Source of the DNA: Streptomyces zhihengii
GTDB taxonomy: Bacteria; Actinomycetota; Actinomycetes; Streptomycetales; Streptomycetaceae
Assembly: GCF_016919245.1 (NCBI RefSeq)
Contig: NZ_JAFEJA010000001.1
Location: 62,001 to 126,000, forward strand
Direction: 5' to 3'
DNA length: 64,000 bases
Numbering within the stretch: the first letter of the stretch is position 1; the number at the start of each line of letters is the position of its first letter. The notes beneath the pieces were generated by a model. That model saw only the letters and a program-made list of their open reading frames with translations. It did not search any database and was not told the DNA's origin. Position numbers and translations under genes: made by a program. Below are positions 1 through 64,000 of the stretch, piece after piece.

Positions 1-537
1 CGCCTTGCTGTTCTGGCGGATGATGTCGCGCCACGGGGTGGCCCACGGCGCGTCGGGATAGGCGACGACGGGAGCGATCTGGCTGAGGGTCTCGTAGTCC
101 TGCTCGGTCAGTCCTGAGTACGCGGCGAGGATGACGTCCGGCTCGGTGTCCGCCACCGCCTCGAAGTCGATTCCGTCGGTCTCGTCGAACAGGACGGGGG
201 TCTTGGCTCCGAGTTCCTTCAGGCGGCCCTCGGTCCAGGGCAGTACGCCGTCGTTGTCGTCGTCGCCGAAGGTGGCCTTGGCCATGCCGACCGGCACCAC
301 GCCGAGTGCGAGCGGGACCTCGTCGTTGGCCCAGTTCACGGTGGCGACGCGCTGAGGCTTGGCGGGTATCTCCGTGGTGCCGAGCGCGTGCTCGATCGTC
401 ATCGGGAACTGCCCCGAGGCGGCGCCGCCGGCCGCGCTGCCGTCCTTGCCGTTGTCACCGCTCTCGCCACCGCAGGCGGTCAGACCGATCAGGAGGGTGG
501 CTGCGGCGGCGCAGACTCGTAGGCGCGGAGTGCTCAT
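1..537 (-). CDS. Siderophore ABC transporter substrate-binding lipoprotein (3' part beyond window)
   Basis: This is the N-terminal 179 residues of a ferric-siderophore periplasmic-type binding protein (FecB/FepB fold); the gene runs off the left edge. The signal peptide has a lipobox (LTAC, Cys at about residue 22), followed by a Gly/Ser/Asp-rich linker and the family core: a stretch after PAKPQRVATVNW, then LKELGAKTPVLFDE and a segment reading PDVILAAYSGLTEQDYETL. The mature protein should be a lipid-anchored receptor that hands ferric siderophore to a FecCD permease. The ATG start fits the signal peptide. A DmdR/IdeR-type iron box lies 31 bp upstream, so iron repression is likely. It sits downstream of the AraC-type gene on the same strand. 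Confidence 0.93.
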   Translation of the reverse strand, partial: MSTPRLRVCAAAATLLIGLTACGGESGDNGKDGSAAGGAASGQFPMTIEHALGTTEIPAKPQRVATVNWANDEVPLALGVVPVGMAKATFGDDDNDGVLPWTEGRLKELGAKTPVLFDETDGIDFEAVADTEPDVILAAYSGLTEQDYETLSQIAPVVAYPDAPWATPWRDIIRQNSKA

Positions 538-568
538 GGGAACGGGGCATCACTTTCGCTCGTCACAC

Positions 569-587
569 TTAGGTAAGGCTTACCTGA
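569..587 (-). promoter_or_regulatory. Iron box (DmdR/IdeR operator)
   Basis: The 19-bp sequence TTAGGTAAGGCTTACCTGA is an almost perfect inverted repeat and matches the actinobacterial iron-box consensus TTAGGTTAGGCTAACCTAA at most positions. It lies just upstream of the siderophore-binding lipoprotein start, where a Fe2+-loaded DmdR1 repressor would block transcription. Confidence 0.92.
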
Positions 588-695
588 GCAGACTATGAAG
601 TTGTCGCGCGCGGCGCAATCAAGCATCTGCGACAGCGTTTGTAGCGATCGGGACACACCGAGCGCCTCGACCGGCGCTCCCGGCGCTCCGGTGGG

Positions 696-1466
696 TCAGC
701 CGGGGCGGAATCTGCCCGACGTGATGCCCGTGGTCCTGCGGAAGGCCGCACCGAACGCGCTCGCCGAGCTGTAGCCGACCTCCTCTGCCACCTCCTCGGC
801 GTCGGCGCCCCGGGCCAGGAGTTGCACTGCGTGCTGCGCGCGCACCGTCGCGACCCACCGGGCGAAACCGGTACCCGTCTCCGCCCGGAAGGCCCGGGTC
901 AGCGTCCGGGCGCTGCAGCCGAGTTCGGCCGCCCAGCTCGCGAGGGTGCCCTGATGGGCGGGCGTCCTGCGCACCGCGTCGACAACCGGCCGCAGCAGCG
1001 GCGACGTCGGAAGCTGCACCAGCAACGCCCGTGCGGAGGGCCGGAGCACGTCGAGGACCATGGCCTCGGTCACTCCGCGCGACGCCTGCGGCAGGTCCGC
1101 CTCGTCGAGCCGCTCCAGGAGGAGCCGCAGCAAGGGATCGATGTCGACGGGAACGGGCTCGTCGGGCAGCGCCGACCGGGTGCCGTGCCGGAAGAAGTGC
1201 GCGCGGTAGACGGTGCCGGCGACCGCCGAGGCCGTGTGCAGCCGCCCGGCCGGCATCCACAGCCCGAGGGTGGGGGTGATGCACCACACCCGGTTGCCGA
1301 CCACCACCGTCGACGCCCCGCGCTCGTTCCAGAGCAGCTCGTGCCAGGGGTGCGAGTGCTCGTTCCACTCGGTGTCGTCGGCGACGACCTCCGCGTACCC
1401 CTTGATGACGAAGGGGACGTCCACCTCGCCGGCCGCGTGTGACGGAAGTTCCCTGGTGACGCGCAT
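696..1466 (-). CDS. AraC-family transcriptional regulator
   Basis: The 256-aa protein has an N-terminal cupin-like sensing domain (about residues 15-110, with HSHPWHELLWNERG typical of the AraC ligand-binding barrel). A C-terminal double helix-turn-helix domain spans about 165-256: GTLASWAAELGCSARTLTRAF and, near the end, EEVAEEVGYSSASAFGAAFRRTTG. The second HTH with the FRRTTG tail is diagnostic of the AraC/XylS family. It is transcribed toward the siderophore-binding lipoprotein gene with a 158-bp gap that holds the iron box. It may control that uptake operon, as AraC-type regulators often do next to siderophore receptors, but this is inference. The ATG start gives a full-length protein. 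Confidence 0.9.
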   Translation of the reverse strand: MRVTRELPSHAAGEVDVPFVIKGYAEVVADDTEWNEHSHPWHELLWNERGASTVVVGNRVWCITPTLGLWMPAGRLHTASAVAGTVYRAHFFRHGTRSALPDEPVPVDIDPLLRLLLERLDEADLPQASRGVTEAMVLDVLRPSARALLVQLPTSPLLRPVVDAVRRTPAHQGTLASWAAELGCSARTLTRAFRAETGTGFARWVATVRAQHAVQLLARGADAEEVAEEVGYSSASAFGAAFRRTTGITSGRFRPG

Positions 1467-1654
1467 GACGGCAGCCTAGCCACCGGGCCGGGGGCGCCGG
1501 CGTCCGCCGGGTGCTGGGAGCGACTGACGTCGGCACCGGCATTGGCATTGGCACCGGCGGTGACGACGAGGGTGCCGTCGACGATGCCGGAAGGAGGACC
1601 GGGGCCCTCGCCTCCTGGTAGGGCCCGGCGAGCGCGCGGAGTCCGGCCGCCGGT

Positions 1655-1706
1655 CCGGCCCGGTCACGTCCCCGTACAGGGGAAGCGGGGCACGTGACCG
1701 GGCCGG
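1655..1706. terminator. Strong hairpin, likely terminator
   Basis: A perfect 15-bp inverted repeat (CCGGCCCGGTCACGT at 1655-1669 and its complement at 1692-1706) encloses a smaller CCCC/GGGG hairpin. It lies 36 bp beyond the stop of the exporter gene ending at 1742 and fits a GC-rich Streptomyces terminator without a U tract. Confidence 0.7.
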
Positions 1707-1741
1707 GCGGTGGGCGGGACAGGGGCCCCGGCGGCGGGCGG

Positions 1742-3265
1742 TCAGATCTTGCCCGCCAGCGGTTCGGGCGCGGTGTCGGTGGCGGGGTCCGCGGGGAGGT
1801 CGTCGGCGGGCCGGCGGGAGAGCCAGCGCAGGGCGGCGGCGCCGAGTGCGGCGTGCAGGACGCTGGCGACCACGACGGCGGCGTGCAGGCCGGTGACGAA
1901 GGCGCCCTTCGCGTCGCTGAGGGCCGCGGGGAGGAGGCCGGGCAGTCGCAGTGTCTCGTCGAGGGTGGGGGCCAGGTCGGGGCCCTGGAGGCGGAAGAGC
2001 AGGGCGGCGAGGGATCCGAGGAGGGCGATGCCCAGGGCGTTGCCGATCTCGTTGCTGGTCTCGGCGATCGCTCCGGCGGAGCCGGCGCGTTCGGCGGGCA
2101 CCGCGCCGACGGCGGTGTCGGCGACGACGCTGAAGGAGATGCCGTATCCCACGCCCGCGATCACGGTGGAGGCGACGTACCAGCCGACGCCACCGGTGAC
2201 GGTGGTGGGCAGGAGCAGCAGAAGCCCGCCCGCGACGGTGAAGTGGCAGGCGACGAGGGCCTTCTTCTTGCCGATCCGTTCGACGAAGGCCGGTGTCACG
2301 ATGCAGGTGAGGGTGAGGACCGCCGCGCCGGGAAGTGCCAGCAGCGCCGCGTGCAGGACGCTGAGACCGAGGACCGACTGGAGGTAGATGCCGGACAGGT
2401 AGGCCGCCGCCGACCACGCCGCCAGCGGCAGCAGTCCGGTGATGATGGCGATGGTGAAGGTGCGGTCGCGGAAGAGGGAGAAGTCGATCAGCGGGTGTTC
2501 CAGGCGGCGCTGGCGGAGTGCGAAGTACACGAGGAGCGCGACGCCGGCGGCGCCCGCGAGGACGGCGGGGACGGAGAAGCCCTCCGCGGCCAGGTGCTTC
2601 ACGCCGTAGATCGTCAGCAGCAGGCCGGCCGCGGAGGCGACGACGCTGAGCGGATCGACGCGGCCGGTACGGGTGGCCCGCACCTCGCGGAGCAGGATGG
2701 GCGCGAAGACCAGGAACAGCGCGATCACGGGGAGGTTGACCAGGAACACCGAGCCCCACCAGAACGGCCCGAGCAGTGCGCCGCCGACGACGGGGCCGAT
2801 GGCGAAGCCGGCCGCGAACGCGGCGGCGAAGATGCCGACGGCGCGCCCGCGCTGGCGGGCGTCCGGGAACAGCTCGCTGAGCACCGCGAGGGCCGAGGGC
2901 AGCAGGGTCGCGCCGGCGACGCCCATGAGCGCCCGGCAGGCGATGAGCGTCTCCGCGTTCGGGGCGAAGGCCGCACCCGCGGATCCGGCGCCGAAGACGG
3001 CCGCGCCGGTCATCAGCAGCCTCAGGCGGCCGTAGCGGTCGCCGATGCTGCCGAAGGCGACGAGGAGGGAGCCCACGGCGAAGCCGTAGATGTCCAGGAT
3101 CCACAGGGCCTGGCCGGCGGTGGGCGAGAGGGCGTCGGTGATGCTCGGCATCGTCAGGAAGAGGATCGAGCCGTCCATCGAGACCAGCAGGACCGGGCCG
3201 AGGATGACCACGAGTCCGAGCCAGGCCCGCGGCCCCGGCGGCGTGTGCGCACTGTGTCGGTTCAT
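1742..3265 (-). CDS. DHA2/EmrB-type MFS exporter
   Basis: This 507-aa 14-TM drug:H+ antiporter has the family landmarks: the TM1 motif MDGSILFLTMPSITDAL, ALWILDIYGFAVGSLLVAFG, motif A (GSIGDRYGRLRLLM), and a motif-C-like stretch GFAIGPVVGGALLG in TM5. It should export small hydrophobic or cationic compounds. Start: ATG at 3265; longer in-frame extensions run through the divergent regulator gene and are not credible. The adjacent divergent XRE/MmyB-type regulator (103-bp gap) is the probable local controller. The protein is a clear paralogue of the exporter at 4306-5838, sharing the wording of TM1 and the PSITDAxSPxAGQALWIxDIYGF block, which suggests duplication with the regulator caught between the copies. 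Confidence 0.9.
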   Translation of the reverse strand: MNRHSAHTPPGPRAWLGLVVILGPVLLVSMDGSILFLTMPSITDALSPTAGQALWILDIYGFAVGSLLVAFGSIGDRYGRLRLLMTGAAVFGAGSAGAAFAPNAETLIACRALMGVAGATLLPSALAVLSELFPDARQRGRAVGIFAAAFAAGFAIGPVVGGALLGPFWWGSVFLVNLPVIALFLVFAPILLREVRATRTGRVDPLSVVASAAGLLLTIYGVKHLAAEGFSVPAVLAGAAGVALLVYFALRQRRLEHPLIDFSLFRDRTFTIAIITGLLPLAAWSAAAYLSGIYLQSVLGLSVLHAALLALPGAAVLTLTCIVTPAFVERIGKKKALVACHFTVAGGLLLLLPTTVTGGVGWYVASTVIAGVGYGISFSVVADTAVGAVPAERAGSAGAIAETSNEIGNALGIALLGSLAALLFRLQGPDLAPTLDETLRLPGLLPAALSDAKGAFVTGLHAAVVVASVLHAALGAAALRWLSRRPADDLPADPATDTAPEPLAGKI

Positions 3266-3314
3266 GCCCTTCACGCTCCGGCACCCCCGGGCCGGCAGCC
3301 ATCCCCACGCCGTG

Positions 3315-3336
3315 GGTACACCCGACAGGTACACCC
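3315..3336. promoter_or_regulatory. Direct repeat in divergent exporter/regulator promoter
   Basis: GGTACACCC occurs at 3315-3323 and again at 3328-3336, a 13-bp period. It lies in the 102-bp space between the exporter start (3265, minus) and the XRE regulator start (3368, plus). The position suits an operator for the XRE protein; binding is inferred only. Confidence 0.45.
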
Positions 3337-3367
3337 ACGCGCGGCGGGAGCGTTCTAGTCTCGGTGC

Positions 3368-4216
3368 ATGGAGAGCCTCGGAACGTTCCTCAAGAACCGC
3401 CGGGACCGGGTCACTCCGGACCAGATCGGCCTGCGCACCTACGGCACCTCCCGCCGGGTCCCCGGCCTGAGGCGCGAAGAACTCGCCCAGCTCGCCGGTG
3501 TGAGCGCGGGCTACTACACCCGTCTCGAACAGGGGCTGGCCGAATCGGCGTCCGATCAGGTGCTCGACGCGCTGGCCCGGGTCCTCAGGCTGGACCAGGT
3601 GGAGACCCTCCACCTGCACAACCTGGCCCGGCAGTCGGCCAAGCCCGGCCTGAGCGAACCGCCCCCCGAGGAGCCCCATCCCCGCGTCCTGAGTCTCCTG
3701 GCGTCGCTGGACGAGGCCACTCCCGCCATCGTCCTCGGCAGGCGGGGGGACGTCCTGGCCTGGAACCGCACCGGGCACGCACTCGTCGCGGAGCATCTCC
3801 CCCACGAGGCGCCGCACACCGCGGACACGCGTCCCTCGATCCCCCGGATGTTCTTCCTCGACCCCCACACACGGGCGATGTACCGCAACTGGCACGACCT
3901 CGCACGGGTGCACGTCGCCTATCTGCGCCTGACCGCGGGCCGCTATCCAACCGACGCCCGGCTCGCCGCGCTGATCGGCGAACTCACCATGCACAGCGAC
4001 GACTTCGCGACGATGTGGGCCACCGGCGACGTCTCCGACTGCACCACGGGGGCCGTGTATCTCCGCCACCCCACGACCGGTGCCCTGAGCATCGACTACC
4101 AGGTGTGGCTCCAGCCCGACAGCCCCGACCACCGGGTCGAGATCTACACCCCCAACGACACCGCCACCGCCGACGCCCTCCACCTCCTCGTCCCCGGCAC
4201 CCACCGCCCGAAGTGA
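3368..4216 (+). CDS. XRE-family regulator with MmyB-like ligand-binding domain
   Basis: The 282-aa protein has an N-terminal helix-turn-helix (residues about 5-70) with the signature RVPGLRREELAQLAGVSAGYY followed by TRLEQG. That wording is typical of the large actinobacterial MmyB-type XRE group. Residues about 110-280 form the MmyB PAS-like domain (FFLDPHTRAMYRNWHDLAR, then a segment with AGRYPTDARLAALIGELTMHS). These proteins usually control a divergently transcribed neighbour, here the DHA2 exporter starting at 3265. The ligand is unknown. Two tandem GC hairpins follow the stop. Confidence 0.9.
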   Translation: MESLGTFLKNRRDRVTPDQIGLRTYGTSRRVPGLRREELAQLAGVSAGYYTRLEQGLAESASDQVLDALARVLRLDQVETLHLHNLARQSAKPGLSEPPPEEPHPRVLSLLASLDEATPAIVLGRRGDVLAWNRTGHALVAEHLPHEAPHTADTRPSIPRMFFLDPHTRAMYRNWHDLARVHVAYLRLTAGRYPTDARLAALIGELTMHSDDFATMWATGDVSDCTTGAVYLRHPTTGALSIDYQVWLQPDSPDHRVEIYTPNDTATADALHLLVPGTHRPK

Positions 4217-4233
4217 GCCGGCAGCAACGCCGA

Positions 4234-4298
4234 GCGGCGCCCGCACCGGGGCGGGCGCCGCACGAAAGGGGCCGGTGCCGGGGAGCGCCCCCGGCACC
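4234..4298. terminator. Two hairpins between convergent genes
   Basis: An 11-bp stem (GCGGCGCCCGC at 4234-4244, complement at 4251-4261, loop of 6) is followed by a 10-bp stem (GGTGCCGGGG at 4274-4283, complement at 4289-4298). They separate the XRE gene (plus) from the second exporter (minus) and look like a bidirectional terminator. Confidence 0.75.
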
Positions 4299-4305
4299 GC
4301 GTGTC

Positions 4306-5838
4306 TCAGGGCGCCACCTTCTCCTCCTCGCCGGTGAGCCCGTCGCGCGTGAGCCCCTCGCCGGTGGGCTCCTCGGCCGGCGCACCCCGCTCCTCACGCG
4401 GCAGCCACCGCACGGCGAGCAGGCCGAGGGCGAAGGTGAGGGCGGCGGCGACGCCGATCGCCGCGTGCAGACCCGTGACGAAGGCCTCCTTGGCCTGATC
4501 CGCGTCGGCGGCCGACAGGCCGGGAGCGCTGAGCGTGGTGTCCAGCGTGCCCGAGACGTCGGGGCCCTGGAGCCGGAAGACGAAGGCGGCGAGCGAGCCG
4601 AGCAGGGAGATGCCGAGCGCGTTGCCCAGCTCGTTGCTCATCTCCGCGATCGCGCCGGCCGAACCGGCACGCTCCGCGGGGACCGCCGCGACCGCGGTCT
4701 CCGCCACCAGGCTGAAGGAGAGCCCGTAGCCGACGCCCGCGACGACGGTGGAGGCGACGTAGAAGACCACACCGCCGTCGGTCCCGGTGAAGAGCAGCAG
4801 CGCGAGCCCCGCGGCCATGAAGAAGTGCGAGGCGATCAGCGCGGCGCGCTTGCCGATCCGCTCCACCACACCGGCCGTCCCCACGCAGGCGACGGTGAGC
4901 ACGGCGGCGCCCGGCAGGGCGAGGAACGCCGCGACGAGCACGCCGTACCCGAGCGCCGACTGGAGGTACACGCCGCTGAGGTAGCCGGCCGCCGCCCAGG
5001 CGACCAGGGACAGGAGTCCGGTCAGCACGGCGACGGTGAAGACCCGGTCACGGAAGAGGCCCAGGTCGAGCAGCGGCTCCTCCAGGGTGAGCTGGCGGCG
5101 CACGAACCAGACCAGGACGGCGACACCGAGCGCGCCGATGGCGAGCTGCTCGACCGAGAAGCCCTCGGCGGCGGCGGACTTGACGGCGTAGACGGCGAGC
5201 AGGATGCCGATCGCCGACTGCGCGACGCTCAGCGCGTCCACCCGGCCGGGCCGGGCCTCGCGGACGTCCTTGAGGAACCTGGGGGCGAACGCCAGGAAGA
5301 CCGCCACGATCGGGAGGTTGATCAGGAAGACCGAGCCCCACCAGAAGCGGCTGAGCAGCAGACCGCCGACGACCGGTCCGACGGCGAAGCCCGCCGCGAA
5401 GGTGGCCGCGAAGATGCCGATGGCGCGGGCGCGCTGGCGGGCGTCGGGGAAGAGGCTGCTGACGATGGCGAGCCCGGAGGGCAGCAGCGTCGCGCCGCCG
5501 AGGCCCATCAGCGCCCGGGAGGCGATGAGGATCTCCGGGGTGCCGGCGAAGGCGGCGCCGGCCGATCCGATGCCGAACAGGGTCGCCCCGCCCAGCAGGA
5601 ACCTCAGCCGGCCGTGCCGGTCGCCGAGGTTGCCGAACGCGATGAGGAGTGAGGCCACCACGAAGCCGTAGATGTCGACGATCCACAGCGCCTGGCCGGC
5701 GCTCGGCGAGATGGCGTCGGTGATGCTCGGCATCGCGAGGTAGAGCACCGAGTTGTCCATGGCCACGAGCCCGACCAGGCTCAGGACGAGGGTGAAGCCG
5801 AGCCAGGCCCGGCGTGGTGTCGAGCTGCGCGCAGTCAC
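4306..5838 (-). CDS. DHA2/EmrB-type MFS exporter, likely cluster efflux pump
   Basis: A 510-aa, 14-TM exporter closely related to the one at 1742-3265. Landmarks: LVGLVAMDNSVLYLAMPSIT, motif A (GNLGDRHGRLRFLL) and GFAVGPVVGGLLLS. The C-terminal cytoplasmic tail is acidic and Gly/Glu-rich. Start: GTG at 5838, preceded by GGAGG with 7-nt spacing. Its promoter carries the AT-rich motif seen at three other promoters of the neighbouring biosynthetic cluster (5861-5884), which ties this exporter to that cluster. It probably exports the product or provides self-protection. It is divergent from the NmrA-like gene. Confidence 0.9.
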   Translation of the reverse strand: MTARSSTPRRAWLGFTLVLSLVGLVAMDNSVLYLAMPSITDAISPSAGQALWIVDIYGFVVASLLIAFGNLGDRHGRLRFLLGGATLFGIGSAGAAFAGTPEILIASRALMGLGGATLLPSGLAIVSSLFPDARQRARAIGIFAATFAAGFAVGPVVGGLLLSRFWWGSVFLINLPIVAVFLAFAPRFLKDVREARPGRVDALSVAQSAIGILLAVYAVKSAAAEGFSVEQLAIGALGVAVLVWFVRRQLTLEEPLLDLGLFRDRVFTVAVLTGLLSLVAWAAAGYLSGVYLQSALGYGVLVAAFLALPGAAVLTVACVGTAGVVERIGKRAALIASHFFMAAGLALLLFTGTDGGVVFYVASTVVAGVGYGLSFSLVAETAVAAVPAERAGSAGAIAEMSNELGNALGISLLGSLAAFVFRLQGPDVSGTLDTTLSAPGLSAADADQAKEAFVTGLHAAIGVAAALTFALGLLAVRWLPREERGAPAEEPTGEGLTRDGLTGEEEKVAP

Positions 5839-5860
5839 TGTGGTTCCTCCATGACGAAAA

Positions 5861-5884
5861 ACATAGGATTGATTATTCTCTTTT
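5861..5884. promoter_or_regulatory. AT-rich cluster motif, copy 1
   Basis: ACATA, 6 bp, then ATTATTCTCTTTT. It is strikingly AT-rich against the local GC content and lies between the divergent exporter (5838, minus) and NmrA-like gene (5957, plus). Related copies sit at 16847, 17697 and 19878. I read it as an operator for a cluster regulator, possibly one of the two ScbR-like proteins. Confidence 0.6.
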
Positions 5885-5956
5885 GGGTGAATGAACACCC
5901 GGGGACACGACGTGGCGACGACACGCCACGCGGGGAGCAGGAACAGGGAGCGGGAG

Positions 5957-9669
<3,713 letters not shown>

Positions 9670-9673
<4 letters not shown>

Positions 9674-10617
9674 CGTGTGCCCGCTTTCCTCGAGTGCTGG
9701 TGGCCGTCGGTGCCCGCAGGGCCGTGGCCGGTGTGTGGTCGACCGCCGTGGGCGGTGGGTCGTGCGTCCGCCGGGGCCGCGAGGGCCCGTGCGGCGGCGG
9801 CCCGCATCGCGTCGAGCGGTGCCGTGGGGCAGCCCGTGAGGAGCTCGACCTGGCGTGCGGCCTGGCGGACCAGCAGGCCGAGGCCGCCCGCGGCCACGCC
9901 GCCGGCGCTCCGCCAGGCCCCTGCCAGGGCGGTCGGCCACGGGTCGTACAGCACGTCCAGGAGCACTCCCGGCGGCGAGGGGACGGCCGCGGCCAGTCGG
10001 TCGGTGGCGCCGCGGGGGGTGGTGGAGACGACCAGGGGCGCGCGCAGCCCTTGGTCCGCCCGGTCCCAGGGGGCGGTGCGCACCGCCAGACCCAGGCGCT
10101 CGCCGCAGGCGCGCAGCTCCGCCGTGCGGGCGGCGTCGCGGCCGTAGACGGTCACCTCGTCCGCGCCGTGTGCGTGCAGCGCCGCGAGCGCCGAGGCGGC
10201 GGTCGCGCCGGCGCCGAGCAGGGCCGCGGACACGCCCTTCGGCACGCCCAGTTCGGCCAGGACGGCGGTCATCCCGGGGACGTCGGTGTTGTCACCGGTG
10301 CGCCGCCCGTCCGGGTGGAGCAGGACGGTGTTCACCGCCCCGACCGCGGCGGCGAGGCCGCTCACCTCGTCGAGCAGCGGGAGCACGGCGCGCTTCAGCG
10401 GCATGGTGAGCGACAGGCCGGCCCAGTCGGGCCCCAGCCCGTCCAGGAACGCGCCGAGCCGGTCCCCGGTCACCTCGTAGCGGCCGTACGTCCAGCCGGT
10501 GAGGCCGAGCGCCGTGTGGGCCGCGCGGTGCAGGCGGGGCGAGAGGGAGTGCGCGATGGGCGAGCCGAGGACCGCCGCCCTGCGCCGCGCGGGCGCCGTG
10601 ACCGGTTCCGTGGCCAT
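9670..10617 (-). CDS. aroE: Shikimate dehydrogenase
   Basis: The 315-aa NADPH-dependent enzyme reduces 3-dehydroshikimate. It shows the substrate-binding [16 protein letters not shown], the catalytic Lys region [23 protein letters not shown] with GDNTDVPG, and a Rossmann segment [20 protein letters not shown]. About 40 C-terminal residues (His/Gly/Pro-rich) extend beyond the usual fold. ATG at 10617 overlaps the aroA stop by one base (TGATG). Confidence 0.94.
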
Positions 10618-11900
10618 CAGGGGCGCTCCGGGACGGTGTAGTCGGGGAAGAGCCGGGCCATTTCGCCGTGGAAGCCGGGGAAGGTCTTCGTCACGCAGTA
10701 GGGGTCGTCGAGGGTCAGCGGGACGCGCGCGGCGAGGCCCAGGACGGAGAAGGCCATGGCGATCCGGTGGTCGCGGTGGCAGGCGATCCGGGCGGGGCGC
10801 GGGGTGCCGGGGTGCACGACGACCGAGTCCTGCGTCTCGTCCACCCGGATGCCGCAGGCGCGCAGGTTCTGCGCCACCGCGGCGATGCGGTCCGATTCCT
10901 TGAACCGGGCGTGCCGCACGCCCCGGATGGTCACGGGGGCGTCGGCGAGCGGGGCGACGGCGGCGAGGGTCATGAAGGTGTCCGAGATGTCGCCCATGTC
11001 GAGGTCGAAGCCGCCGCGCACGGTGCCTGTGCCCGTCACGGAGACGGCGCTGTCCGTGATCTCCACCTCGGCGCCCAGGGCGCGGAGCGCCTCCGTGAAC
11101 CGCAGATCGCCCTGGACGCTGCGCCCGCACAGCCCGGGCACCGTCACGCGGTGGCCCGTCACCGCGGCCGCGGCGAAGACGTACGAGGCGGTGGAGGCGT
11201 CGGGTTCGACGACGAGGGCGGTGGCCCGGTAGCCGCCGGGCCGTACCTCGATCACACCGCCGGCGGTCTCCTTGACGTCGGCGCCGAAGCGCCGCATCAG
11301 GGACAGCGTCATGTCGAGGTAGGGCCGGCTGACCGAGTCGCTCAGGTCGGCCCGGACCGGCTGTCGCATCAGCGGGGCGGCCATCAGCAGCCCGCTGAGG
11401 AACTGGCTGCTCATGGAGGAGTCGACCGTCAGTTCGCCGCCCTCCAGCCCGCCGGCGCGGACGGTGAGCGGGAGGCGTCCCGGGACGGGGGCGTCCAGGC
11501 CGGCGCCGAGCCCGGCCATGGCCCGCATCAGGGGGCCCAGCGGGCGGGCGCGCAGCTGTGCGGAGCCGTCGAAGGTGAAGGTGCCCACGCCCGTCGCGCT
11601 GTACGGGGGCAGGAACCGGGCCGCCGTGCCCGCGTCCGCGCACCACACCCGTGCCGTGCCGACGGGGCCGCGGCCGGTGCCGGTCACGTCCCAGTACTGG
11701 TCGCCGGGGCTGGGGGCGACCCGTGCTCCGAGGCCGGTGACGGCCTCCCGGAACGCGAGGGTGTCCTCGCTGATCAGCGGGGCCCAGAGCCTGCTGGTGC
11801 CGGGGGCGGCGGCGGCCAGCAGCAGGGCCCTGGTGGTGATGCTCTTGGAGCCCGGGACGCGCGCGGTCAGCGGACGCGGCCGGGACGGCTGCCGCGTCAT
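10617..11900 (-). CDS. aroA: 3-phosphoshikimate 1-carboxyvinyltransferase (EPSP synthase)
   Basis: The 427-aa enzyme transfers enolpyruvyl from PEP to shikimate-3-phosphate. Motifs: PGSKSITTRALLLAAAA (residues 15-31), ADAGTAARFLPP, LRARPLGPLM, SSMSSQFLSGLLMAAP, and the catalytic tail KESDRIAAVAQNLRACG with RDHRIAMAF. These match the actinobacterial type. ATG at 11900 overlaps the transketolase stop by 4 bp. It is a cluster-borne extra copy by context. Confidence 0.96.
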   Translation of the reverse strand: MTRQPSRPRPLTARVPGSKSITTRALLLAAAAPGTSRLWAPLISEDTLAFREAVTGLGARVAPSPGDQYWDVTGTGRGPVGTARVWCADAGTAARFLPPYSATGVGTFTFDGSAQLRARPLGPLMRAMAGLGAGLDAPVPGRLPLTVRAGGLEGGELTVDSSMSSQFLSGLLMAAPLMRQPVRADLSDSVSRPYLDMTLSLMRRFGADVKETAGGVIEVRPGGYRATALVVEPDASTASYVFAAAAVTGHRVTVPGLCGRSVQGDLRFTEALRALGAEVEITDSAVSVTGTGTVRGGFDLDMGDISDTFMTLAAVAPLADAPVTIRGVRHARFKESDRIAAVAQNLRACGIRVDETQDSVVVHPGTPRPARIACHRDHRIAMAFSVLGLAARVPLTLDDPYCVTKTFPGFHGEMARLFPDYTVPERP

Positions 11901-14020
11901 CGGCGGGCCGCCCGTGCCACGGCGTTCTCCGCTTCGGCGGCGATCGCTTCCGGGGTGAAGCCGAACTCGCGGAAGAGCAGGGCGCCGTCCGCCGAGGCCC
12001 CGAACCGCTCCAGCGAGATCACGCCGCCCGCCTCGCCCGCGATGCGCTCCCAGCCGAGGCCGATGCCGGCCTCGACGGTCACCCGGGCGCGCACGCCGGG
12101 GGGCAGCACCTCGTCGCGGTAGGCGCGGTCCTGTTCCATGAACCACTCCAGGCAGGGCAGCGACACCACGCGGGTGGGGATGCCCCGCTCCTGGAGCAGC
12201 TCGCGCGCGGCGATGGCGAGCGCGACCTCGGAGCCGGTGGCCACGAGCAGGGCCCGCGGCGCGCCGCCCTCGGCCTCGCGCAGGACGTAGCCGCCGCGCG
12301 CGGCCCGCGCGTCGGGGGCGAGGACGGGCAGGCCCTGGCGGGAGAGCACGAGTCCGTGCGGGGCCGGGTCGGTGCGGCGGCGGCGCAGGATCTCCGCCCA
12401 GGCCGTCGCGGTCTCGTTGGCGTCGGCGGGGCGGACGACGTTCAGGCCGGGGATCGCGCGCAGGGAGGCGAGGTGTTCGACCGGCTGGTGGGTGGGGCCG
12501 TCCTCGCCGAGCCCGATCGAGTCGTGGGTCCACACGTAGGTGACCGGCAGCCGCATCAGCGCGGCGAGCCGCACGGCGGGGCGCATGTAGTCGGAGAAGA
12601 CCAGGAAGGTGCCGCCGTAGACGTGGGTGGAGCCGTGCAGCACCACGCCGTTCATCACGGAGGCCATGGCGTGCTCCCGGATCCCGAAGTGCACCGTGCG
12701 GCCGTACGGGTCGGCCTGCGGCAGGGGGTTGCCGGCGGGCAGGAACGAGGAGGCGGGGTCGATCGTGGTGTTGTTGGATCCGGCGAGGTCGGCGGAGCCG
12801 CCCCACAGCTCCGGCAGCAGCGGCCCCAGGGCCGCGAGCACCGCGCCGGACGCCGCGCGGGTCGCCACGGTGGTGCCGGCTTCGAACGAGGGGAGCTTGT
12901 TCTCCCAGCCCGCCGGTAACTGCGCCCGGGTGATGCGCTCGTACTCCGCGGCGCGGGCGGGGTGGCTGTGCTGCCAGTGCGCGAACCGCGCGTTCCAGGC
13001 GGTGCGTTCGGCGCGGCCGCGGTCGAGGGCGGTGCGGGTGTGGGCGAGCACCTCGTCCGGGACGTGGAAGGTGAGGCCCGCGTCGAGGCCGAGCAGCGTC
13101 TTGGTGGCCGCCACCTCCCCGTCGCCGAGCGGGGCGCCGTGGGCGGCGGCGGTGCCGCGGGCGCGGGGTGCGGGCCAGGCGATGACGGAGCGCGCGGCGA
13201 TCAGGGAGGGTCTGCCCCGCTCCCGCTGCGCCGCGAGGAAGGCGTCGTGCAGGGCGACGGGGTCCAGGTCCCCGTCGGGCCCGGGCTCGACCCGCTGCAC
13301 GTGCCAGCCGTAGGAGGCGTACCGCTGCTCGACGTCCTCCGAGATCGCGGTGGCGGTGTCGCCCTCGATGGAGATGTGGTTGTCGTCCCAGAGCACGACG
13401 AGGTTGCCCAGCTTCTGGTGACCGGCGAGGGACGACGCCTCGGCGCAGACGCCCTCCTGGAGGTCGCCGTCGCCCGCGACGACCCAGACCGTGTGGTCGA
13501 AGACGGACGCGCCGTCCGGGGCGCCGGGGTCGAACAGGCCGCGCTCGTAGCGGGCGGCCATGGCCATGCCCACCGCGTTGGCGACGCCCTGTCCGAGCGG
13601 CCCGGTGGTGGTCTCCACCCCGGGGGTGTGGCCGTGCTCCGGGTGTCCGGGGGTGCGGCTGCCCCGGCGGCGGAACTCCTTCAGGTCGTCCAGGCTCAGC
13701 GGATAGCCCGCCAGCATCAGCTGGACGTACAGGAGCGCGCTGGCGTGGCCCGCCGAGAGGACGAAACGGTCCCGGCCGGCCCAGCCCGGGTCGGCGGGGT
13801 CGTGGCGCATGACCTTCTGGAACAGGACGTGGGCGACCGGTGCGAGGCTCATCGCGGTGCCGGGGTGGCCGTGCCCGGCGTGCTGCACCGCGTCCATCGC
13901 CAGGGCGCGGGCGACGTCGACGGCCCGCTGGTCGAGGGCGGTCCACTGTGCGGAGCGCCGGAAGGTGTCCTCGGCACGCCGCGTCGGCTGCTCCGGTGCG
14001 GTCTGCGGTGGTGACTGCAT
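11897..14020 (-). CDS. tkt: Transketolase
   Basis: The 707-aa ThDP enzyme makes erythrose-4-phosphate, a DAHP synthase substrate. Evidence: AMDAVQHAGHGHPGTAMSLAP, TTGPLGQGVANAVGMAMA, the ThDP motif VAGDGDLQEGVCAEASSLAG, FGIREHAMASVMNG and THDSIGLGEDGPTHQPVEHLA. It heads the coupled tkt-aroA-aroE-aroC-aroK-aroB operon, an unusual way to provide precursor supply inside a biosynthetic cluster. Codon 368 is TTA (12917-12919), so a bldA block here could be polar on the whole cassette. The ATG at 14020 has only a weak ribosome site. Confidence 0.95.
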   Translation of the reverse strand: MQSPPQTAPEQPTRRAEDTFRRSAQWTALDQRAVDVARALAMDAVQHAGHGHPGTAMSLAPVAHVLFQKVMRHDPADPGWAGRDRFVLSAGHASALLYVQLMLAGYPLSLDDLKEFRRRGSRTPGHPEHGHTPGVETTTGPLGQGVANAVGMAMAARYERGLFDPGAPDGASVFDHTVWVVAGDGDLQEGVCAEASSLAGHQKLGNLVVLWDDNHISIEGDTATAISEDVEQRYASYGWHVQRVEPGPDGDLDPVALHDAFLAAQRERGRPSLIAARSVIAWPAPRARGTAAAHGAPLGDGEVAATKTLLGLDAGLTFHVPDEVLAHTRTALDRGRAERTAWNARFAHWQHSHPARAAEYERITRAQLPAGWENKLPSFEAGTTVATRAASGAVLAALGPLLPELWGGSADLAGSNNTTIDPASSFLPAGNPLPQADPYGRTVHFGIREHAMASVMNGVVLHGSTHVYGGTFLVFSDYMRPAVRLAALMRLPVTYVWTHDSIGLGEDGPTHQPVEHLASLRAIPGLNVVRPADANETATAWAEILRRRRTDPAPHGLVLSRQGLPVLAPDARAARGGYVLREAEGGAPRALLVATGSEVALAIAARELLQERGIPTRVVSLPCLEWFMEQDRAYRDEVLPPGVRARVTVEAGIGLGWERIAGEAGGVISLERFGASADGALLFREFGFTPEAIAAEAENAVARAARR

Positions 14021-14398
14021 GGGTGTCGTCCCTACGGAGTTCGGCGGTCCGGGAGAACCGCGGGAGTGGTCGGGAGGCGGTGCGGAACAGCACGGTGCGG
14101 AGCTGCTGCGGGAAGCGGGTCCGGGGGGAGGTCCCTCTCCGGGGGCCGGCCTCGGGGCCGGGGCGGCGGCGGAGCGCCGGGCGGTCGGGGCCGGTTCGCG
14201 AGGAGGCCGGCGGCGGTGCCGGGCCGTTCCCCGGCCGCCCCTCAACGCTAGGGGCCCGGCGGGCGTGGCCCAAGGCGGACTTCGATAACGGGGGCCCGCA
14301 CGGCGCGGCGGGCGGGGATCCGGTGACCGCGGCCGTCCGGACGACACGTGGCGGGGGCTCTCGCCTCCCGCGCGGTGCCCGCCCGGTCAGGGCGGTCG
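14021..14398 (-). other. Intergenic stretch upstream of the shikimate cassette
   Basis: This 378-bp region lies between the IS701-like gene stop and the transketolase start. I see no convincing coding frame and no copy of the AT-rich motif. It is Gly/GC-rich with no clear -10/-35. The transketolase operon could start here or be read through from the IS701-like genes on the same strand. Confidence 0.5.
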
Positions 14399-15613
14399 TC
14401 AGCCCGCGGCACGGGGGAGCTGCCGGGTCCGGCCGTCCAGGACGGCGACGGCGTGGGCGACGGAGGCGAGGGTGACGTGCCGGTGCCAGCCCTGGAAGGA
14501 GCGCCCCGTGAAGTCCCGGATGCCCACCCGCTCCGCGACGCCGGCGCAGTCCTCGCCCACCCGGTGGGTGAGCTGTCTCAGGCGGGTCAGGTGCTCCAGC
14601 GGGAGTGCGGTGAGGTTGGAGAGCCACAGCTCGCCCGGCCACGGGGCGCCGTACGTGCCCATGCCGAGGAGCACCAGGGGCCGTGGGGCCGGGTGCTTGC
14701 CCTGCCCCGGGAGCCGGGGCAGGGCCACGCGTACGTGGGCCGCGAGGGGGGTGTCCTCCCCCGCGCCCGGCGTCGGGGGCGCCCCCGGTACCGGCCGCCG
14801 CAGGGTGCGGGCCAGGCCCATGATCCGGTGCGCGGTGAGCGTGGTCTGCTCCCTTCCGGCCGGGGCGAGATCCGTCGCGACGAGCGGGGTGTCGGGTCCG
14901 ACGCGCACCAGGAGCGGGAGGTGTCCGGCGGCGGTCAGTTCGAGCAGCGGTTCGGGAGCCTCGCCCAGGTCGAGGACGGTGGGCCGGGCCCGCAGGCCCC
15001 AGCCCGCCGCCGTCTGACGGGCGGCCTCGACCGCGCATTCGGCCAGGCCCTCCGCGCTCGCTCCCTCCGGGATGGCCGCCTGCGAGCGCCGCGGGGCGTC
15101 CCTGAGCCAGGAGGAGGACAGCTGCAGGCGCCAGTTGACGGGGACGCTCGCGGACTCCGAGGCCGCCCAGACCCCGATGGCGCGCTGCGCGTTCAGGGTC
15201 TGCCCGAGGGCCGGCGAGTAGTGCCGCTCCACACCGACGGAGTTGCGCCCGGCCTTGGGGATGGTCATGGGAGCCACCACCCACGCCCGGGTCGGCAGGG
15301 CGGTCTCCACGGCCTCGGCGAGTGCCCGGCGGATGGGCATCCAGTCCCAGGTGGAGTCGCAGATGAAGTGGTGCAGGTTCTGCTCGGACACGTCGTCCCC
15401 GAGCAGGTTGGCGATGTTGCGTATCGACTTGCGTCCCCGGATGGACAACAGGCCGTTCAGGTACTGGATGCCCTTGCGGCGCTGGTCGCTGCGCGGGAGC
15501 GAGGCGAACACCTCGGAGGTCAGCTCGGCGAGCACCGTGTCACGGGATGCCGAGACGGGCGGAGCCGGTCTCGGGCGGCCGGCGCGTACGTCGTACGGAT
15601 GTAAATCGATCAT
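14399..15613 (-). CDS. IS701-transposase-like protein, probably catalytically dead (copy A)
   Basis: The 404-aa protein is homologous to IS701-family DDE transposases. The N-terminal block PRSDQRRKGIQYLNGLLSIR with GRKSIRNIANL is family-typical, as are NSVGVERHYSPALGQTLNAQ and the terminal FTGRSFQGWHRHVTLASVAH. The position that carries the first catalytic Asp pair in the transposases as I recall them reads VVAPMTIPKAG here (residues 112-122), with no Asp. The C-terminal Glu region is also altered (ERVGIRDFTGRSF). No terminal inverted repeats were seen. It is therefore probably a domesticated, DNA-binding protein rather than mobile. Codon 4 is TTA, a classic bldA switch position. It follows copy B by 7 bp and is not identical to it, so this is no recent duplication. 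Confidence 0.75.
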   Translation of the reverse strand: MIDLHPYDVRAGRPRPAPPVSASRDTVLAELTSEVFASLPRSDQRRKGIQYLNGLLSIRGRKSIRNIANLLGDDVSEQNLHHFICDSTWDWMPIRRALAEAVETALPTRAWVVAPMTIPKAGRNSVGVERHYSPALGQTLNAQRAIGVWAASESASVPVNWRLQLSSSWLRDAPRRSQAAIPEGASAEGLAECAVEAARQTAAGWGLRARPTVLDLGEAPEPLLELTAAGHLPLLVRVGPDTPLVATDLAPAGREQTTLTAHRIMGLARTLRRPVPGAPPTPGAGEDTPLAAHVRVALPRLPGQGKHPAPRPLVLLGMGTYGAPWPGELWLSNLTALPLEHLTRLRQLTHRVGEDCAGVAERVGIRDFTGRSFQGWHRHVTLASVAHAVAVLDGRTRQLPRAAG

Positions 15614-15620
15614 GGCGTCC

Positions 15621-16799
15621 TCACTGTTGCCCGAGGGCGGACCGTTCGGTCTCCAGGCGGCGGTAGAGGTAGGCGGCGGAGGCCAGCGTCATGTGGTGAT
15701 GCCAGCCGGGGAAGGAACGGCCCTCGAAGTCGAGGAGCCCGAGCTCGTTCTGGACGTCCCGGACGGCGGCCTCGGTCACCGAGGTGCGCCGCGCGAGGGC
15801 CCGGACACCGGCCGGTTCGTCACGGAGCGAGGTGACCCAGTACCAGGAGGGCCGTCCCGGTGAGGCGGAGACCTCCGCCACGAGCCGGTGGGTCTGGTGC
15901 ACGGCGGGCGCGGTCCGGCCCGGCGGCAGCAGGCGCACCACGGCCGACACCGTCTCCGGGCGGCCGGGCAGCGCGGTGGGCGTCCTGCGGCGGCGGGCCG
16001 CCACCAGGCTCTCCGCGTCGCCGGCGGGGGCGAAGGACGAGGACGGGCGGGAGCCGTGGGGCGTCGTCCCGGCGAGCGGCTGCCCCGGCGGCACCTCGAC
16101 GACGAAGTCCCTGCCCCTGCGGGTGAGATGGGCTGCCACCTGGTGCGCGTACGGGGCGAAGTCGCGGCCCAGCACCAGGGGGACGGACTCGGCCACGCCG
16201 GCGGCGGCGAGCTCCTCGGTCATCTCCAGGACGAGCGCCCAGGCGGGCCGGGGCCGCACTCCGTCCGGGATCCGCGCGCGCCGGCGGCGTTCGGGGTCGC
16301 CGCACCAGGTGTCGTCGAGGAGGAGCCGCCAGGCGACCGGGATGCTGCTCCCCGGGCCGGACAGGAACAGACCGATCCCGACCTGGCAGTTCACCCGCCG
16401 GCCGGTGCCGGGCAGGACGCCCGGCCGCAGCCCCACCGAGTGGCTGCCCCGCTTGCGCAGCAGCACGGGCTTCGCCGTCCACACCGCGTCGGGGATCAGC
16501 TCCGCGGCGATCCGGGCGAGCTCCACCCGCGCGGGCCCCCAGTCCCAGGGGCTGGAGGTGATGAACTGCTGCAGCGCCTGCGGAGCGGTGTCGGACAGGT
16601 CGAGGTTCTGGGCCATCCGGCGCACCGTCTTGCGGCCCGATGTGCTCAGCAGCCCCCGCAGATACGCGGCCGCCCAGCGGCGCTGGTCGCTGCGGGACAG
16701 ATACCCGAAGACCCGCTCCCCGTAGGCGGCCAGGCCTTCCGGGCTGCCGTCCCGAGCGCATCGCGGTGCGCTCAGCACGGCAGTGGCCTGTGCGGACAT
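15621..16799 (-). CDS. IS701-transposase-like protein, probably catalytically dead (copy B)
   Basis: The 392-aa protein is a diverged relative of copy A. Shared blocks: YLSRSDQRRWAAAYLRGLLS, TSGRKTVRRMAQNLDLS, PQALQQFITSSPWDWGPARV, GSHSVGLRPG and the end DFEGRSFPGWHHHMTLASAAY. The expected Asp-Asp site reads VWTAKPVLLRKRG (106-118), again without Asp. ATG at 16799 has AAGGAG with 6-nt spacing. The promoter contains AT-rich motif copy 2, shared with the divergent TetR gene. I infer a regulatory role in this cluster; the alternative is a decayed transposase, though both frames are intact and coupled. Confidence 0.75.
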   Translation of the reverse strand: MSAQATAVLSAPRCARDGSPEGLAAYGERVFGYLSRSDQRRWAAAYLRGLLSTSGRKTVRRMAQNLDLSDTAPQALQQFITSSPWDWGPARVELARIAAELIPDAVWTAKPVLLRKRGSHSVGLRPGVLPGTGRRVNCQVGIGLFLSGPGSSIPVAWRLLLDDTWCGDPERRRRARIPDGVRPRPAWALVLEMTEELAAAGVAESVPLVLGRDFAPYAHQVAAHLTRRGRDFVVEVPPGQPLAGTTPHGSRPSSSFAPAGDAESLVAARRRRTPTALPGRPETVSAVVRLLPPGRTAPAVHQTHRLVAEVSASPGRPSWYWVTSLRDEPAGVRALARRTSVTEAAVRDVQNELGLLDFEGRSFPGWHHHMTLASAAYLYRRLETERSALGQQ

Positions 16800-16846
16800 G
16801 ACTGTCTCCTTGGTCGATGCGGAGCGGCCGGAGCCGCCGACCTAAA

Positions 16847-16870
16847 ACATAATGATGATTCTTCTTCTTT
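16847..16870. promoter_or_regulatory. AT-rich cluster motif, copy 2
   Basis: ACATA, 6 bp, then ATTCTTCTTCTTT, in the divergent promoter of IS701-like copy B (minus) and the ScbR-like TetR gene (plus). It matches copies at 5861 and 17697 with the same spacing. Confidence 0.6.
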
Positions 16871-16991
16871 GGAAGTCCGAGAGTGCCCTGCGGGTACAAC
16901 TTCGTCAACTCGCCGTTGTGGACGGCACAGGAGCCATGGAGCGTTGGGACCTGACCCATGAACGGCCGATGAACACGAACAGGAGGTCGCG

Positions 16992-17702
16992 GTGGCACCG
17001 GACACAGGAGGACCGAGGGCTGCACGGCAGCAGGAGAGGGCCGTGCTGACCCGAAGCGCCCTGCTGGACGCCGCCGCACGCGAGGTCGACGCGCACGGCT
17101 ACGGCTCCGTGGCCATGCGCCACGTCGCGCGGGCGGCCGATGTCACGACCGGCGCGCTCACCTTCCACTTCCCCACGAAGAGCGACCTGTTCGCGGAGGT
17201 CGCCGAGCTCGGTCTCACCCGGATGAGGGAACGGGCCGACGAGGTCGCACGGCTTCCGGTGGCACCGCTGCGCAGGATCTCCCTGCTCGTCCTCGCCCTG
17301 CTGGAGCTGCTGCACGACGACGTCGTGGCCCGCGCGGCCGTACGGCTCTCACGGGAGCTCCCGGGCACCGGCGACTGGTCGGACTCCTGGCTCCCGGTGG
17401 GCCGGGAGATGCTGCGAAGGGCCGACGAGGCGGGGCAGTTGCGGGAGGGGGTGACGCCCGACGCGGTGGCGGAGATGACCTTGCACCTGGTGGCGGGGAC
17501 GGAGATGTGCGCACACGGCGGCGCCCCGGCCTCCGACGTTGGTGACGGCGACGGGGGGGCCGGGGGCGGGGCCGGCGGGGCGCGCTTCGCCGCGCTCTGC
17601 GACCTGCTCCTCTACGGCGCCTCGGCCCTCCGGCCGCCCGGTCCGGCCCCGGACCCGCCCCGTACGGCATCGCCGCGGACTGCTTCTGGCGAAAACACAT
17701 AA
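16992..17702 (+). CDS. ScbR-like TetR-family regulator (autoregulator receptor homologue)
   Basis: A 236-aa TetR protein. The HTH domain (about residues 18-65) ends with GALTFHFPTKSDLFAEV, the wording of gamma-butyrolactone receptor homologues (GALYFHF type). The ligand domain carries AAVRLSRELPGTGDWSDSW and LHLVAGTEMCAHGG, where ScbR/ArpA proteins place their ligand pocket. GTG at 16992 has AGGAGG 6 nt upstream. The last 60 residues are Gly/Ala/Pro-rich and low complexity. Its stop codon lies inside AT-rich motif copy 3. It is followed by the SDR gene, 85 bp away. It could be a receptor or a pseudo-receptor responding to the pathway product. Confidence 0.85.
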   Translation: MAPDTGGPRAARQQERAVLTRSALLDAAAREVDAHGYGSVAMRHVARAADVTTGALTFHFPTKSDLFAEVAELGLTRMRERADEVARLPVAPLRRISLLVLALLELLHDDVVARAAVRLSRELPGTGDWSDSWLPVGREMLRRADEAGQLREGVTPDAVAEMTLHLVAGTEMCAHGGAPASDVGDGDGGAGGGAGGARFAALCDLLLYGASALRPPGPAPDPPRTASPRTASGENT

Positions 17703-17721
17703 GAAGCATTATTCTTTTCTT
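17697..17721. promoter_or_regulatory. AT-rich cluster motif, copy 3
   Basis: ACATA, 6 bp, then ATTATTCTTTTCTT, overlapping the TetR stop codon and 66 bp before the SDR start. The inner AAGAA/TTCTT arms form an imperfect dyad. Confidence 0.58.
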
Positions 17722-17787
17722 CGTCAGCGGGGGGCGGTGCTCGACGCCATCCTCCCGGGGGGTGGGAAGAAGCAGTCCAGGGGAGCG

Positions 17788-18570
17788 ATGACCGACATGA
17801 CCAGGGGCACAGGCTTACTGCGGGACAAGGTCGTCATGATCACGGGAGCGTCCAGCGGGATCGGCGCGGCGGCCGGGCGGGTGTTCGCGGCCGAGGGCGC
17901 GACCGTGGTCCTCGTGGCGCGGCGCGCGGAGAAGCTGCACGAACTGGCCGCCGAGATAACGGCGGCAGGAGGCCGCGCGATGGTGACGGCCGGGGACGTG
18001 ACCAGGGAGACCGACATGGCGCAGGCGGTCGCCGGGGCGGTCTCCCGGTTCGGGCGGCTGGACGGCGCCTTCAACAACGCCGGGCACACGGCGGCCGGGG
18101 GCCTGCTGCACGAGACGGACCCCATGGTCTTCGAGCAGGTCATGGACGTGAACGTCAGAGGCGTGTGGAACTGCATGCGCCACCAGATCCCCGCGATGCT
18201 CGGCTCCGGCCGCCCGGCGGCGATCGTGAACACCTCCAGTGTGGCAGGGGTGCTGGCCGCCGGGGCGTCATCCGCCTATGTCGCGGCCAAGCACGCGGTC
18301 CTGGGCCTCACCCGGGCGGCCGCCGCCGAGTACGGGGTACGCGGAGTGCGCGTGAACGCCCTGGTGGTGGGCAGCACCCGCACCGAGATGATGGACCAGG
18401 TCCTCAAGGACGTCCCCGCCCTGGAGGAGGCGTTCGTCGGGCGCTCGGTCCAGAAGCGGATGGCCGCGCCCGAGGAGATCGCGCACAGCGCCGCCTGGCT
18501 CTGCAGCGACCGGGCGTCCTTCGTCACGGGCACCGCGATGCCGGTCGACGGCGGCTGGACCGCCGCCTGA
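17788..18570 (+). CDS. Short-chain dehydrogenase, candidate DHHA dehydrogenase
   Basis: A 260-aa classical SDR: cofactor motif TGASSGIGAAAGRVF (residues about 20-34), NNAG, the catalytic Ser block IVNTSSVAG, YVAAKHAVLG (Tyr/Lys) and the C-terminal FVTGTAMPVDGG. In clusters that make 3-hydroxyanthranilate, an SDR oxidises the DHHA formed by PhzE/PhzD enzymes; this is the only classical SDR in the cluster, so I assign it that role by inference. ATG at 17788 has AGGGGAG upstream. Codon 10 is TTA (17815-17817), so translation likely needs bldA. A strong hairpin follows the stop. Confidence 0.85.
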   Translation: MTDMTRGTGLLRDKVVMITGASSGIGAAAGRVFAAEGATVVLVARRAEKLHELAAEITAAGGRAMVTAGDVTRETDMAQAVAGAVSRFGRLDGAFNNAGHTAAGGLLHETDPMVFEQVMDVNVRGVWNCMRHQIPAMLGSGRPAAIVNTSSVAGVLAAGASSAYVAAKHAVLGLTRAAAAEYGVRGVRVNALVVGSTRTEMMDQVLKDVPALEEAFVGRSVQKRMAAPEEIAHSAAWLCSDRASFVTGTAMPVDGGWTAA

Positions 18571-18583
18571 CACCGCACGGCCG

Positions 18584-18621
18584 GCGGCCCGCACTCCCCC
18601 ACCGGGGCGGGTGCGGGCCGC
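18584..18621 (+). terminator. Hairpin after SDR gene
   Basis: GCGGCCCGCAC at 18584-18594 pairs perfectly with 18611-18621 (11 bp, 16-nt loop), 13 bp beyond the SDR stop. Confidence 0.7.
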
Positions 18622-18722
18622 TTCGTGGTTCCGTCGTTTCGCCGCTTCGCGGCTTCGTGGCTTCGTCGCCTCGTGGCTTCGTCGCTTCGTGGCTTCGTGG
18701 CTTCGTCGCTTCGTGGCTTCCG
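18622..18722. repeat. 9-bp minisatellite (GCTTCGTGG/GCTTCGTCG)
   Basis: About eleven imperfect tandem units alternate GCTTCGTGG and GCTTCGTCG between the SDR hairpin and the AfsA homologue stop. Nothing indicates coding use. Copy number may vary between strains by slippage. Confidence 0.85.
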
Positions 18723-18761
18723 GGAGAACGCGGGAGGTGAGGGGCCGCCACCGCCCGGCGC

Positions 18762-19751
18762 CTACACCGGGGACGCCACCAGCAGCGCGCCGTCCTCCCG
18801 GGCGCCCGGGAGGACGGCGGAGAGCCGCTCCGGCCGCCGGGCGAGCCGCACCGCCGCCGACAGGCACCGGACGCCGTTCTGCCACAGGGCGACGTCCGCG
18901 TCGCGGTGGCCGTCCGGGGCCGGGTCCGCCAGCACCGCCTCCACCCGGCACGGCGCGTCGAGTTCGACGTAGCGATGGAAGGCGGTCTCCATGCCGGCGA
19001 CCGACAGGCGGTGGCCGGCCGGCAGCATGAGCGCGGCCTGCCGGGCGGCCTCCAGGAGGAGCAGACCCGGCGCGTGGTCGAGCGGGTGGTCGAAGAAGAG
19101 GGGATGCGCGGTGTCCACCCGCAGCAGCCAGTCGAGGCCGTCCGCGGGGCTGAGGACCACGTCGCGGCACCGGGTGCGCCCGAGGACGGACGGCGGGATC
19201 GGCGCGGCCGGGGCGGGCGGCAGGACGGCGACGGCGTCGGGGGTCGCGTATCCCGCCCGCAGCCGCTCGTAGACGGCCGGGGACTGCACGGTCAGGCGCG
19301 TGGTGCACGCGGCCAGCGGACTCCCGCCCTGCACCACGGAGATGGACAGCGTCAGCGCCGACACCCGCGGGCCCCGGCGCGCCGACTCCAGGCAGGTGAC
19401 GCGGAGTTCGAGCCCTCCCGAACGGTCTCTGGCCGTCAGCGCCGCCGGCGTCAGCTCGTATCTGAAGGTGTCCCAGAGCAGGCGGTACCCCAGGGGGATG
19501 GCGTACCCGCTGTGGCACAGCAGAGGCAGGGACTGGCGCACCGTCTCGGTGAGCAGCAGCGGGTCGAGCGCGGTCGTCCCGGTGGCGTAGCATCCGTGCG
19601 CCTCGGGCCAGTGGGCCGAGACGACGAAGCCGTCGCTCCCCGCGGGCCGTAAGCCGGTCAGGAGCACTTCGGCGGGGCGGGCTTTGTGGACGAGCTCCCC
19701 GGACACGAACACGGGACGCGGAGCGAGGGTGGCGGCACTGGTGCTAGGCAT
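18762..19751 (-). CDS. AfsA-family autoregulator biosynthesis protein
   Basis: The 329-aa protein has two AfsA hot-dog repeats. The first includes LVHKARPAEVLLTGLRP then FVVSAHWPEAHGCY; the second includes DTAHPLFFDHPLDHAPGLLL with LEAARQAAL, the usual AfsA core. AfsA/ScbA enzymes condense a beta-ketoacyl unit with dihydroxyacetone phosphate to start gamma-butyrolactone or butenolide hormone synthesis. It is divergent from an ScbR-like gene with AT-rich motif copy 4 between them, the standard layout of a hormone synthase/receptor pair. Codon 34 is TTA (19650-19652). No butenolide-maturing P450 is nearby. The signal type cannot be predicted. Confidence 0.92.
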   Translation of the reverse strand: MPSTSAATLAPRPVFVSGELVHKARPAEVLLTGLRPAGSDGFVVSAHWPEAHGCYATGTTALDPLLLTETVRQSLPLLCHSGYAIPLGYRLLWDTFRYELTPAALTARDRSGGLELRVTCLESARRGPRVSALTLSISVVQGGSPLAACTTRLTVQSPAVYERLRAGYATPDAVAVLPPAPAAPIPPSVLGRTRCRDVVLSPADGLDWLLRVDTAHPLFFDHPLDHAPGLLLLEAARQAALMLPAGHRLSVAGMETAFHRYVELDAPCRVEAVLADPAPDGHRDADVALWQNGVRCLSAAVRLARRPERLSAVLPGAREDGALLVASPV

Positions 19752-19877
19752 AGGTACTCCCGGAAGGTACGGATACGAAGCGCATGTGCACACGCGCCGA
19801 GAGGTCAGTGCGGCGCGAGCGGAGACGAAAGGCCAGGTGGGCGCGGTCAGCCTGGACGGCGCTGGCCCTGGGAGATA

Positions 19878-19901
19878 ACATAAGGATTATTCTTTTTTTT
19901 G
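19878..19901. promoter_or_regulatory. AT-rich cluster motif, copy 4
   Basis: ACATAAGGATTATTCTTTTT: same halves as the other copies but with 3 rather than 6 bp between them. It lies between the divergent afsA-like and scbR-like genes, exactly where ScbR-type receptors autoregulate. Confidence 0.62.
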
Positions 19902-19939
19902 TCTAGGTCGTACCGACCGGCTCACGCGAGAGGCATGGG

Positions 19940-20560
19940 GTGGAACGTCAGATGCAGGAACGAGCAGTCCACACGCGCGAATTGCTGCTTCGTGCGGCGG
20001 CGGAGGAGTTCGACGCCGCCGGGTACGCCAGCACGGGGCTCAGCAAGATCGCGAAGCGGGCCGGTCTGACGGTGGGAGCCCTGTACTTCCACTTCGAGTC
20101 GAAGGAGGGCCTCGCCAAGGCGGTGATGCGGGCGCAGCCGCAGAGCATCGAGCCGCATCTCGACAGCGAGGGGCTGCAGCGCCTCGTGGACATCACCCGG
20201 GTGTGGGCGCAGCAGCTCCTGCGCGATCCGCTGCTGCGCGCCGGCGTGCGGCTCTCGGTGGAGCAGGGCGGCTTCGGCGTCCAGGACATCACCTCCTTCC
20301 TGCAGTGGCGGGACACCATGGAGGAGTGTCTGCGTGACGCGCGCGAGAGCGGCGAGCTGCTCCCCCGGACCGACCCGGCGCGGGTGGCCGAGTTCATCGT
20401 CAGCGCGTGTACGGGCGTGCAGTTGTACGCGCAGCTGGTGAACGGGCGCAGGGACCTGCCGGAGCGCACCGTCGAGATGTGGCGGCTGCTGCTCCCGGGG
20501 ATCGCCACGCCCGGCACGCTGCCCCGCATCGACCTCGCGCCGTGGCCCGGCGAGTCCTGA
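19940..20560 (+). CDS. Gamma-butyrolactone receptor homologue (ScbR/ArpA type)
   Basis: A 206-aa TetR-family protein with the receptor signature: EEFDAAGYASTGLSKIAKRA, LTVGALYFHFESKEGLAKAV, then GVRLSVEQGGFGVQDITSF with LQWRDTMEECL retaining the Trp that contacts the lactone in CprB/ScbR. It ends VEMWRLLLPGIATPGTLPRID. GTG at 19940 is used; an ATG four codons later is possible. It should repress cluster promoters until an AfsA-made signal binds. It is the more orthodox of the two ScbR-like proteins here, so probably the true receptor. Confidence 0.92.
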   Translation: MERQMQERAVHTRELLLRAAAEEFDAAGYASTGLSKIAKRAGLTVGALYFHFESKEGLAKAVMRAQPQSIEPHLDSEGLQRLVDITRVWAQQLLRDPLLRAGVRLSVEQGGFGVQDITSFLQWRDTMEECLRDARESGELLPRTDPARVAEFIVSACTGVQLYAQLVNGRRDLPERTVEMWRLLLPGIATPGTLPRIDLAPWPGES

Positions 20561-20600
20561 CCCACGGCTCACCGGGCCCGGCACGCCGCCCCGTCCGGCG

Positions 20601-21530
20601 TCAGCGGCCGGCAGGCGACTCCGGCAGCTCCAGCACCTCGGGCGCCTCCCGGTTCCAGGGGAAGCCGCGGTGCAGCTGGAGCGCGGACGGCACGGCGGCT
20701 TCGGTGAGGAGCGCCACGGCCGCCAGGACCCCGGGCTCCGGCTCCAGTTCCAGGAACCGCCACCCGAGCGCCTCCCCGTCCTCGGGGGGACGGAAGTCCA
20801 GGACCCCCCGCTCGTCGTGCAGCGTGAAGGCGAAGCTGTCGAAGGGAAGCGCGAGCCCGAGGCCGCGCGCCTTCGAGTACGCCTCCTTCAGCGTCCACAG
20901 CCGCAGTGTCCGGCAGTCCCGGAGGCGGCCCGGCGCGGCCCGCGTCACCCAGTCCCGCTCCTCGCGGGCGAAGGTGTCGATGATGGCCTCCAGCCCCTGC
21001 TCGCCGCGGTCGACCCGCTCCACGTCGACGCCGATCCGGTGCCGGCGCACCACGCCCAGCAGGTTGTAGCCGCCGGCGTGCGACAGGTTGAAGTCCAGCT
21101 CCGGTCCGCCGCGGGGCAGCCCGTGGACCGGCGGGCGCAGGAAGGGCCGCCCCCGCGGGGAGCGCAGGATGACGGCCTCCGCCTCGGGCAGACCGCTCTC
21201 CAGGGCGAGGACCCGCCGTACGAGCGCGTGGGCGACCAGGTACTGGCGCCGGTCGTGCGGGAACAGGAAGCGGCCGGCGGTCTCCTGCTCCTGCCCGTCC
21301 AGCCAGCGCCGGGCCAGTGTGTCGGCGAGCCCCGGGTCGAGCTCGTCGTTGGAGCAGAACCAGAGGGTGACGGGGCCGGTCTCCTCCGGCGGTGCCGCTT
21401 CCCCGGCGGGGAGGCCGCCGGGTGCCGGCCCGCGGGCGCCCGCCTCGCGCCGCTCCAGGAGGAGCCACACGGCCTGCCCGCGTTCCAGGGCTCCGGCCTT
21501 GAACCGGGTGATGATCTCTCGTTCGTCCAT
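20601..21530 (-). CDS. Sfp-type phosphopantetheinyl transferase with N-terminal extension
   Basis: The 309-aa enzyme adds 4'-phosphopantetheine to carrier Ser residues. Core motifs: LDFNLSHAGGYNLLGV, IGVDVERVDRG (Mg2+ Asp/Glu) and LWTLKEAYSKARGLGL. The family usually has 220-250 residues; this one has an extra 50 at the N-terminus reading EIITRFKAGALERGQAVWLL, a helix resembling PKS/NRPS docking segments. A similar helix ends the tandem carrier protein encoded 12 bp upstream, so the pair may interact. The obvious targets are that carrier and the PCP of the carboxylic acid reductase. Confidence 0.92.
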   Translation of the reverse strand: MDEREIITRFKAGALERGQAVWLLLERREAGARGPAPGGLPAGEAAPPEETGPVTLWFCSNDELDPGLADTLARRWLDGQEQETAGRFLFPHDRRQYLVAHALVRRVLALESGLPEAEAVILRSPRGRPFLRPPVHGLPRGGPELDFNLSHAGGYNLLGVVRRHRIGVDVERVDRGEQGLEAIIDTFAREERDWVTRAAPGRLRDCRTLRLWTLKEAYSKARGLGLALPFDSFAFTLHDERGVLDFRPPEDGEALGWRFLELEPEPGVLAAVALLTEAAVPSALQLHRGFPWNREAPEVLELPESPAGR

Positions 21531-21542
21531 GGTCCCCGCCCG

Positions 21543-22217
21543 TCACAGCCGGTGCGGCAGGCGGGTGAGCGCCTCGTCCACGGAGATCCGGTCCTCGCGC
21601 ACCGCGTCGAGGAGTGCCCCCACTTCCTCGGCGGCCTCCGGGCCGGCGGCCGGGGGCGGGCCGGCGGTGGGGAAGTTCGCCACATGGGCGGCCATCGCGG
21701 CGAGGTTGGGGTGCTCGCAGGGGCTGACCACGCGCTCGTCCATGCCGTACGCGTCGTTGACGGCCGCGGCGAACTTCGCGGCGCGGATGGAGTCCACCCC
21801 CAGCAGCTCGAACGGGGTGGCCGGGTCGATGGCGTCCGGCTCGCAGCCCAGCATGCCGGCCAGCCGCTCGCGCAGGACGCCGAGGATCTCCCGCACGGCG
21901 GCCTCGTCGGCCACGGCGCCGGCTTCCGCGCCGCTGTCACCTGCCTCGCGGGCCACGAGAGCGGCGAAGGCCAGCGGGGTCGGGTGCCCGGCGAGCGCGG
22001 TGGCCGTGAGCGCGGTCCCGAAGCGCCGGTTGACGAGGGACACGAACCGCACGGCCGGCACCGATCCGACGCCCAGCGCGCGGAACGACTGCGCGGGGTC
22101 GATCCGCCCGGGATCCAGGTTCAGCACGCCGGCGAGTTCGCTCACGACGGCGGCCACCACGGCGGCCGGTGCGGTGCCGGGTTCCGTCACGGCGCGGGAC
22201 TGGTCGAGGGGTGGCAT
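21543..22217 (-). CDS. Tandem acyl/aryl carrier protein
   Basis: A 224-aa stand-alone protein with two carrier domains. Domain 1 (about 15-85) has FRALGVGSVPAVRFVSLVN: the Ser is present but the usual Asp before it is Gly. Domain 2 (about 100-170) has the canonical ELLGVDSIRAAKFAAAVN. A Pro/Ala linker and a C-terminal helix (EVGALLDAVREDRISVDEAL) follow; that helix type is seen at the ends of carrier-bearing synthases. ATG at 22217 has GGAG 8 nt upstream. With no NRPS or PKS module around, it probably holds an aryl acid (DHHA or 3-hydroxyanthranilate) for tailoring or transfer. Whether domain 1 is modified is uncertain. Confidence 0.85.
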   Translation of the reverse strand: MPPLDQSRAVTEPGTAPAAVVAAVVSELAGVLNLDPGRIDPAQSFRALGVGSVPAVRFVSLVNRRFGTALTATALAGHPTPLAFAALVAREAGDSGAEAGAVADEAAVREILGVLRERLAGMLGCEPDAIDPATPFELLGVDSIRAAKFAAAVNDAYGMDERVVSPCEHPNLAAMAAHVANFPTAGPPPAAGPEAAEEVGALLDAVREDRISVDEALTRLPHRL

Positions 22218-22383
22218 GGGTGGTCTCCGCATCAGAGAGGTCGGTCGGGGAGGGGGCGGGGGGCCCGGCGGCACGGGTGCCGGGGCCCGCACGGCGGCGG
22301 TGCCCCGGGCCCGGTGGTGTGTCCGGGCCCGGGGAGTGGCCACCGCGGTTGGGCCGGTGATGAGTTCGGGCCCGAGGGGGGGC

Positions 22384-22458
22384 GGCGGTGTGTCCGCGCC
22401 CGGGGGCCGGCGGTGTGTCCGGGCCCGGGGGCCGGCGGTGTGTCCGGGCCCGGGGGCC
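22384..22458. repeat. Three 25-bp tandem repeats
   Basis: Units start GGCGGTGTGTCCG and end CCCGGGGGCC at 22384, 22409 and 22434; unit 1 has one mismatch and a degenerate fourth copy lies near 22312. They fill the gap between the PhzE-like stop and the carrier protein start. The self-complementary GGGCCC cores could fold in the mRNA. Confidence 0.9.
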
Positions 22459-22460
22459 GG

Positions 22461-24362
22461 TCAGCCGACGCGCGCTCCGGCCAGGTGGTCGAGGAGTGCG
22501 GCGATGACACCCGGTCCGTCCTGGGTCAGCACGGACTCGGCGTGGAACTGCATGGAGGCGAAGCCGGCGGCCCGCAGTCCGTGCACCTCGCCGGTCGAGG
22601 GATCGCGGCTGACCCGGACGCGCCCGTGCACGGGGTGGTCGAAGTCGTCCGCGTCGGCGTGGGCGGCGAAGGTGTTGTAGAAGCCCACCCGCGCGCGCCC
22701 GCCGAACCAGTCGATCTCGTGCTGCACGCCCTGGTTGGGCACCGGCCTGCGGTGCAGCGGCAGGCCCAGGAGGGTGCTCAGCACCTGATGGCTCAGGCAC
22801 ACCGCCAGGAAGGGCCGGCCCCGCGCGAGCAGGGCGGTGGCCGCGTCCCGCAGGTGGGCGATCTTGGGGTGGTCCCGCTCCCGCGGGTCGCCCGGTCCGG
22901 GGCCCAGGATCACCAGATCGTGCCCGGCCGCGTCGTACGGCTCGTCGAAGCGCCGCACCGTCACCTCGTAGCCCAGGGCGCGCACCTGATGGGCGATCAT
23001 CTCGGTGAAGGTGTCCTCCGCGTCCACGATGAGGACCTTCTGGCCCGTCGGCGCCTTCCGTCCCGCGGCGGGCCGCTCCCCCGCGGCGGGGCCGCGCAGC
23101 CAGAAGTCGGCGATCGTCTCGTTGCGCCGGTCGAGCGCCGCGCGGACCTGCGGGTGCGTGCCGAAGCGCACGGGCTCGGGCCCGCCGAGCGCCGCGAGCA
23201 GCCCCGCCGCCTTGGCCCGGGTCTCGCGCACCTCGGACATCGGGTCCGAGTGGCGCACCAGGGTCGCGCCCGTGCCGATGCTCATCCGGCCCGAGGCGTC
23301 GATGTCCGCGGTGCGGATGAGGATGGACGAGTCGAGGGTGCGCAGGCCCGCGCCGTCCCGGCCGATGAGGGCGGCGACCCCGCTGTAGTAGCCGCGGCCG
23401 ACGGGCTCGTAGCGCTGGATCACCCTGGCCGCGTTCTCCAGCGGGGAGCCGGTCACGGTCGGGGCGAAGAGCGTCTCGCGGAGGATGTCGCGGACGTCGC
23501 GCGCGGTCCGGCCCTCGATGAAGTACTCGGTGTGCGCCAGGCGCGCCATCTCCTTGAGGTACGGGCCGACGACGCGGGCGCCCGACGGGCAGACCCGGCC
23601 CATCATCTTCAGTTCCTCGTCGACGACCATGTAGAGCTCGTCGGCCTCCTTGCGGTCCGCCAGGAACGCGAGGACCCCGTCGAGGCTGGGGCCGTCGGAG
23701 GGGTAGCGGTAGGTGCCGCTGATGGGGTTCATGACGGCCACGCCGCCGTGCACGCTGATGTGGCGCTCCGGTGTGGCGCCGACGAACGTGCGCCCGCCCG
23801 TGTGCACGAGGAAGGTCCAGTAGGCGCCGGCCTCGCGCTCCAGGAGGCGCCGGAAGACGGCGAGGGCGGTCTTGCGGGAGAAGCCGGGGAGCTGGGCGGT
23901 GAAGGAGCGTTTGATGACGAAGTTGGCCCCTTCCCCGGTGCCGATCTCGTCGTCGATCACACGGCGCACGATGTCCGCGTAGTCCGCGTCCGGCACGTCG
24001 AAGGTGCCGTCGGTCCAGGTGACGGGACCGCCGGGGATCAGGGGCAGCGCGGTGCCGAGCGGCACGGCGGCCTGCTCCCGTACGGTCATGGCGAGGAGCG
24101 GCTCGCCGTCGTCGTGCGCCGTGAAGCCCCGCTCGGTGATCTGCCCGTAGGGGATCAGGACCAGCAGGTCGTGTCCCGCGCCGGGCGCCGGGCCCTCGTC
24201 GAGCGGCAGGTCCCCGAGGGCGGCGACCTCCGCGATGTCGCCGAGCAGGATCTCCAGGGTGTCGGCGCCGGCCTGCTCGGGCCGGTGCAGCAGGGCGAAG
24301 GCGTCCGTGCCGCCGTCCAGGATCCGGTGCAGGAGTTCGGGCACGGGATGCGGTGCTGCCAT
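22461..24362 (-). CDS. PhzE-like 2-amino-2-deoxyisochorismate synthase
   Basis: The 633-aa protein fuses a TrpE/chorismate-binding domain (1-430) to a class I glutaminase (450-633). It converts chorismate plus glutamine to ADIC. PhzE wording: VGATPERHISVHGG, MNPISGTYRYPSDGP, VDEELKMMGRVCPSG, AVCLSHQVL, RVGFYNTFAAHAD and FASMQFHAESVLTQDGP. The anthranilate synthase alternative is unlikely because the glutaminase carries the PhzE CLSHQ form and the neighbour is PhzD-like. ATG at 24362 has GAGGGG upstream. It is the middle gene of the DAHP synthase-PhzD-PhzE-carrier-PPTase strand. Confidence 0.95.
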   Translation of the reverse strand: MAAPHPVPELLHRILDGGTDAFALLHRPEQAGADTLEILLGDIAEVAALGDLPLDEGPAPGAGHDLLVLIPYGQITERGFTAHDDGEPLLAMTVREQAAVPLGTALPLIPGGPVTWTDGTFDVPDADYADIVRRVIDDEIGTGEGANFVIKRSFTAQLPGFSRKTALAVFRRLLEREAGAYWTFLVHTGGRTFVGATPERHISVHGGVAVMNPISGTYRYPSDGPSLDGVLAFLADRKEADELYMVVDEELKMMGRVCPSGARVVGPYLKEMARLAHTEYFIEGRTARDVRDILRETLFAPTVTGSPLENAARVIQRYEPVGRGYYSGVAALIGRDGAGLRTLDSSILIRTADIDASGRMSIGTGATLVRHSDPMSEVRETRAKAAGLLAALGGPEPVRFGTHPQVRAALDRRNETIADFWLRGPAAGERPAAGRKAPTGQKVLIVDAEDTFTEMIAHQVRALGYEVTVRRFDEPYDAAGHDLVILGPGPGDPRERDHPKIAHLRDAATALLARGRPFLAVCLSHQVLSTLLGLPLHRRPVPNQGVQHEIDWFGGRARVGFYNTFAAHADADDFDHPVHGRVRVSRDPSTGEVHGLRAAGFASMQFHAESVLTQDGPGVIAALLDHLAGARVG

Positions 24363-24403
24363 GGTGTTCCCCCTCTGGGCGGGTGCTGCGGGCCGGGCGG
24401 CGT

Positions 24404-25090
24404 TCACCGGGCTGCCCCGGCCCCGGCGGCATCCGCCGGCACGTCCGCGGGCCCCCCGAGTGCGGCGAGCGCGGCCCCTGCCGTGAGCACCCGGCCGGCC
24501 CGCCGGGCGACGTAGTTCAGGGCGAGGCGGTGGTCCTCGGCCGAGAAGTCGGCCACGGCGTCGGCCACCAGGAAGGGCTGGATGTCGTGCGTGTAGGCGT
24601 CCACCGCGGTCATCAGGACGCCGATGTGCGCGTACACGCCGCAGACGATCAGCTGGTCGCGCCCGTGGCGGCGCATGCGCTCCAGCAGGTCGGACCGGTG
24701 GAAGGCGCTGTACCGCCACTTGGTGAACGTCCAGTCGCCGGGCCGGGGTTCGAGCCCGGGGACGATCCTGCGGTGCTCCGGGGTCGGGTCCATGCCCGGC
24801 CCCCAGAAGTCGCGCAGCAGGCCGCGCTGTTCGGGGGTCATGCCTCCGGGCTGGGCCGTGTAGGCCACGGGGACGCCGAGCGCGGCGCAGCGCTCCCGCA
24901 GCAGCACGGCGTTGGCGACCAGGGCGCCGCCGGGTTCGCCGGTGCGGGGGAACGGTCCGAGGAAGAACTCCTGCATGTCGTGCAGGAGCAGCACGGCCCG
25001 CTGCGGATCGGGAACCCAGTTCACCGTGTTGCCGGGAAGATCGGCTTCCCCGGGCATGGGGTACGGCTCGACGGGCGGTATGTGGGGCAT
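24404..25090 (-). CDS. PhzD-like isochorismatase
   Basis: The 228-aa cysteine-hydrolase-fold enzyme removes pyruvate from ADIC to give trans-2,3-dihydro-3-hydroxyanthranilate (DHHA). It matches PhzD from memory along its length: [18 protein letters not shown] (catalytic Asp), [46 protein letters not shown] and [20 protein letters not shown]. The last 20 residues are an Ala/Gly/Asp tail. It is 41 bp upstream of the PhzE-like gene. Confidence 0.95.
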
Positions 25091-25361
25091 GGACGGTGAC
25101 GTCCTTTCCGTGCTCGGTGGTCAGGGACGGGTGGGGGCGTGGGGGTGTGGGGGTGTGGGGGGATGCCGGGGGGGCGTGGGGGATGCGGGGGTGTGGGGGG
25201 CTGCAGGGCCGGCGGAGGTGCCGGACGGGAGGGGACGGGACGGGAGGGGACGCGAAGGGCCGCGGGCGGGGCGGTGGGGGGCGGGCGCCGTCGCCGCGCA
25301 AAAGCGGGGGGGTCGACGACGGCGGACGCGCCCCGGCCCGCGGCAGCACCGGGGGAAACGC
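25091..25361. other. G-run-rich spacer
   Basis: The 271 bp between the DAHP synthase stop and the PhzD-like start hold many plus-strand runs of four to seven G separated by one to three bases (about 25131-25330). The minus-strand transcript would be C-rich, so any G-quadruplex would be on the DNA plus strand. I see no gene. Confidence 0.7.
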
Positions 25362-26534
25362 TCAGCCGCGCCAGGCGGAGACGACCTCGACCGCCTGCTG
25401 CGGATTGAGCCGCGGGTCGCAGAAGCTCAGGTACTTCTCCCCGAGACGCCCCAGCTCACCGGCGTCGTGCACGCACTCGGTCACGACCTCCGGGGTGGTC
25501 TCCAGGTGGAGTCCGGCGGCGACGCCGCCGTTCTCCGTCACGGCCTCCTGGAAGGCGAGGACCTCCTGGACGACGGTCGTCACGTACCGGGTCTTGGCGC
25601 CTTCCGGGCCGCTGACGGTGTTCCCGTGCATGGGGTCCGAGAGCCACAGCACCGGATGCCCCGCGTCGCGCACCACCTCGACCAGGCCGGGAAGCACGCG
25701 GGCGGCGTTGTCCGCCCCCATCCGCGCGATGAGCGTGAGGCGGCCGGGACGGCGCTGGGCGTCGAGGCGGTCGCACAGGGCGAGGATCTCGTCGGGTGTC
25801 ATGGTGGGCCCGACCTTGACGGCGACGGGGTTGGACACGGCTGCGAGCAGGGCGATGTGCGGGCCGTCGAGCTGTCTGGTCCGCTCCCCCACCCACGGCC
25901 AGTGGGTCGAGGCGAGCAGCAGGGAGCCGTCCGACTCGCGCCGCAGCATGGGCAGTTCGTAGTCGAGGAGCAGCGTCTCGTGGCTCGTCCAGACCGGTGC
26001 GTCGAGGCCCCGCTGCCGTTCGGTGCCGCGCCAGCCCAGGAAGTGGATGATGTCGCTGGCGGCCCGGTAGCCGGACAGCAGGTTGCGCGGGTCCGGTCGC
26101 CTGAGCTCGGGGTCGGGCTCGGGCCGGTTGACCATGTGGCCCCGGTAGACGGGGAGTTCGCGTCCGTCCACGGTCTCGACCGGGGAGGACCGGGGCTTGG
26201 CGAACTGCCCCGCGATCCGGCCGACCCGCAGCACCGGCCGGCCGGAGACCAGGCGCATCGTCCCGGCGAGGACGTCGAGCAGCGCGCCCTTGCGGATGAC
26301 GTCCTCCGGGTTGGCCTCCGCGGGGTCCTCCGCGCAGTCGCCGGCCTGGACGATCTGGAGGCATCCCGTCGCCGCCTCCGTGAGCAGGGAGCGCAGCCGC
26401 GCCACGTCCCCCGAGTCCACGAGAGCGGGCATGCGGCTCAGATCCGCGCGAACCTCTTCGAGCCGCGGATCGCCCTCCCAGTCGGGCTGTTGGAGCGCTG
26501 GCATGGAACGGAGATAAGAGACTATGTCGCTCAT
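25362..26534 (-). CDS. Class II DAHP synthase (PhzC-like)
   Basis: The 390-aa enzyme condenses PEP and erythrose-4-phosphate. Plant-type (class II) signatures: VQAGDCAEDP (metal-binding Cys), RVGRIAGQFAKPRSSP, HFLGWRGTERQ, NPVAVKVGPTMTPDEI, ARMGADNAARVLPGL and WLSDPMHGNT. It is shorter than housekeeping actinobacterial class II enzymes (about 450), as antibiotic-cluster versions often are, consistent with escape from aromatic feedback. ATG at 26534 has GAGGGA upstream. A perfect 18-bp palindrome is 19 bp upstream. Confidence 0.95.
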   Translation of the reverse strand: MSDIVSYLRSMPALQQPDWEGDPRLEEVRADLSRMPALVDSGDVARLRSLLTEAATGCLQIVQAGDCAEDPAEANPEDVIRKGALLDVLAGTMRLVSGRPVLRVGRIAGQFAKPRSSPVETVDGRELPVYRGHMVNRPEPDPELRRPDPRNLLSGYRAASDIIHFLGWRGTERQRGLDAPVWTSHETLLLDYELPMLRRESDGSLLLASTHWPWVGERTRQLDGPHIALLAAVSNPVAVKVGPTMTPDEILALCDRLDAQRRPGRLTLIARMGADNAARVLPGLVEVVRDAGHPVLWLSDPMHGNTVSGPEGAKTRYVTTVVQEVLAFQEAVTENGGVAAGLHLETTPEVVTECVHDAGELGRLGEKYLSFCDPRLNPQQAVEVVSAWRG

Positions 26535-26552
26535 GGGGTTCCCTCGAATGGG

Positions 26553-26570
26553 CCGGACACATGTGTCCGG
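26553..26570. promoter_or_regulatory. Perfect 18-bp palindrome
   Basis: CCGGACACATGTGTCCGG lies 18 bp before the DAHP synthase start codon, in the leader of the minus-strand operon. It could be a dimeric repressor operator; no owner is known. Confidence 0.6.
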
Positions 26571-26670
26571 ATGTCGGCATACCTGATAGACGCGCCGAGC
26601 GTTAAGGAAAGGGCGGGGCGCGGTCGCACGGGGCGATGTCACGCGCCCCCGGTCGCCGGTCGACCGGTGG

Positions 26671-26714
26671 GGTGCTCATGGGATGTTCAGGGGGTGCTCA
26701 TGAGGTGCTCATGG
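26671..26714. promoter_or_regulatory. Four 11-bp phased direct repeats
   Basis: Units GGTGCTCATGG, GATGTTCAGGG, GGTGCTCATGA, GGTGCTCATGG follow one another without gaps in the 502-bp divergent region between DAHP synthase and the carboxylic acid reductase. An 11-bp period equals one helical turn, the arrangement recognised by SARP/OmpR-type activators. No SARP gene is in the window. Confidence 0.65.
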
Positions 26715-27036
26715 CGGACGCATCCGGTGGATCACCGGGGCGCCCGAATTGCTCGTCCGCCGTCCCGGCATGAGGCGGTGCCGCGTCGCGCCGCCGGCCG
26801 GGACGTTCTCGGACGAGTGCCATGTTCGGGTTCCCCGACAGGGGTGGGCAAGCCGGGAAATCACAGTCCGTCAGATGCGTGTTCCGGCGGGACGACCACC
26901 CGCGCCGGCGCCCGGAACGGACCTGATGGACTGCGCTTCATCCGCTCGGACGTTCGACCCGGGCGTGCCTAGCATCGCTGCGCGCCCTCGACCTCACGAG
27001 CCGGCGCAATCCAGTGACGCGATGCGGAGAATCATC

Positions 27037-30000
27037 ATGCGACTAGCGCGACTGATGGCCGACACGATGGAGCGGCATTCCGATCTCCCCGCCCTCGGAG
27101 AACGCGCGAGAGAACTCGTGAAGGACGAGGAGACGGGCCGTACCCGTATCGGTCTGCTGCCCGACTACGACCTGATCACCTACGGTGAACTGTGGCGGCG
27201 TGTCCGTGCGGTGGCGAGCGCCTGGCACCACGGCGAGGAACACCCCGTCCGGGCCGGCGACCGGGTGGCGGTCCTCGGGTTCGCCAGCGCCGACTACACG
27301 ACGGTGGACCTGGCGTGTGCCCATCTCGGCGCGGTCAGCGTCCCGCTCCAGACCAGCTCCCCGGTGTCCCAGCTCGGCGCGATCGTCGAGGAGACGGCAC
27401 CGGTCGTCATCGCCACCAGCATCGAGCGCCTGGACGCCGCGGCCGAGCTGGCGGAGGTCAGCCCGTCGGTGCGGCGCCTGGTGCTCTTCGGCTACGAACC
27501 GGCGGCCGACGAGCAGTACGCCGCGTACACGGCCGCTCTCGAACGCCTGGGCCGGCTCGGGCGCGGCCTGGGCATCGACCTGCTGCGGGACCTGGCCGAG
27601 CGCGGCGCCGGGCAGCCCGAGGCACCGCTGTTCGAGCCCGCGGACGGCGACGACCCCCTCGCCATGCTCATCTACACGTCGGGCAGCACGGGCACCCCGA
27701 AGGGGGCCATGTACACCGAACGCCTCACCAGGGCCATGTGGGGCGGCGCCTGGTCGCAGCTGTTCTCGGACGAGCACGCGGCCAACCTCCACTACATGCC
27801 GATGAGTCACGTCGCCGGGCACTCCTCGCTGAAGAACACACTGGCACGCGGCGGCACGACGTACTTCACCGCCAACAGCGACCTGTCCTCCTTCCTGGAC
27901 GACATGGCACTCGCACGGCCCACGGAGATGTCCCTGGTCCCGCGGGTGTGCGAAATGCTCTTCCAGAAGTACCGGAGCGAACTCGACCGCCGGACGGGCG
28001 GCTCGGACGACGGCGTCCCGGACCATGTCGCGGCCGAGGTGAAGAGGGACATCCGCGAGAACGTCCTGGGCGGCCGGGTGGCATGGGCGAGCTGCGGATC
28101 CGCCCCGCTCTCCGCCGAACTGAAGGAATTCACCGAGTCCCTGCTCGGCATCGACGTGCACATCATCTACGGCTCCACCGAGGCCGCCGCCGTGTCCGTG
28201 GACGGAAGGCTCCTGAAGCCCCCGGTCACCGACCACAGACTCGTCGACGTCCCCGAACTCGGCTACTACGCGACGGACTCACCGCATCCGCGCGGGGAAC
28301 TCCTCCTGAAGACCGAGGCCATGGTGCCCGGCTACTACAACCGGCCCGAACTGAACGCCGAGATCTTCGACGAGGACGGCTACTACCGGACGGGCGACAT
28401 CGTCGCGGAGATCGAGCCGGGACGCCATGTCGTCGTGGACCGGCGCAAGAACGTCCTCAAGCTCTCCCAGGGCGAATTCGTCGCCACCTCGCGCCTCGAA
28501 GCGGTCTTCGCCGTCAGCCCGCTGGTCAGGCAGATGTTCGTGTACGGGAACAGCGAGCGGTCCTACCTGCTCGCCGTCGTCGTCCCGACCGCGGACGCCC
28601 TCACGCAGCACGGCGGCGACACGGCCGTGCTCAAGGAACTGCTCGCCGGGTCGTTCCAGGAGATCGCGAAGGAGGCCGGCCTCAACTCCTACGAGATCCC
28701 GCGGGACGTCCTGATCGAGACCGAGCCGTTCAGCCAGGGCAACGGCCTGCTCTCGGACCACCGCAAACTCCTGCGCCCCCAGCTCCTGGAGAAGTACCGC
28801 CGGGTACTCGAGGACACCTACGCAGCCATCACCGCCCGGGAGACCGACGAGCTGCGCGACGTACGCCGCGGCGGCAAGGACCGCCCCGCCCTGGAGACGG
28901 TGCTGCGAGCCGCCCGGGCGCTGGTCTCGACCTCGACGGCCGGGATCGGCCCCACCACCCGCTTCCGGGAGCTGGGCGGGGACTCCATGTCGGCGGTGAC
29001 CTACTCCGACCTCCTGTACGACATCTTCGACATCCGCGTCCCGGTCGACCTGGTCATCAGCCGCGGGGTCGAGCTCCAGCACCTCGCGAACTACGTCGAG
29101 GAGAAGCTCACGACCGGGCAGCGGGGGCCGACGTTCGCGTCGGTCCACGGCGCGGGCAGCAGCCGGGTCCACGCCAAGGACCTCGTCCTCGGCGCGTTCA
29201 TCGACGAGCGGACCCTCGAATCCGCCCGGGCCCTGCCCCCCGCCGCCGGGGAAGCACGCACCGTGCTGCTCACCGGCGCGAGCGGCTACCTCGGCCGCTT
29301 CCTCTGCCTGGAGTGGCTGAAGCGGCTGGCCCCGGTGGGCGGAAGGCTGATCTGCGTGGTGCGCGGAGCGGACGACGCCGCGGCCTTCGCACGGCTCGCC
29401 GACGCCTTCGGCAGCGAGGACGGCGAGGCGTCGCGTGCCTTCCGCGAGCTGGCCGACGGCCGTCTGGAGGTGCTGGCCGGCGACATGGCCGAGCCCCGGC
29501 TGGGCCTGGACGACCAGGTGTGGCGGCGGCTGGCCGCGGAGACGGACCGGATCGTCCACGCCGGCGCCCTGGTGAACCATGTGCTGCCCTACAACCACCT
29601 GTTCGACGCCAACGTGGTGGGCACCGCCGAACTCGTCCGCCTGGCGCTCACGGAGCGGCTCAAGCCGTTCACGTACATCTCCAGCGTGGCGGTCGCCGCC
29701 GCCCTGGCCGGCGACGGCGCCCTGGACGAGGACGCGGACGTCCGGCTGGCCCTTCCCGACCAGCCGGTCGACGACGGCTACGCCAGCGGCTACGCGACCA
29801 GCAAGTGGGCCGGCGAGGTGCTGCTGCGGGAGGCGCACGACCAGTACGGGCTGCCGGTCACCACGTTCCGGTCGAACATGATCCTGGCGCACACCCGCTA
29901 CACCGGGCAGCTCAACATCCCGGACATGTTCACGCGGCTGCTCCTGAGCCTCGTCGTCACCGGCATCGCGCCGCGCTCCTTCTACGCGGCCGACGGCACG

Positions 30001-30450
30001 GGCGACCGGCCGCGCGCCCACTACGACGGACTCCCGGTCGACTTCACCGCCGAGGCCGTGGTCGCCCTGGGCGGCGAGCCGCGCTCGGGATACCGCACCT
30101 TCAGCCTGGTCAACCCCCACGACGACGGCATCTCGCTCGACACCTTCGTCGACTGGCTGAACGCCGCCGGGCACCGCATCGACCGCGTCGACGACTACGA
30201 CGACTGGCTCGCCCGGTTCGAGGCCGCGCTGCGCGCCGCTCCCGAAACGCAGCGGACGCACTCGATCCTCCCGCTCCTGGACGCGCACCGCACACCGGAG
30301 ACCGTCGTCCACGGCTCCGCGATCCCCTCCGCCCGCTTCCGCGCCGCCGTCGAGGAGGCGCGACTCGGCCCGGAAGGCGAGATCCCGCGGCTCTCGTCCG
30401 CCTTCATCGAGAAGTACGCGGACGACCTCGCGCACCTGCTGGCACCGTGA
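27037..30450 (+). CDS. Carboxylic acid reductase (A-PCP-R)
   Basis: The 1137-aa protein is a complete CAR: adenylation domain (1-630) with IYTSGSTGTPKGAMYTE (about 212-228), IIYGSTEAAAVS and YYRTGDIVAEI; PCP with LGGDSMSAVTYSDLLYD (Ser650); thioester reductase with VLLTGASGYLGRFLC (about 743-757), the active-site YATSKWAGEVLL (Tyr919, Lys923) and FRSNMILAH. CARs activate an aryl or alkyl acid with ATP, load it on the PCP and release it as the aldehyde with NADPH. The likely substrate is the cluster's aminobenzoate. ATG at 27037 has GGAGA 9 nt upstream; an ATG five codons earlier is possible. The cluster PPTase should prime it. Confidence 0.94.
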   Translation: MRLARLMADTMERHSDLPALGERARELVKDEETGRTRIGLLPDYDLITYGELWRRVRAVASAWHHGEEHPVRAGDRVAVLGFASADYTTVDLACAHLGAVSVPLQTSSPVSQLGAIVEETAPVVIATSIERLDAAAELAEVSPSVRRLVLFGYEPAADEQYAAYTAALERLGRLGRGLGIDLLRDLAERGAGQPEAPLFEPADGDDPLAMLIYTSGSTGTPKGAMYTERLTRAMWGGAWSQLFSDEHAANLHYMPMSHVAGHSSLKNTLARGGTTYFTANSDLSSFLDDMALARPTEMSLVPRVCEMLFQKYRSELDRRTGGSDDGVPDHVAAEVKRDIRENVLGGRVAWASCGSAPLSAELKEFTESLLGIDVHIIYGSTEAAAVSVDGRLLKPPVTDHRLVDVPELGYYATDSPHPRGELLLKTEAMVPGYYNRPELNAEIFDEDGYYRTGDIVAEIEPGRHVVVDRRKNVLKLSQGEFVATSRLEAVFAVSPLVRQMFVYGNSERSYLLAVVVPTADALTQHGGDTAVLKELLAGSFQEIAKEAGLNSYEIPRDVLIETEPFSQGNGLLSDHRKLLRPQLLEKYRRVLEDTYAAITARETDELRDVRRGGKDRPALETVLRAARALVSTSTAGIGPTTRFRELGGDSMSAVTYSDLLYDIFDIRVPVDLVISRGVELQHLANYVEEKLTTGQRGPTFASVHGAGSSRVHAKDLVLGAFIDERTLESARALPPAAGEARTVLLTGASGYLGRFLCLEWLKRLAPVGGRLICVVRGADDAAAFARLADAFGSEDGEASRAFRELADGRLEVLAGDMAEPRLGLDDQVWRRLAAETDRIVHAGALVNHVLPYNHLFDANVVGTAELVRLALTERLKPFTYISSVAVAAALAGDGALDEDADVRLALPDQPVDDGYASGYATSKWAGEVLLREAHDQYGLPVTTFRSNMILAHTRYTGQLNIPDMFTRLLLSLVVTGIAPRSFYAADGTGDRPRAHYDGLPVDFTAEAVVALGGEPRSGYRTFSLVNPHDDGISLDTFVDWLNAAGHRIDRVDDYDDWLARFEAALRAAPETQRTHSILPLLDAHRTPETVVHGSAIPSARFRAAVEEARLGPEGEIPRLSSAFIEKYADDLAHLLAP

Positions 30451-30455
30451 CGGCG

Positions 30456-30492
30456 GGGCCTCCTTCCCGGCGGCGCGCCGGGAAGGAGGCCC
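30456..30492 (+). terminator. Terminator after carboxylic acid reductase
   Basis: A 17-bp perfect stem (30456-30472 with 30476-30492, 3-nt loop) begins 5 bp after the stop codon. It marks the right edge of the biosynthetic cluster. Confidence 0.85.
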
Positions 30493-30630
30493 GGGCCTCA
30501 CCGGCGCGGCCGCGGCGACCGCCGGGCCGCACGGGTGGGAGCGGTGCCCCGTGGGCAAGGAGCGCGCGGCGGGAACGGCTTTGCGCCCGGTGCGATCGGC
30601 GTGGATGCCGGCTTGCCGGAGGTGTCGCAG

Positions 30631-30942
30631 ATGACCGACGTCGTGCTGACGCTCTCAGTCCGTGACGTGGTGCATGCGGATCTGGCGGCGTGCGGATGGG
30701 CGGGATCCGACCACCACCTGGCCGGCGTGGCCGAGCAGTTGGAACGTGCATCAGGAGCCGCGGTCTGCGGCAGGCCGAACTCGGTGGGGAGGAAAGCAGC
30801 CCCCGGGCCCGCGCGCTGTACGAGAGGCTGGGCCATGTCGCCTACGACCGTCAGCCGGACTCATGGGGACGAGCAGGCCCCTGACGGGTCGCTGCGCCGC
30901 CACGAGACGATGTGTACGCCGATGCGGAAGGAACTCGCGTAG
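30631..30942 (+). pseudogene. GNAT acetyltransferase remnant with frameshifts and internal deletion
   Basis: A good ribosome site (GGAGG) precedes ATG 30631 and the frame begins MTDVVLTLSVRDVVHADL through HHLAGVAEQLERA. The acetyl-CoA-binding middle is missing. The end continues in another frame (GLRQAELGGEESSPRARALY, ERLGHVAYDRQPDSW near 30765-30865), then returns to the first frame for APDGSLRRHETMC and the stop. These pieces are the start and end of a common actinobacterial GNAT family. The gene is broken. Confidence 0.75.
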
Positions 30943-30963
30943 GCGGCACCCGGTGTGGCCCGG

Positions 30964-31315
30964 GGGCTCCGCCCGATGTCCCCGGCCGACGCGGAGGCGC
31001 ACCTCGCGGGGGAGCACTCGTCCGCCGGCTCGACGGCGGTCCCGGCACGCACGAGGCTGCATGCCTGCGAGGGAGGGCTGCGGCGACGCCCGCACCGGGT
31101 GCGCGCGGTGAACCCGCCGTCGTCGACTCCTGGTTCAGCGGACCCGCCTCCATCGCCCCATGGGACGGAAGACCGCTGCCGCACACCGAGGGCCGCCTGC
31201 GGCATGCCCTCCTCGCGGCGGCCGTCGACCGCGTCCGCGCGCGGGAAGCGGCAGTTCAGGCCCTCGGGTGTCAGCCCGCCCGCCCCGGGAGTCGCCCCCG
31301 GGGGCGGGCCGTCTG
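30964..31315 (+). pseudogene. Degraded coding debris, probably second GNAT fragment
   Basis: LRPMSPADAEAHLAGEHSS reads in one frame and LVRRLDGGPGTHEAAC in the next, the usual start of GNATs beginning LRPMSPADAEAHLAGED. After about 31100 another fragment reads VDSWFSGPASIAPWDG without a continuous frame. No intact gene is present here. Confidence 0.45.
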
Positions 31316-31335
31316 ACGGTGTGTCCGACGAGCTG

Positions 31336-32988
31336 CTAGAAGGCGCACACGACGGCGCCGGCGCCGGCGCCGCCGAGGAAGCCCGCGAGGCCGCCCACCA
31401 CCGCGCCCGGGCCGAGGACGGCGCCCGCGACGGTGCCGGTGATGGCCGTGCCGACCGTCCACTGGGCCACGCACTTGTTCCAGGCGGCGTCCCGCTTCTG
31501 GACCTCCTCCTCGTACTGCCGCTTCTCCTCCTCGTCGCACCGGCCGTCGTCATTCTTGTCGCAGACCTCGACGGGGTAGTCCCTCAGTGCGGCGAAGGGA
31601 GCGGCGGCGAGGCGCAGCGGCTGCGCGGAGGGGAAGGAGGCGGGGCCGAGGGTCACGACGGGCAGGGTCTCCGTCCCCTCGACCGTGTCGCCGGAGGCGC
31701 CCTCGATCGTCTGGGTGACCTTGTTGCCGTTGACGGAGATCCTGTACGCGTGCCGGGTGCCGTCCGTGCCGACGACTGCGCCCGGCCGCACGGTGAGGAT
31801 GGCGCGGCCGTCGGCGTCGGTGATCCGTGCCCCCTCGCCGTGGGCGGCGAGCCGGGTGCCGGGAGGCAGGTCGATGGTGCTGGTGGCACTGGTGGCGAGG
31901 GTCTGGATCACGGGCTCGCCGGCTGGCGGAGGGGTCGCGCCGGGCGGCGTCGAGCCGGTGTGCGCGATGTACATCGTCGACCCGACCGGGGAGTCGACGA
32001 CCGGGACCGTCACCTCCCCCTCCGTCGTCCAGGGGAAGCCGCCCTTGTCGAAGGTCCAGATGCCGGTGACCTGTTTGGCCACCGCCGCGAAGTCGACCCA
32101 GCCGTACTGCTGGGGCGGCACGACGACGACCACCCCGTTGATCTCGGACTCGTTGGACTGGTAGGTGACCGTCCCGCTCAGCTGGGCGGAGACCATCGCC
32201 TGCATCGGTACCGAGACGCCCACCGAGGTGGAGACACCGGAGGTGAAGCTCTGCGACCAGCCGCTGTGGTAGATGGTCGTGAAGATCTGGCTCACCTTCT
32301 CGGAGGTGTCGTTGAACCAGACCGAGGACGCCTTCTCCCTCGGGAGGGGCCCGGGCGCGCCTTCCGCGGTCTGCCGCCAGGAGCAGGTGGAGCTGTTGGT
32401 GGAGCACAGGCGGGTGTAGTACTCGGTGGCGAGCCTGCGTGCCTCCGGCTGCTGTGCCGCCGGCACGGTCCACTCCTGCGCCGGTGTGCCGTTGCACCCG
32501 TACACCTGGGTCCAGGCGTCGGAGTGCTGGGCTCCCTGCACGATGTCCAGGCAGCGGGTGTTGGTGCGGCGTACCAGCGTGAAGGTGTTCGCCTTGCCGG
32601 CGACGGGGCGGAAGTGCCACTCCTGGCCGGCCTTGCCGCACGTCTGCTGGCTGAGCGGGAAGGCCTCGGTCAGGCACTTGCCGGTGACGGTGTTGGCGAT
32701 CTGGAACTCGCCGTGGCCGAGCGGGACCAGCCGCCAGTTCTGGTGGTGCCCGGGGGTGTTGTTCGCCACGACGAACACACCGTCGCCCGTGTTGCCGTTC
32801 TGCACGTCGAGCCGGCGGCCGTTGCCCGTGGTGAACGTCCAGGCGTCGTCGTCGGCCGCCTCGACGGCGTTCGCCTGCCGCGGCGCCTCGGCCGCCCGGG
32901 CCGTGGCGACGGTCCCGGTGGCGAGCAGGAGCAGGGCGACGAGCGGCGCCGCGATCAGGCGGAGAGCGCGTCCGAGGGGTAATCGCAT
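31336..32988 (-). CDS. Secreted beta-trefoil lectin / aerolysin-like protein with EF-hand and glycine-zipper tail
   Basis: The 550-aa protein has a signal peptide (LIAAPLVALLLLATGTVATA). A ricin-type trefoil covers about 45-185 (GRRLDVQNGNTGDG, RCLDIVQGAQHSDAW, AQEWTVP). The middle region (about 220-330) has alternating Ser/Thr/Val strands (SGWSQSFTSGVSTSVGVSVP) and WTTEGEVTVPV, as in aerolysin/ETX-MTX2 beta-pore proteins. Near the C-terminus an EF-hand loop (DKNDDGRCDEEE) and a charged helix precede a Gly/Ala zipper segment (GTVAGAVLGPGAVVGGLAGF) able to enter membranes. ATG at 32988 has GGAAGG upstream. Codon 3 is TTA. Toxin function is inferred; it could also be a lectin-type adhesin. Confidence 0.72.
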   Translation of the reverse strand: MRLPLGRALRLIAAPLVALLLLATGTVATARAAEAPRQANAVEAADDDAWTFTTGNGRRLDVQNGNTGDGVFVVANNTPGHHQNWRLVPLGHGEFQIANTVTGKCLTEAFPLSQQTCGKAGQEWHFRPVAGKANTFTLVRRTNTRCLDIVQGAQHSDAWTQVYGCNGTPAQEWTVPAAQQPEARRLATEYYTRLCSTNSSTCSWRQTAEGAPGPLPREKASSVWFNDTSEKVSQIFTTIYHSGWSQSFTSGVSTSVGVSVPMQAMVSAQLSGTVTYQSNESEINGVVVVVPPQQYGWVDFAAVAKQVTGIWTFDKGGFPWTTEGEVTVPVVDSPVGSTMYIAHTGSTPPGATPPPAGEPVIQTLATSATSTIDLPPGTRLAAHGEGARITDADGRAILTVRPGAVVGTDGTRHAYRISVNGNKVTQTIEGASGDTVEGTETLPVVTLGPASFPSAQPLRLAAAPFAALRDYPVEVCDKNDDGRCDEEEKRQYEEEVQKRDAAWNKCVAQWTVGTAITGTVAGAVLGPGAVVGGLAGFLGGAGAGAVVCAF

Positions 32989-33301
32989 GGCAGCCTTCCA
33001 TGGCGGGGCCGGATGTCGGGACCGGATGTCCCGAGCGCCGGTGAGCCTAGGCATGATCTGTACGGAGTCGGTCGTTCCACGGTGCTCTCCACCGGAAAGC
33101 GATCAGGTTTGGCTCAAAGCCTACTGACACGATGTCTTATTGGGCGGGGCGGGCGCCCTCCCGGGTGGGCGCGCCAATGGGCTGCCGTGTGACCGCCCAC
33201 GCCCAACCGGCCCTCCCCTACAACCTTTTGGCAAGGACGCGGGTCTCAGCCTGCGGCGCCGAACCACCTCGTGTTCATGCGACGTTCCCCGGGAGGAACC
33301 T

Positions 33302-35578
33302 TTGATCTCCGCACGTACGACCCGCGTCTCGGCCGCGATCGCCACCGTGCTCGCCGTCACGCTCGGCGCCGGCGCCCTGTCCGTGCCGGCCACCGCCGCA
33401 CCCGTGCCGGCCGCCGCGGCGGACGAGACCGGCACGCGGCAGGCCGCCGTGAGCTACCCGGTGCGCGGAAACCTCGAAGCCGCGGGGAAGACCGGATTCC
33501 TCACCAGCGAGCCGTCCCGGAAGTTCCGGTGGACCAGGTATGCCGACGGGTCGGCCACCGCGATCGACGCCTCCGTGGCCGACTCCACCGGCACCGACGT
33601 GATCATGACCGGGCTGGGGCGGTCCCTCCGCCGCTCGCTGGTCGTCAAGCTCCACGACATGGCCGCCGGCGGCAGCACCGTCACCATCGACCGCGGCCCG
33701 CTGAACGGCGTCTACGTGCGCGCCGTCTCCAAGGACACGGTCCTGGCGGAAGTGACCACGGCGGACGGCTCCGTCGAGCTGCGCCTCGTCACCCGCACCG
33801 GCGGCACCGTGACGCAGCGGAAGGTCGAGGGCATCCCGGCCGGGGCCTCGTCCATCGCCGCCACCCCCGCGCGCGACGGCTCGGTGCTCGTCGACTACTA
33901 CCTGGGGAGCGGCACTCCCACGCAGTGGCGGAGCCAGTTCGCCGTGGTGGACCTCGCCGCCGCCAAGGTCGTCTCCACACACGAGACCGAGGCCTACGGC
34001 AGCGGGCTCGGGGCATTCAGCGCGCTCTCCGCCACCCACCTGGCCTGGTCCGCGGAAGGCGGGACGTACTACACCGTGGACCGTGCCACCGGCACCGAGT
34101 CCCGGATCGACCTGGACTTCGACTTCTACCAGGGCGAGCGCAGCGCCGTCGGCCTGCTGGGCTCGTGGGCGATGTACGGAACCCCGGCGTTGCTGGAGGG
34201 CGACGGCACGGGCGACACGAGGAAGCTGGTCCCCTTCACGGCGAAGTCGCTGGCCTCGGGCGAGACGGTCGAGCTCCTCGACTACGTGGAGGCGGTGAAG
34301 CCCGGCCCCGACAACACCCTGCTGGCCCGCGGCGGCACCGTGGACAAGGGCGAGGGTCTCTACCGGATCGCCCTCGGCGCGGACGGCACACCGGCCGCCG
34401 AACTGGTCGCCTCCACCGGGGAGCCGACGAAACTCCTCTACCTCGGGCAGCAGTTCCCGCTCACGGTCGACGTCACCTCCCCGATACCGCTGAAGTGGAA
34501 GCTGTCCCGGGAGAACGCCGACGTCCACCTGACGATCCGGCACCGCGCCACCGGCGTGGTCTTCGACAAGACGCTGCGCCTGTACAGCGAGTCCTCGGGC
34601 AGCGAGTACCTGTACAGCGACGGTTCCTTCGGCGTCACCTGGGCGCAGATCTCGGCCGAGACGGGCAGAGAAGCCCCGGCCGGTGAATACGAGTGGACGT
34701 TCGTCGCCCACCCGCAGAACGGCGTCGGCCCCTCCACGGACGCCACCGGCAACATCGAGGCCGTCGAGGGCCTCTCCACCGCGCACGACCTCGACTGGAA
34801 CGGCACCCCCGACCTGCTGGCCCGTGATGCCCAGGGCGTGCTGTGGACGGTCGGCACCACGTACGACACGGCGGGCAGGACCCTCCTGCCGCGGCCGTAC
34901 GGGCCCGAGAAGGTCGGCGGCGGCTGGCAGGTCTACGACCGGATCGAGACGGTCGGCGGCATCGGTTCCGGCGCCGCCGACTTCGTCGCCCGCGACCGGA
35001 GCGGCGTCCTGTGGCTGTACGACGTGACCGGCACCGGCTACCGGGCCGCGTTCGCGGCCCGCAGATCCCTGGGCGGCGGCTGGAACACCTACACCCACAT
35101 CACCGGCGGCAGCGACCTGAACGGCGACGGCCGCCCCGACCTGATCGCGGCCGACAAGGCCGGTGTCCTGTGGATGTACCGCGGCACCGGAGACACCGCC
35201 GCCCCCTTCGCCAAGCGGCAGAAGATCGGCAACGGCGGCTGGGGCATCTACAACCAGCTCACGGCCACCGGCGACATCGGCGGTGCCTCCGCCGGTGACC
35301 TGGTCGCCCGTGACCGGGACGGCGTGCTGTGGCTCTACCTCGGCAAGGGCGACGGCACCTTCGCCGCCCGCACGCGGATCGGCGGCGGCTGGCAGGCGTA
35401 CACCGACACCATCGGCATCGGCGACGCCGACCACGACGGCCACCCCGACCTGTACGCCTACGGCCCCGGCAACAAGGGCTGGTACTACGCCGGAACCGGC
35501 TACTGGAAGGCTCCCTTCGGCGCCCGGGCCGCCGCCCCCGTCCTGCCGGCAGAGGGCAGCTACAACCACGTCTCCTGA
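33302..35578 (+). CDS. Secreted FG-GAP/VCBS repeat protein
   Basis: A 758-aa exported protein. Start: TTG at 33302 preceded by GGAGG with 5-nt spacing; no ATG nearby gives a signal peptide. The N-terminus (RVSAAIATVLAVTLGAGALS, ending ATAAPVPAAAA) is a Sec signal. The first 450 residues look like a beta-rich propeller-like domain of unknown role. From about 490 come FG-GAP/VCBS blades with calcium-type loops (SDLNGDGRPDLIAADKAGVL, GDADHDGHPDLYAYGPG), ending YNHVS. It is paralogous to the protein at 57244-59547, including the C-terminus. Divergent from the lectin/aerolysin-like gene with a 313-bp shared promoter region. Confidence 0.82.
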   Translation: MISARTTRVSAAIATVLAVTLGAGALSVPATAAPVPAAAADETGTRQAAVSYPVRGNLEAAGKTGFLTSEPSRKFRWTRYADGSATAIDASVADSTGTDVIMTGLGRSLRRSLVVKLHDMAAGGSTVTIDRGPLNGVYVRAVSKDTVLAEVTTADGSVELRLVTRTGGTVTQRKVEGIPAGASSIAATPARDGSVLVDYYLGSGTPTQWRSQFAVVDLAAAKVVSTHETEAYGSGLGAFSALSATHLAWSAEGGTYYTVDRATGTESRIDLDFDFYQGERSAVGLLGSWAMYGTPALLEGDGTGDTRKLVPFTAKSLASGETVELLDYVEAVKPGPDNTLLARGGTVDKGEGLYRIALGADGTPAAELVASTGEPTKLLYLGQQFPLTVDVTSPIPLKWKLSRENADVHLTIRHRATGVVFDKTLRLYSESSGSEYLYSDGSFGVTWAQISAETGREAPAGEYEWTFVAHPQNGVGPSTDATGNIEAVEGLSTAHDLDWNGTPDLLARDAQGVLWTVGTTYDTAGRTLLPRPYGPEKVGGGWQVYDRIETVGGIGSGAADFVARDRSGVLWLYDVTGTGYRAAFAARRSLGGGWNTYTHITGGSDLNGDGRPDLIAADKAGVLWMYRGTGDTAAPFAKRQKIGNGGWGIYNQLTATGDIGGASAGDLVARDRDGVLWLYLGKGDGTFAARTRIGGGWQAYTDTIGIGDADHDGHPDLYAYGPGNKGWYYAGTGYWKAPFGARAAAPVLPAEGSYNHVS

Positions 35579-35585
35579 TCCGCCG

Positions 35586-35614
35586 CGGGCAGGGGCGCAC
35601 TCGGCCCCTGCCCG
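35586..35614 (+). terminator. Hairpin after FG-GAP gene
   Basis: An 11-bp stem CGGGCAGGGGC / GCCCCTGCCCG with 7-nt loop, starting 8 bp after the stop. The remaining 330 bp to the next gene (35615-35944) show no supported feature. Confidence 0.75.
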
Positions 35615-35944
35615 CTCCCGAACGCGCACCGCGCACCGCATCCCGGCGTCGGCCGGGGCGGAGCCACCGCGGTGGCCGGCCGGCCGCGGGAGCCGGCCCC
35701 CGCGGCCGGCACACGGCGACGGTCAGCGAACCATCACGAAGCAGGCCGCCCGTGCCGCGCCACGCTCTCCCCAGGCCCCCTCGGAGGGCCGCACGGACCA
35801 GCAGCTGCCCTTCTTCTCCGACGTGGCCGTCCACGCCCTCGGCGCGCCGATGTACTCGCCGCCGCAGGCTGCCGCCGTCGTTCTCGCTGCGGCCGGCTCC
35901 GGCGGCGGAGGGATCCGCCCGGCGGGCGGGCGGCCCGGTCGCCG

Positions 35945-38368
35945 TCACTCCCCCGCCGGACCGGCCGGCGCGGATCCCGGTGGTGCCACGGTGAGCGTGG
36001 CGTGACCGAGGTGCCGCTGGAGGTGGATGTGGCGGAACTGGTAGACGGCGCCCGTCCGCCGCAGGACGCCCCGGTGGTACGCGTCCCGGAGGAAGGCGTC
36101 GGCGTTCCAGGGCAGGCGGCCCCGCAGCGGCAGCAGGAGGCGGACGAAGATCAGCCACTGCCCCCACGCGGTGAAGCACAGTGCGTACGACAGGGCGCCG
36201 CCGATGCCGCCCACCGTGCCGATGACGATCGCGTCCTGCGGCAGCCAGATCAGCGGGCCCAGGACCGGGTCCAGCAGGTCGGTGACCAGCCCTCCGCCGA
36301 AGGCGATCGCCAGGGCGAGGGCGGGCGCGATGACGCAGAACTGGCTCCGTACCGCTCTGCGGTTGGCGTCGAGGAGACTGTCGGGGGTGGCCGCGGAGGA
36401 CACGTCCAGGGGCGCTTCCAGCACGGCGGTCAGTCCGAAGACCGTGCCGAAGGCGATGCCGAAGATCAGCCCGAGGAGCAACGCGTCGGTCGCCAGGATC
36501 CGCAGCACCTCGGACGACTTGAGCGTCCAGTCGAGGTAGAGCACCCGCTGCAGCGTCGTGGTGCAGGAGACGCCGATGCCCACGGCGAGCCCCGCCAGCA
36601 GCATCACCCCGAATCGGGCGGCGAACGCACGGGCCGGTGAGCGCCCGGTGCCGAGTCCGCCGCGCAGGCTCAGGCGCGTGCGCGAGGGCGCGAAGGCGCT
36701 GCCGCCGAACGTGGTCATCCCCGCGTACAGGGCGCCGCAGGTGATCCCCGCGCCGAGCCCGAGGGCGGCGCCCTGGGTCATCACCGCGACGAAGGGGACC
36801 TGCTGGTAGAACAGGGCGATCAGCGCGTTGGTCAGCCAGACCAGCCCGGCGACGGACAGCGCGGACACCGCCGCCACGGCGAGCGCGCGGGTCGAGACGC
36901 GCAGCGACCCTCCGATCTGCCACCACGCGATGTCCTGCCGCTCCCGGCCGGCGTGCACCAGGTGGCGGGCGAGGTGGCCGAACCAGCGCACGGCGCGCTC
37001 CGGGGTCCATTCCCGTCCGCGCGCCTCCCGGGCGCGGCGCTCGGACGCGCGCGGCCGGTAGACCGTCGGGACGAAGGCGGAGAGCAGGTGCCGCCGCAGG
37101 GAGTCCTCCGTCGGGAAGCGCGAGGCGTCCGTCAGCTCCCCCGGGTCCCCGGTCTGCCCCTCGCCGTACACCGTGCGGGCCAGGAACACCATCAGCGGGG
37201 TGTCGAGGACCCGGCGGAGCTGCGCCTGCGGGTCGGTCCGCCCCGCCAGGGCCCGGCTCCACGGGCCGTCGCCCGGCGGCCCGGAGCGAGTGGCGCGGGG
37301 CATGTACTCCAGCAGGTCGGCCGGCGTGATCGCGGTCAGTTCCACCGCGGCAGCCCACTTCAGGGGCGTTCTGCTGTCCGGCGCGGGCTGTACGGCCATC
37401 GCGTACTCGTCGGGGCGGCTGGTCAGGACGAGCGGCAGCGACGTCCGGTTGAGTTCCTCGAGCGCGCTGCGCCGCAGGCCCTCGGCCATCTCGTCGAAGC
37501 CGTCCAGCACCGGCAGTACGTGGCCGTCGTCGACCAGTGCGGCGGCCAGCGTCCCGTCGGGGGACGCACCGCGGGCCAGGTACGGGTGGTCGCGCAGCAG
37601 CCGGTCGGTCAGCCAGCCGCGCAGCGTGTGGACCGTCGGATCCCAGGAACCGATGCCGAAGATCACCGGAACGGGGCCGCTGTCGGGGCCGGCGCCGCCC
37701 CGGAGGAGGTCGAGGACGAGCCGGACGGCGAGGACCGACTTGCCCGAGCCCGCCTGTCCGAGGACGATCAGGCGCCGCGATTCGATGCTCCGGTACAGGT
37801 CGCCGATTCCGTGCTGATCGCCGTTCAGGTCCAGCGGCTCGGCCGAGGCACCCGGCGGCAGGCGCCGGATGTTCGCTTCGAGGTCGGTGATTGTGGTGGA
37901 CACGGAACGCCAGCGCACCGGGAGCGGGTACGGGTCGAGGACCAGGCGCTGTTCCTCCTCGCGCCGCAGCCGGCGCCGTGTCTCCGTGGCGAGCGCGGCG
38001 ACGGCTTCGGACAGGCCGGTGCCGGCCGGCCGGGGGGACTCCGGCCGGAGGGGTCCCCGTCGGGGGGATTCCTCCGCGAGGGTTTCCTGCCGGGCGTCCG
38101 GCGGCGGGGGTGCCGTCGTGACGGGTTCGGCCGGGACCTCGGCCTGAAGTGCGGTCAGCACGGCGGCCATGCGCCGGCGGTCCTCGGCGTCCGGCTCCAT
38201 GGCATCGAGCAGCCGGGTCACCGTGTCCCTGCGGACGTTGCGGGACTTCCCCGTCTCGATCCGGCTGATGTGGGTCGCGCTGATGCCGGAGCGCTCCTCC
38301 AGCTTCAGCTGGCTCAGTCCCGCCTTCTCCCGGAGCTCCCTCAGTAAGGGACCGAGCTCATCCGTCAC
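35945..38368 (-). CDS. XRE-NACHT STAND ATPase with membrane domain
   Basis: The 807-aa protein has an XRE HTH (about residues 5-60: AGLSQLKLEERSGISATHIS), a disordered linker, and a NACHT NTPase with Walker A VLGQAGSGKSVL (about 203-214) and Walker B VLPVLDGFDEMAEG (about 293). About eight hydrophobic segments follow (540-760) and a final FRHIHLQRHLGHATL motif shared by similar Streptomyces proteins. Start: GTG at 38368 with AAGGG upstream; a -10-like TAGACT just before it argues against the longer ATG form. Codon 8 is TTA. It fits signalling or NLR-like defence STAND proteins, but no effector domain is recognisable. Confidence 0.82.
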   Translation of the reverse strand: MTDELGPLLRELREKAGLSQLKLEERSGISATHISRIETGKSRNVRRDTVTRLLDAMEPDAEDRRRMAAVLTALQAEVPAEPVTTAPPPPDARQETLAEESPRRGPLRPESPRPAGTGLSEAVAALATETRRRLRREEEQRLVLDPYPLPVRWRSVSTTITDLEANIRRLPPGASAEPLDLNGDQHGIGDLYRSIESRRLIVLGQAGSGKSVLAVRLVLDLLRGGAGPDSGPVPVIFGIGSWDPTVHTLRGWLTDRLLRDHPYLARGASPDGTLAAALVDDGHVLPVLDGFDEMAEGLRRSALEELNRTSLPLVLTSRPDEYAMAVQPAPDSRTPLKWAAAVELTAITPADLLEYMPRATRSGPPGDGPWSRALAGRTDPQAQLRRVLDTPLMVFLARTVYGEGQTGDPGELTDASRFPTEDSLRRHLLSAFVPTVYRPRASERRAREARGREWTPERAVRWFGHLARHLVHAGRERQDIAWWQIGGSLRVSTRALAVAAVSALSVAGLVWLTNALIALFYQQVPFVAVMTQGAALGLGAGITCGALYAGMTTFGGSAFAPSRTRLSLRGGLGTGRSPARAFAARFGVMLLAGLAVGIGVSCTTTLQRVLYLDWTLKSSEVLRILATDALLLGLIFGIAFGTVFGLTAVLEAPLDVSSAATPDSLLDANRRAVRSQFCVIAPALALAIAFGGGLVTDLLDPVLGPLIWLPQDAIVIGTVGGIGGALSYALCFTAWGQWLIFVRLLLPLRGRLPWNADAFLRDAYHRGVLRRTGAVYQFRHIHLQRHLGHATLTVAPPGSAPAGPAGE

Positions 38369-38422
38369 GTCGACGCCCTTCTGCCTGGTGAACGGGGCGC
38401 CGCAGTCTAGCGGGACGGCCTT

Positions 38423-38434
38423 GACATATATGTC
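38423..38434. promoter_or_regulatory. GACATATATGTC palindrome
   Basis: A perfect AT-rich 12-bp palindrome 55 bp upstream of the GTG start of the XRE-NACHT gene. It could be its own HTH operator; a TAGACT -10-like element lies between it and the gene. Confidence 0.5.
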
Positions 38435-38592
38435 GAGGGCCATGTCATGGCCGCCTCACCGGCCCGCTGCCAGGCTCGGAGCCACCTGAACCGCCCGCGG
38501 CCCGGGGGAAGCCGGCTGCCGCCGGTCCCCGGCGCGGGCAGCGCGGCCGGTCCCTCGTGCGGGCGGCGCCTGACAGAAGGGCGGGAGTCGAC

Positions 38593-38820
38593 ATGGCCTA
38601 TCGCTACTGGTGCGGTGAATGCCGTCACCGGACCTCGTGGCTTCGTCAGTCCGAGGCCGAGCGGAAGCACCTCGACCACTACGTGGCCGAGCATCCGCGC
38701 ATCGCGCCGGGAGGGCGGATCGAGATCGACGAGAAGGACCCCGAGGGGGGATCGGGATGCTTGCTCGTCCTGGTCCTTCTCTCCCTCGTGCTGGTTCTTC
38801 CGGCCGCGTGCCAGCGCTGA
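38593..38820 (+). CDS. Small zinc-ribbon-like membrane protein
   Basis: A 75-aa protein. The N-terminus has a CxxC...H pattern (YWCGECRHRTSWLRQ, then HLDHYVAEHP) suggesting one metal site; the C-terminal 20 residues (CLLVLVLLSLVLVLPAAC) form one membrane segment. ATG at 38593 has GGGAG upstream. Function unknown. It lies 59 bp upstream of the secreted esterase gene and may be cotranscribed with it. Confidence 0.7.
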   Translation: MAYRYWCGECRHRTSWLRQSEAERKHLDHYVAEHPRIAPGGRIEIDEKDPEGGSGCLLVLVLLSLVLVLPAACQR

Positions 38821-38879
38821 TTCCCGCCCGCGGGCAGGTCCCCGGAGCCGCAACGCCGACCGATGAGCAGGAGTTCACC

Positions 38880-40031
38880 ATGAGTCCACCGACCTCCCCC
38901 GCCCGGCAGCAGGACCGGCATCACGCCCGGCACCGGGCCCGGCATCACGTCCGGCCGCGAGTCCGCCGAGCCGTGGCCACGCTCGCCGCGGCCGTCGCCG
39001 TGCTCGGTGCGCCGGCGGTGCAGCCGGCCCACGCCGCCGCGCCGCAGGTCCCCGTCTTCCACGACGCGTCCGGTCTCACCCAGGTCGCCGGCGGATCCCT
39101 GGTCCGCAGAGACACCGACTTCACCCTCACCGTCACCTCCGCGGAGGTCGCCGGCCCCCACCGGATCCGGGTGTTCCTGCCCTCCGGATACGCCGCGGAC
39201 CCCGAACGGCGCTGGCCCGTCACCTACTTCCTGCACGGCGGTCCCGGCACCGTCGACGACGCGGCGGCGGTGCCCGCCCTGCGCTCCGACGACATGATCA
39301 CCGTGGTGCCCGACGGCGGACGCAAGGGCTGGTACGCCGACTGGGTCATGCAGAACACCGCCCTGGGCGCCGCCAACTGGGAGACCTTCCACCTCCAGCA
39401 GGTCGTCCCGTTCATCGACGCCAACCTGCGCACCGTGCCGGAACGCACCCACCGCGCCGTCGCCGGGCTGTCCATGGGCGGCAGCGGCGCGCTGCACTAC
39501 GCACAGGCGCGGCCCGACCTGTTCGGTCACGTGGCCGCCCTGTCCGGCGGACTGGACTTCGGCATGGCGGAGGTCCGCGCCGCGGTCCTGGCCACGGAGC
39601 TGAACCTGCCGGGGGTCTGGTGCGCCGTCAGTTCCGCCGCCCCCGGCACCTGCGCGGACTACGGCCCGTACGTCGACAGCGACGCGATCTTCGGCTCGCC
39701 CTACCCGGTCTTCGGCGCCGACCGGGTCTGGAAGGCGTACGACCCCGCCGCTCCCGGGAACCTGTCCCGCCTCGCCGACACCGGCATCACCCTCTACACC
39801 GGCGACAACGACCTCATCGAGGGATACACCGCCAGGGCCTCGCACACCGTCGCGTCGCGTCTGGACCAGCTCGGCATCGAGAGCCGCCTCGTCGACTACG
39901 GCGACGGCGCCTCCCTCGCGCCCACCTGCAACGGAGGCCACACCTACGCCTGCTGGGCGCCCGCCTTCGCGGACTGGGTGCCCCGCGTGACGGCGGCCTT
40001 CGAAGCCGCCTCCCGGCGGCCCGGGTCCTGA
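38880..40031 (+). CDS. Secreted alpha/beta-hydrolase esterase (antigen 85/EstA type)
   Basis: The 383-aa enzyme has a long Arg/His-rich n-region (a twin-Arg like run PRVRRAVATLAAAVAVLG) and cleavage near AHAAAP. The hydrolase core has RVFLPSGYAADPERRWPVTY, FLHGGPGT (oxyanion) and the nucleophile elbow GLSMGGSGAL (Ser198). A late CNGGHTYACWAPAF holds the likely His. The family includes acyl esterases and mycolyl-transferase-like proteins; the substrate is unknown. ATG at 38880 has AGGAG 7 nt upstream. It is followed after 61 bp by another secreted Ser hydrolase. Confidence 0.88.
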   Translation: MSPPTSPARQQDRHHARHRARHHVRPRVRRAVATLAAAVAVLGAPAVQPAHAAAPQVPVFHDASGLTQVAGGSLVRRDTDFTLTVTSAEVAGPHRIRVFLPSGYAADPERRWPVTYFLHGGPGTVDDAAAVPALRSDDMITVVPDGGRKGWYADWVMQNTALGAANWETFHLQQVVPFIDANLRTVPERTHRAVAGLSMGGSGALHYAQARPDLFGHVAALSGGLDFGMAEVRAAVLATELNLPGVWCAVSSAAPGTCADYGPYVDSDAIFGSPYPVFGADRVWKAYDPAAPGNLSRLADTGITLYTGDNDLIEGYTARASHTVASRLDQLGIESRLVDYGDGASLAPTCNGGHTYACWAPAFADWVPRVTAAFEAASRRPGS

Positions 40032-40092
40032 CGGCCCCGTCCCCGGCCGCCTGCTCGTCTCCGACCACGAACTCATCGAGGAGAAAACCCAC

Positions 40093-41232
40093 ATGACCAC
40101 CCGCCGCAACAGAACCAGGCTCTCCGCCCTCGTCGGCGCGGTGTGCGCGATGACGATGACGCTGACGGCGCACGGCGGCACGGCGCACGCCCGGACCGAG
40201 GACCACGCCGCGACGCTCGCGGCACTCCGGACGCTCCAGGCCTCCGCCGGCCCGGGAGCCGCCGTGCACGCCGGTGCGGACGGCGCCGACTGGACCCTGT
40301 CCGTCGGCACCGGCACGTACGGCGCCGACCGGCCGATCCAGGAGGACGAGCACTTCCTCGTCGGCAGCCAGACGAAGACCTTCACCGCCACCGTGCTGCT
40401 GCAACTCGTCGACGAGGGCAGGATCGCCCTGGACGCACCCGTCGAGACGTACCTGCCCGGCCTCGTCACCGGCAACGGCCACGACGGCACCCGGATCACC
40501 GTGCGGCACCTCCTCCAGCACACCAGCGGCATCGCGGCGTACAGCCCGGGCGTCCCGTGGGTGGTGACGGTTCAGCCCCCGCGCAACGCCGACGGCACCT
40601 ACGACCCGCGTGAAGTCGTGCGGACGGGGCTGAGCTTCGCGCCCGTCTCGGCGCCGGGGGCGAGCTTCACGTACTCCAACACCAACTACGTGATCCTCGG
40701 GCTGCTCGTCGAAGCGGTCACCGGAGCACCCGCGCGCGAGGCGATCCGGAGCCGCGTCATCGAGCCCCTGGGCCTCAGCAGCACCTCCTTCCCCGCCCCC
40801 GGGGACCGCGCGCTGCCGGCTCCGGCCGTCACCGGCTACCACGGAGCCCGGCTCGGCGGCTTCTACATCTGGACGCCCGCCAAGGTCCTCGACCCGTCCC
40901 TCTACGGCACCGCCGGAGCGATGGTGTCCACCCTGGAGGACGTGACGGCCTTCTACCGGTCGCTGCTCGGCGGTGAGCTCGTCTCCCCCCAGTCCCTGGC
41001 CGAGATGAAGGACGTCCCGGCCTCCCGCGTCGGCCTGGGGCTCTCCTCGCGTCAGTTGTCCTGCGGTGTCACCGCATGGGGCCACAGCGGCGGGATGCCG
41101 GGCTACCTGTCGTACACCCTGGTCACGGAGGACGGCCGGCACGCCTCCGCCGTCACCAACACGCTGTTCCAGTTCGGCGCCCCCAGCTCCCAGATGATCG
41201 CCCTCATGGACACGGCTCTCTGCGAGGACTGA
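40093..41232 (+). CDS. Secreted serine hydrolase, class C beta-lactamase/DD-peptidase fold
   Basis: The 379-aa protein has a Sec signal peptide (LVGAVCAMTMTLTAHGGTAHA). The three active-site elements are present: SxxK in GSQTKTFTATVL (Ser92, Lys95), YxN in FTYSNTNYV (Tyr194, Asn196) and HSGG in WGHSGGMPGYLS. This fits the R61 DD-carboxypeptidase/EstB group, acting on peptidoglycan peptides or esters outside the cell. Length and order are normal. GAGGAG lies 9 nt before ATG. Confidence 0.9.
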   Translation: MTTRRNRTRLSALVGAVCAMTMTLTAHGGTAHARTEDHAATLAALRTLQASAGPGAAVHAGADGADWTLSVGTGTYGADRPIQEDEHFLVGSQTKTFTATVLLQLVDEGRIALDAPVETYLPGLVTGNGHDGTRITVRHLLQHTSGIAAYSPGVPWVVTVQPPRNADGTYDPREVVRTGLSFAPVSAPGASFTYSNTNYVILGLLVEAVTGAPAREAIRSRVIEPLGLSSTSFPAPGDRALPAPAVTGYHGARLGGFYIWTPAKVLDPSLYGTAGAMVSTLEDVTAFYRSLLGGELVSPQSLAEMKDVPASRVGLGLSSRQLSCGVTAWGHSGGMPGYLSYTLVTEDGRHASAVTNTLFQFGAPSSQMIALMDTALCED

Positions 41233-41245
41233 CCCGGCACACCGA

Positions 41246-41280
41246 GGCCGCCTCCCGGCACGAGTCCACGGGAGGCGGCC
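41246..41280 (+). terminator. Hairpin after serine hydrolase gene
   Basis: GGCCGCCTCCCG pairs with CGGGAGGCGGCC (12 bp, 11-nt loop) 14 bp past the stop. From here to 41550 I see no other feature apart from the lectin gene leader. Confidence 0.75.
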
Positions 41281-41550
41281 ACACCCCTGCGCGGCAACCG
41301 TCGCGGCACCGCGGGAGTCCTCTGCCGCGGAGTCAGGCCGGAGGCAGGCGAGCCGGCGGCGCGAGGGCGGGCGCGGCAGCGCGGGCCCCACGCAGGTGGT
41401 GTCGTCCGGCCCGGTTGTGCGGCACGCGTGAGCTGTGGCTGGAACGTGATCACTCATCCGTAGGACATCGGCATGGATCGCCGGCCGCCGGTCAAGCCTC
41501 GTGTCGCCGACGTCGTCGGCCGAGTCATCCCTCAGATCAGGAAGTCAGCG

Positions 41551-41850
41551 ATGAGCTTCATTCAGACCGGCAGGATCGACCTGAAGTCCGACAACGCGAT
41601 CGAGACGGCAGGCGGCAACACGTCGACCTTCACCCGCGTCACGTTCCCCACCCCGTTCCCGCCCGGCTCCAGTGTCGTCGTGCTGCCCCTGACCCAGACC
41701 TTCAACGGGCCCGAGACGCCCGGTATCCGCATCCATGACGTCACCACCAGCGGCTTCCTCATCCGCTTGAACGAGGTGTACGCAGGCGCGACCAAGAGCG
41801 ACGGGAAGCACACCACCGAGACCATCGGCTGGCTCGCCGCGACCGTCTGA
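41551..41850 (+). CDS. H-type lectin domain protein
   Basis: A 99-aa single-domain protein resembling the H-type (Helix pomatia/discoidin C-terminal) lectin fold: FTRVTFPTPFPPGSSVVVLP, FNGPETPGIRIHDVTTSGF and the closing TTETIGWLAATV. No signal peptide is visible, so it is probably cytoplasmic or exported otherwise. Such domains bind GalNAc-type sugars in eukaryotes; bacterial stand-alone roles are unclear. ATG at 41551 has AGGAAG upstream. Confidence 0.72.
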   Translation: MSFIQTGRIDLKSDNAIETAGGNTSTFTRVTFPTPFPPGSSVVVLPLTQTFNGPETPGIRIHDVTTSGFLIRLNEVYAGATKSDGKHTTETIGWLAATV

Positions 41851-41867
41851 CCCGCTCCATCCGCTCC

Positions 41868-41893
41868 CGTCGGCCGGGCACCCCCGGCCGACG
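41868..41893 (+). terminator. Hairpin after lectin gene
   Basis: CGTCGGCCGGG pairs with CCCGGCCGACG (11 bp, 4-nt loop) 17 bp after the stop. Confidence 0.75.
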
Positions 41894-41995
41894 GCCCACC
41901 GGTCACCCCGCCCGCGGCAGGGCCGGCTTGTGCCGAGCAGGTGGCTGCCCACGGAACTGCCGCTTCGGGGCTGCCCGAAGGGGAAGCATCCGACC

Positions 41996-42481
41996 GTGAC
42001 CACCTCCTCGGACGAACCGCTCGCGGCCGACGGCCGTGGCAACGCACTGATCTCGTTCGCACGGGACGGCGAGGCGACGCCACCGCAAGACGCCCCCGTG
42101 TCGGCGGCGTTGGTCGCGTTGTGGCGAGCAGGCCGCGTCCTCATGGTCTTCGACCGGTACCGCCAGTCCTGGGAGCTTCCCGGGGGAAGCCTGGAGGAGG
42201 GCGAATCCCCTCGCCGGGCTGCCGAACGCGAACTGATGGAGGAGAGCGGGCAGCGGCCCGGCGGGCGGCTGAGGTTCGTCGGCTGGGCGCGGTTCGTGCT
42301 GGCGCCCGACCGGCGGGTGGAACATCTCGCCCTGTACGCGGGGTCCTGCACCGCGCCCCGCGCCTTCGAGCCCACCGAAGAGATCGCGGCCGTGCGCTGG
42401 TGGGACCTCCGCGAGCCCCTTCCGGGGTATGTGCAGCCACTGGACGCCTACCTCGCCGCTCTCGCCGGCACGGAGACGTGA
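41996..42481 (+). CDS. Nudix hydrolase
   Basis: The 161-aa protein has a complete Nudix box: GGSLEEGESPRRAAERELME followed by ESG (residues about 63-85). It hydrolyses a nucleoside-diphosphate-linked substrate with Mg2+. Upstream SWELPGG is typical. GTG at 41996 is used; its AAGGGG is about 12 nt upstream, so the start is not firm and an upstream GTG at 41930 is possible. Substrate unknown. Confidence 0.88.
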   Translation: MTTSSDEPLAADGRGNALISFARDGEATPPQDAPVSAALVALWRAGRVLMVFDRYRQSWELPGGSLEEGESPRRAAERELMEESGQRPGGRLRFVGWARFVLAPDRRVEHLALYAGSCTAPRAFEPTEEIAAVRWWDLREPLPGYVQPLDAYLAALAGTET

Positions 42482-42665
42482 GCGCACTCGCGGGAGGGCC
42501 GCGCCACCCCCGCGCTTCCGGGGGTCCGGTGCGAGGGCTCCGGCTGCCGTACGGCGCGAAGTACCACGCGTGAGGTCGCGCCGACCGGTGTGGTCGCGTG
42601 GTGCACGGCCTTCCCGTCCTTCACAGTGATTCCCGTGGGCCATGCCACCGACCACGGAGGGACGT

Positions 42666-43079
42666 ATGAGCGAGGACGACGAGATCCGGCCTGCCCCGGC
42701 GGCAGGGGCCGACGCCACCCGGACCTCCGCTGACCTGTTGGAGCACCTGGCCGACAAGCTCGGCGCGCGGGCCGGCGCGCGGGCCGTGTTCGGTGAACCG
42801 GTCACCGCGGGCGGTGTCACCGTCATCCCCGTCGCCGAGGCGGCCTTCGGGTTCGGCGGCGGCTCCGGCACGGGCCGCGACGCCAAGGCGGCAAGGACCG
42901 GCGGCGGAGGCGGGGGCGGCGCGGGGGCCCGGCCCCGCGGCTTCATCGTCATCGCGGACGGAGCCGCTGCCTACACGCCCGTGAGGCATCCCTGGGCGGA
43001 TGTCGTCCTGCCGGCGGCCGCCTTCGTGACGGGCCTGGCCGCCGGCCGGCTTCTCCGGAGCCGGACCGACCGGCGGTGA
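42666..43079 (+). CDS. GerW/YtfJ-family sporulation protein
   Basis: A 137-aa protein with the YtfJ/GerW pattern: SADLLEHLADKLGARAGARA, VFGEPVTAGGVTVIPVAEA, a Gly-rich block (FGFGGGSGTG and GGGGGGGAGARPRG), then GFIVIADG. A C-terminal hydrophobic stretch (VVLPAAAFVTGLAAG) anchors it. The Bacillus homologue is needed for spore germination; Streptomyces versions are small membrane-associated proteins of unclear role. ATG has GGAGGGA 5 nt upstream. Confidence 0.82.
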   Translation: MSEDDEIRPAPAAGADATRTSADLLEHLADKLGARAGARAVFGEPVTAGGVTVIPVAEAAFGFGGGSGTGRDAKAARTGGGGGGGAGARPRGFIVIADGAAAYTPVRHPWADVVLPAAAFVTGLAAGRLLRSRTDRR

Positions 43080-43134
43080 GCGCCCGGTCCCGGCCGGGTG
43101 ACAGGCGGCACCACGGGCGTCTGCGGGGCCGGTG

Positions 43135-43770
43135 TCATCGTTCCTCGCCCGGGAGGTGCCGGGCGCTCTCGTCCACGAAGGCGCAGAGCTCCCCGACGGC
43201 CCCGCGGTAGTTGTCCGGCGTGGTGTGGTGCTCCTTGCGGGGCGGGCCGTCGATCCACTGCGGCCAGAGGCCGCCGGGGGCCGTGAACCGTGCCGCCTGC
43301 TCGGTGCCGAGTCGCTCGTCGATGTGGAGGAGCGCGCCCAGCGCGGCCGGCTGGTCGTAGTAGAGGTCGGGGCGCCGCAGGTAGTGATCGAGGTAGGCCG
43401 CCAGCAGGTCCGCGTCGGCGGTGGTCGCGAAGGTGGCGAGGGTGACGCAGTACGCCGTGCCCGCGTGGCCGACTTCGCTGGCGAGCAGCATCTCGCCGAG
43501 GAGTCCGCGGAACTCCGTTCTCCGGGCGACGGCGATGAACCAGGCCGCGGTCTTGCGTTCGCGCCAGCCGCCTTCGAGCAGGAGCGTGAGTTCGCGGGGC
43601 GTGATGGCGGCGGCGTCCTCGCCGAGCTCCCTGACGAACGTGGCCCGTTCGGGCTCGGTCATGCGGGCCAGCGGGCCGCCCAGTTTGAGGTAGCGCCTGC
43701 CGGGCGTGACGAAGCGGCGGACGACGGCGTGCAGCTCAGGGTCCTCGTGGGCGTGGCGCATGGGCCGCAT
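43135..43770 (-). CDS. DUF6000-like protein
   Basis: The 211-aa protein reads ELHAVVRRFVTPGRRYLKLG near the start and ATFVRELGEDAAAITPRELT, WRERKTAAWFIAVARR and YYDQPAALGALLHIDERLGT later. This wording matches, from memory, actinobacterial DUF6000 proteins; no enzyme function is known. Helical, no signal or membrane segment. Start at 43770 or the ATG three codons later; neither has a strong ribosome site. Confidence 0.65.
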   Translation of the reverse strand: MRPMRHAHEDPELHAVVRRFVTPGRRYLKLGGPLARMTEPERATFVRELGEDAAAITPRELTLLLEGGWRERKTAAWFIAVARRTEFRGLLGEMLLASEVGHAGTAYCVTLATFATTADADLLAAYLDHYLRRPDLYYDQPAALGALLHIDERLGTEQAARFTAPGGLWPQWIDGPPRKEHHTTPDNYRGAVGELCAFVDESARHLPGEER

Positions 43771-43789
43771 CCTGTACCGGGGCCCGCAG

Positions 43790-43982
43790 ATTCACCAGCG
43801 GTTTTCCCCGCGGCGAGCGTGGGGCGCCGGGCGGCGCGGATCACGCGGGCGTCGCCGGCCCGCCCCGCCACCACGGCGTGCGCCGCGAGCTGCGTGCGGC
43901 GCTCGACGAAGAACGGCGGTGCCGTCGCGTACAGCTCGTCCAGCGGGTCCCCGTGGTGCGGCCCCTGTTCGCCGGCTCCCAT
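43790..43982 (-). pseudogene. Truncated N-terminal fragment of a conserved actinobacterial protein
   Basis: From an ATG at 43982 the minus strand reads GDPLDELYATAPPFFVERRT, QLAAHAVVAGRAGDARVI then RAARRPTLAAG. This is the start of a common actinobacterial family (DPLxELY...RRPTxAAWxVN) that lacks a known function. The rest of the gene is absent and the frame runs into the DUF6000-like gene. The ATG overlaps the plus-strand ATG of the cupin gene. Confidence 0.45.
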
Positions 43983-44304
43983 GACGGTCCGCTCCCCTCG
44001 CGAGAGTCCTCGGAGCAGCGGGCGGACGGCCGGGCCCCGTACGGCCGGAGCGGCCGGCTCCGAGGACGGTCGCCGGATCAGGGGCGTCTGGCAGATCACC
44101 CCGGGGGTCGTCACCGACACCGAGGCCGACGAACTCTTCGTCGTCCTCAGCGGATCGGCGACCATCGAGGTGGAGGGCGGAACGGCGTTCACCGTCGGCC
44201 CCGGGGACATGGCCGTCCTGCGGGCGGGCGACCGCACGACGTGGACGGTCCACGAGACGCTGCGCAAGGTGTACGCGATCACCACCCCTGTCGAGGATTC
44301 GTGA
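43981..44304 (+). CDS. Small cupin-domain protein
   Basis: A 107-aa protein. After an Arg/Ser-rich start come GVWQITPGVVTDTEADELFV, VLSGSATIEVEGG, VGPGDMAVLRAGDRTTW and VHETLRKVYAI, a single cupin barrel of the EutQ/DUF861 type. Metal ligands are poor (no HxH), so binding rather than catalysis is likely. The start is uncertain: ATG 43981 has no clear ribosome site. Confidence 0.7.
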   Translation: MTVRSPRESPRSSGRTAGPRTAGAAGSEDGRRIRGVWQITPGVVTDTEADELFVVLSGSATIEVEGGTAFTVGPGDMAVLRAGDRTTWTVHETLRKVYAITTPVEDS

Positions 44305-44346
44305 AAACCGCCGTCGGGCCGCCGAGGGCAGTGCTACCAAGCAGGT

Positions 44347-44562
44347 ATGGCATTCACCTACCGCACGAAGGACGGCCACACCGTCCGCTTCGGAAGCACG
44401 GTGTGGGCGATCAACGGCACGGGTCCCTTCACGCTCACGAGGCCCGACTCCGCCCCGCCGGACTGGGTCCACATGGTGAGCGCGGACGGGCAGGACATAC
44501 GGCTGCACGCTCCGGAGGACGTCACCCTCTACTACAACCTGGTCCGGCGGGTCGAGGTCTGA
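44347..44562 (+). CDS. Small protein of unknown function
   Basis: A 71-aa protein (starts MAFTYRTKDGHTVRFGSTVW, ends LYYNLVRRVEV) predicted as one small beta-rich domain with no membrane segment. I do not recognise the family. It follows the cupin gene by 42 bp and is followed directly by a terminator. Confidence 0.6.
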   Translation: MAFTYRTKDGHTVRFGSTVWAINGTGPFTLTRPDSAPPDWVHMVSADGQDIRLHAPEDVTLYYNLVRRVEV

Positions 44563-44564
44563 GC

Positions 44565-44590
44565 GGCGGACCCGGCCGCCCGGGTCCGCC
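44565..44590 (+). terminator. Hairpin after small gene
   Basis: GGCGGACCCGG pairs with CCGGGTCCGCC (11 bp, CCGC loop), 2 bp after the stop. Confidence 0.75.
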
Positions 44591-45229
44591 GCAGGGCCCC
44601 GGCCGGCGCCGGGCGGGGCCGCACAGCGCGTCTATCGGCTCACGACGGAACGCGCGACGAGGAATCCCACGCCGTCGACCTGGTCAGCCCCCGCGGGTCG
44701 GGGCCTTCGCCACCCGGCTCGGTCCATGATCAGAAGATCCTGACGAGACCTGCCGCAGCAGCACATGCGGCCTCCGTCGCGATGCCGGCCGCGGCCCCAC
44801 CGCGCAAACGGAAGGGGACTCTGTTACTCCGTGAGGCGCGGGCGTACCCGCCCGCGGTGGCCGCCGCGGGCGGGTACGGACCCCCGCGCGGCGGCGGCCG
44901 GGGGCATCCGGCCAGGCACGATCACCCGCGGGAGCAGCGGCCGGTGCCCGCCGGGACGTGCCGGCGGGCGACCGCGGCGCGGCCCGCCGTTCGCACGCTC
45001 GCGCCCGTTCCGGAATTTCCGGCCGGGCGATGCGGCACGGCAGCGCCAGGCACCTGTCACCGGGCATTGGCGGGGCCTTTTCTTGATCGAGAACGCCATT
45101 CCAGGGACGGTATTGTGCCCCGAGAATCCCTTCGCTACGATCGCAACCCTCACCGGCCGTAAGTCCGCTCATTGCAGGGGGCGATGTGGGTGCGTCAGCG
45201 TCAGAATTACTCCCCGAGCGGGATTCTTG
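44591..45229. other. Intergenic region upstream of the RiPP-like operon
   Basis: This 639-bp gap has no gene I can support. It contains a perfect 14-bp hairpin (44844-44857 with 44864-44877, 6-nt loop). The last 150 bp are less GC-rich (for example TTTTCTTGATCGAG near 45078 and GGTATTGTG near 45108) and probably hold the promoter for the exporter-peptidase-precursor operon. Confidence 0.55.
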
Positions 45230-46504
45230 ATGGGCGAGGCCGAGGGGAAATCCGCGTCTTCCGGCCCTGAATTAGCAGAAGACGAGCGATTATCGAAAGA
45301 CTCGCCTTCTTCTCCTTTCCGAAGACGGGATTTCTCGCTCTTCTGGGCGGCGGGCGCCATCGACGGTCTCGGGACCTGTGCGTCGTCGCTCTTCCTTCCG
45401 CTGATCCTCCTGGGCGCCGGATACTCGTCCGGGCTCGCCGGCCTCGTCGCCTCGGTGGCCCTGGTCAGCGGGCTCGTCGTCTCGCCGATCGCGGGCGTGT
45501 TCGCCGACCGGTTGCCGCGCAAGCCGATGATGTACACGGCGGCCCTGGTCGCCGCGGGCGCCACGGGCACGGTGTTCGTGACGGTGGCACTCGGCCATGT
45601 CGTCCTCGTCCACGTCCTCGTCGCGGCCGTCGTCGAGCAGGCGGCGAGCGCCACCTACGGGGCGGCCGCCTCCGGGACGATCCGGCGGCTCGTGCCTCCC
45701 GGGGAGTACCCCCGGGCGATCGGGTACCTCCAGGCGCGGGACCAGGCGGTGCAGATCGTCGGGCCGACGCTGGGCGGCGTGCTCTACCAGATGGCGCGGT
45801 GGGTGCCGCTGCTCGCGGACGCGGTGTCGTTCCTGCTGGTGGCCGTGCTGAGCCGGGCGATCCGCGCGGACCTGACGCCCGAACGGGAGGGGCCCGCGGC
45901 GTCCTTCACCCGTGAGCTCGCCGAGGGCCTGCGCTTCGTGTGGGCGGAGCCGTTCCTGCGCTTCGTGGTCGTGTGGACGGCCGGGATCAACGCCCTGCTG
46001 GGAGCGCTGTACTTCCACGCGGTCTTCGCCTCGCACGCCGAGGGCGCGAGCCCTTCCTCGATCGGTCTCATCCTCACCCTCGCGGGCGTCGGCGGGCTGC
46101 TGGGCGCGCTCGCCGCGCCCTGGCTGGTGCGGCGGCTGCCGGCCACCCGGATCGTCACGGGCGCCTCGTGGGCCATGGTGCCGACGGCGGCCGGGCTCGC
46201 CTTCGCCTCCCAGACCTGGGCCTACGGGCTGCTGCTGAGCGGGGTGTCGCTGATCGTGCCGTCGGTGGCGGTCGTGCTCCAGACCCGGGCGGTGCTGGTG
46301 ACCCCCGACCGTCTGCTGGCCCGGATGGGCACGGTGCTGGGCACCGCAGGCCAGGGCGTCGCCGTGCTCGCCCCGGTGCTGGCCGGGGTGCTGGTGGCTG
46401 CGTACGGGGGCCGCTCGGTGGCGCTGGGCTGCGCCGGCGCGTTCGCCGGGCTGGCCCTGTACGCGACGGCCAGGTCCGCACTCGTCGTCCGGGAGGCGCC
46501 GTGA
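45230..46504 (+). CDS. MFS exporter of the RiPP-like locus
   Basis: A 424-aa, 12-TM MFS protein of the enterobactin-exporter/MDR type: SLFWAAGAIDGLGTCASSLF in TM1, motif A FADRLPRKPMMYTAA, GPTLGGVLYQMARWVPLLAD. A 35-residue polar N-terminus precedes TM1 and is oddly AT-rich; codons 15 and 21 are both TTA, so bldA is needed to make it. ATG at 45230. Its stop overlaps the S9 peptidase start by 4 bp. It likely exports the modified peptide. Confidence 0.87.
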   Translation: MGEAEGKSASSGPELAEDERLSKDSPSSPFRRRDFSLFWAAGAIDGLGTCASSLFLPLILLGAGYSSGLAGLVASVALVSGLVVSPIAGVFADRLPRKPMMYTAALVAAGATGTVFVTVALGHVVLVHVLVAAVVEQAASATYGAAASGTIRRLVPPGEYPRAIGYLQARDQAVQIVGPTLGGVLYQMARWVPLLADAVSFLLVAVLSRAIRADLTPEREGPAASFTRELAEGLRFVWAEPFLRFVVVWTAGINALLGALYFHAVFASHAEGASPSSIGLILTLAGVGGLLGALAAPWLVRRLPATRIVTGASWAMVPTAAGLAFASQTWAYGLLLSGVSLIVPSVAVVLQTRAVLVTPDRLLARMGTVLGTAGQGVAVLAPVLAGVLVAAYGGRSVALGCAGAFAGLALYATARSALVVREAP

Positions 46505-48330
46505 CACCGCCGGCGCCGAGAACGGCGACCCGCACCTACGGCGTCTACCGCCCGGTGCTGCCGGTGACCAGCCCCCGCAACCCGGAACGGATGGTGTACA
46601 CGGGGGACGCCGACGGCCGGTGCGAGATCTTCACCTGGGACCGGTCCAGCGGCAGCGGACGGCAGTTGACGGACCGTCCGCACGGCACGCTGCTGTGCGA
46701 CATCGACGGCGACGAGGCCGTGTGGTGGTTCGACGAGGACCGCGGCGGCAGCGGCGTCTGGCGCACCCAGGACTTCGACGGCGGCCCGGACCGTACGGCG
46801 CTGGCCGGGGTGCCGGCCGGGCGGCCCGCCGGGCTGGCGCTGACGGAACGCGGCACGGTGGCCGTCGGGATCCGCGGTGCCGGGGGATTCAGCGTGCACC
46901 TGGGGCGGCGCGGCGGCAGGGGCACCCCCGTCCTGCGCACGACGGACTCCGCCACCCTGTGCGATCTGGCGCCGGACGGCGGACTGCTGGCGGTGTCCGG
47001 GCCCGCGCACTCCGCCCGAGCCGTGACGCTGCTGACCCCGGACGGTGCCACCGCCGCGGTGCTCTCCGGCACCGCGGAACGCACCTGGGCGCTCGGTTTC
47101 GCACCCGCTGCCGCGTCGGCCTCCGGCCTCGGCGGTACGTCCGGCCGCACGCTGCTGCTGGTCATGCGCGAGCGGGCCGGGCGCTACCACCTGGGGGTCT
47201 GGACCCCGGGCGGCGGACTGGAGCTGCTGCCCTGGTGCTCGTTCGACACCGAGACGACCGCCCGCTGGTACCCCGGCCCGGGGAGTGCGCGGGTCCTGCT
47301 GCGGCAGGACCGGCACGGCCGCAGCAGGCTGTTCACCGCCGACCTGGACCGCGGCGAGCTGACCCGGGTGCCCACCCCCGAGGGCAGCATCCTGGCCGCG
47401 TCGCCCGCCGCCGGCGGCGACGTGCACCTCATCTGGACCGACGCGGTGAACGTGCCCCGCGCGATGTCCCTGTCGGGTGCGTCGCTGCCGGGGCAGAGCG
47501 AGTGGCGCCTCCCCCGGTTCGGCCACCGCCGGGACCTGTGGACCCCGGGGCCCGACGGGCCCGTGCACACCTTCGTCACCACGCCCTCGGACCGCCCCGC
47601 GCCGCACCCGCTGGTGCTGCTCGTGCACGGCGGCCCGGCCGACCACGACCGCGACGCCTACGACCCGATGGTGCAGGCCCTCGTCGGCTCGGGGTACGCC
47701 GTGGCCCGCGTCAACTACCGGGGCTCGACCGGCTACGGGCCGCGCTGGCGCTCCGCCTGGTCCGAGGGCGTCGGCCACACGCAGGTCGCCGACCTGGTGC
47801 GGGCCCGCGCCGACCTGCTGGACCGGGGCATCGGCCGAGCGGGCGCCGTGGGCCTGTGCGGCACCTCGTGGGGCGGTTATCTGACGCTGCTGGCCATGGG
47901 CACCCGTCCCGGCCTGTGGGACGTCGGGGTGGCCGTCAAGCCGCTCGCCGACTGCGCCACCGCCTTCCGGCACTCCACGCCCGCCCTCCAGGCGCTGGAC
48001 ACCTCGCTGTTCGGCGGCACTCCGGACGAGGTGCCCGACGCCTACGCGCACGCCTCCCCGTCCTCGTACGCCGCCGCGATCCGCTCCCCGCTGCTGGTCG
48101 TCGCCGCGCGGCGGGACGCCAAGTGCCCGCCGGAGCAGATCGAGGCGTACCTGGCCGTGCTGCGCGCGGGCGGTGTCCCCCACGAGGTGATGTGGCTGGA
48201 CTCGGGCCACGACGGCTACGACGGAGCCGACCACCTGGCCGTCATACGGCGGTCCCTCCAGTTTCTCGGCGGCGGGCTGCCTTCCGCGCCCGATCAGGCC
48301 GAGCCGCCCCCACCCCCGGAGAGGAGGTGA
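46501..48330 (+). CDS. S9 prolyl-oligopeptidase-type peptidase, candidate leader protease
   Basis: The 609-aa cytoplasmic protein has a beta-propeller-like N-terminal half (TDRPHGTLLCDIDGDEAVWW) and an alpha/beta-hydrolase domain from about 355. The catalytic triad is visible: GLCGTSWGGYLTLL (Ser456), RRDAKCPPEQI (Asp539) and DSGHDGYDG (His570). S9 enzymes cut short peptides, often after Pro. Start: GTG at 46501, coupled to the exporter. Only 5 bp separate its stop from the 39-aa precursor, so it probably removes the leader, perhaps after the KP just before GVGVVVYLR. Confidence 0.88.
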   Translation: MTPPAPRTATRTYGVYRPVLPVTSPRNPERMVYTGDADGRCEIFTWDRSSGSGRQLTDRPHGTLLCDIDGDEAVWWFDEDRGGSGVWRTQDFDGGPDRTALAGVPAGRPAGLALTERGTVAVGIRGAGGFSVHLGRRGGRGTPVLRTTDSATLCDLAPDGGLLAVSGPAHSARAVTLLTPDGATAAVLSGTAERTWALGFAPAAASASGLGGTSGRTLLLVMRERAGRYHLGVWTPGGGLELLPWCSFDTETTARWYPGPGSARVLLRQDRHGRSRLFTADLDRGELTRVPTPEGSILAASPAAGGDVHLIWTDAVNVPRAMSLSGASLPGQSEWRLPRFGHRRDLWTPGPDGPVHTFVTTPSDRPAPHPLVLLVHGGPADHDRDAYDPMVQALVGSGYAVARVNYRGSTGYGPRWRSAWSEGVGHTQVADLVRARADLLDRGIGRAGAVGLCGTSWGGYLTLLAMGTRPGLWDVGVAVKPLADCATAFRHSTPALQALDTSLFGGTPDEVPDAYAHASPSSYAAAIRSPLLVVAARRDAKCPPEQIEAYLAVLRAGGVPHEVMWLDSGHDGYDGADHLAVIRRSLQFLGGGLPSAPDQAEPPPPPERR

Positions 48331-48335
48331 ACATC

Positions 48336-48455
48336 ATGCAGAAGGACATCATCCACGGCGACCCGCTCGACGGCGACGAGGAGAGCCGCAAGCCCGGCGT
48401 CGGCGTCGTCGTCTACCTCCGCTCCGCGGAGGAGATGGAGGACGAGGACAAGTAG
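48336..48455 (+). CDS. Putative RiPP precursor peptide (39 aa)
   Basis: A 39-residue peptide with a strong ribosome site (GGAGGTG, 6-nt spacing), placed between the S9 peptidase and the B12 radical SAM gene. The first 20 residues are charged and end ESRKP, like a leader. They are followed by the hydrophobic segment GVGVVVYLRS (residues 21-30) and an acidic tail (AEEMEDEDK). The Val triplet followed by an aromatic recalls the C-methylated VVVF of bottromycin, though no other bottromycin genes are here. Valine beta-carbons are plausible radical SAM methylation sites. The core boundaries are inferred. Confidence 0.75.
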   Translation: MQKDIIHGDPLDGDEESRKPGVGVVVYLRSAEEMEDEDK

Positions 48456-48602
48456 CGGCCAGGGCCTTTCGTCCGGATCAGGGCACGCGAGCCCGCCGGG
48501 ATCCGCACGCGAGGCCCCAGGGGCCGGTCCGCATCCGTGCGCGGCCGGCCCCCATCCGGACGGAATCCCGGCCGGACTCCCGGCCGGCGTCCGGTCACGG
48601 GG

Positions 48603-48634
48603 GTCGTCGGGCGCCCTGCCCGGCGCCCGGCGAC
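48603..48634 (+). other. Hairpin between precursor and radical SAM gene
   Basis: GTCGTCGGGCGCC (48603-48615) pairs with GGCGCCCGGCGAC (48622-48634) with one G-U pair, inside the 242-bp gap. A partial terminator here would raise precursor mRNA over maturase mRNA, as often seen in RiPP operons. The gap shows no other gene. Confidence 0.45.
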
Positions 48635-48697
48635 TTCCCGGCCGATGCCCGACCGACACGTCATTCCGTGCACTGATCACATGAGAAGAGGCGAGCC

Positions 48698-50599
48698 GTG
48701 CGCGTACTCCTGGTGAACATGCCCTGGGCCCCGATCGATCTCCCGTCGCTGGCTCTCGGAATTCTCAAGCGCAGTGTCGACGAGCGCGTGCCGAACGCCA
48801 CGGCGGACGTTCTGCACGCGAATATTGAATACGTGGACTGGATCACCAGGAACACGGAATTCACTTTGGAGGACTACTCCTACTACGCGCTCGGCTCCTA
48901 TTTTCTGGGATGCGGCGACTGGGTCTTCTCCTCCGCGCTCTACGACGATCCCGCATGGCGTGTGCCCGAGTTCACCGAGGCGATGGCCAACCGGGTGCGC
49001 GGGGCCCGCATGGAGATGACACAGGCACTGCACGTCACCGCGCCCGACTTCGTCCGGCACATCGCGGAACGCATCGTGGAACTCGCCCCGGACGTCGTCG
49101 GGTTCACCTCGACGTTCCAGCAGAACACCGCGGCCCTGGCGGCCGCCAAGTACGTCAAGCGGCTCGCGCCGCACATCGTGACGGCCATGGGCGGCGCCAA
49201 CTGCGACGGCAAGCAGGGCGAGGCCGTACACCGCAACTTCCCCTTCGTCGACCATGTGCTGCGCGGCGAGGGCGAGGTCTCGTTCCCCGCGCTGGTCAGG
49301 GCACTGGACGCCGGTGAGCCGCTGTCGGAGATCCCCGGGCTGTGCTGGCGCGACACGGACGGCACCTCCGTGGTGAACGCCATGAACACCAAGCCGCTGC
49401 CGCCCGCCGCCATCCTGCCGCCGGACTACGCCGGGTACTTCGAGCGGCTCGCCTCCTCCCACGCCCGGAACTGGGTCGAGCCGAAGCTGGTCGTCGAGGG
49501 CGCGCGGGGCTGCTGGTGGGGCGAGAAGCACCACTGCACCTTCTGCGGGCTGAACGGCTCGTTCATGGAGTTCCGCAGCAAGAGCCCCGACGTGTTCTAC
49601 GACGAGATCATGGAACTGGCGCGCAGGCACCGGGTCCTGGACATGTACGTCGTGGACAACATTCTGGACATGGGGTACGTGAAGTCGGTGCTGCCCCGCA
49701 TCATCGACAGCGGGTACGACCTGCGGATGCACATCGAGATCAAGTCCAACATGCGGCGGGGACAGCTCCAGACGCTGGCGGACGCGGGGCTGATCTTCGT
49801 CCAGCCGGGCATCGAGAGTCTCAACAGCCGGGTGCTGACCCTGATGGACAAGGGTGTGACCGGCGGCCAGAACGTGCGGATGCTCCGCGACGCGGCCACC
49901 GTCGGCCTCTCGGTCGCCTGGAACTACCTGCACGGCTTCCCGGGCGAGGACACCGAGGACTACGACGACGTGGTGGACCAGCTCGCCGCGCTGGAGCACC
50001 TGAACCCGCCCGTGGGCCCCTCCTCCCGGATCGCGATCGAGCGGTTCAGCCCGTACTTCAACGACCCCGGCCTCGGCTTCTCCGAGCTGCGCCCCGCCGA
50101 GCCGTACCGGCTCACCTACGACCTCCCCGACGCCGAGATGTTCGACCTGGCGTACGTCTTCGACGTACCGCCCCGGGGAATCGGCGAGGACGTCGTCGCC
50201 CGGCTCGACGAGGGCATCGGGCACTGGAAGCGGAACTACGCCGGCAGCCGCCTCACCCACTGCGACCTGGAGGACCGGATCGTCCTGGTCAGCAGGCGAC
50301 GGGCCTTCGACTGGACGCGCCTGGAGCTGACCGACCCGGGCGAACTGGCCCTGTTCCGGCTGCTCGACCAGCCGCACACGGTGAAGGCGGCCGCGCGCAA
50401 GCTGGAGGCGGACCACCACTTCGGCGAGGCCGCCCTGCTCGGGGTCCTGAAGCGGTGGCGGGAGCTCGGCATCGTCTTCGAGGACAGCGGGCAGTTCGTG
50501 CAGATCGCGCCGCCGGCCCTGAACGAGGAGTTCCTGCGGATCGACTTCATGCGGCACACCGCCGCCCGCGAGGCCGAACTCGCCCCGACGACCGTCTGA
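48698..50599 (+). CDS. B12-binding radical SAM RiPP C-methyltransferase-like enzyme
   Basis: The 633-aa protein has an N-terminal cobalamin-binding domain (about 1-220: VGFTSTFQQNTAALAAAKYV, FVDHVLRGEGEVSFPAL), then a radical SAM barrel with a Cx7CxxC cluster motif in GARGCWWGEKHHCTFCGLNG (about residues 268-287), and a winged C-terminal part (about 540-610). The CWW...CTFCGLNG wording is that of the RiPP-maturation radical SAM protein 1 group (TIGR03975, from memory), predicted C-methyltransferases. GTG at 48698. It should act on the 39-aa peptide upstream. DUF5825 follows at 32 bp. Confidence 0.9.
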   Translation: MRVLLVNMPWAPIDLPSLALGILKRSVDERVPNATADVLHANIEYVDWITRNTEFTLEDYSYYALGSYFLGCGDWVFSSALYDDPAWRVPEFTEAMANRVRGARMEMTQALHVTAPDFVRHIAERIVELAPDVVGFTSTFQQNTAALAAAKYVKRLAPHIVTAMGGANCDGKQGEAVHRNFPFVDHVLRGEGEVSFPALVRALDAGEPLSEIPGLCWRDTDGTSVVNAMNTKPLPPAAILPPDYAGYFERLASSHARNWVEPKLVVEGARGCWWGEKHHCTFCGLNGSFMEFRSKSPDVFYDEIMELARRHRVLDMYVVDNILDMGYVKSVLPRIIDSGYDLRMHIEIKSNMRRGQLQTLADAGLIFVQPGIESLNSRVLTLMDKGVTGGQNVRMLRDAATVGLSVAWNYLHGFPGEDTEDYDDVVDQLAALEHLNPPVGPSSRIAIERFSPYFNDPGLGFSELRPAEPYRLTYDLPDAEMFDLAYVFDVPPRGIGEDVVARLDEGIGHWKRNYAGSRLTHCDLEDRIVLVSRRRAFDWTRLELTDPGELALFRLLDQPHTVKAAARKLEADHHFGEAALLGVLKRWRELGIVFEDSGQFVQIAPPALNEEFLRIDFMRHTAAREAELAPTTV

Positions 50600-50631
50600 C
50601 GACCGCGCGACCGCCCGACCGAGGGACGACG

Positions 50632-51291
50632 ATGACTCCTGTTCTCACCGGCACCGCCCCCTTCACCGTGACCGCCTCACGGGACTACGACCCCGAGGTG
50701 GGCACCCTGCCCGCCATGTCCCTGGGCCGCTTCGAGATCGACATGTCCGGCGGCGAGGCCGCCCGGCGGCTGTTCGCCGCCGGGGCCCGGCACGTCACCC
50801 TGCCCCGCCCCGTGGACCTGACGGACACCGCCGACGCGGCCTGGACGGTCAGGGCGCTGAGCTTCGTGGGCGACCTCTCCAGCCTGGCCGTCTCGGTCGA
50901 CTGGCAGATCCACACCGGCTCCGACCCGGACGCCTGGCGCCACTTCGGGCACCTCCACCCCCCGACCGCCGTCCTCGGCACCGCGGACCCGGTGGCGACG
51001 GCGCTCGCCTGGCGCACCACGTACTACATCTGCAAGTGCATCTTCCGGTACGGCCCCGGGTTCATCCAGGTCCGCGACCGGCGCTACGGGGAGCTGCGCC
51101 GCTTCACCATCGACGAACCGGAGTGCCACGAGGCCGTCGCGGCCCTCACCGACGGCGCGACCGTCGACGCGATCGGGCGTCCGATCCTGGACGACCTCAT
51201 GGCGGAGACCCTCGTCCTGCGCTTCGGCGACCACCTGTGGTGGGCGCCGTACCGGGTGCGCCGCTGGTCGGAGGCACCGCTGGTGATCTGA
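50632..51291 (+). CDS. DUF5825 family protein
   Basis: A 219-aa protein beginning MTPVLTGTAPFTVTASRDY, with VDWQIHTGSDPDAWRHFGHLH, FRYGPGFIQVRDRRYGELRR and FGDHLWWAPYRVRRWSEAP. I recall DUF5825 as the constant partner of this radical SAM group; its role (peptide recognition, scaffold or second modification) is not known to me. No signal or membrane segment. GAGGGA precedes the ATG. It is the last gene of the unit, followed by a terminator. Confidence 0.8.
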   Translation: MTPVLTGTAPFTVTASRDYDPEVGTLPAMSLGRFEIDMSGGEAARRLFAAGARHVTLPRPVDLTDTADAAWTVRALSFVGDLSSLAVSVDWQIHTGSDPDAWRHFGHLHPPTAVLGTADPVATALAWRTTYYICKCIFRYGPGFIQVRDRRYGELRRFTIDEPECHEAVAALTDGATVDAIGRPILDDLMAETLVLRFGDHLWWAPYRVRRWSEAPLVI

Positions 51292-51302
51292 GCCGGTGAT
51301 CG

Positions 51303-51339
51303 CCGAGGCCCCGCGGAGAGTCGTCCCGCGGGGCCTCGG
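51303..51339 (+). terminator. Terminator of the RiPP-like operon
   Basis: A 14-bp perfect stem (CCGAGGCCCCGCGG at 51303-51316, complement at 51326-51339, 9-nt loop) begins 11 bp after the DUF5825 stop. Confidence 0.82.
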
Positions 51340-51533
51340 GCATGTCCGCTCCCGGGTCGCGCACGGTCCGGGTGCCCGGCGGCGCACGGTTCTCCGGCGG
51401 CGTGCGGGAGTGCCCCGCTCCCCCGTCATTGGGTCGACAAATGGCGGAACCCAGGCCTGGTTGACGCGCGTTGACAAGCGGCACCACACTCGCGCAGGTA
51501 CATGACAAACGACTCGCGAGAGGGGCACCGCCC

Positions 51534-52649
51534 GTGTCGTCCAGACCGTCCGTCCTCACGTACGTGAAACTCGCCGCCACCGCCTTCGCCGTCACCGGAC
51601 TGCTCGCCGCCGCACCCCCGACGGCGACGGACTCCCCGCCCCGGGCCGCCGCGGCCGTCACCGGGTCGCCGTCCGCCGAGGCCGTCACCGGGTCCCCGTC
51701 CGCCGGGGTGGCCGTGAAGATGCCGGCCGCCGTCGCCGACCGCCTCGGCACCGACCGCGGGGCGCTGCTGGACGCCGTCTCCGCGGACGTCCTCGCGCGG
51801 TCCCACGACGCCCGGGGTCTCGCCCCGAAGGCCGCCGTCGGCAGACTCGCCGCGGAGGGCCGCAAGGTGGTCGTCGACGTCCGCGAGGTGTCGGGCGACT
51901 GGGCCCGCGGCGTCGCCTACGTCGAGGCGTCACGCGCACGGCACGGCGAGCCGGAGGGCTGGCTCTACATCGCCCATCGCGAGGACGGGCGTTGGGTCCC
52001 GGGCCTCGAGGGCGACCGCGAGTTCGCCGAGCACGTGGCCCGTTCCCCGCTGGTCGGCACGGCGGAGCGGCGGACCATGACGGCGTACGCCGAACGCAAG
52101 GCGACCCCCGAAGCGCAGGTCGGGATCCTGGCCAACACCAACGGGCTGCTGCTGCCCTGGATGCCCGACTACTACATGACCGTGACCGGCGGCCCCCACT
52201 CCCACGACGGCGCGACCGGCTACTGGAGCGCCCTCGACTTCGCCGGCGGCAACGCCAGCGGTCTGGTGCGCTCGTCCCGTGAGGGCACGGCCACCTCGAT
52301 GTGCGGTGCCGGCGGCGGCTGGACCAGGGTGATCCACCCCGGCGGCTTCTCCACGGACTACTACCACATGCGGAACACGACCTACTACAACGGGACGTCG
52401 ATCGGGCGCAGCGCCCTGCTCGGCACCATCGGCACCGACACCTGCGCCGGCGGCTCCGCGACCGGCGCCCATGTGCACTGGAGCCTGCGCACCTACGACG
52501 CCAACTACAACGGCCAGTACACCTGGCTGAACGGCCGCACCATCGGCGGCTGGACGTGGTGGAACGGGTCCAGCCAGTACTCCGGGTGCGGCACCCGTCT
52601 CGGCGTCACCGCCTGCCCCGGCACGGCGATCTACAACCGCACCAGCTGA
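51534..52649 (+). CDS. Secreted M23-type peptidase
   Basis: The 371-aa protein has a signal-like N-terminus (KLAATAFAVTGLLAAAPP), an Ala/Pro/Ser linker with a repeated AVTGSPSA, an unassigned region, and a C-terminal lysostaphin/LasA-type domain (about 200-371): GGPHSHDGATGYWSALDFAG (zinc His and Asp), then TGAHVHWSLR (HxH). M23 enzymes cut peptidoglycan crosslinks. GTG at 51534 has AGAGGGG upstream; an upstream in-frame ATG would spoil the signal peptide. Confidence 0.85.
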   Translation: MSSRPSVLTYVKLAATAFAVTGLLAAAPPTATDSPPRAAAAVTGSPSAEAVTGSPSAGVAVKMPAAVADRLGTDRGALLDAVSADVLARSHDARGLAPKAAVGRLAAEGRKVVVDVREVSGDWARGVAYVEASRARHGEPEGWLYIAHREDGRWVPGLEGDREFAEHVARSPLVGTAERRTMTAYAERKATPEAQVGILANTNGLLLPWMPDYYMTVTGGPHSHDGATGYWSALDFAGGNASGLVRSSREGTATSMCGAGGGWTRVIHPGGFSTDYYHMRNTTYYNGTSIGRSALLGTIGTDTCAGGSATGAHVHWSLRTYDANYNGQYTWLNGRTIGGWTWWNGSSQYSGCGTRLGVTACPGTAIYNRTS

Positions 52650-52847
52650 ACGGTCCGGTCCGGCCGGCGGCGCAGCGGACGAGGTGAGTCCCGGCGCGCG
52701 GGCCGCGTGCACCCGGGGCACGGACCGGCCTCCCGCAGGCGCGAGGCCGGTTCTCCTGCCCCTGGTGTTGCCCTCCAGGCCCTTCCCCTGCGCGGGCGCG
52801 CCGGACCAGGGTCTCTTCGAGGCCGTACCACCGTCGAGGGAGCACTC

Positions 52848-54707
52848 ATGCGTGCGCAGGGCACCGGCAAGGAGCAGGACGGCGGGACCGGACCGGCGGG
52901 ACGCCGGCCGGCCCAGGTACCCGGGTGGGCCTCCCAGATCCTGACGCTCCAGCGGCTCGCCGGGAACGAGGCCCTCTCGCGCGCGGTCGCCGCCTCCCGG
53001 CACCGGCACGGGCCCGGCTGCGGACACGGGCAGCCCGCGGTGCAGCGCAGCGCGGATACCGACCGGCACCGGCACGGTCCCGGGTGCGGGCACACGCAGC
53101 CCGCGGTGCAGCGCAGCGCGGACACCGACCGGCATCAGCACGGTGCCGGATGCGGACACGAGGAGACGCCCGTGCAGCGCCGGGTGTCCCCCGGCGAAGC
53201 GATCTCCACTCCGGGCAGGCCGCTCCCCTCGCGCATCGTCGAGCGCCTGGAGCAGGAATACCCGATGAAGTTCGGCCATGTCCGTTTTCACGACAACGCC
53301 GTCGCGCAGCGTTCGGCGGCCGACCACGGTGCCGAGGTGTACACCACCGGCTCGCACATCGTCAGCAGCCGGTCGAGTCTCGACGACGAGACCATGTTCC
53401 ACGAGGGCGGGCACGTCTGGCAGCAGGCCAACACGCAGGTGGCCGGCACCGACGACGGGACGGGGACGAAGGTCTCCAGTCCTCGCGACCCCTTCGAGGT
53501 CCAGGCGGCCGAGAACGGCCGGCGGATGAAGCTGGGGCAGGCCCCCGATCTGACGCTCCCCGGCGCTTCCGCCGCCGCGGGCGGTGTGCAGCGCGCGGTC
53601 GCGGCGCCCTCCGCACACGTCCAGCGAGCGCCGGGCAACACGGCCACCGCTCCCGCACCCGCGCCGCAGACCGGTCTGCCGCCGGACCTCAACGCGGCGC
53701 TCGGCAGGGAGATCCCGGACTACTGGAACACCCTGCAGTGGACGGACAGCGGCCGGGGCTACCACACGGCATCGCTGCACCCCGGGCACCCGGTGTGGAC
53801 AGCCATCGAGAACTACGCCCGCCTCTCCCAGGAGCGCGCGCCCGTGACGGCGCCGAAGGCCGAGGCGACCCGGATGGCCGAGTCCCAGAAGCGGCTCAAC
53901 GACCCGAACATCACCGATGAGCAGCGCGCGTCCCACACCCGCCGCCTCCAGGAGGGCAAGGCGGGCGGACCGCCGCCGCCCAGCAGCGCCCTGATGGACA
54001 TCGTGGAGATCGTCGTCTGCGCCAACCCCACACTGTGGGAGAAGTACACGACGAACCGGCAGATGTACCACCAGTCGCTGATCTCGCACAAGAAGCAGGG
54101 CCTGGAGGCGTCCGGCAAGGACCGCAGTGAGCGGATCCCCTGGTCCACCGGCGGCAGGCCCAACCTCGGCGGAGCGGCGTCAACGTCGATCCAGCCGGGC
54201 TACCCCCGCCCCGACCAGCTGCCGCCCAGCGTGGCGCAGGACGCCGGCGAGGCGTTCTTCTGGCACGGCACCAGCCCCCAGGTCATGGACCTGATCGACG
54301 AGAACGGCCCGAGGCCCGATCTGGGCCGCAACAAGGGCACCGCGGACAAGCCGCAGTACGGGGTGCTGGGCCAGGGCACCTATGTCGCCGACAACGCCTC
54401 CAAGGCACAGACGTACTTCGCCTGCCCCCAGTGCGAGGACCCCGAGTGCACGGACGCGACGCACCCGCCGCGGCAGATGATGCTGATGCGAGGACTCATC
54501 GGCTCGCCCAACTTCGCGCACCTCGGGCAGAACCGGCGCGGCGAGGACCACAAGACGCTGAAGGACGGCAGCACCTCCGTGGTGAGCCCGGGCCTCAAGA
54601 AGAACCCGGCACGGCTCGGCGCGACCGGTACCAACGAGTTCCTCATCAAGGACAAGTCGCTGCTCTACCCCGAGATCCGGGTCCACTACCGGCGGTCCGC
54701 CTCCTGA
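52848..54707 (+). CDS. DUF4157 protein with C-terminal PARP-like ADP-ribosyltransferase domain
   Basis: A 619-aa protein without signal peptide. After LQRLAGNEALSRAV come three 22-residue repeats with HxHGPGCGH. A DUF4157 domain follows (about 120-215) with an HExxH site in MFHEGGHVWQQANTQ (His185-His189). A linker leads to a C-terminal domain (about 460-619) with the PARP H-Y-E pattern: FFWHGTSPQVMDLIDENG (His473), GQGTYVADNASKAQTYF (Tyr512) and GTNEFLIKDKSLLYPEIRV (Glu597). DUF4157 marks cargo of extracellular contractile injection systems, so this is a candidate ADP-ribosylating effector. No eCIS structural genes are in the window. ATG has GAGGGAG upstream. Confidence 0.82.
   Translation: MRAQGTGKEQDGGTGPAGRRPAQVPGWASQILTLQRLAGNEALSRAVAASRHRHGPGCGHGQPAVQRSADTDRHRHGPGCGHTQPAVQRSADTDRHQHGAGCGHEETPVQRRVSPGEAISTPGRPLPSRIVERLEQEYPMKFGHVRFHDNAVAQRSAADHGAEVYTTGSHIVSSRSSLDDETMFHEGGHVWQQANTQVAGTDDGTGTKVSSPRDPFEVQAAENGRRMKLGQAPDLTLPGASAAAGGVQRAVAAPSAHVQRAPGNTATAPAPAPQTGLPPDLNAALGREIPDYWNTLQWTDSGRGYHTASLHPGHPVWTAIENYARLSQERAPVTAPKAEATRMAESQKRLNDPNITDEQRASHTRRLQEGKAGGPPPPSSALMDIVEIVVCANPTLWEKYTTNRQMYHQSLISHKKQGLEASGKDRSERIPWSTGGRPNLGGAASTSIQPGYPRPDQLPPSVAQDAGEAFFWHGTSPQVMDLIDENGPRPDLGRNKGTADKPQYGVLGQGTYVADNASKAQTYFACPQCEDPECTDATHPPRQMMLMRGLIGSPNFAHLGQNRRGEDHKTLKDGSTSVVSPGLKKNPARLGATGTNEFLIKDKSLLYPEIRVHYRRSAS
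52998..53195 (+). repeat. Three 66-bp in-frame repeats (Cys/His motif)
   Basis: Units at 52998, 53064 and 53130 each encode 22 residues centred on RHxHGxGCGH; units 1 and 2 are nearly identical, unit 3 diverges after the motif. The His/Cys spacing could bind metal. A PVQR/AVQR motif ends each unit. Confidence 0.9.
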
Positions 54708-54764
54708 GCCGCGCCGTCCCGCTGATCCGGCCGTGACGCCGGCGAGCGGCCGGGCCGGGCCGGG

Positions 54765-56846
54765 TCAGGCCGGCTCGACGGTGACGGTGCACAGGCGTTT
54801 GGTCGCCCGGGTCAGGGCGACGTACAAGTCCCTCTCCCCGCACGGGCGGGCGGTGCGGATCTCCTCCGGGTCCACGACGACGACACCGTCGAATTCGAGG
54901 CCGCGCGCTTCGGACGCCGGCACGACGCGTGCGTGCCGGGCGACGCCCCGGGCCGTCAGTTCGCCCACCGCGGTGTCCGCGCAGATCACTCCCAGAAGCT
55001 CGCCCGGGTGCGCGGCGCTCTGGGCGCGGAGTTCCCGGACGACGGCGGCGACCAGCCCGTCCGGGGATGCGGTCAGGGTGCGAGGGCGGTCACCGCTGCG
55101 CAGGGACCGGGTGGGCTTCTGGTCCGGAGCGATCCGTGCGAGCAGGTCCCGGACGCCCTCCAGGATCTGCTGCGTGGTGCGGTAGCTGACGGTGAGGTCG
55201 TGCAGGTCGAACCGCGGGCCGACGTGGGGGCCCAGTGCCTCCTTCCAGTCGCGTGCCGTGGCGGCCGGGCCCGACTGGGCGAAGTCACCCACCAGTGTCA
55301 TCCCCCTGGCCGGACAGCGGCGGACGATCATCCGCCACTGCATGGCCGTCAGCTCCTGCGCCTCGTCGACGACGACGTGCCCGTACGTCCGCCGGGGAGG
55401 GCCGTCGACCAGGCTCGCCGCCTCGTCCAGCAACGGCACGTCGGCATCGGTCCACGGGGCGTCCGCACCGCGCAGCAGCAGGGACCGCTCCTGCGCGGTG
55501 AGGAGGGGCAGGCACACGGCGAGAGCGTCGGCGTCCGTCAGGAGCGCCTTCACGAGGTCACCGGGTGCCAGCCGCGGCCACAACGCCTCGACCGCCCGGT
55601 CGACGCCGGCGTCGTCGAGCAGATCGGCCCGGACGGCGTCCACGTCCAGCTCGTGGGCCGGGCCCGGGTCGGCCGCTCCTTCGGCGCGGCGCCGGTCGGC
55701 TCCCGTGAACCGGTCGAGGTCCAGGCCCGTCATCCTGGCGGCGTCGGCGTCGATCTGCTCCAGGACGTCGCCCATGTCCCGTCGCATCGCGGCGGTGACG
55801 GCGTCGACCAGGAGCTCCGTGAACACCTGGCGGGCGGGGTTGTGTCCCGGTACGGCCGCCACGGCGGCGTCGCGTGCCGCGGCGACCTCCACGTCGGACA
55901 GGCGGACCAGTTGCCGTCCGACGCGCACGGCGAAGTCACCGGCGGGGGCCTGGTGGCGGCGCAGCAGCGCGGCCAGGGCGTCGGCGAGGCCGGCGCCGCC
56001 CTTGAGCCGCGCCGTCCCGTACGGGTCCGCCGTGTCCGTGGGTACTCCGGCCAGTTCCCGGCAGGTCGTCAGGTCGACCTCGTTCTCCCCGAGGGAGGGA
56101 AGGACCTGGGAGATGTAGTCGAGGAAGCGGGCGTTCGGGCCCACCACCAGGACGCCCTCCTGCGCGGCGCGCGGGAACGCGTAGAGGACGTAGGCCGCCC
56201 GGTGCAGGGCGACCACCGTCTTCCCGGTGCCGGGTCCGCCCTGCACGACCGTCACACCGCGGTGGGCGGAGCGGACGATGGCGTCCTGTTCGGCCTGCAG
56301 CGTCGCGACGGCCGCGTGCATCCTGCCCGTACGCCGTGCCGACAGCGCCTCGGCCAACGGGCCGTCGCCGACGACGTCCTCGCCGGTCGGGGCCGTCCCG
56401 TCCAGCAGTTCGTCGCTCACCGAGACCACCGTGCGCTCCTCGACCCGCAGGTGCCGGCGCCGCCGCAGGTCCATCGGGTGGACCGGTGTCGCCTCGTAGA
56501 AGGGCCGCGCCGCGTGCGCGCGCCAGTCCACGAGCAGCGGCAGATCGTCCTCCTCCGTGTGCAGGCCGATCCGCCCGATGCGCAGGGCCGTGCCGTCCGT
56601 CCGGTCGATGCGCCCGAAGACCAGGCCTTTTTCCGCGCCCTCCAGCCGGCTGATTTCCCGGGACAGCCGCTCGGCTGCGTTTTCTCTCTCGTACGCCTCT
56701 CCGGCGCTTTCCGCCGGGGATTCCAGCACATTCGCCCGGTGTGCCCGCGCCGCGGAAATCCGCTCGGCGAGGAGGTCGTGCAACGCGGACACACAATGCC
56801 GCTCCAACGCAACCTGACGTGCAGCGGAACCGTTCGTGTCGGACAA
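54765..56846 (-). CDS. HelD-like RNA polymerase-associated helicase
   Basis: The 693-aa superfamily 1 ATPase has an N-terminal coiled region (about 10-80), FGRIDRTDGTALRIGRIGLH with PLLVDWRAHAARPFYEATP (the HelD-specific secondary region), Walker A VVQGGPGTGKTVVALHRAAY, Walker B HVVVDEAQELTAMQW and GLEFDGVVVVDPEEI with YVALTRATKRL. This layout fits HelD, which removes stalled RNA polymerase; some actinobacterial members protect against rifamycins. The start is not certain: TTG 56846 fits (AAGG upstream), TTG at 56870 or 56873 are alternatives. The next 300 bp upstream are AT-richer and hold its promoter. Confidence 0.85.
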   Translation of the reverse strand: MSDTNGSAARQVALERHCVSALHDLLAERISAARAHRANVLESPAESAGEAYERENAAERLSREISRLEGAEKGLVFGRIDRTDGTALRIGRIGLHTEEDDLPLLVDWRAHAARPFYEATPVHPMDLRRRRHLRVEERTVVSVSDELLDGTAPTGEDVVGDGPLAEALSARRTGRMHAAVATLQAEQDAIVRSAHRGVTVVQGGPGTGKTVVALHRAAYVLYAFPRAAQEGVLVVGPNARFLDYISQVLPSLGENEVDLTTCRELAGVPTDTADPYGTARLKGGAGLADALAALLRRHQAPAGDFAVRVGRQLVRLSDVEVAAARDAAVAAVPGHNPARQVFTELLVDAVTAAMRRDMGDVLEQIDADAARMTGLDLDRFTGADRRRAEGAADPGPAHELDVDAVRADLLDDAGVDRAVEALWPRLAPGDLVKALLTDADALAVCLPLLTAQERSLLLRGADAPWTDADVPLLDEAASLVDGPPRRTYGHVVVDEAQELTAMQWRMIVRRCPARGMTLVGDFAQSGPAATARDWKEALGPHVGPRFDLHDLTVSYRTTQQILEGVRDLLARIAPDQKPTRSLRSGDRPRTLTASPDGLVAAVVRELRAQSAAHPGELLGVICADTAVGELTARGVARHARVVPASEARGLEFDGVVVVDPEEIRTARPCGERDLYVALTRATKRLCTVTVEPA

Positions 56847-56939
56847 CGGGGGTTCCTTCGCATTCGGCAACAAGGGCTCCTTCGATTCGCGCCACACCCT
56901 ACGATCGGAGCCCCCCGAAGGTAAGTCTTGACTTGCTTG

Positions 56940-57243
56940 TCGAGCCGTGGCCCCGTGACCGCGCCCATGACGTCCGAAAGCCTTTCCGCATTTCCTTCCG
57001 CTGTCGTCCGTGACGCGCATTGCGCGCCCGGTACCGGCGTGCCTCGGCGCGGGGCACGGCAGGCGCACCGCCGCCGGACGCCGAGGGCCCGCTCCCGCCC
57101 GGGGACGATGATCGCGATTGCTAGACTCCGCCTCTCTGCGGACGCCCGTCGCACAGCGGCTGGGGAGCCCTGACGGGCGTCTCGCGTGTTCACGGCACCT
57201 GCCCGCGTGCGCGGTGTGCCGCCAGGGGAGGGATCTCGTCAGC
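56940..57243. other. Divergent promoter region
   Basis: About 300 bp between the HelD-like start and the second FG-GAP gene. It is less GC-rich near 56920-57000 (TAAGTCTTGACTTGCTTGT), suggesting promoters. No rifamycin-associated element consensus was found. No gene seen. Confidence 0.5.
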
Positions 57244-59547
57244 ATGAGCAAGTCGCCCATGCCCGGTACGTCCGGCATGTTCACGAAGAGTACGTCCGGC
57301 CTGTCCGGGAAAGGCGCGTCCGGCATCTCCGGGAGACGGCTGACGACCGCCGTCGCCGTCGGTCTCGCGATGACGGCGGCGGTGCGGGACGCGGCGGCGG
57401 TGCGGGACGCGGCGGCGGGGGACGTGCTCCCCGTCGAGCCCGGCTCGGAGATCGTGAGCGCGGGAGCCACCGGGTTCCTGACCACGGACGCCGACGCCGA
57501 CGTGCGCTGGACACGGTACGCGGACGGTTCGACCACCGAGTTCGGCCGGGACTACGGCCAGTTCACCGACACGCTGGGACACGGGTCGCTCTCCGACGTC
57601 GTGGTCACCGGCAACAGCAGCATGCCGGCCGGGTACACCCGGGTCACGCTCACCGACACGTCCCCGGGCGGTGCCGCTCCGTACTGGATCGACCTCCCGC
57701 GCACCGGGCCGTTCGCGTACACCTACCTCGGCGCCGTCGGTTCGACCGTGGTCGCGACGACGGCCGCGTCGGACACCGGCCGGGCCGTGCACCTGCTGTC
57801 CAGGACGGACGGCGTGCCGTCCGACCGCCGGGTGACCGGGCTGGACCCCGCCGCCTACGCCGTCGCCGCCACGGCGGCGGACCGGAACAGCGTCGTGCTG
57901 CGCTACCGCACCGGTACGGCCTACGAGGCCCCCGCCTTCCTGGCCGTGGTGGACCTGGCGACCGCCTCGGTCGTGGAGACCCACCCGCTGGGCGCGGACG
58001 GTTCCCCCGATTCCGTCGCCCTGTCCGCGACGCACCTTGCCTGGATCCACGGCGACGGAACGACCGGCAAGGGCGCGCTCTCGGTTGCCCGCCGGGGGCA
58101 GCAGGCCACGCGCACCGCGGTGAGCGGTGTCTACTCCCCGCGGGTCGGTCTGGCCGGCGACCAGGTCGTCTACGGCAACCCGACGCGGCTGATCCACGGC
58201 TCGGACGCCGCCACGATGGCGCTCCACACCGTGCCGGCGTCGGGCGGGACGCCCCGCAGGCTGCTGGACCACTTCACCTCTCTCGCGCCCGCGCCGGACG
58301 GGTCGCTTCTCGCCATGGGCGGGACGCTCGCCGGCGGTGAGGGCGTCCACCGGATCGAGGCCGGAGCCGGCGCCCCGCTCTCCGCCGTGCTCGTCGCCAC
58401 CACAGGTGAGCCGACCGCGGTGAAGCTGCTCGGCCACAACGTGCCCGCGGTGGCCGACCTCGACCGCAACGGCGGCCGGCTGTGGCTGGAGTGGCGTCTG
58501 TCGCGTCTCAACGTCGAGATGACGGTGACCCTGCGCCACACCGCCACCGGCGCGACCGACACGGCCTGGCTCCACCCCGACAACGGGGACTCGCACGGCC
58601 CGCAGCGAGCCAACTACAGCTGGGACGGCATGATCGGGCCGAACCGCGCCGCCGCCCCCAACGGGGCCTGGACATGGGAGATGAAGGCCGTCCCGCTCAA
58701 CGGGGTGGGCCCCGCCGTCGTCGCCACGGGCTCGTTCACGGTGACCCGGAAGCCCGCGCCCCACGACTTCAACGACAACGGCTCCCCCGACCTGCTGGCA
58801 CGCGACACGGCCGGGCGGCTCTGGCGCGCCGACACCTCCTTCGACCCGATCAACCCCTGGCTCTCGGGGGCCGGGGAACCCGCCCTCGTCGGGGGCGGCT
58901 GGCAGATCTACAACCAGATCGAGGCGGCCGGCAACCTCGGCGGCTCCTCCGTGGGCGACCTCGTCGCCCGGGACGCGGCCGGAGTGCTGTGGCTGTACCA
59001 GGGCCGTGGCAACGGCACCTTCGCCGGCCGGGTCAGAGTGGGCGGCGGATGGGGCGCCTACACCCGTCTGGCCGGGGGCAGCGACCTCACGGGCGACGGC
59101 AGGGCCGACCTGGTGGCCACGGACAAGGCGGGCGCCCTGTGGCTCCACCAGGGCACCGGAAGCACGAGCGCCCCGTTCGCCGCACGCCGGAAGGTCGGTC
59201 TCGGCGGCTGGCAGGCGTTCAACCAGATCACCGCCGTGGGCAATGTCGCGGGCGGACCGGCCGGCGACCTCGTCGCCCGGGACACGGCCGGAGTGCTGTG
59301 GCTGTACCAGGGCCGCGGCGACGGCACGTTCACCACCCGGGTCAAGGTGGGCGGCGGATGGGGCGCCTACACCCATCTCGTCGGCATCGGCGACGGGAAC
59401 CGTGACGGGCGAGCCGACCTGTGGGCGTCCTCACCTGACGGCGGGTCGTACTTCTACCAGGGCACCGGCAACGCGCGTGCGCCCTTCCGGGGCCGTACCG
59501 CCGGCACCGCGCTGTGGCCGACCTCCCCGTACAACCACGTGAGCTGA
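57244..59547 (+). CDS. Secreted FG-GAP/VCBS repeat protein, second copy
   Basis: A 767-aa paralogue of the protein at 33302-35578. The N-terminus is unusual: Gly/Ser repeats (TSGMFTKSTSGLSGKGASGI) before a hydrophobic stretch (LTTAVAVGLAMTAAV) and a repeated AAVRD. Middle: WTRYADGSTTEFGRDYGQ as in the paralogue's WTRYADGSATAID. C-terminal blades repeat GDLVARDAAGVLWLYQGRG and VGGGWGAYT three to four times, with Ca2+-type loops (DLTGDGRADLVATDKAG). It ends YNHVS. ATG at 57244 is the best start, though the ribosome site is distant. Role unknown; such proteins are extracellular and often bind surfaces or sugars. Confidence 0.82.
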   Translation: MSKSPMPGTSGMFTKSTSGLSGKGASGISGRRLTTAVAVGLAMTAAVRDAAAVRDAAAGDVLPVEPGSEIVSAGATGFLTTDADADVRWTRYADGSTTEFGRDYGQFTDTLGHGSLSDVVVTGNSSMPAGYTRVTLTDTSPGGAAPYWIDLPRTGPFAYTYLGAVGSTVVATTAASDTGRAVHLLSRTDGVPSDRRVTGLDPAAYAVAATAADRNSVVLRYRTGTAYEAPAFLAVVDLATASVVETHPLGADGSPDSVALSATHLAWIHGDGTTGKGALSVARRGQQATRTAVSGVYSPRVGLAGDQVVYGNPTRLIHGSDAATMALHTVPASGGTPRRLLDHFTSLAPAPDGSLLAMGGTLAGGEGVHRIEAGAGAPLSAVLVATTGEPTAVKLLGHNVPAVADLDRNGGRLWLEWRLSRLNVEMTVTLRHTATGATDTAWLHPDNGDSHGPQRANYSWDGMIGPNRAAAPNGAWTWEMKAVPLNGVGPAVVATGSFTVTRKPAPHDFNDNGSPDLLARDTAGRLWRADTSFDPINPWLSGAGEPALVGGGWQIYNQIEAAGNLGGSSVGDLVARDAAGVLWLYQGRGNGTFAGRVRVGGGWGAYTRLAGGSDLTGDGRADLVATDKAGALWLHQGTGSTSAPFAARRKVGLGGWQAFNQITAVGNVAGGPAGDLVARDTAGVLWLYQGRGDGTFTTRVKVGGGWGAYTHLVGIGDGNRDGRADLWASSPDGGSYFYQGTGNARAPFRGRTAGTALWPTSPYNHVS

Positions 59548-59580
59548 GACGGCGGCGCCCGGGCAACCACGTGAGCTGAG
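59532..59580 (+). repeat. 17-bp duplication across the FG-GAP stop
   Basis: CAACCACGTGAGCTGAG at 59532-59548, containing the stop codon, is repeated exactly at 59564-59580. Confidence 0.85.
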
Positions 59581-59582
59581 GC

Positions 59583-59656
59583 GCCGTGCCCGGGCCGAGC
59601 GCCGGCGCTCGGCCCGGGCACGGCCGCCATCCGCGCCGCGGCGCGGATGGCGGCCG
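59583..59656. terminator. Back-to-back hairpins between convergent genes
   Basis: A perfect 42-bp palindrome (59583-59624) overlaps a second hairpin with a 17-bp stem (59621-59637 with 59640-59656). They separate the FG-GAP gene from the ATP-grasp gene and act in both directions. Confidence 0.88.
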
Positions 59657-59687
59657 CGGTCCCGCACGCCCCGTCGGGTCGACTCCG

Positions 59688-60527
59688 TCAGGTGGTGCGG
59701 GGCGGCGTGTCCAGGAACCGGTGCAGGGAGGCCGTCATGGCGGTCACGAAGTCGTCGCGGGTCCGCTCGGGTACCCGGTCGAGGGACAGGTAGGGATTGA
59801 GGTCCTCCAGTTCGACCAGGAGCAGTTCGCCTTCCCCGGTGCGGCAGGCGTCCACTCGCTGGATGCCGCGGTCGAGGGTGTTCCAGTCGATGAAGCGGTC
59901 CGCGAAGGCGAGGTCCGCCTCGGTCGGTTCGTACGGTTCGAGGACCCAGCGCCGGCCGGTGTCCGGGGCGTGGAGTGCGTACTGGAACGCGCCGTCGACG
60001 TACGTGAAGGAGACCTCGTAGCGGAAGTCGATGCGGGGCTGGACCAGGATGTCGCCGTAGGCGAGGCCGTCGAGCCGGTCCCGGGGCACGAAGCTCAGGC
60101 CGATGGAGTCGGCCCCGGCCTTCGGCTTGACCGCGTAGCTCTCCGCGCGGGGCAGCGCGGGAAGGTCCGCGAGGGCGTCGACGGTCGGGATCACGGGGTA
60201 CCCCTCTGCCGTCAGATCCAGCAGGTACTGCTTGCCGGCCATGTCTCCCCGCCCGTTCAGCGGGTTGTAGACGCGCGTGCCCTGCGCGGCGGCCGTCGCC
60301 CGGAAGGCGTCGTACTGCTGCCGGTAGTGCAGGACCGGCCCGCTGTTGCGGACCACGACCGCGTCGAAGGAGGCCATCAGGGCCGCCGCGTCCAGGGGAT
60401 GGCACAGGGCGATGTCGAAGGCGCCGCGCAGCCGCGAGGTCAGGAAGATGTCCTCGTCGCAGTAGCGGCGCCCCCGGGCCTGATAGGCGAGATCGGTCAC
60501 GAACAGGACGCTGGGGCGCACGGCCAC
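59688..60527 (-). CDS. ATP-grasp ligase
   Basis: The 279-aa enzyme has the ATP-grasp pattern: SYAVKPKAGADSIGLSFV (ATP-binding Lys), GDILVQPRIDFRYEVSFTYV and the Mg2+-binding VELEDLNPYLSLDRVP. ATP-grasp ligases join a carboxylate to an amine, thiol or hydroxyl. GTG at 60527 has AGGAG 8 nt upstream. It is divergent, by 178 bp, from a 58-aa acidic peptide gene with an excellent ribosome site, a layout that suggests a peptide-modifying pair; a RimK-like or free amino-acid ligase is the alternative. Confidence 0.85.
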   Translation of the reverse strand: MAVRPSVLFVTDLAYQARGRRYCDEDIFLTSRLRGAFDIALCHPLDAAALMASFDAVVVRNSGPVLHYRQQYDAFRATAAAQGTRVYNPLNGRGDMAGKQYLLDLTAEGYPVIPTVDALADLPALPRAESYAVKPKAGADSIGLSFVPRDRLDGLAYGDILVQPRIDFRYEVSFTYVDGAFQYALHAPDTGRRWVLEPYEPTEADLAFADRFIDWNTLDRGIQRVDACRTGEGELLLVELEDLNPYLSLDRVPERTRDDFVTAMTASLHRFLDTPPRTT

Positions 60528-60705
60528 CGGGCGTCTCCTCTCGGGTCGGTGATGAACATGAGCATGCTGGCGAGCGGGCCGTCGGCGAGGGCGCTTGAAA
60601 TCGAACTCATGTGCGGCAGAATGGAGTTCACCCGCCATCGGGGGCGCCGTTCACCAGGCTCCCGATGACGGGCTCCCTTCCCGTTCACCACCCCAGGAGA
60701 CCGGC

Positions 60706-60882
60706 ATGCCCGTGCGCCCGTCCACGCCGCCCCACCAGGCCGCCCCGTCACGCCGGCAGCCTCCCGCCACGCCCCTGCCGGACTTCCGGCACGTCTTCCT
60801 CGAACCGGTCTACGGCGAGGCCTACGAGGACGACCTCGCGGAGGCGGCGGACGGCCCGGACGAGGCGCACGCCCCGCAGTAG
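60706..60882 (+). CDS. 58-aa peptide, possible substrate of the ATP-grasp enzyme
   Basis: A 58-residue peptide with AGGAG 6 nt before its ATG. The N-terminal half is Pro/Ser/Arg-rich (RPSTPPHQAAPSRRQPP). The middle reads LPDFRHVFLEPVYGEAYEDD, and the C-terminus is strongly acidic (Asp/Glu-rich). Many Asp/Glu with Thr/Ser/Lys is what graspetide-type ligases use, but there are few obvious nucleophile residues in the acidic part. It may instead be a small unrelated protein. No membrane segment. Confidence 0.55.
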   Translation: MPVRPSTPPHQAAPSRRQPPATPLPDFRHVFLEPVYGEAYEDDLAEAADGPDEAHAPQ

Positions 60883-60930
60883 CCGCGCCTGGCGCGCGGA
60901 CCGGGGCCGCTCTCTCCCGGGGGCGGGCGG

Positions 60931-61455
60931 CTACCGGCCGCCGGCCTCCGAAAGGTCCGTCCGCCACGCGTTGGAGCGGATGAAGTGCCCCTCGGGGTAC
61001 TCGAACTCGCACTCCTCGACGAGTTCGAACCCCGCCTTCCGGCAGACCGCGTTCGACGCGGCGTGCTGAACGGAGGGGAACGCGTACAGGAACCGGTGCC
61101 TGCCGTCGGCCCTGGCCCGGCCGACGACCGCCGAGGTCGCCGCCACCGCCAGGCCGCGCCCCTGGAACTCCGGCAGGATCGCGTAGCCCGTCTCGTACGC
61201 CGGCCCGCCGCCCCACGCGTGATCCCAGAAGCCCGTCGACCCCACGGCCCGGCCCTCCGGCACCAGCACGATCCGGAACATGGTCCCGTTCGCCTCCGGA
61301 TCGAGGTAACGCCGGTGCCGCCCGACGAGCCGCTCCTCGGGCTCCGGGCCCCCGAGATGTGCGGTCATCCCGGGGGTGTTGCACCGGCGGAGCAGGTCCA
61401 GATCACCCTCGGACCAGGGTTCGAGGCTCACTTGAGGAGCGTGGGTCGATGCCAT
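60931..61455 (-). CDS. GNAT-family acetyltransferase
   Basis: The 174-aa protein is a RimJ/RimL-like GNAT: SLEPWSEGDLDLLRRCNTPG at the start, YAILPEFQGRGLAVAATSAV (acetyl-CoA loop QGRGLA) and HAASNAVCRKAGFELVEECE (the SNAxxxKxGF motif). Substrate unknown. The ATG at 61455 lies at the beginning of homology. Confidence 0.88.
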   Translation of the reverse strand: MASTHAPQVSLEPWSEGDLDLLRRCNTPGMTAHLGGPEPEERLVGRHRRYLDPEANGTMFRIVLVPEGRAVGSTGFWDHAWGGGPAYETGYAILPEFQGRGLAVAATSAVVGRARADGRHRFLYAFPSVQHAASNAVCRKAGFELVEECEFEYPEGHFIRSNAWRTDLSEAGGR

Positions 61456-61691
61456 GGCCGACACGATAGAGCCGACCTCCGACACCGGGGCCCGGGGCCG
61501 GACGGGGCCGTTCCGGAGTCGGGGAGGGGTGGAGGCGCCCTTGCCGACTGCCGACTGCTCTCCCGGACCGCCTCCACCACTGCCACGCGGCCCAGGAGCG
61601 CCCGCGTACGACCGACAGGGGTGCAAGCGCGGCGCATGGGCGAGTTCCGTCAGGACGGGCCGCCTCGCGGCACGCCTCCTCACCCGGGCCC

Positions 61692-62228
61692 TCACAGGAG
61701 GCGGATGAACTGCTCCACGGAGGCCGGTTCCGGAGGCGGCGGCAATGCGAGGTCCTGGCCGGACTCTTCACCGCGTTGCAGCGCCGAGACGAACGCGACC
61801 GCCTGCCGCAGATCCAGCGCAGGAAGCTCCCGGCGCAGCGCACGTATCGCGGCCAGGCGGCCGTGCGAGGCCAGCACACCGGCGACCTGCGCCCTGAGCG
61901 CAGCGTGAGGATCGTCCGGCACCTGTCCTCTGACGCGCCGTCGGTACTCGTCCCGCCAGGTGTCGAGCCGGAGAACCACGGCAGGGATCATGAAGACGCC
62001 GCCGCCCTCGCCGTCCACCAGGATGGGACCGCCGCCGACGATCGCGTGCCGGGAGTCGCCCGTCTCCACCCATGCCCGGGACCGCACGGTGACCAGCCAG
62101 CCGAACTCGTGGGCCTTCACTCCCGTCACCACCTCGGCAGGCAGGGGCCCTTCCGCGTACGCACTGCTCCGGTGCTCGTGCAGCAGCGCTTCCTCGGCCA
62201 GCGCGACGGCCCGCTCTCTCGTGATCAC
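61692..62228 (-). CDS. YrhB/Imm35-like protein
   Basis: The 178-aa protein starts VITRERAVALAEEALLHEHR. Its central region, HEFGWLVTVRSRAWVETGDS followed by GGGPILVDGEGGGVFMIP, resembles the YrhB/immunity-35 fold (GW...SxxxxxTGD...GnGPxxVD). The C-terminal 60 residues add a helix-rich part (RAIRALRRELPALDLRQAVA). GTG at 62228. If the Imm35 relation holds it could be an orphan immunity protein, but no toxin is adjacent. Confidence 0.6.
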   Translation of the reverse strand: MITRERAVALAEEALLHEHRSSAYAEGPLPAEVVTGVKAHEFGWLVTVRSRAWVETGDSRHAIVGGGPILVDGEGGGVFMIPAVVLRLDTWRDEYRRRVRGQVPDDPHAALRAQVAGVLASHGRLAAIRALRRELPALDLRQAVAFVSALQRGEESGQDLALPPPPEPASVEQFIRLL

Positions 62229-62478
62229 ACCCCCATGGTCCCGTCCGCCGTGCCACCGGCGCAGGGCAGGTCGGTGTCCGGTCGGCGAGCGGGGCTCTCT
62301 CGACGGCGGGGTCCCCGGCGTCCCGCGCCGGTGGGACCGCGGAAGCCGGTCGTGCGACATCCCAACCTCTGGCCTTGCTCAAGCGGGCGGTGACGCGGGG
62401 GAAGGGTGGGGAGAGTTGCTTCGAACGAGAGAACGGGGCCGCGGTCGTCCGCGGCCGTCTCGACCGACGGGGGCAGCG

Positions 62479-62688
62479 ATGGAACTGTGGTTGGTCATCG
62501 GGGGAATCGCGGCGGTCGTCGCCCTGTACGGAGGCGTGCAGTGGCGCATCGACGTGCGGCGCGAGCGGCAGCACGGGAGCGGCCACCACTGGAGGCAGCC
62601 GGTCGATCCCGCCGATCACGGAGGGGGCGCGTCCGGGCAGATGGGAGGGCTCGGGGGCGGAGGCGGAGGTGACGGGGGCTCAGCCTGA
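62479..62688 (+). CDS. Small membrane protein
   Basis: A 69-aa protein with one N-terminal membrane segment (LWLVIGGIAAVVALYGGVQW), a basic stretch and a Gly-rich tail. Unknown function. The preceding 250 bp (62229-62478) contain no other supported gene. Confidence 0.6.
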   Translation: MELWLVIGGIAAVVALYGGVQWRIDVRRERQHGSGHHWRQPVDPADHGGGASGQMGGLGGGGGGDGGSA

Positions 62689-62708
62689 GACGGCGAGGAC
62701 GCGGCGAC

Positions 62709-62735
62709 GGGACGACGACGCCAGGGGGTCGTCCC
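62709..62735 (+). terminator. Weak hairpin plus GGTC repeats
   Basis: GGGACGAC pairs with GTCGTCCC (8 bp) after the small gene; a short run of GGTC tetranucleotides follows near 62740-62757. Confidence 0.45.
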
Positions 62736-62788
62736 GATCGCGGTCGGTCGGTCGGTCGGGCAGGGGCGGGTGGCCGCCGCGACTCCGG

Positions 62789-64000
62789 TCAGGCGCCCCC
62801 GGAGGAGCCGAACGCGACGGCCGCGTGCTCGCCGTCCCAGCCGGCGGGGGTGCGCCAGATGACGTTGACGCGGAACACGTCGCGGATCGTGTCAGCGGAC
62901 CAGTCGTCGGCAGGCGGTTCGGAGAGCACGAGGTAGAGACCGTCGGCCGGGGCGGGCAGCGTGTGGTTGATCTCCAGCAGCCGGGTCGCGCCCGAGCGCA
63001 GGTCCGCGTAGGCGGAGCGGCCCGCGCCCAGAGCCTCGTACAGGAAGAGACCGTGCCGGGTGACGCAGCTGACGTCGACGACCGCCGAGTCGGCCGGCTG
63101 GAGGTCCGCCCAGAGAAGCGAGGACTTCAGCGCGTGACGGACCGCTTCGTGCTTCTTGCACGCACGGTCGGTGTCGGCGGCCGTCTCCAGCGCGCGGAGG
63201 AACCCGTCCATGGTGGTCGGCTCCGGTGGTGCGGTGGCGGTGGCGGTCGTGTCCGCGGCGGTCATCTGCTCTTCTTCCTTCTGATCGGGTTGCGCCGGCG
63301 TGCTGGGGACCGCGGTGTCGGAGCCGGGCGGCGTCGCCGTGCCGAAGCGCTCGTGGAGCACTCCCCTGGCTTCGGCGAGGGGCTCGGCCCAGCCGGAGGC
63401 CGCCAGCGCCTCGGCGAGCCGGCCCGCGTCGAAGGTGCCCTCCTTGAGCGCGCGGTTGACCGTCGCGGCGAGGTCGCGAAGTGCGCCGAGCCGTTCCCGG
63501 TCCGGATCGCCGAGCAGGTGGAGCACGGCGACCCAGTCGGCCTGGTCCCGCCGGAGGACGCGGTTGGCCATCCCCTGGAGTTCGGAGAGGCGGATGCGGG
63601 CGTCGGGAACGTCGCCGTCGCTCTCGGTCAGATCCGTCAGGACGTCGAGTGCCGCGGCGTAGCGCCCCGCCATCCGCTCCGAAACGGGCGACCGGCCGCG
63701 CTGGTCCGCGGTGAGCACCGTCTGGGTGGTCTCGTTGGCGAACACCCAGCAGTCCAGTTCCTCACCACGCCCTGGCGGCACCGATCCGTGGCGGACGGTG
63801 AGGACGAGCGGCCGGTCGATCACCGGCGACAGCGGCTTGACCTTGTAGCGGCCGCCGGGGGCCCGGTCCACGACTTCGACCCGGACATCGGTGCCGACCC
63901 GGGGAAGCCCTCCGGCCCCGCCGTCGTCCGGCCCCGGGTCGGGCACAGCAGGTGCCTGGGCGTCTTGGGCGCCGGTGAGTGCCGCGGGCAGCGGGGCGGT
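62789..64000 (-). CDS. Unrecognised protein, open at the window end
   Basis: The frame is open from 62789 to the right edge, so the gene probably starts beyond it; a GTG at 63946 would be an internal alternative (385 aa). Region 1 (about 1-230) has GTDVRVEVVDRAPGGRYKVK and YAAALDVLTDLTESDGDVPD; region 2, after a Thr/Ala/Pro linker with EEEQMTAADTT, reads FLRALETAADTDRACKKHEA, DVSCVTRHGLFLYEALGAGR and RLLEINHTLPAPADGLYLVL. I do not recognise the family. An ATG within the linker has an AAGGAAG-like site, so two separate products are possible. Confidence 0.6.
   Translation of the reverse strand, partial: TAPLPAALTGAQDAQAPAVPDPGPDDGGAGGLPRVGTDVRVEVVDRAPGGRYKVKPLSPVIDRPLVLTVRHGSVPPGRGEELDCWVFANETTQTVLTADQRGRSPVSERMAGRYAAALDVLTDLTESDGDVPDARIRLSELQGMANRVLRRDQADWVAVLHLLGDPDRERLGALRDLAATVNRALKEGTFDAGRLAEALAASGWAEPLAEARGVLHERFGTATPPGSDTAVPSTPAQPDQKEEEQMTAADTTATATAPPEPTTMDGFLRALETAADTDRACKKHEAVRHALKSSLLWADLQPADSAVVDVSCVTRHGLFLYEALGAGRSAYADLRSGATRLLEINHTLPAPADGLYLVLSEPPADDWSADTIRDVFRVNVIWRTPAGWDGEHAAVAFGSSGGA

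Follow-up and report, generated by a model that had tools for sequence, protein, structure and literature searches.

A probable clavusporin-type RiPP operon with a distinct valine-rich core in Streptomyces zhihengii, and the apparent kinship of DUF5825 with its methyltransferase partner

Introduction

Which peptide is made by a compact five-gene locus of Streptomyces zhihengii, and what does a DUF5825 protein contribute beside a B12-dependent radical SAM enzyme? Carbon methylation of peptides at unactivated positions is a rare chemistry. The clavusporin (mpc) operon was reportedly described by Zhang, Li, Overton and Seyedsayamdost in Nat Chem Biol 2025, and its product, going by the title of that paper, is said to lower surface tension and promote development. 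The locus studied here lies in a window of 64,000 nucleotides, the whole stretch of DNA that was analysed. An earlier note on the window, which knew of no isolated product for this gene set, needs correction on this point, as clavusporins are described in excerpts of PMC12257519 and PMC12951456 as C-methylated peptide surfactants made by a homologous B12 radical SAM/DUF5825 pair (PMC12257519).

Organization and control of the operon

The five genes that the earlier note had placed at 45230-51291 were all recovered there with the expected domains, flanked by putative control elements:

45071-45229, + strand: upstream region kept in the window's clade (alignment of clade loci), with a putative control role
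45230-46504, + strand: MFS exporter gene (Pfam MFS_1 PF07690, 97 bits), with TTA at codons 15 and 21
46501-48330, + strand: S9 (prolyl oligopeptidase family) protease gene (Peptidase_S9 PF00326, 110.8 bits)
48336-48455, + strand: precursor peptide gene, 39 aa, of a conserved family, with the ribosome site AGGAGGTG directly upstream
48456-48697, + strand: structured spacer between the precursor and radical SAM genes (MFE z-scores), of putative function
48698-50599, + strand: B12-dependent radical SAM C-methyltransferase gene (TIGR03975, 589.6 bits; B12-binding and Radical_SAM domains)
50632-51291, + strand: DUF5825 partner protein gene (PF19142, 234.9 bits)
51303-51339, + strand: terminator-like hairpin with a perfect 14-bp stem and no T run (fold energy and inverted repeat)

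The exporter and protease reading frames overlap by 4 bases. Nucleotide similarity to eight close loci, compared with L038 excluded, stops almost exactly at the operon ends, its left border falling between 44793 and 45311. Among 80 homologous regions compared, taken from 102 listed places after omission of 22 (own, second copies, partial or weak), 46 carry the five genes in the same order, bearing out the co-occurrence expected of such a unit.

The upstream region may contain a promoter, the candidate being TTGTGC (45113-45118) and TACGAT (45136-45141) with a 17-base spacer, ending 88 bases 5' of the start codon. TTGTG and TACG(A/C)T are common to all 11 clade rows of the alignment, and a twelfth row, L066, reads TTGCG; the promoter consensus scan lists none within 45071-45229. 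Since the TTA codons, whose position and enrichment were computed, sit in the first gene of the operon, control by bldA is suggested. At the other end, 51292-51350 folds at -41.9 kcal/mol (z -4.74) around a G+C-rich stem. The terminator proposed earlier thus finds its hairpin but lacks a T run, and it is absent from the output of a terminator scan that requires one. The two halves of the spacer at 48456-48697 have MFE z-scores of -4.07 and -3.43, and precursor-to-radical SAM spacers reach z of -2 or below in 12 of 16 loci examined; it is possible that the spacer acts as an attenuator raising the precursor level above that of the enzyme.

Precursor leader and S9 protease

The precursor consists of a 20-residue leader ending in RKP, the core GVGVVVYLRS and an acidic tail, confirming a valine-rich core behind KP. 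Its family comprises 42 peptides across 60 rows, the window included. Leader positions 3, 4, 10, 11 and 18 are invariant across 43 distinct peptides, position 18 being Arg in all 43, and Pro occupies position 20 in 41 of them, with Val instead in L066 and L083.

The S9 protease, with a putative triad of Ser456, Asp539 and His570 assigned by motif, is probably the leader peptidase. Excerpts of PMC12951456 report that MpcP, termed a prolyl oligopeptidase, cuts off the clavusporin leader, and the near-constant Pro20 agrees with the Pro site proposed earlier for the S9 enzyme. That proposal is weakened by the two operons that retain the protease beside a precursor with Val20, and by the nearest PDB sequences, which are acylamino-acid-releasing enzymes (E 2e-26) ahead of prolyl oligopeptidases. 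The same observations, together with the invariance of Arg18, give a small but real chance to an aminopeptidase or acylaminoacyl peptidase serving in trimming or immunity, with another agent cutting after Arg18.

DUF5825 and the C-terminal part of the methyltransferase

Profile comparison indicates homology between DUF5825 residues 40-216 and the C-terminal portion of TIGR03975 enzymes. Aligned by hhalign with 14 TIGR03975 proteins lacking an adjoining DUF5825 (hereafter partnerless), DUF5825 scored 81.1 with a probability of 96.9, the matched region being colinear with the C-terminal 40% of these methyltransferases. The maximum of 200 column shuffles was 24.8, and control profiles of other B12 radical SAM proteins, the protease and the MFS protein scored 16.7, 19.3 and 12.8 (23 control proteins kept, two of at least 600 aa omitted). 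Six non-actinobacterial proteins alone scored 58.8. Against the partner enzymes the true score was 48.2 and the shuffle maximum 29.99; the full-length family comparison of window-type with partnerless enzymes gave 1223. The partnerless set was reduced from 15 to 14 by dropping L188 for its unsure DUF5825 status, and L150 yielded no frame. Seven of the 14 come from six genomes with no DUF5825 match; the remaining seven stem from named plasmid records, none of them among the 19 matched by the DUF5825 search, and their lack of an annotated adjacent DUF5825 refers to the plasmid records only.

The same conserved residue occurs in 13 of 30 aligned DUF5825 columns that are at least 90% conserved, versus 6 of 145 other columns, and Trp91, His107, Trp127, Asp149 and Arg151 of DUF5825 coincide with conserved residues of partnerless enzymes. 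The predicted secondary structure has the same order of elements in both C-terminal domains, and the DUF5825 structure model has a mean pLDDT of 91.8. The public TIGR03975 model matched none of 43 single DUF5825 members at E 1, a single-sequence search that is less sensitive than profile-profile comparison and whose success homology does not require. In Pfam the window's DUF5825 shows no domain besides PF19142, and both the cobalamin domain and the three-Cys motif are absent. A catalytic radical SAM role for DUF5825 was rejected, only the part resembling the enzyme C-terminus being present.

We consider it quite unlikely that DUF5825 is instead an unrelated RRE-type leader-binding adaptor having only a winged helix in common with the radical SAM C-terminus. 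Searched separately, the DUF5825 halves score 49.1 and 48.5 at colinear places, and the former, which covers the N-terminal region lying outside the winged helix, shares the W and HLxPP columns. Judged by sequence, DUF5825 looks like a truncated, 'headless' paralogue of the neighbouring methyltransferase. Excerpts of PMC12257519 give no origin for DUF5825.

The radical SAM enzyme and its core substrate

The product of 48698-50599 scores 589.6 bits against a curated TIGR03975 cut-off of 281.85, carries a B12 domain and has the Cx7CxxC motif described earlier (C272-x7-C280-xx-C283), all three Cys being invariant in a 52-row alignment; these features place it among the RiPP maturation radical SAM C-methyltransferases. 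C-methylation of the core valines is plausible. For the core GVGVVVYLRSAEEMEDEDK, the calculated [M+2H]2+ is 1063.010 unmodified and 1070.017, 1077.025, 1084.033 and 1091.041 with one to four methyls.

The window's enzyme belongs to a GVGVVVY core clade that forms a single branch of 11 rows on the radical SAM tree (SH-aLRT 100), built without L109-L111, loci missing either gene and identical enzymes; the clade core consensus is GVGVV(V/I)Y(L/F)RS. Tyr27 is specific to this clade (8 of 8 distinct peptides, versus 0 of 35 others), and excerpts of PMC12257519 attribute the ortho-tyrosine cross-link of biphenomycin-like peptides to a B12 radical SAM enzyme. Other chemistry on the core, such as a Tyr27 cross-link or epimerisation, nevertheless seems very unlikely: the window core holds a single Tyr, the enzyme belongs well within a family named C-methyltransferase and is 71% identical to its Streptomyces clavuligerus counterpart, and those excerpts report C-methylation by the paired DUF5825 system.

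In 50 of the 80 regions, and in 9 of 10 from named records, a precursor frame of the same family lies just 5' of the radical SAM homologue, so that conservation beside the enzyme, on which the earlier note had made its reading depend, is observed. Within the clade, base changes at codon positions 1, 2 and 3 number 3, 2 and 13 of 38 sites (9 distinct sequences from 10 loci). As frames of one family recur upstream of radical SAM genes and changes concentrate at third positions, the adjacency exceeds chance. Genome-wide, the precursor was found in 54 of 392 Streptomyces, namely in 54 of 91 genomes with DUF5825 versus 0 of 301 without. A reading of the 39-aa frame as a product of chance or as a regulatory leader, rather than as the substrate, has almost no probability: the frame is short, and its S. 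clavuligerus counterpart is unannotated in a plasmid table that is itself incomplete, but against this reading stand its recurrence in 60 rows, a leader with invariant positions, base changes mostly at third codon positions, a strong ribosome site and the restriction to DUF5825 genomes. In a wider class survey of 394 genomes, all 15 with DUF5825 above cut-off also carry TIGR03975, and 6 others carry TIGR03975 only.

Relation to clavusporin and other systems

S. clavuligerus, the presumed clavusporin producer, carries on pSCL4 the identical five-gene order, MFS exporter and S9 protease included, and its precursor shares leader positions with that of the window. Identity is 71% for the radical SAM enzyme and 42% for DUF5825, and the precursor-to-radical SAM spacer measures 242 bases in the window versus 69. 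The window core lacks the alternating Thr and the PFRN end of the S. clavuligerus core SVGITITVPFRN. Clavusporin itself was rejected as the product, the S. clavuligerus-type core (G/S)(I/V)GIT(V/I)T(V/I)PF not being matched; with GVGVVVYLRS in a separate clade, the window therefore encodes a variant. The B12 radical SAM enzyme, DUF5825 and a leader-removing prolyl oligopeptidase are common to both systems, as far as excerpts of PMC12257519 and PMC12951456 describe clavusporin.

Three compared loci, L102-L104, contain a YHTYTY frame. In biphenomycin-like clusters with YHxYxY precursors, a second B12 radical SAM enzyme and DUF5825 adjoin the core genes, but the precursor is unrelated to the window's, and the chemistry involves an MNIO and the ortho-Tyr cross-link (excerpts of PMC12257519). 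Partnerless TIGR03975 enzymes of the pheganomycin type (L187), Nif11 type (L183 and L185) and NHLP type (L182) are full-length members of the same family whose loci have other precursors and no DUF5825 annotated adjacent. Among solved structures, TokK (7kdx), a B12 radical SAM methyltransferase, is matched by the window enzyme over residues 106-429 (E 7.9e-12). Its substrate is a carbapenem rather than a peptide, and to our knowledge it acts without DUF5825.

Discussion

On the operon anatomy, conservation, clade and DUF5825 homology described above, we assign a probability of roughly 0.8 to the window locus being a RiPP operon of the clavusporin type whose core belongs to a clade of its own, jointly with the following two-chain mechanism. 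The precursor leader MQKDIIHGDPLDGDEESRKP would be bound by the maturase, and the B12 radical SAM enzyme and DUF5825 would methylate unactivated carbons of the hydrophobic core, at Val22, Val24-26 and perhaps Leu28. DUF5825, devoid of the cobalamin domain and Cys motif but apparently retaining the W...HLxPP segment, the final strands of the barrel and a C-terminal domain of winged-helix, possibly RRE-like form, would keep the ancestral peptide-handling part and provide substrate handling in trans, making a two-chain methyltransferase. Cleavage by the S9 protease near Arg18-Lys19-Pro20 may then free the product from its leader, and the MFS protein may carry it out. Greasy at its N-terminus and acidic at its C-terminus, this product would be an amphiphile, probably surface-active and used in development.

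More tentatively, and at somewhat less than even odds, DUF5825 may have originated from a duplicated TIGR03975 enzyme that was then beheaded. The pair would be an obligate two-chain enzyme in which the headless paralogue preserves the substrate-binding half of the ancestor (W, HLxPP, R-GPG...D-R), since diverged in the catalytic partner, and it would iteratively C-methylate several valines per core. In the window's clade, where the operon would be under bldA control through the TTA codons of its first gene, the outcome would be a multiply methylated, Val-rich surfactant unlike clavusporin.

The apparent homology turns DUF5825 into part of a testable two-chain enzyme, predicts where substrate contacts may lie and supplies the single-chain relatives as a comparison. 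In the GVGVVVYLRS clade there would be a simple Val-rich substrate, on which the iteration and site choice of methylation could be counted by mass.

Conserved five-gene operon

Five reading frames lie on the + strand of the window between 45230 and 51291, with the following order and domain assignments.

First gene, + strand: exporter (MFS_1)
Second gene, + strand: protease (Peptidase_S9)
Third gene, + strand: precursor peptide, no family matched in the domain scans
Fourth gene, + strand: radical SAM enzyme (B12-binding and Radical_SAM; TIGR03975, 589.6 bits, cut-off 281.85), with a Cx7CxxC Cys motif from residue 272
Fifth gene, + strand: DUF5825 protein (PF19142, 234.9 bits)

The exporter and protease genes overlap by 4 bases, gaps of 5, 242 and 32 bases separate protease from precursor, precursor from radical SAM gene and radical SAM gene from DUF5825, respectively, and a G+C-rich hairpin lies 3' of DUF5825. 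Eight close named relatives share nucleotide similarity with the window from a point between 44793 and 45311 to one between 51291 and 51346. Of the flanking DNA compared (about 2-3 kb upstream and up to 8 kb downstream), only two short pieces match, both in the locus L032. Because similarity ends at the operon borders, the operon is the conserved unit. The earlier note's grouping of exporter, S9 protease, precursor, B12 radical SAM enzyme and DUF5825 is thus borne out by the frames, domain scores and similarity borders. The spacer between precursor and radical SAM gene (48456-48697) has strong RNA structure, and its length varies among relatives. Further downstream, the protein encoded at 52842-54707 (+) matches eCIS_core in its N-terminal third (45.9 bits) and, towards the C-terminus, has PARP-like similarity below threshold (20.4 bits, cut-off 26.7); it looks like an extracellular contractile injection system cargo.

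Distribution and conservation

DUF5825 was found in 91 of 392 sampled Streptomyces genomes (90 above the family cut-off) and in 16 of 394 genomes of the class (15 above it). From 102 listed DUF5825 places, 80 regions, best-scoring first, were examined with upstream DNA, together with ten named loci; some named loci are evidently the same strains as some of the others, and contig ends cut some regions (L051, L072, L089 and L096). The co-occurrence proposed earlier as a check was confirmed: 46 of the 80 regions contain all five genes in the operon's order, and 79 have a homologous radical SAM gene (a contig end cuts L089). The earlier note named lack of precursor conservation beside homologous radical SAM genes as its refuting condition; the frame proved to be conserved there, a precursor of the window's family being read in 50 of the 80 regions and 9 of the 10 named loci. 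Counting the window, there are 60 precursor rows representing 42 distinct peptides. When the precursor alignment was searched genome-wide, it matched 54 of the 392 Streptomyces genomes, all within the 91 with DUF5825, and none of the other 301, which lack it. The enrichment in the Fisher test comparing these genome lists is partly by construction, because the alignment was drawn from DUF5825 neighbourhoods; the precursor's absence from genomes without DUF5825 is not a product of that construction.

In the window's clade, the eight distinct peptides share the core GVGVV(V/I)Y(L/F)RS, and across 38 codons compared the variable first, second and third positions number 3, 2 and 13 (dN/dS about 0.29). 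By comparison, 23 of the other 35 distinct peptides have the core (G/S)(I/V)GIT(V/I)T(V/I)PF, and none of the 35 contains Tyr. In the radical SAM tree, a single branch with SH-aLRT support 100 contains the 11 rows that carry the window's core. Its nearest neighbours are the loci L066, whose precursor has no Pro ahead of the core, L084 and L088; the latter two have MEKD..NDPL precursors, and neither protease nor exporter was found in them by similarity search.

Other DUF5825 loci differ in their small frames. Streptomyces loci L106-L108 carry short MEKTVVxNDPQ...-type frames that look like precursors (two each in L107 and L108); protease and exporter were not found there by similarity. L097 and L100 combine MFS and S9 genes with a precursor-like frame, MRKAVVHNDPLDLKNQ(S/T)RANRPI(I/V)VIIVSS, that lacks an acidic tail. 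L102-L104 have a precursor-like frame with YHTYTY and, upstream, a second radical SAM-like region; they resemble the biphenomycin-like clusters in passages of PMC12257519. In L112-L116, distant DUF5825/radical SAM pairs follow a small basic frame with the C-terminal sequence RRPA(I/V)LEKRPTR, possibly a different precursor class.

Relation to clavusporins and leader cleavage

On plasmid pSCL4 of S. clavuligerus, the species we take to be the clavusporin producer, consistent with the name, MFS, hydrolase, radical SAM and DUF5825 genes lie in the same order as in the window, together with an unannotated precursor, MQKDVIHNDPLAGDEENRKPSVGITITVPFRNAEDADED. The earlier statement that no product was known for this gene set was wrong, since clavusporins come from such genes according to passages of PMC12257519. 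Their leader is removed by the prolyl oligopeptidase MpcP, as stated in a passage of PMC12951456. Among the precursors, Arg18 is present in 43 of 43 peptides and Pro20 in 41 of 43, and the PDB sequences closest to the protease are acylamino-acid-releasing enzymes; the leader cleavage site, as read from sequence, is uncertain. An S9 gene is also present in L066 (ENRAV...) and L083 (ESRHV...), operons of the window's kind whose precursors lack Pro before the core. The biosynthetic steps would run in the order suggested by the clavusporin passages and by what is generally known of B12 radical SAM enzymes; the tests made here covered anatomy, conservation and homology.

Early TTA codons in the exporter gene

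In Streptomyces, TTA codons are read by the bldA tRNA. Across 52 distinct loci, TTA accounts for 37 of 1560 codons in the first 30 exporter codons, with start codons picked by script, versus 23 of the other 101515 codons of the five genes, an enrichment whose Fisher value overstates the evidence because the loci are related, and which is partly due to this stretch being A+T-rich in the window (third-position A+T 0.47 versus 0.05 in the rest). The background in the window's roughly called genes is 9 of 16534 codons. Early TTA codons occur in 23 of the 52 loci, and at least one in all 17 window-clade rows, a set in which some strains are repeated. In S. clavuligerus, the annotated exporter carries one at codon 8. 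A promoter-like pair, TTGTG-17-TACGAT, ends 88 bases 5' of the start codon, and all 11 clade rows aligned retain it.

Origin of DUF5825

A profile of 118 aligned DUF5825 proteins was compared with radical SAM enzyme profiles by hhalign. It scored 48.3 against the partner enzymes adjoining DUF5825 (reversed controls 14.6 and 14.3), and 81.1 (probability 96.9) against 14 partnerless TIGR03975 proteins, so called because no DUF5825 lies beside them, from actinobacteria, Bacillota and Pseudomonadota, aligning DUF5825 residues 40-216 with enzyme residues 355-625. The N- and C-terminal parts alone matched the same places (49.1 and 48.5), six non-actinobacterial enzymes alone gave 58.8, and five other master sequences 68.8 to 83.7. 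Control profiles scored low (other B12 radical SAM families 16.7, protease 19.3, MFS protein 12.8), and the maximum over 200 column shuffles was 24.8 for partnerless and 29.99 for partner enzymes. In 13 of 30 aligned DUF5825 columns conserved at 90% or more, at least 70% of the partnerless enzymes share the residue, versus 6 of 145 other columns; shared residues include Trp91, His107-Leu108-x-Pro110-Pro111, Trp127, Asp149, Arg151 and Pro206.

Predicted secondary structures agree in order between DUF5825 (strands 136-141, 144-149, 156-160; helices 163-172, 183-191; strands 195-198, 201-204; mean pLDDT 91.8) and the enzyme's C-terminal domain (strands 519-523, 528-532, 541-544; helices 547-555, 562-570, 577-589; strands 593-596, 599-602), the enzyme model being weak in the barrel. 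With two helices in DUF5825 versus three in the enzyme, the middle helix is thus reduced in DUF5825. In the class sample, all 15 genomes with DUF5825 over the cut-off also have TIGR03975 and six have TIGR03975 without DUF5825, a pattern that derivation of DUF5825 from the enzyme, and dependence on it, would predict. Moreover, the C-terminal domain of DUF5825 scored 48.2 against partnerless enzymes and 15.1 against its own partners, whose C-terminal domain still scored 98.7 against partnerless enzymes. Because this DUF5825 domain resembles partnerless enzymes and not its own partners, DUF5825 and its partner enzyme may have divided the labour after a duplication.
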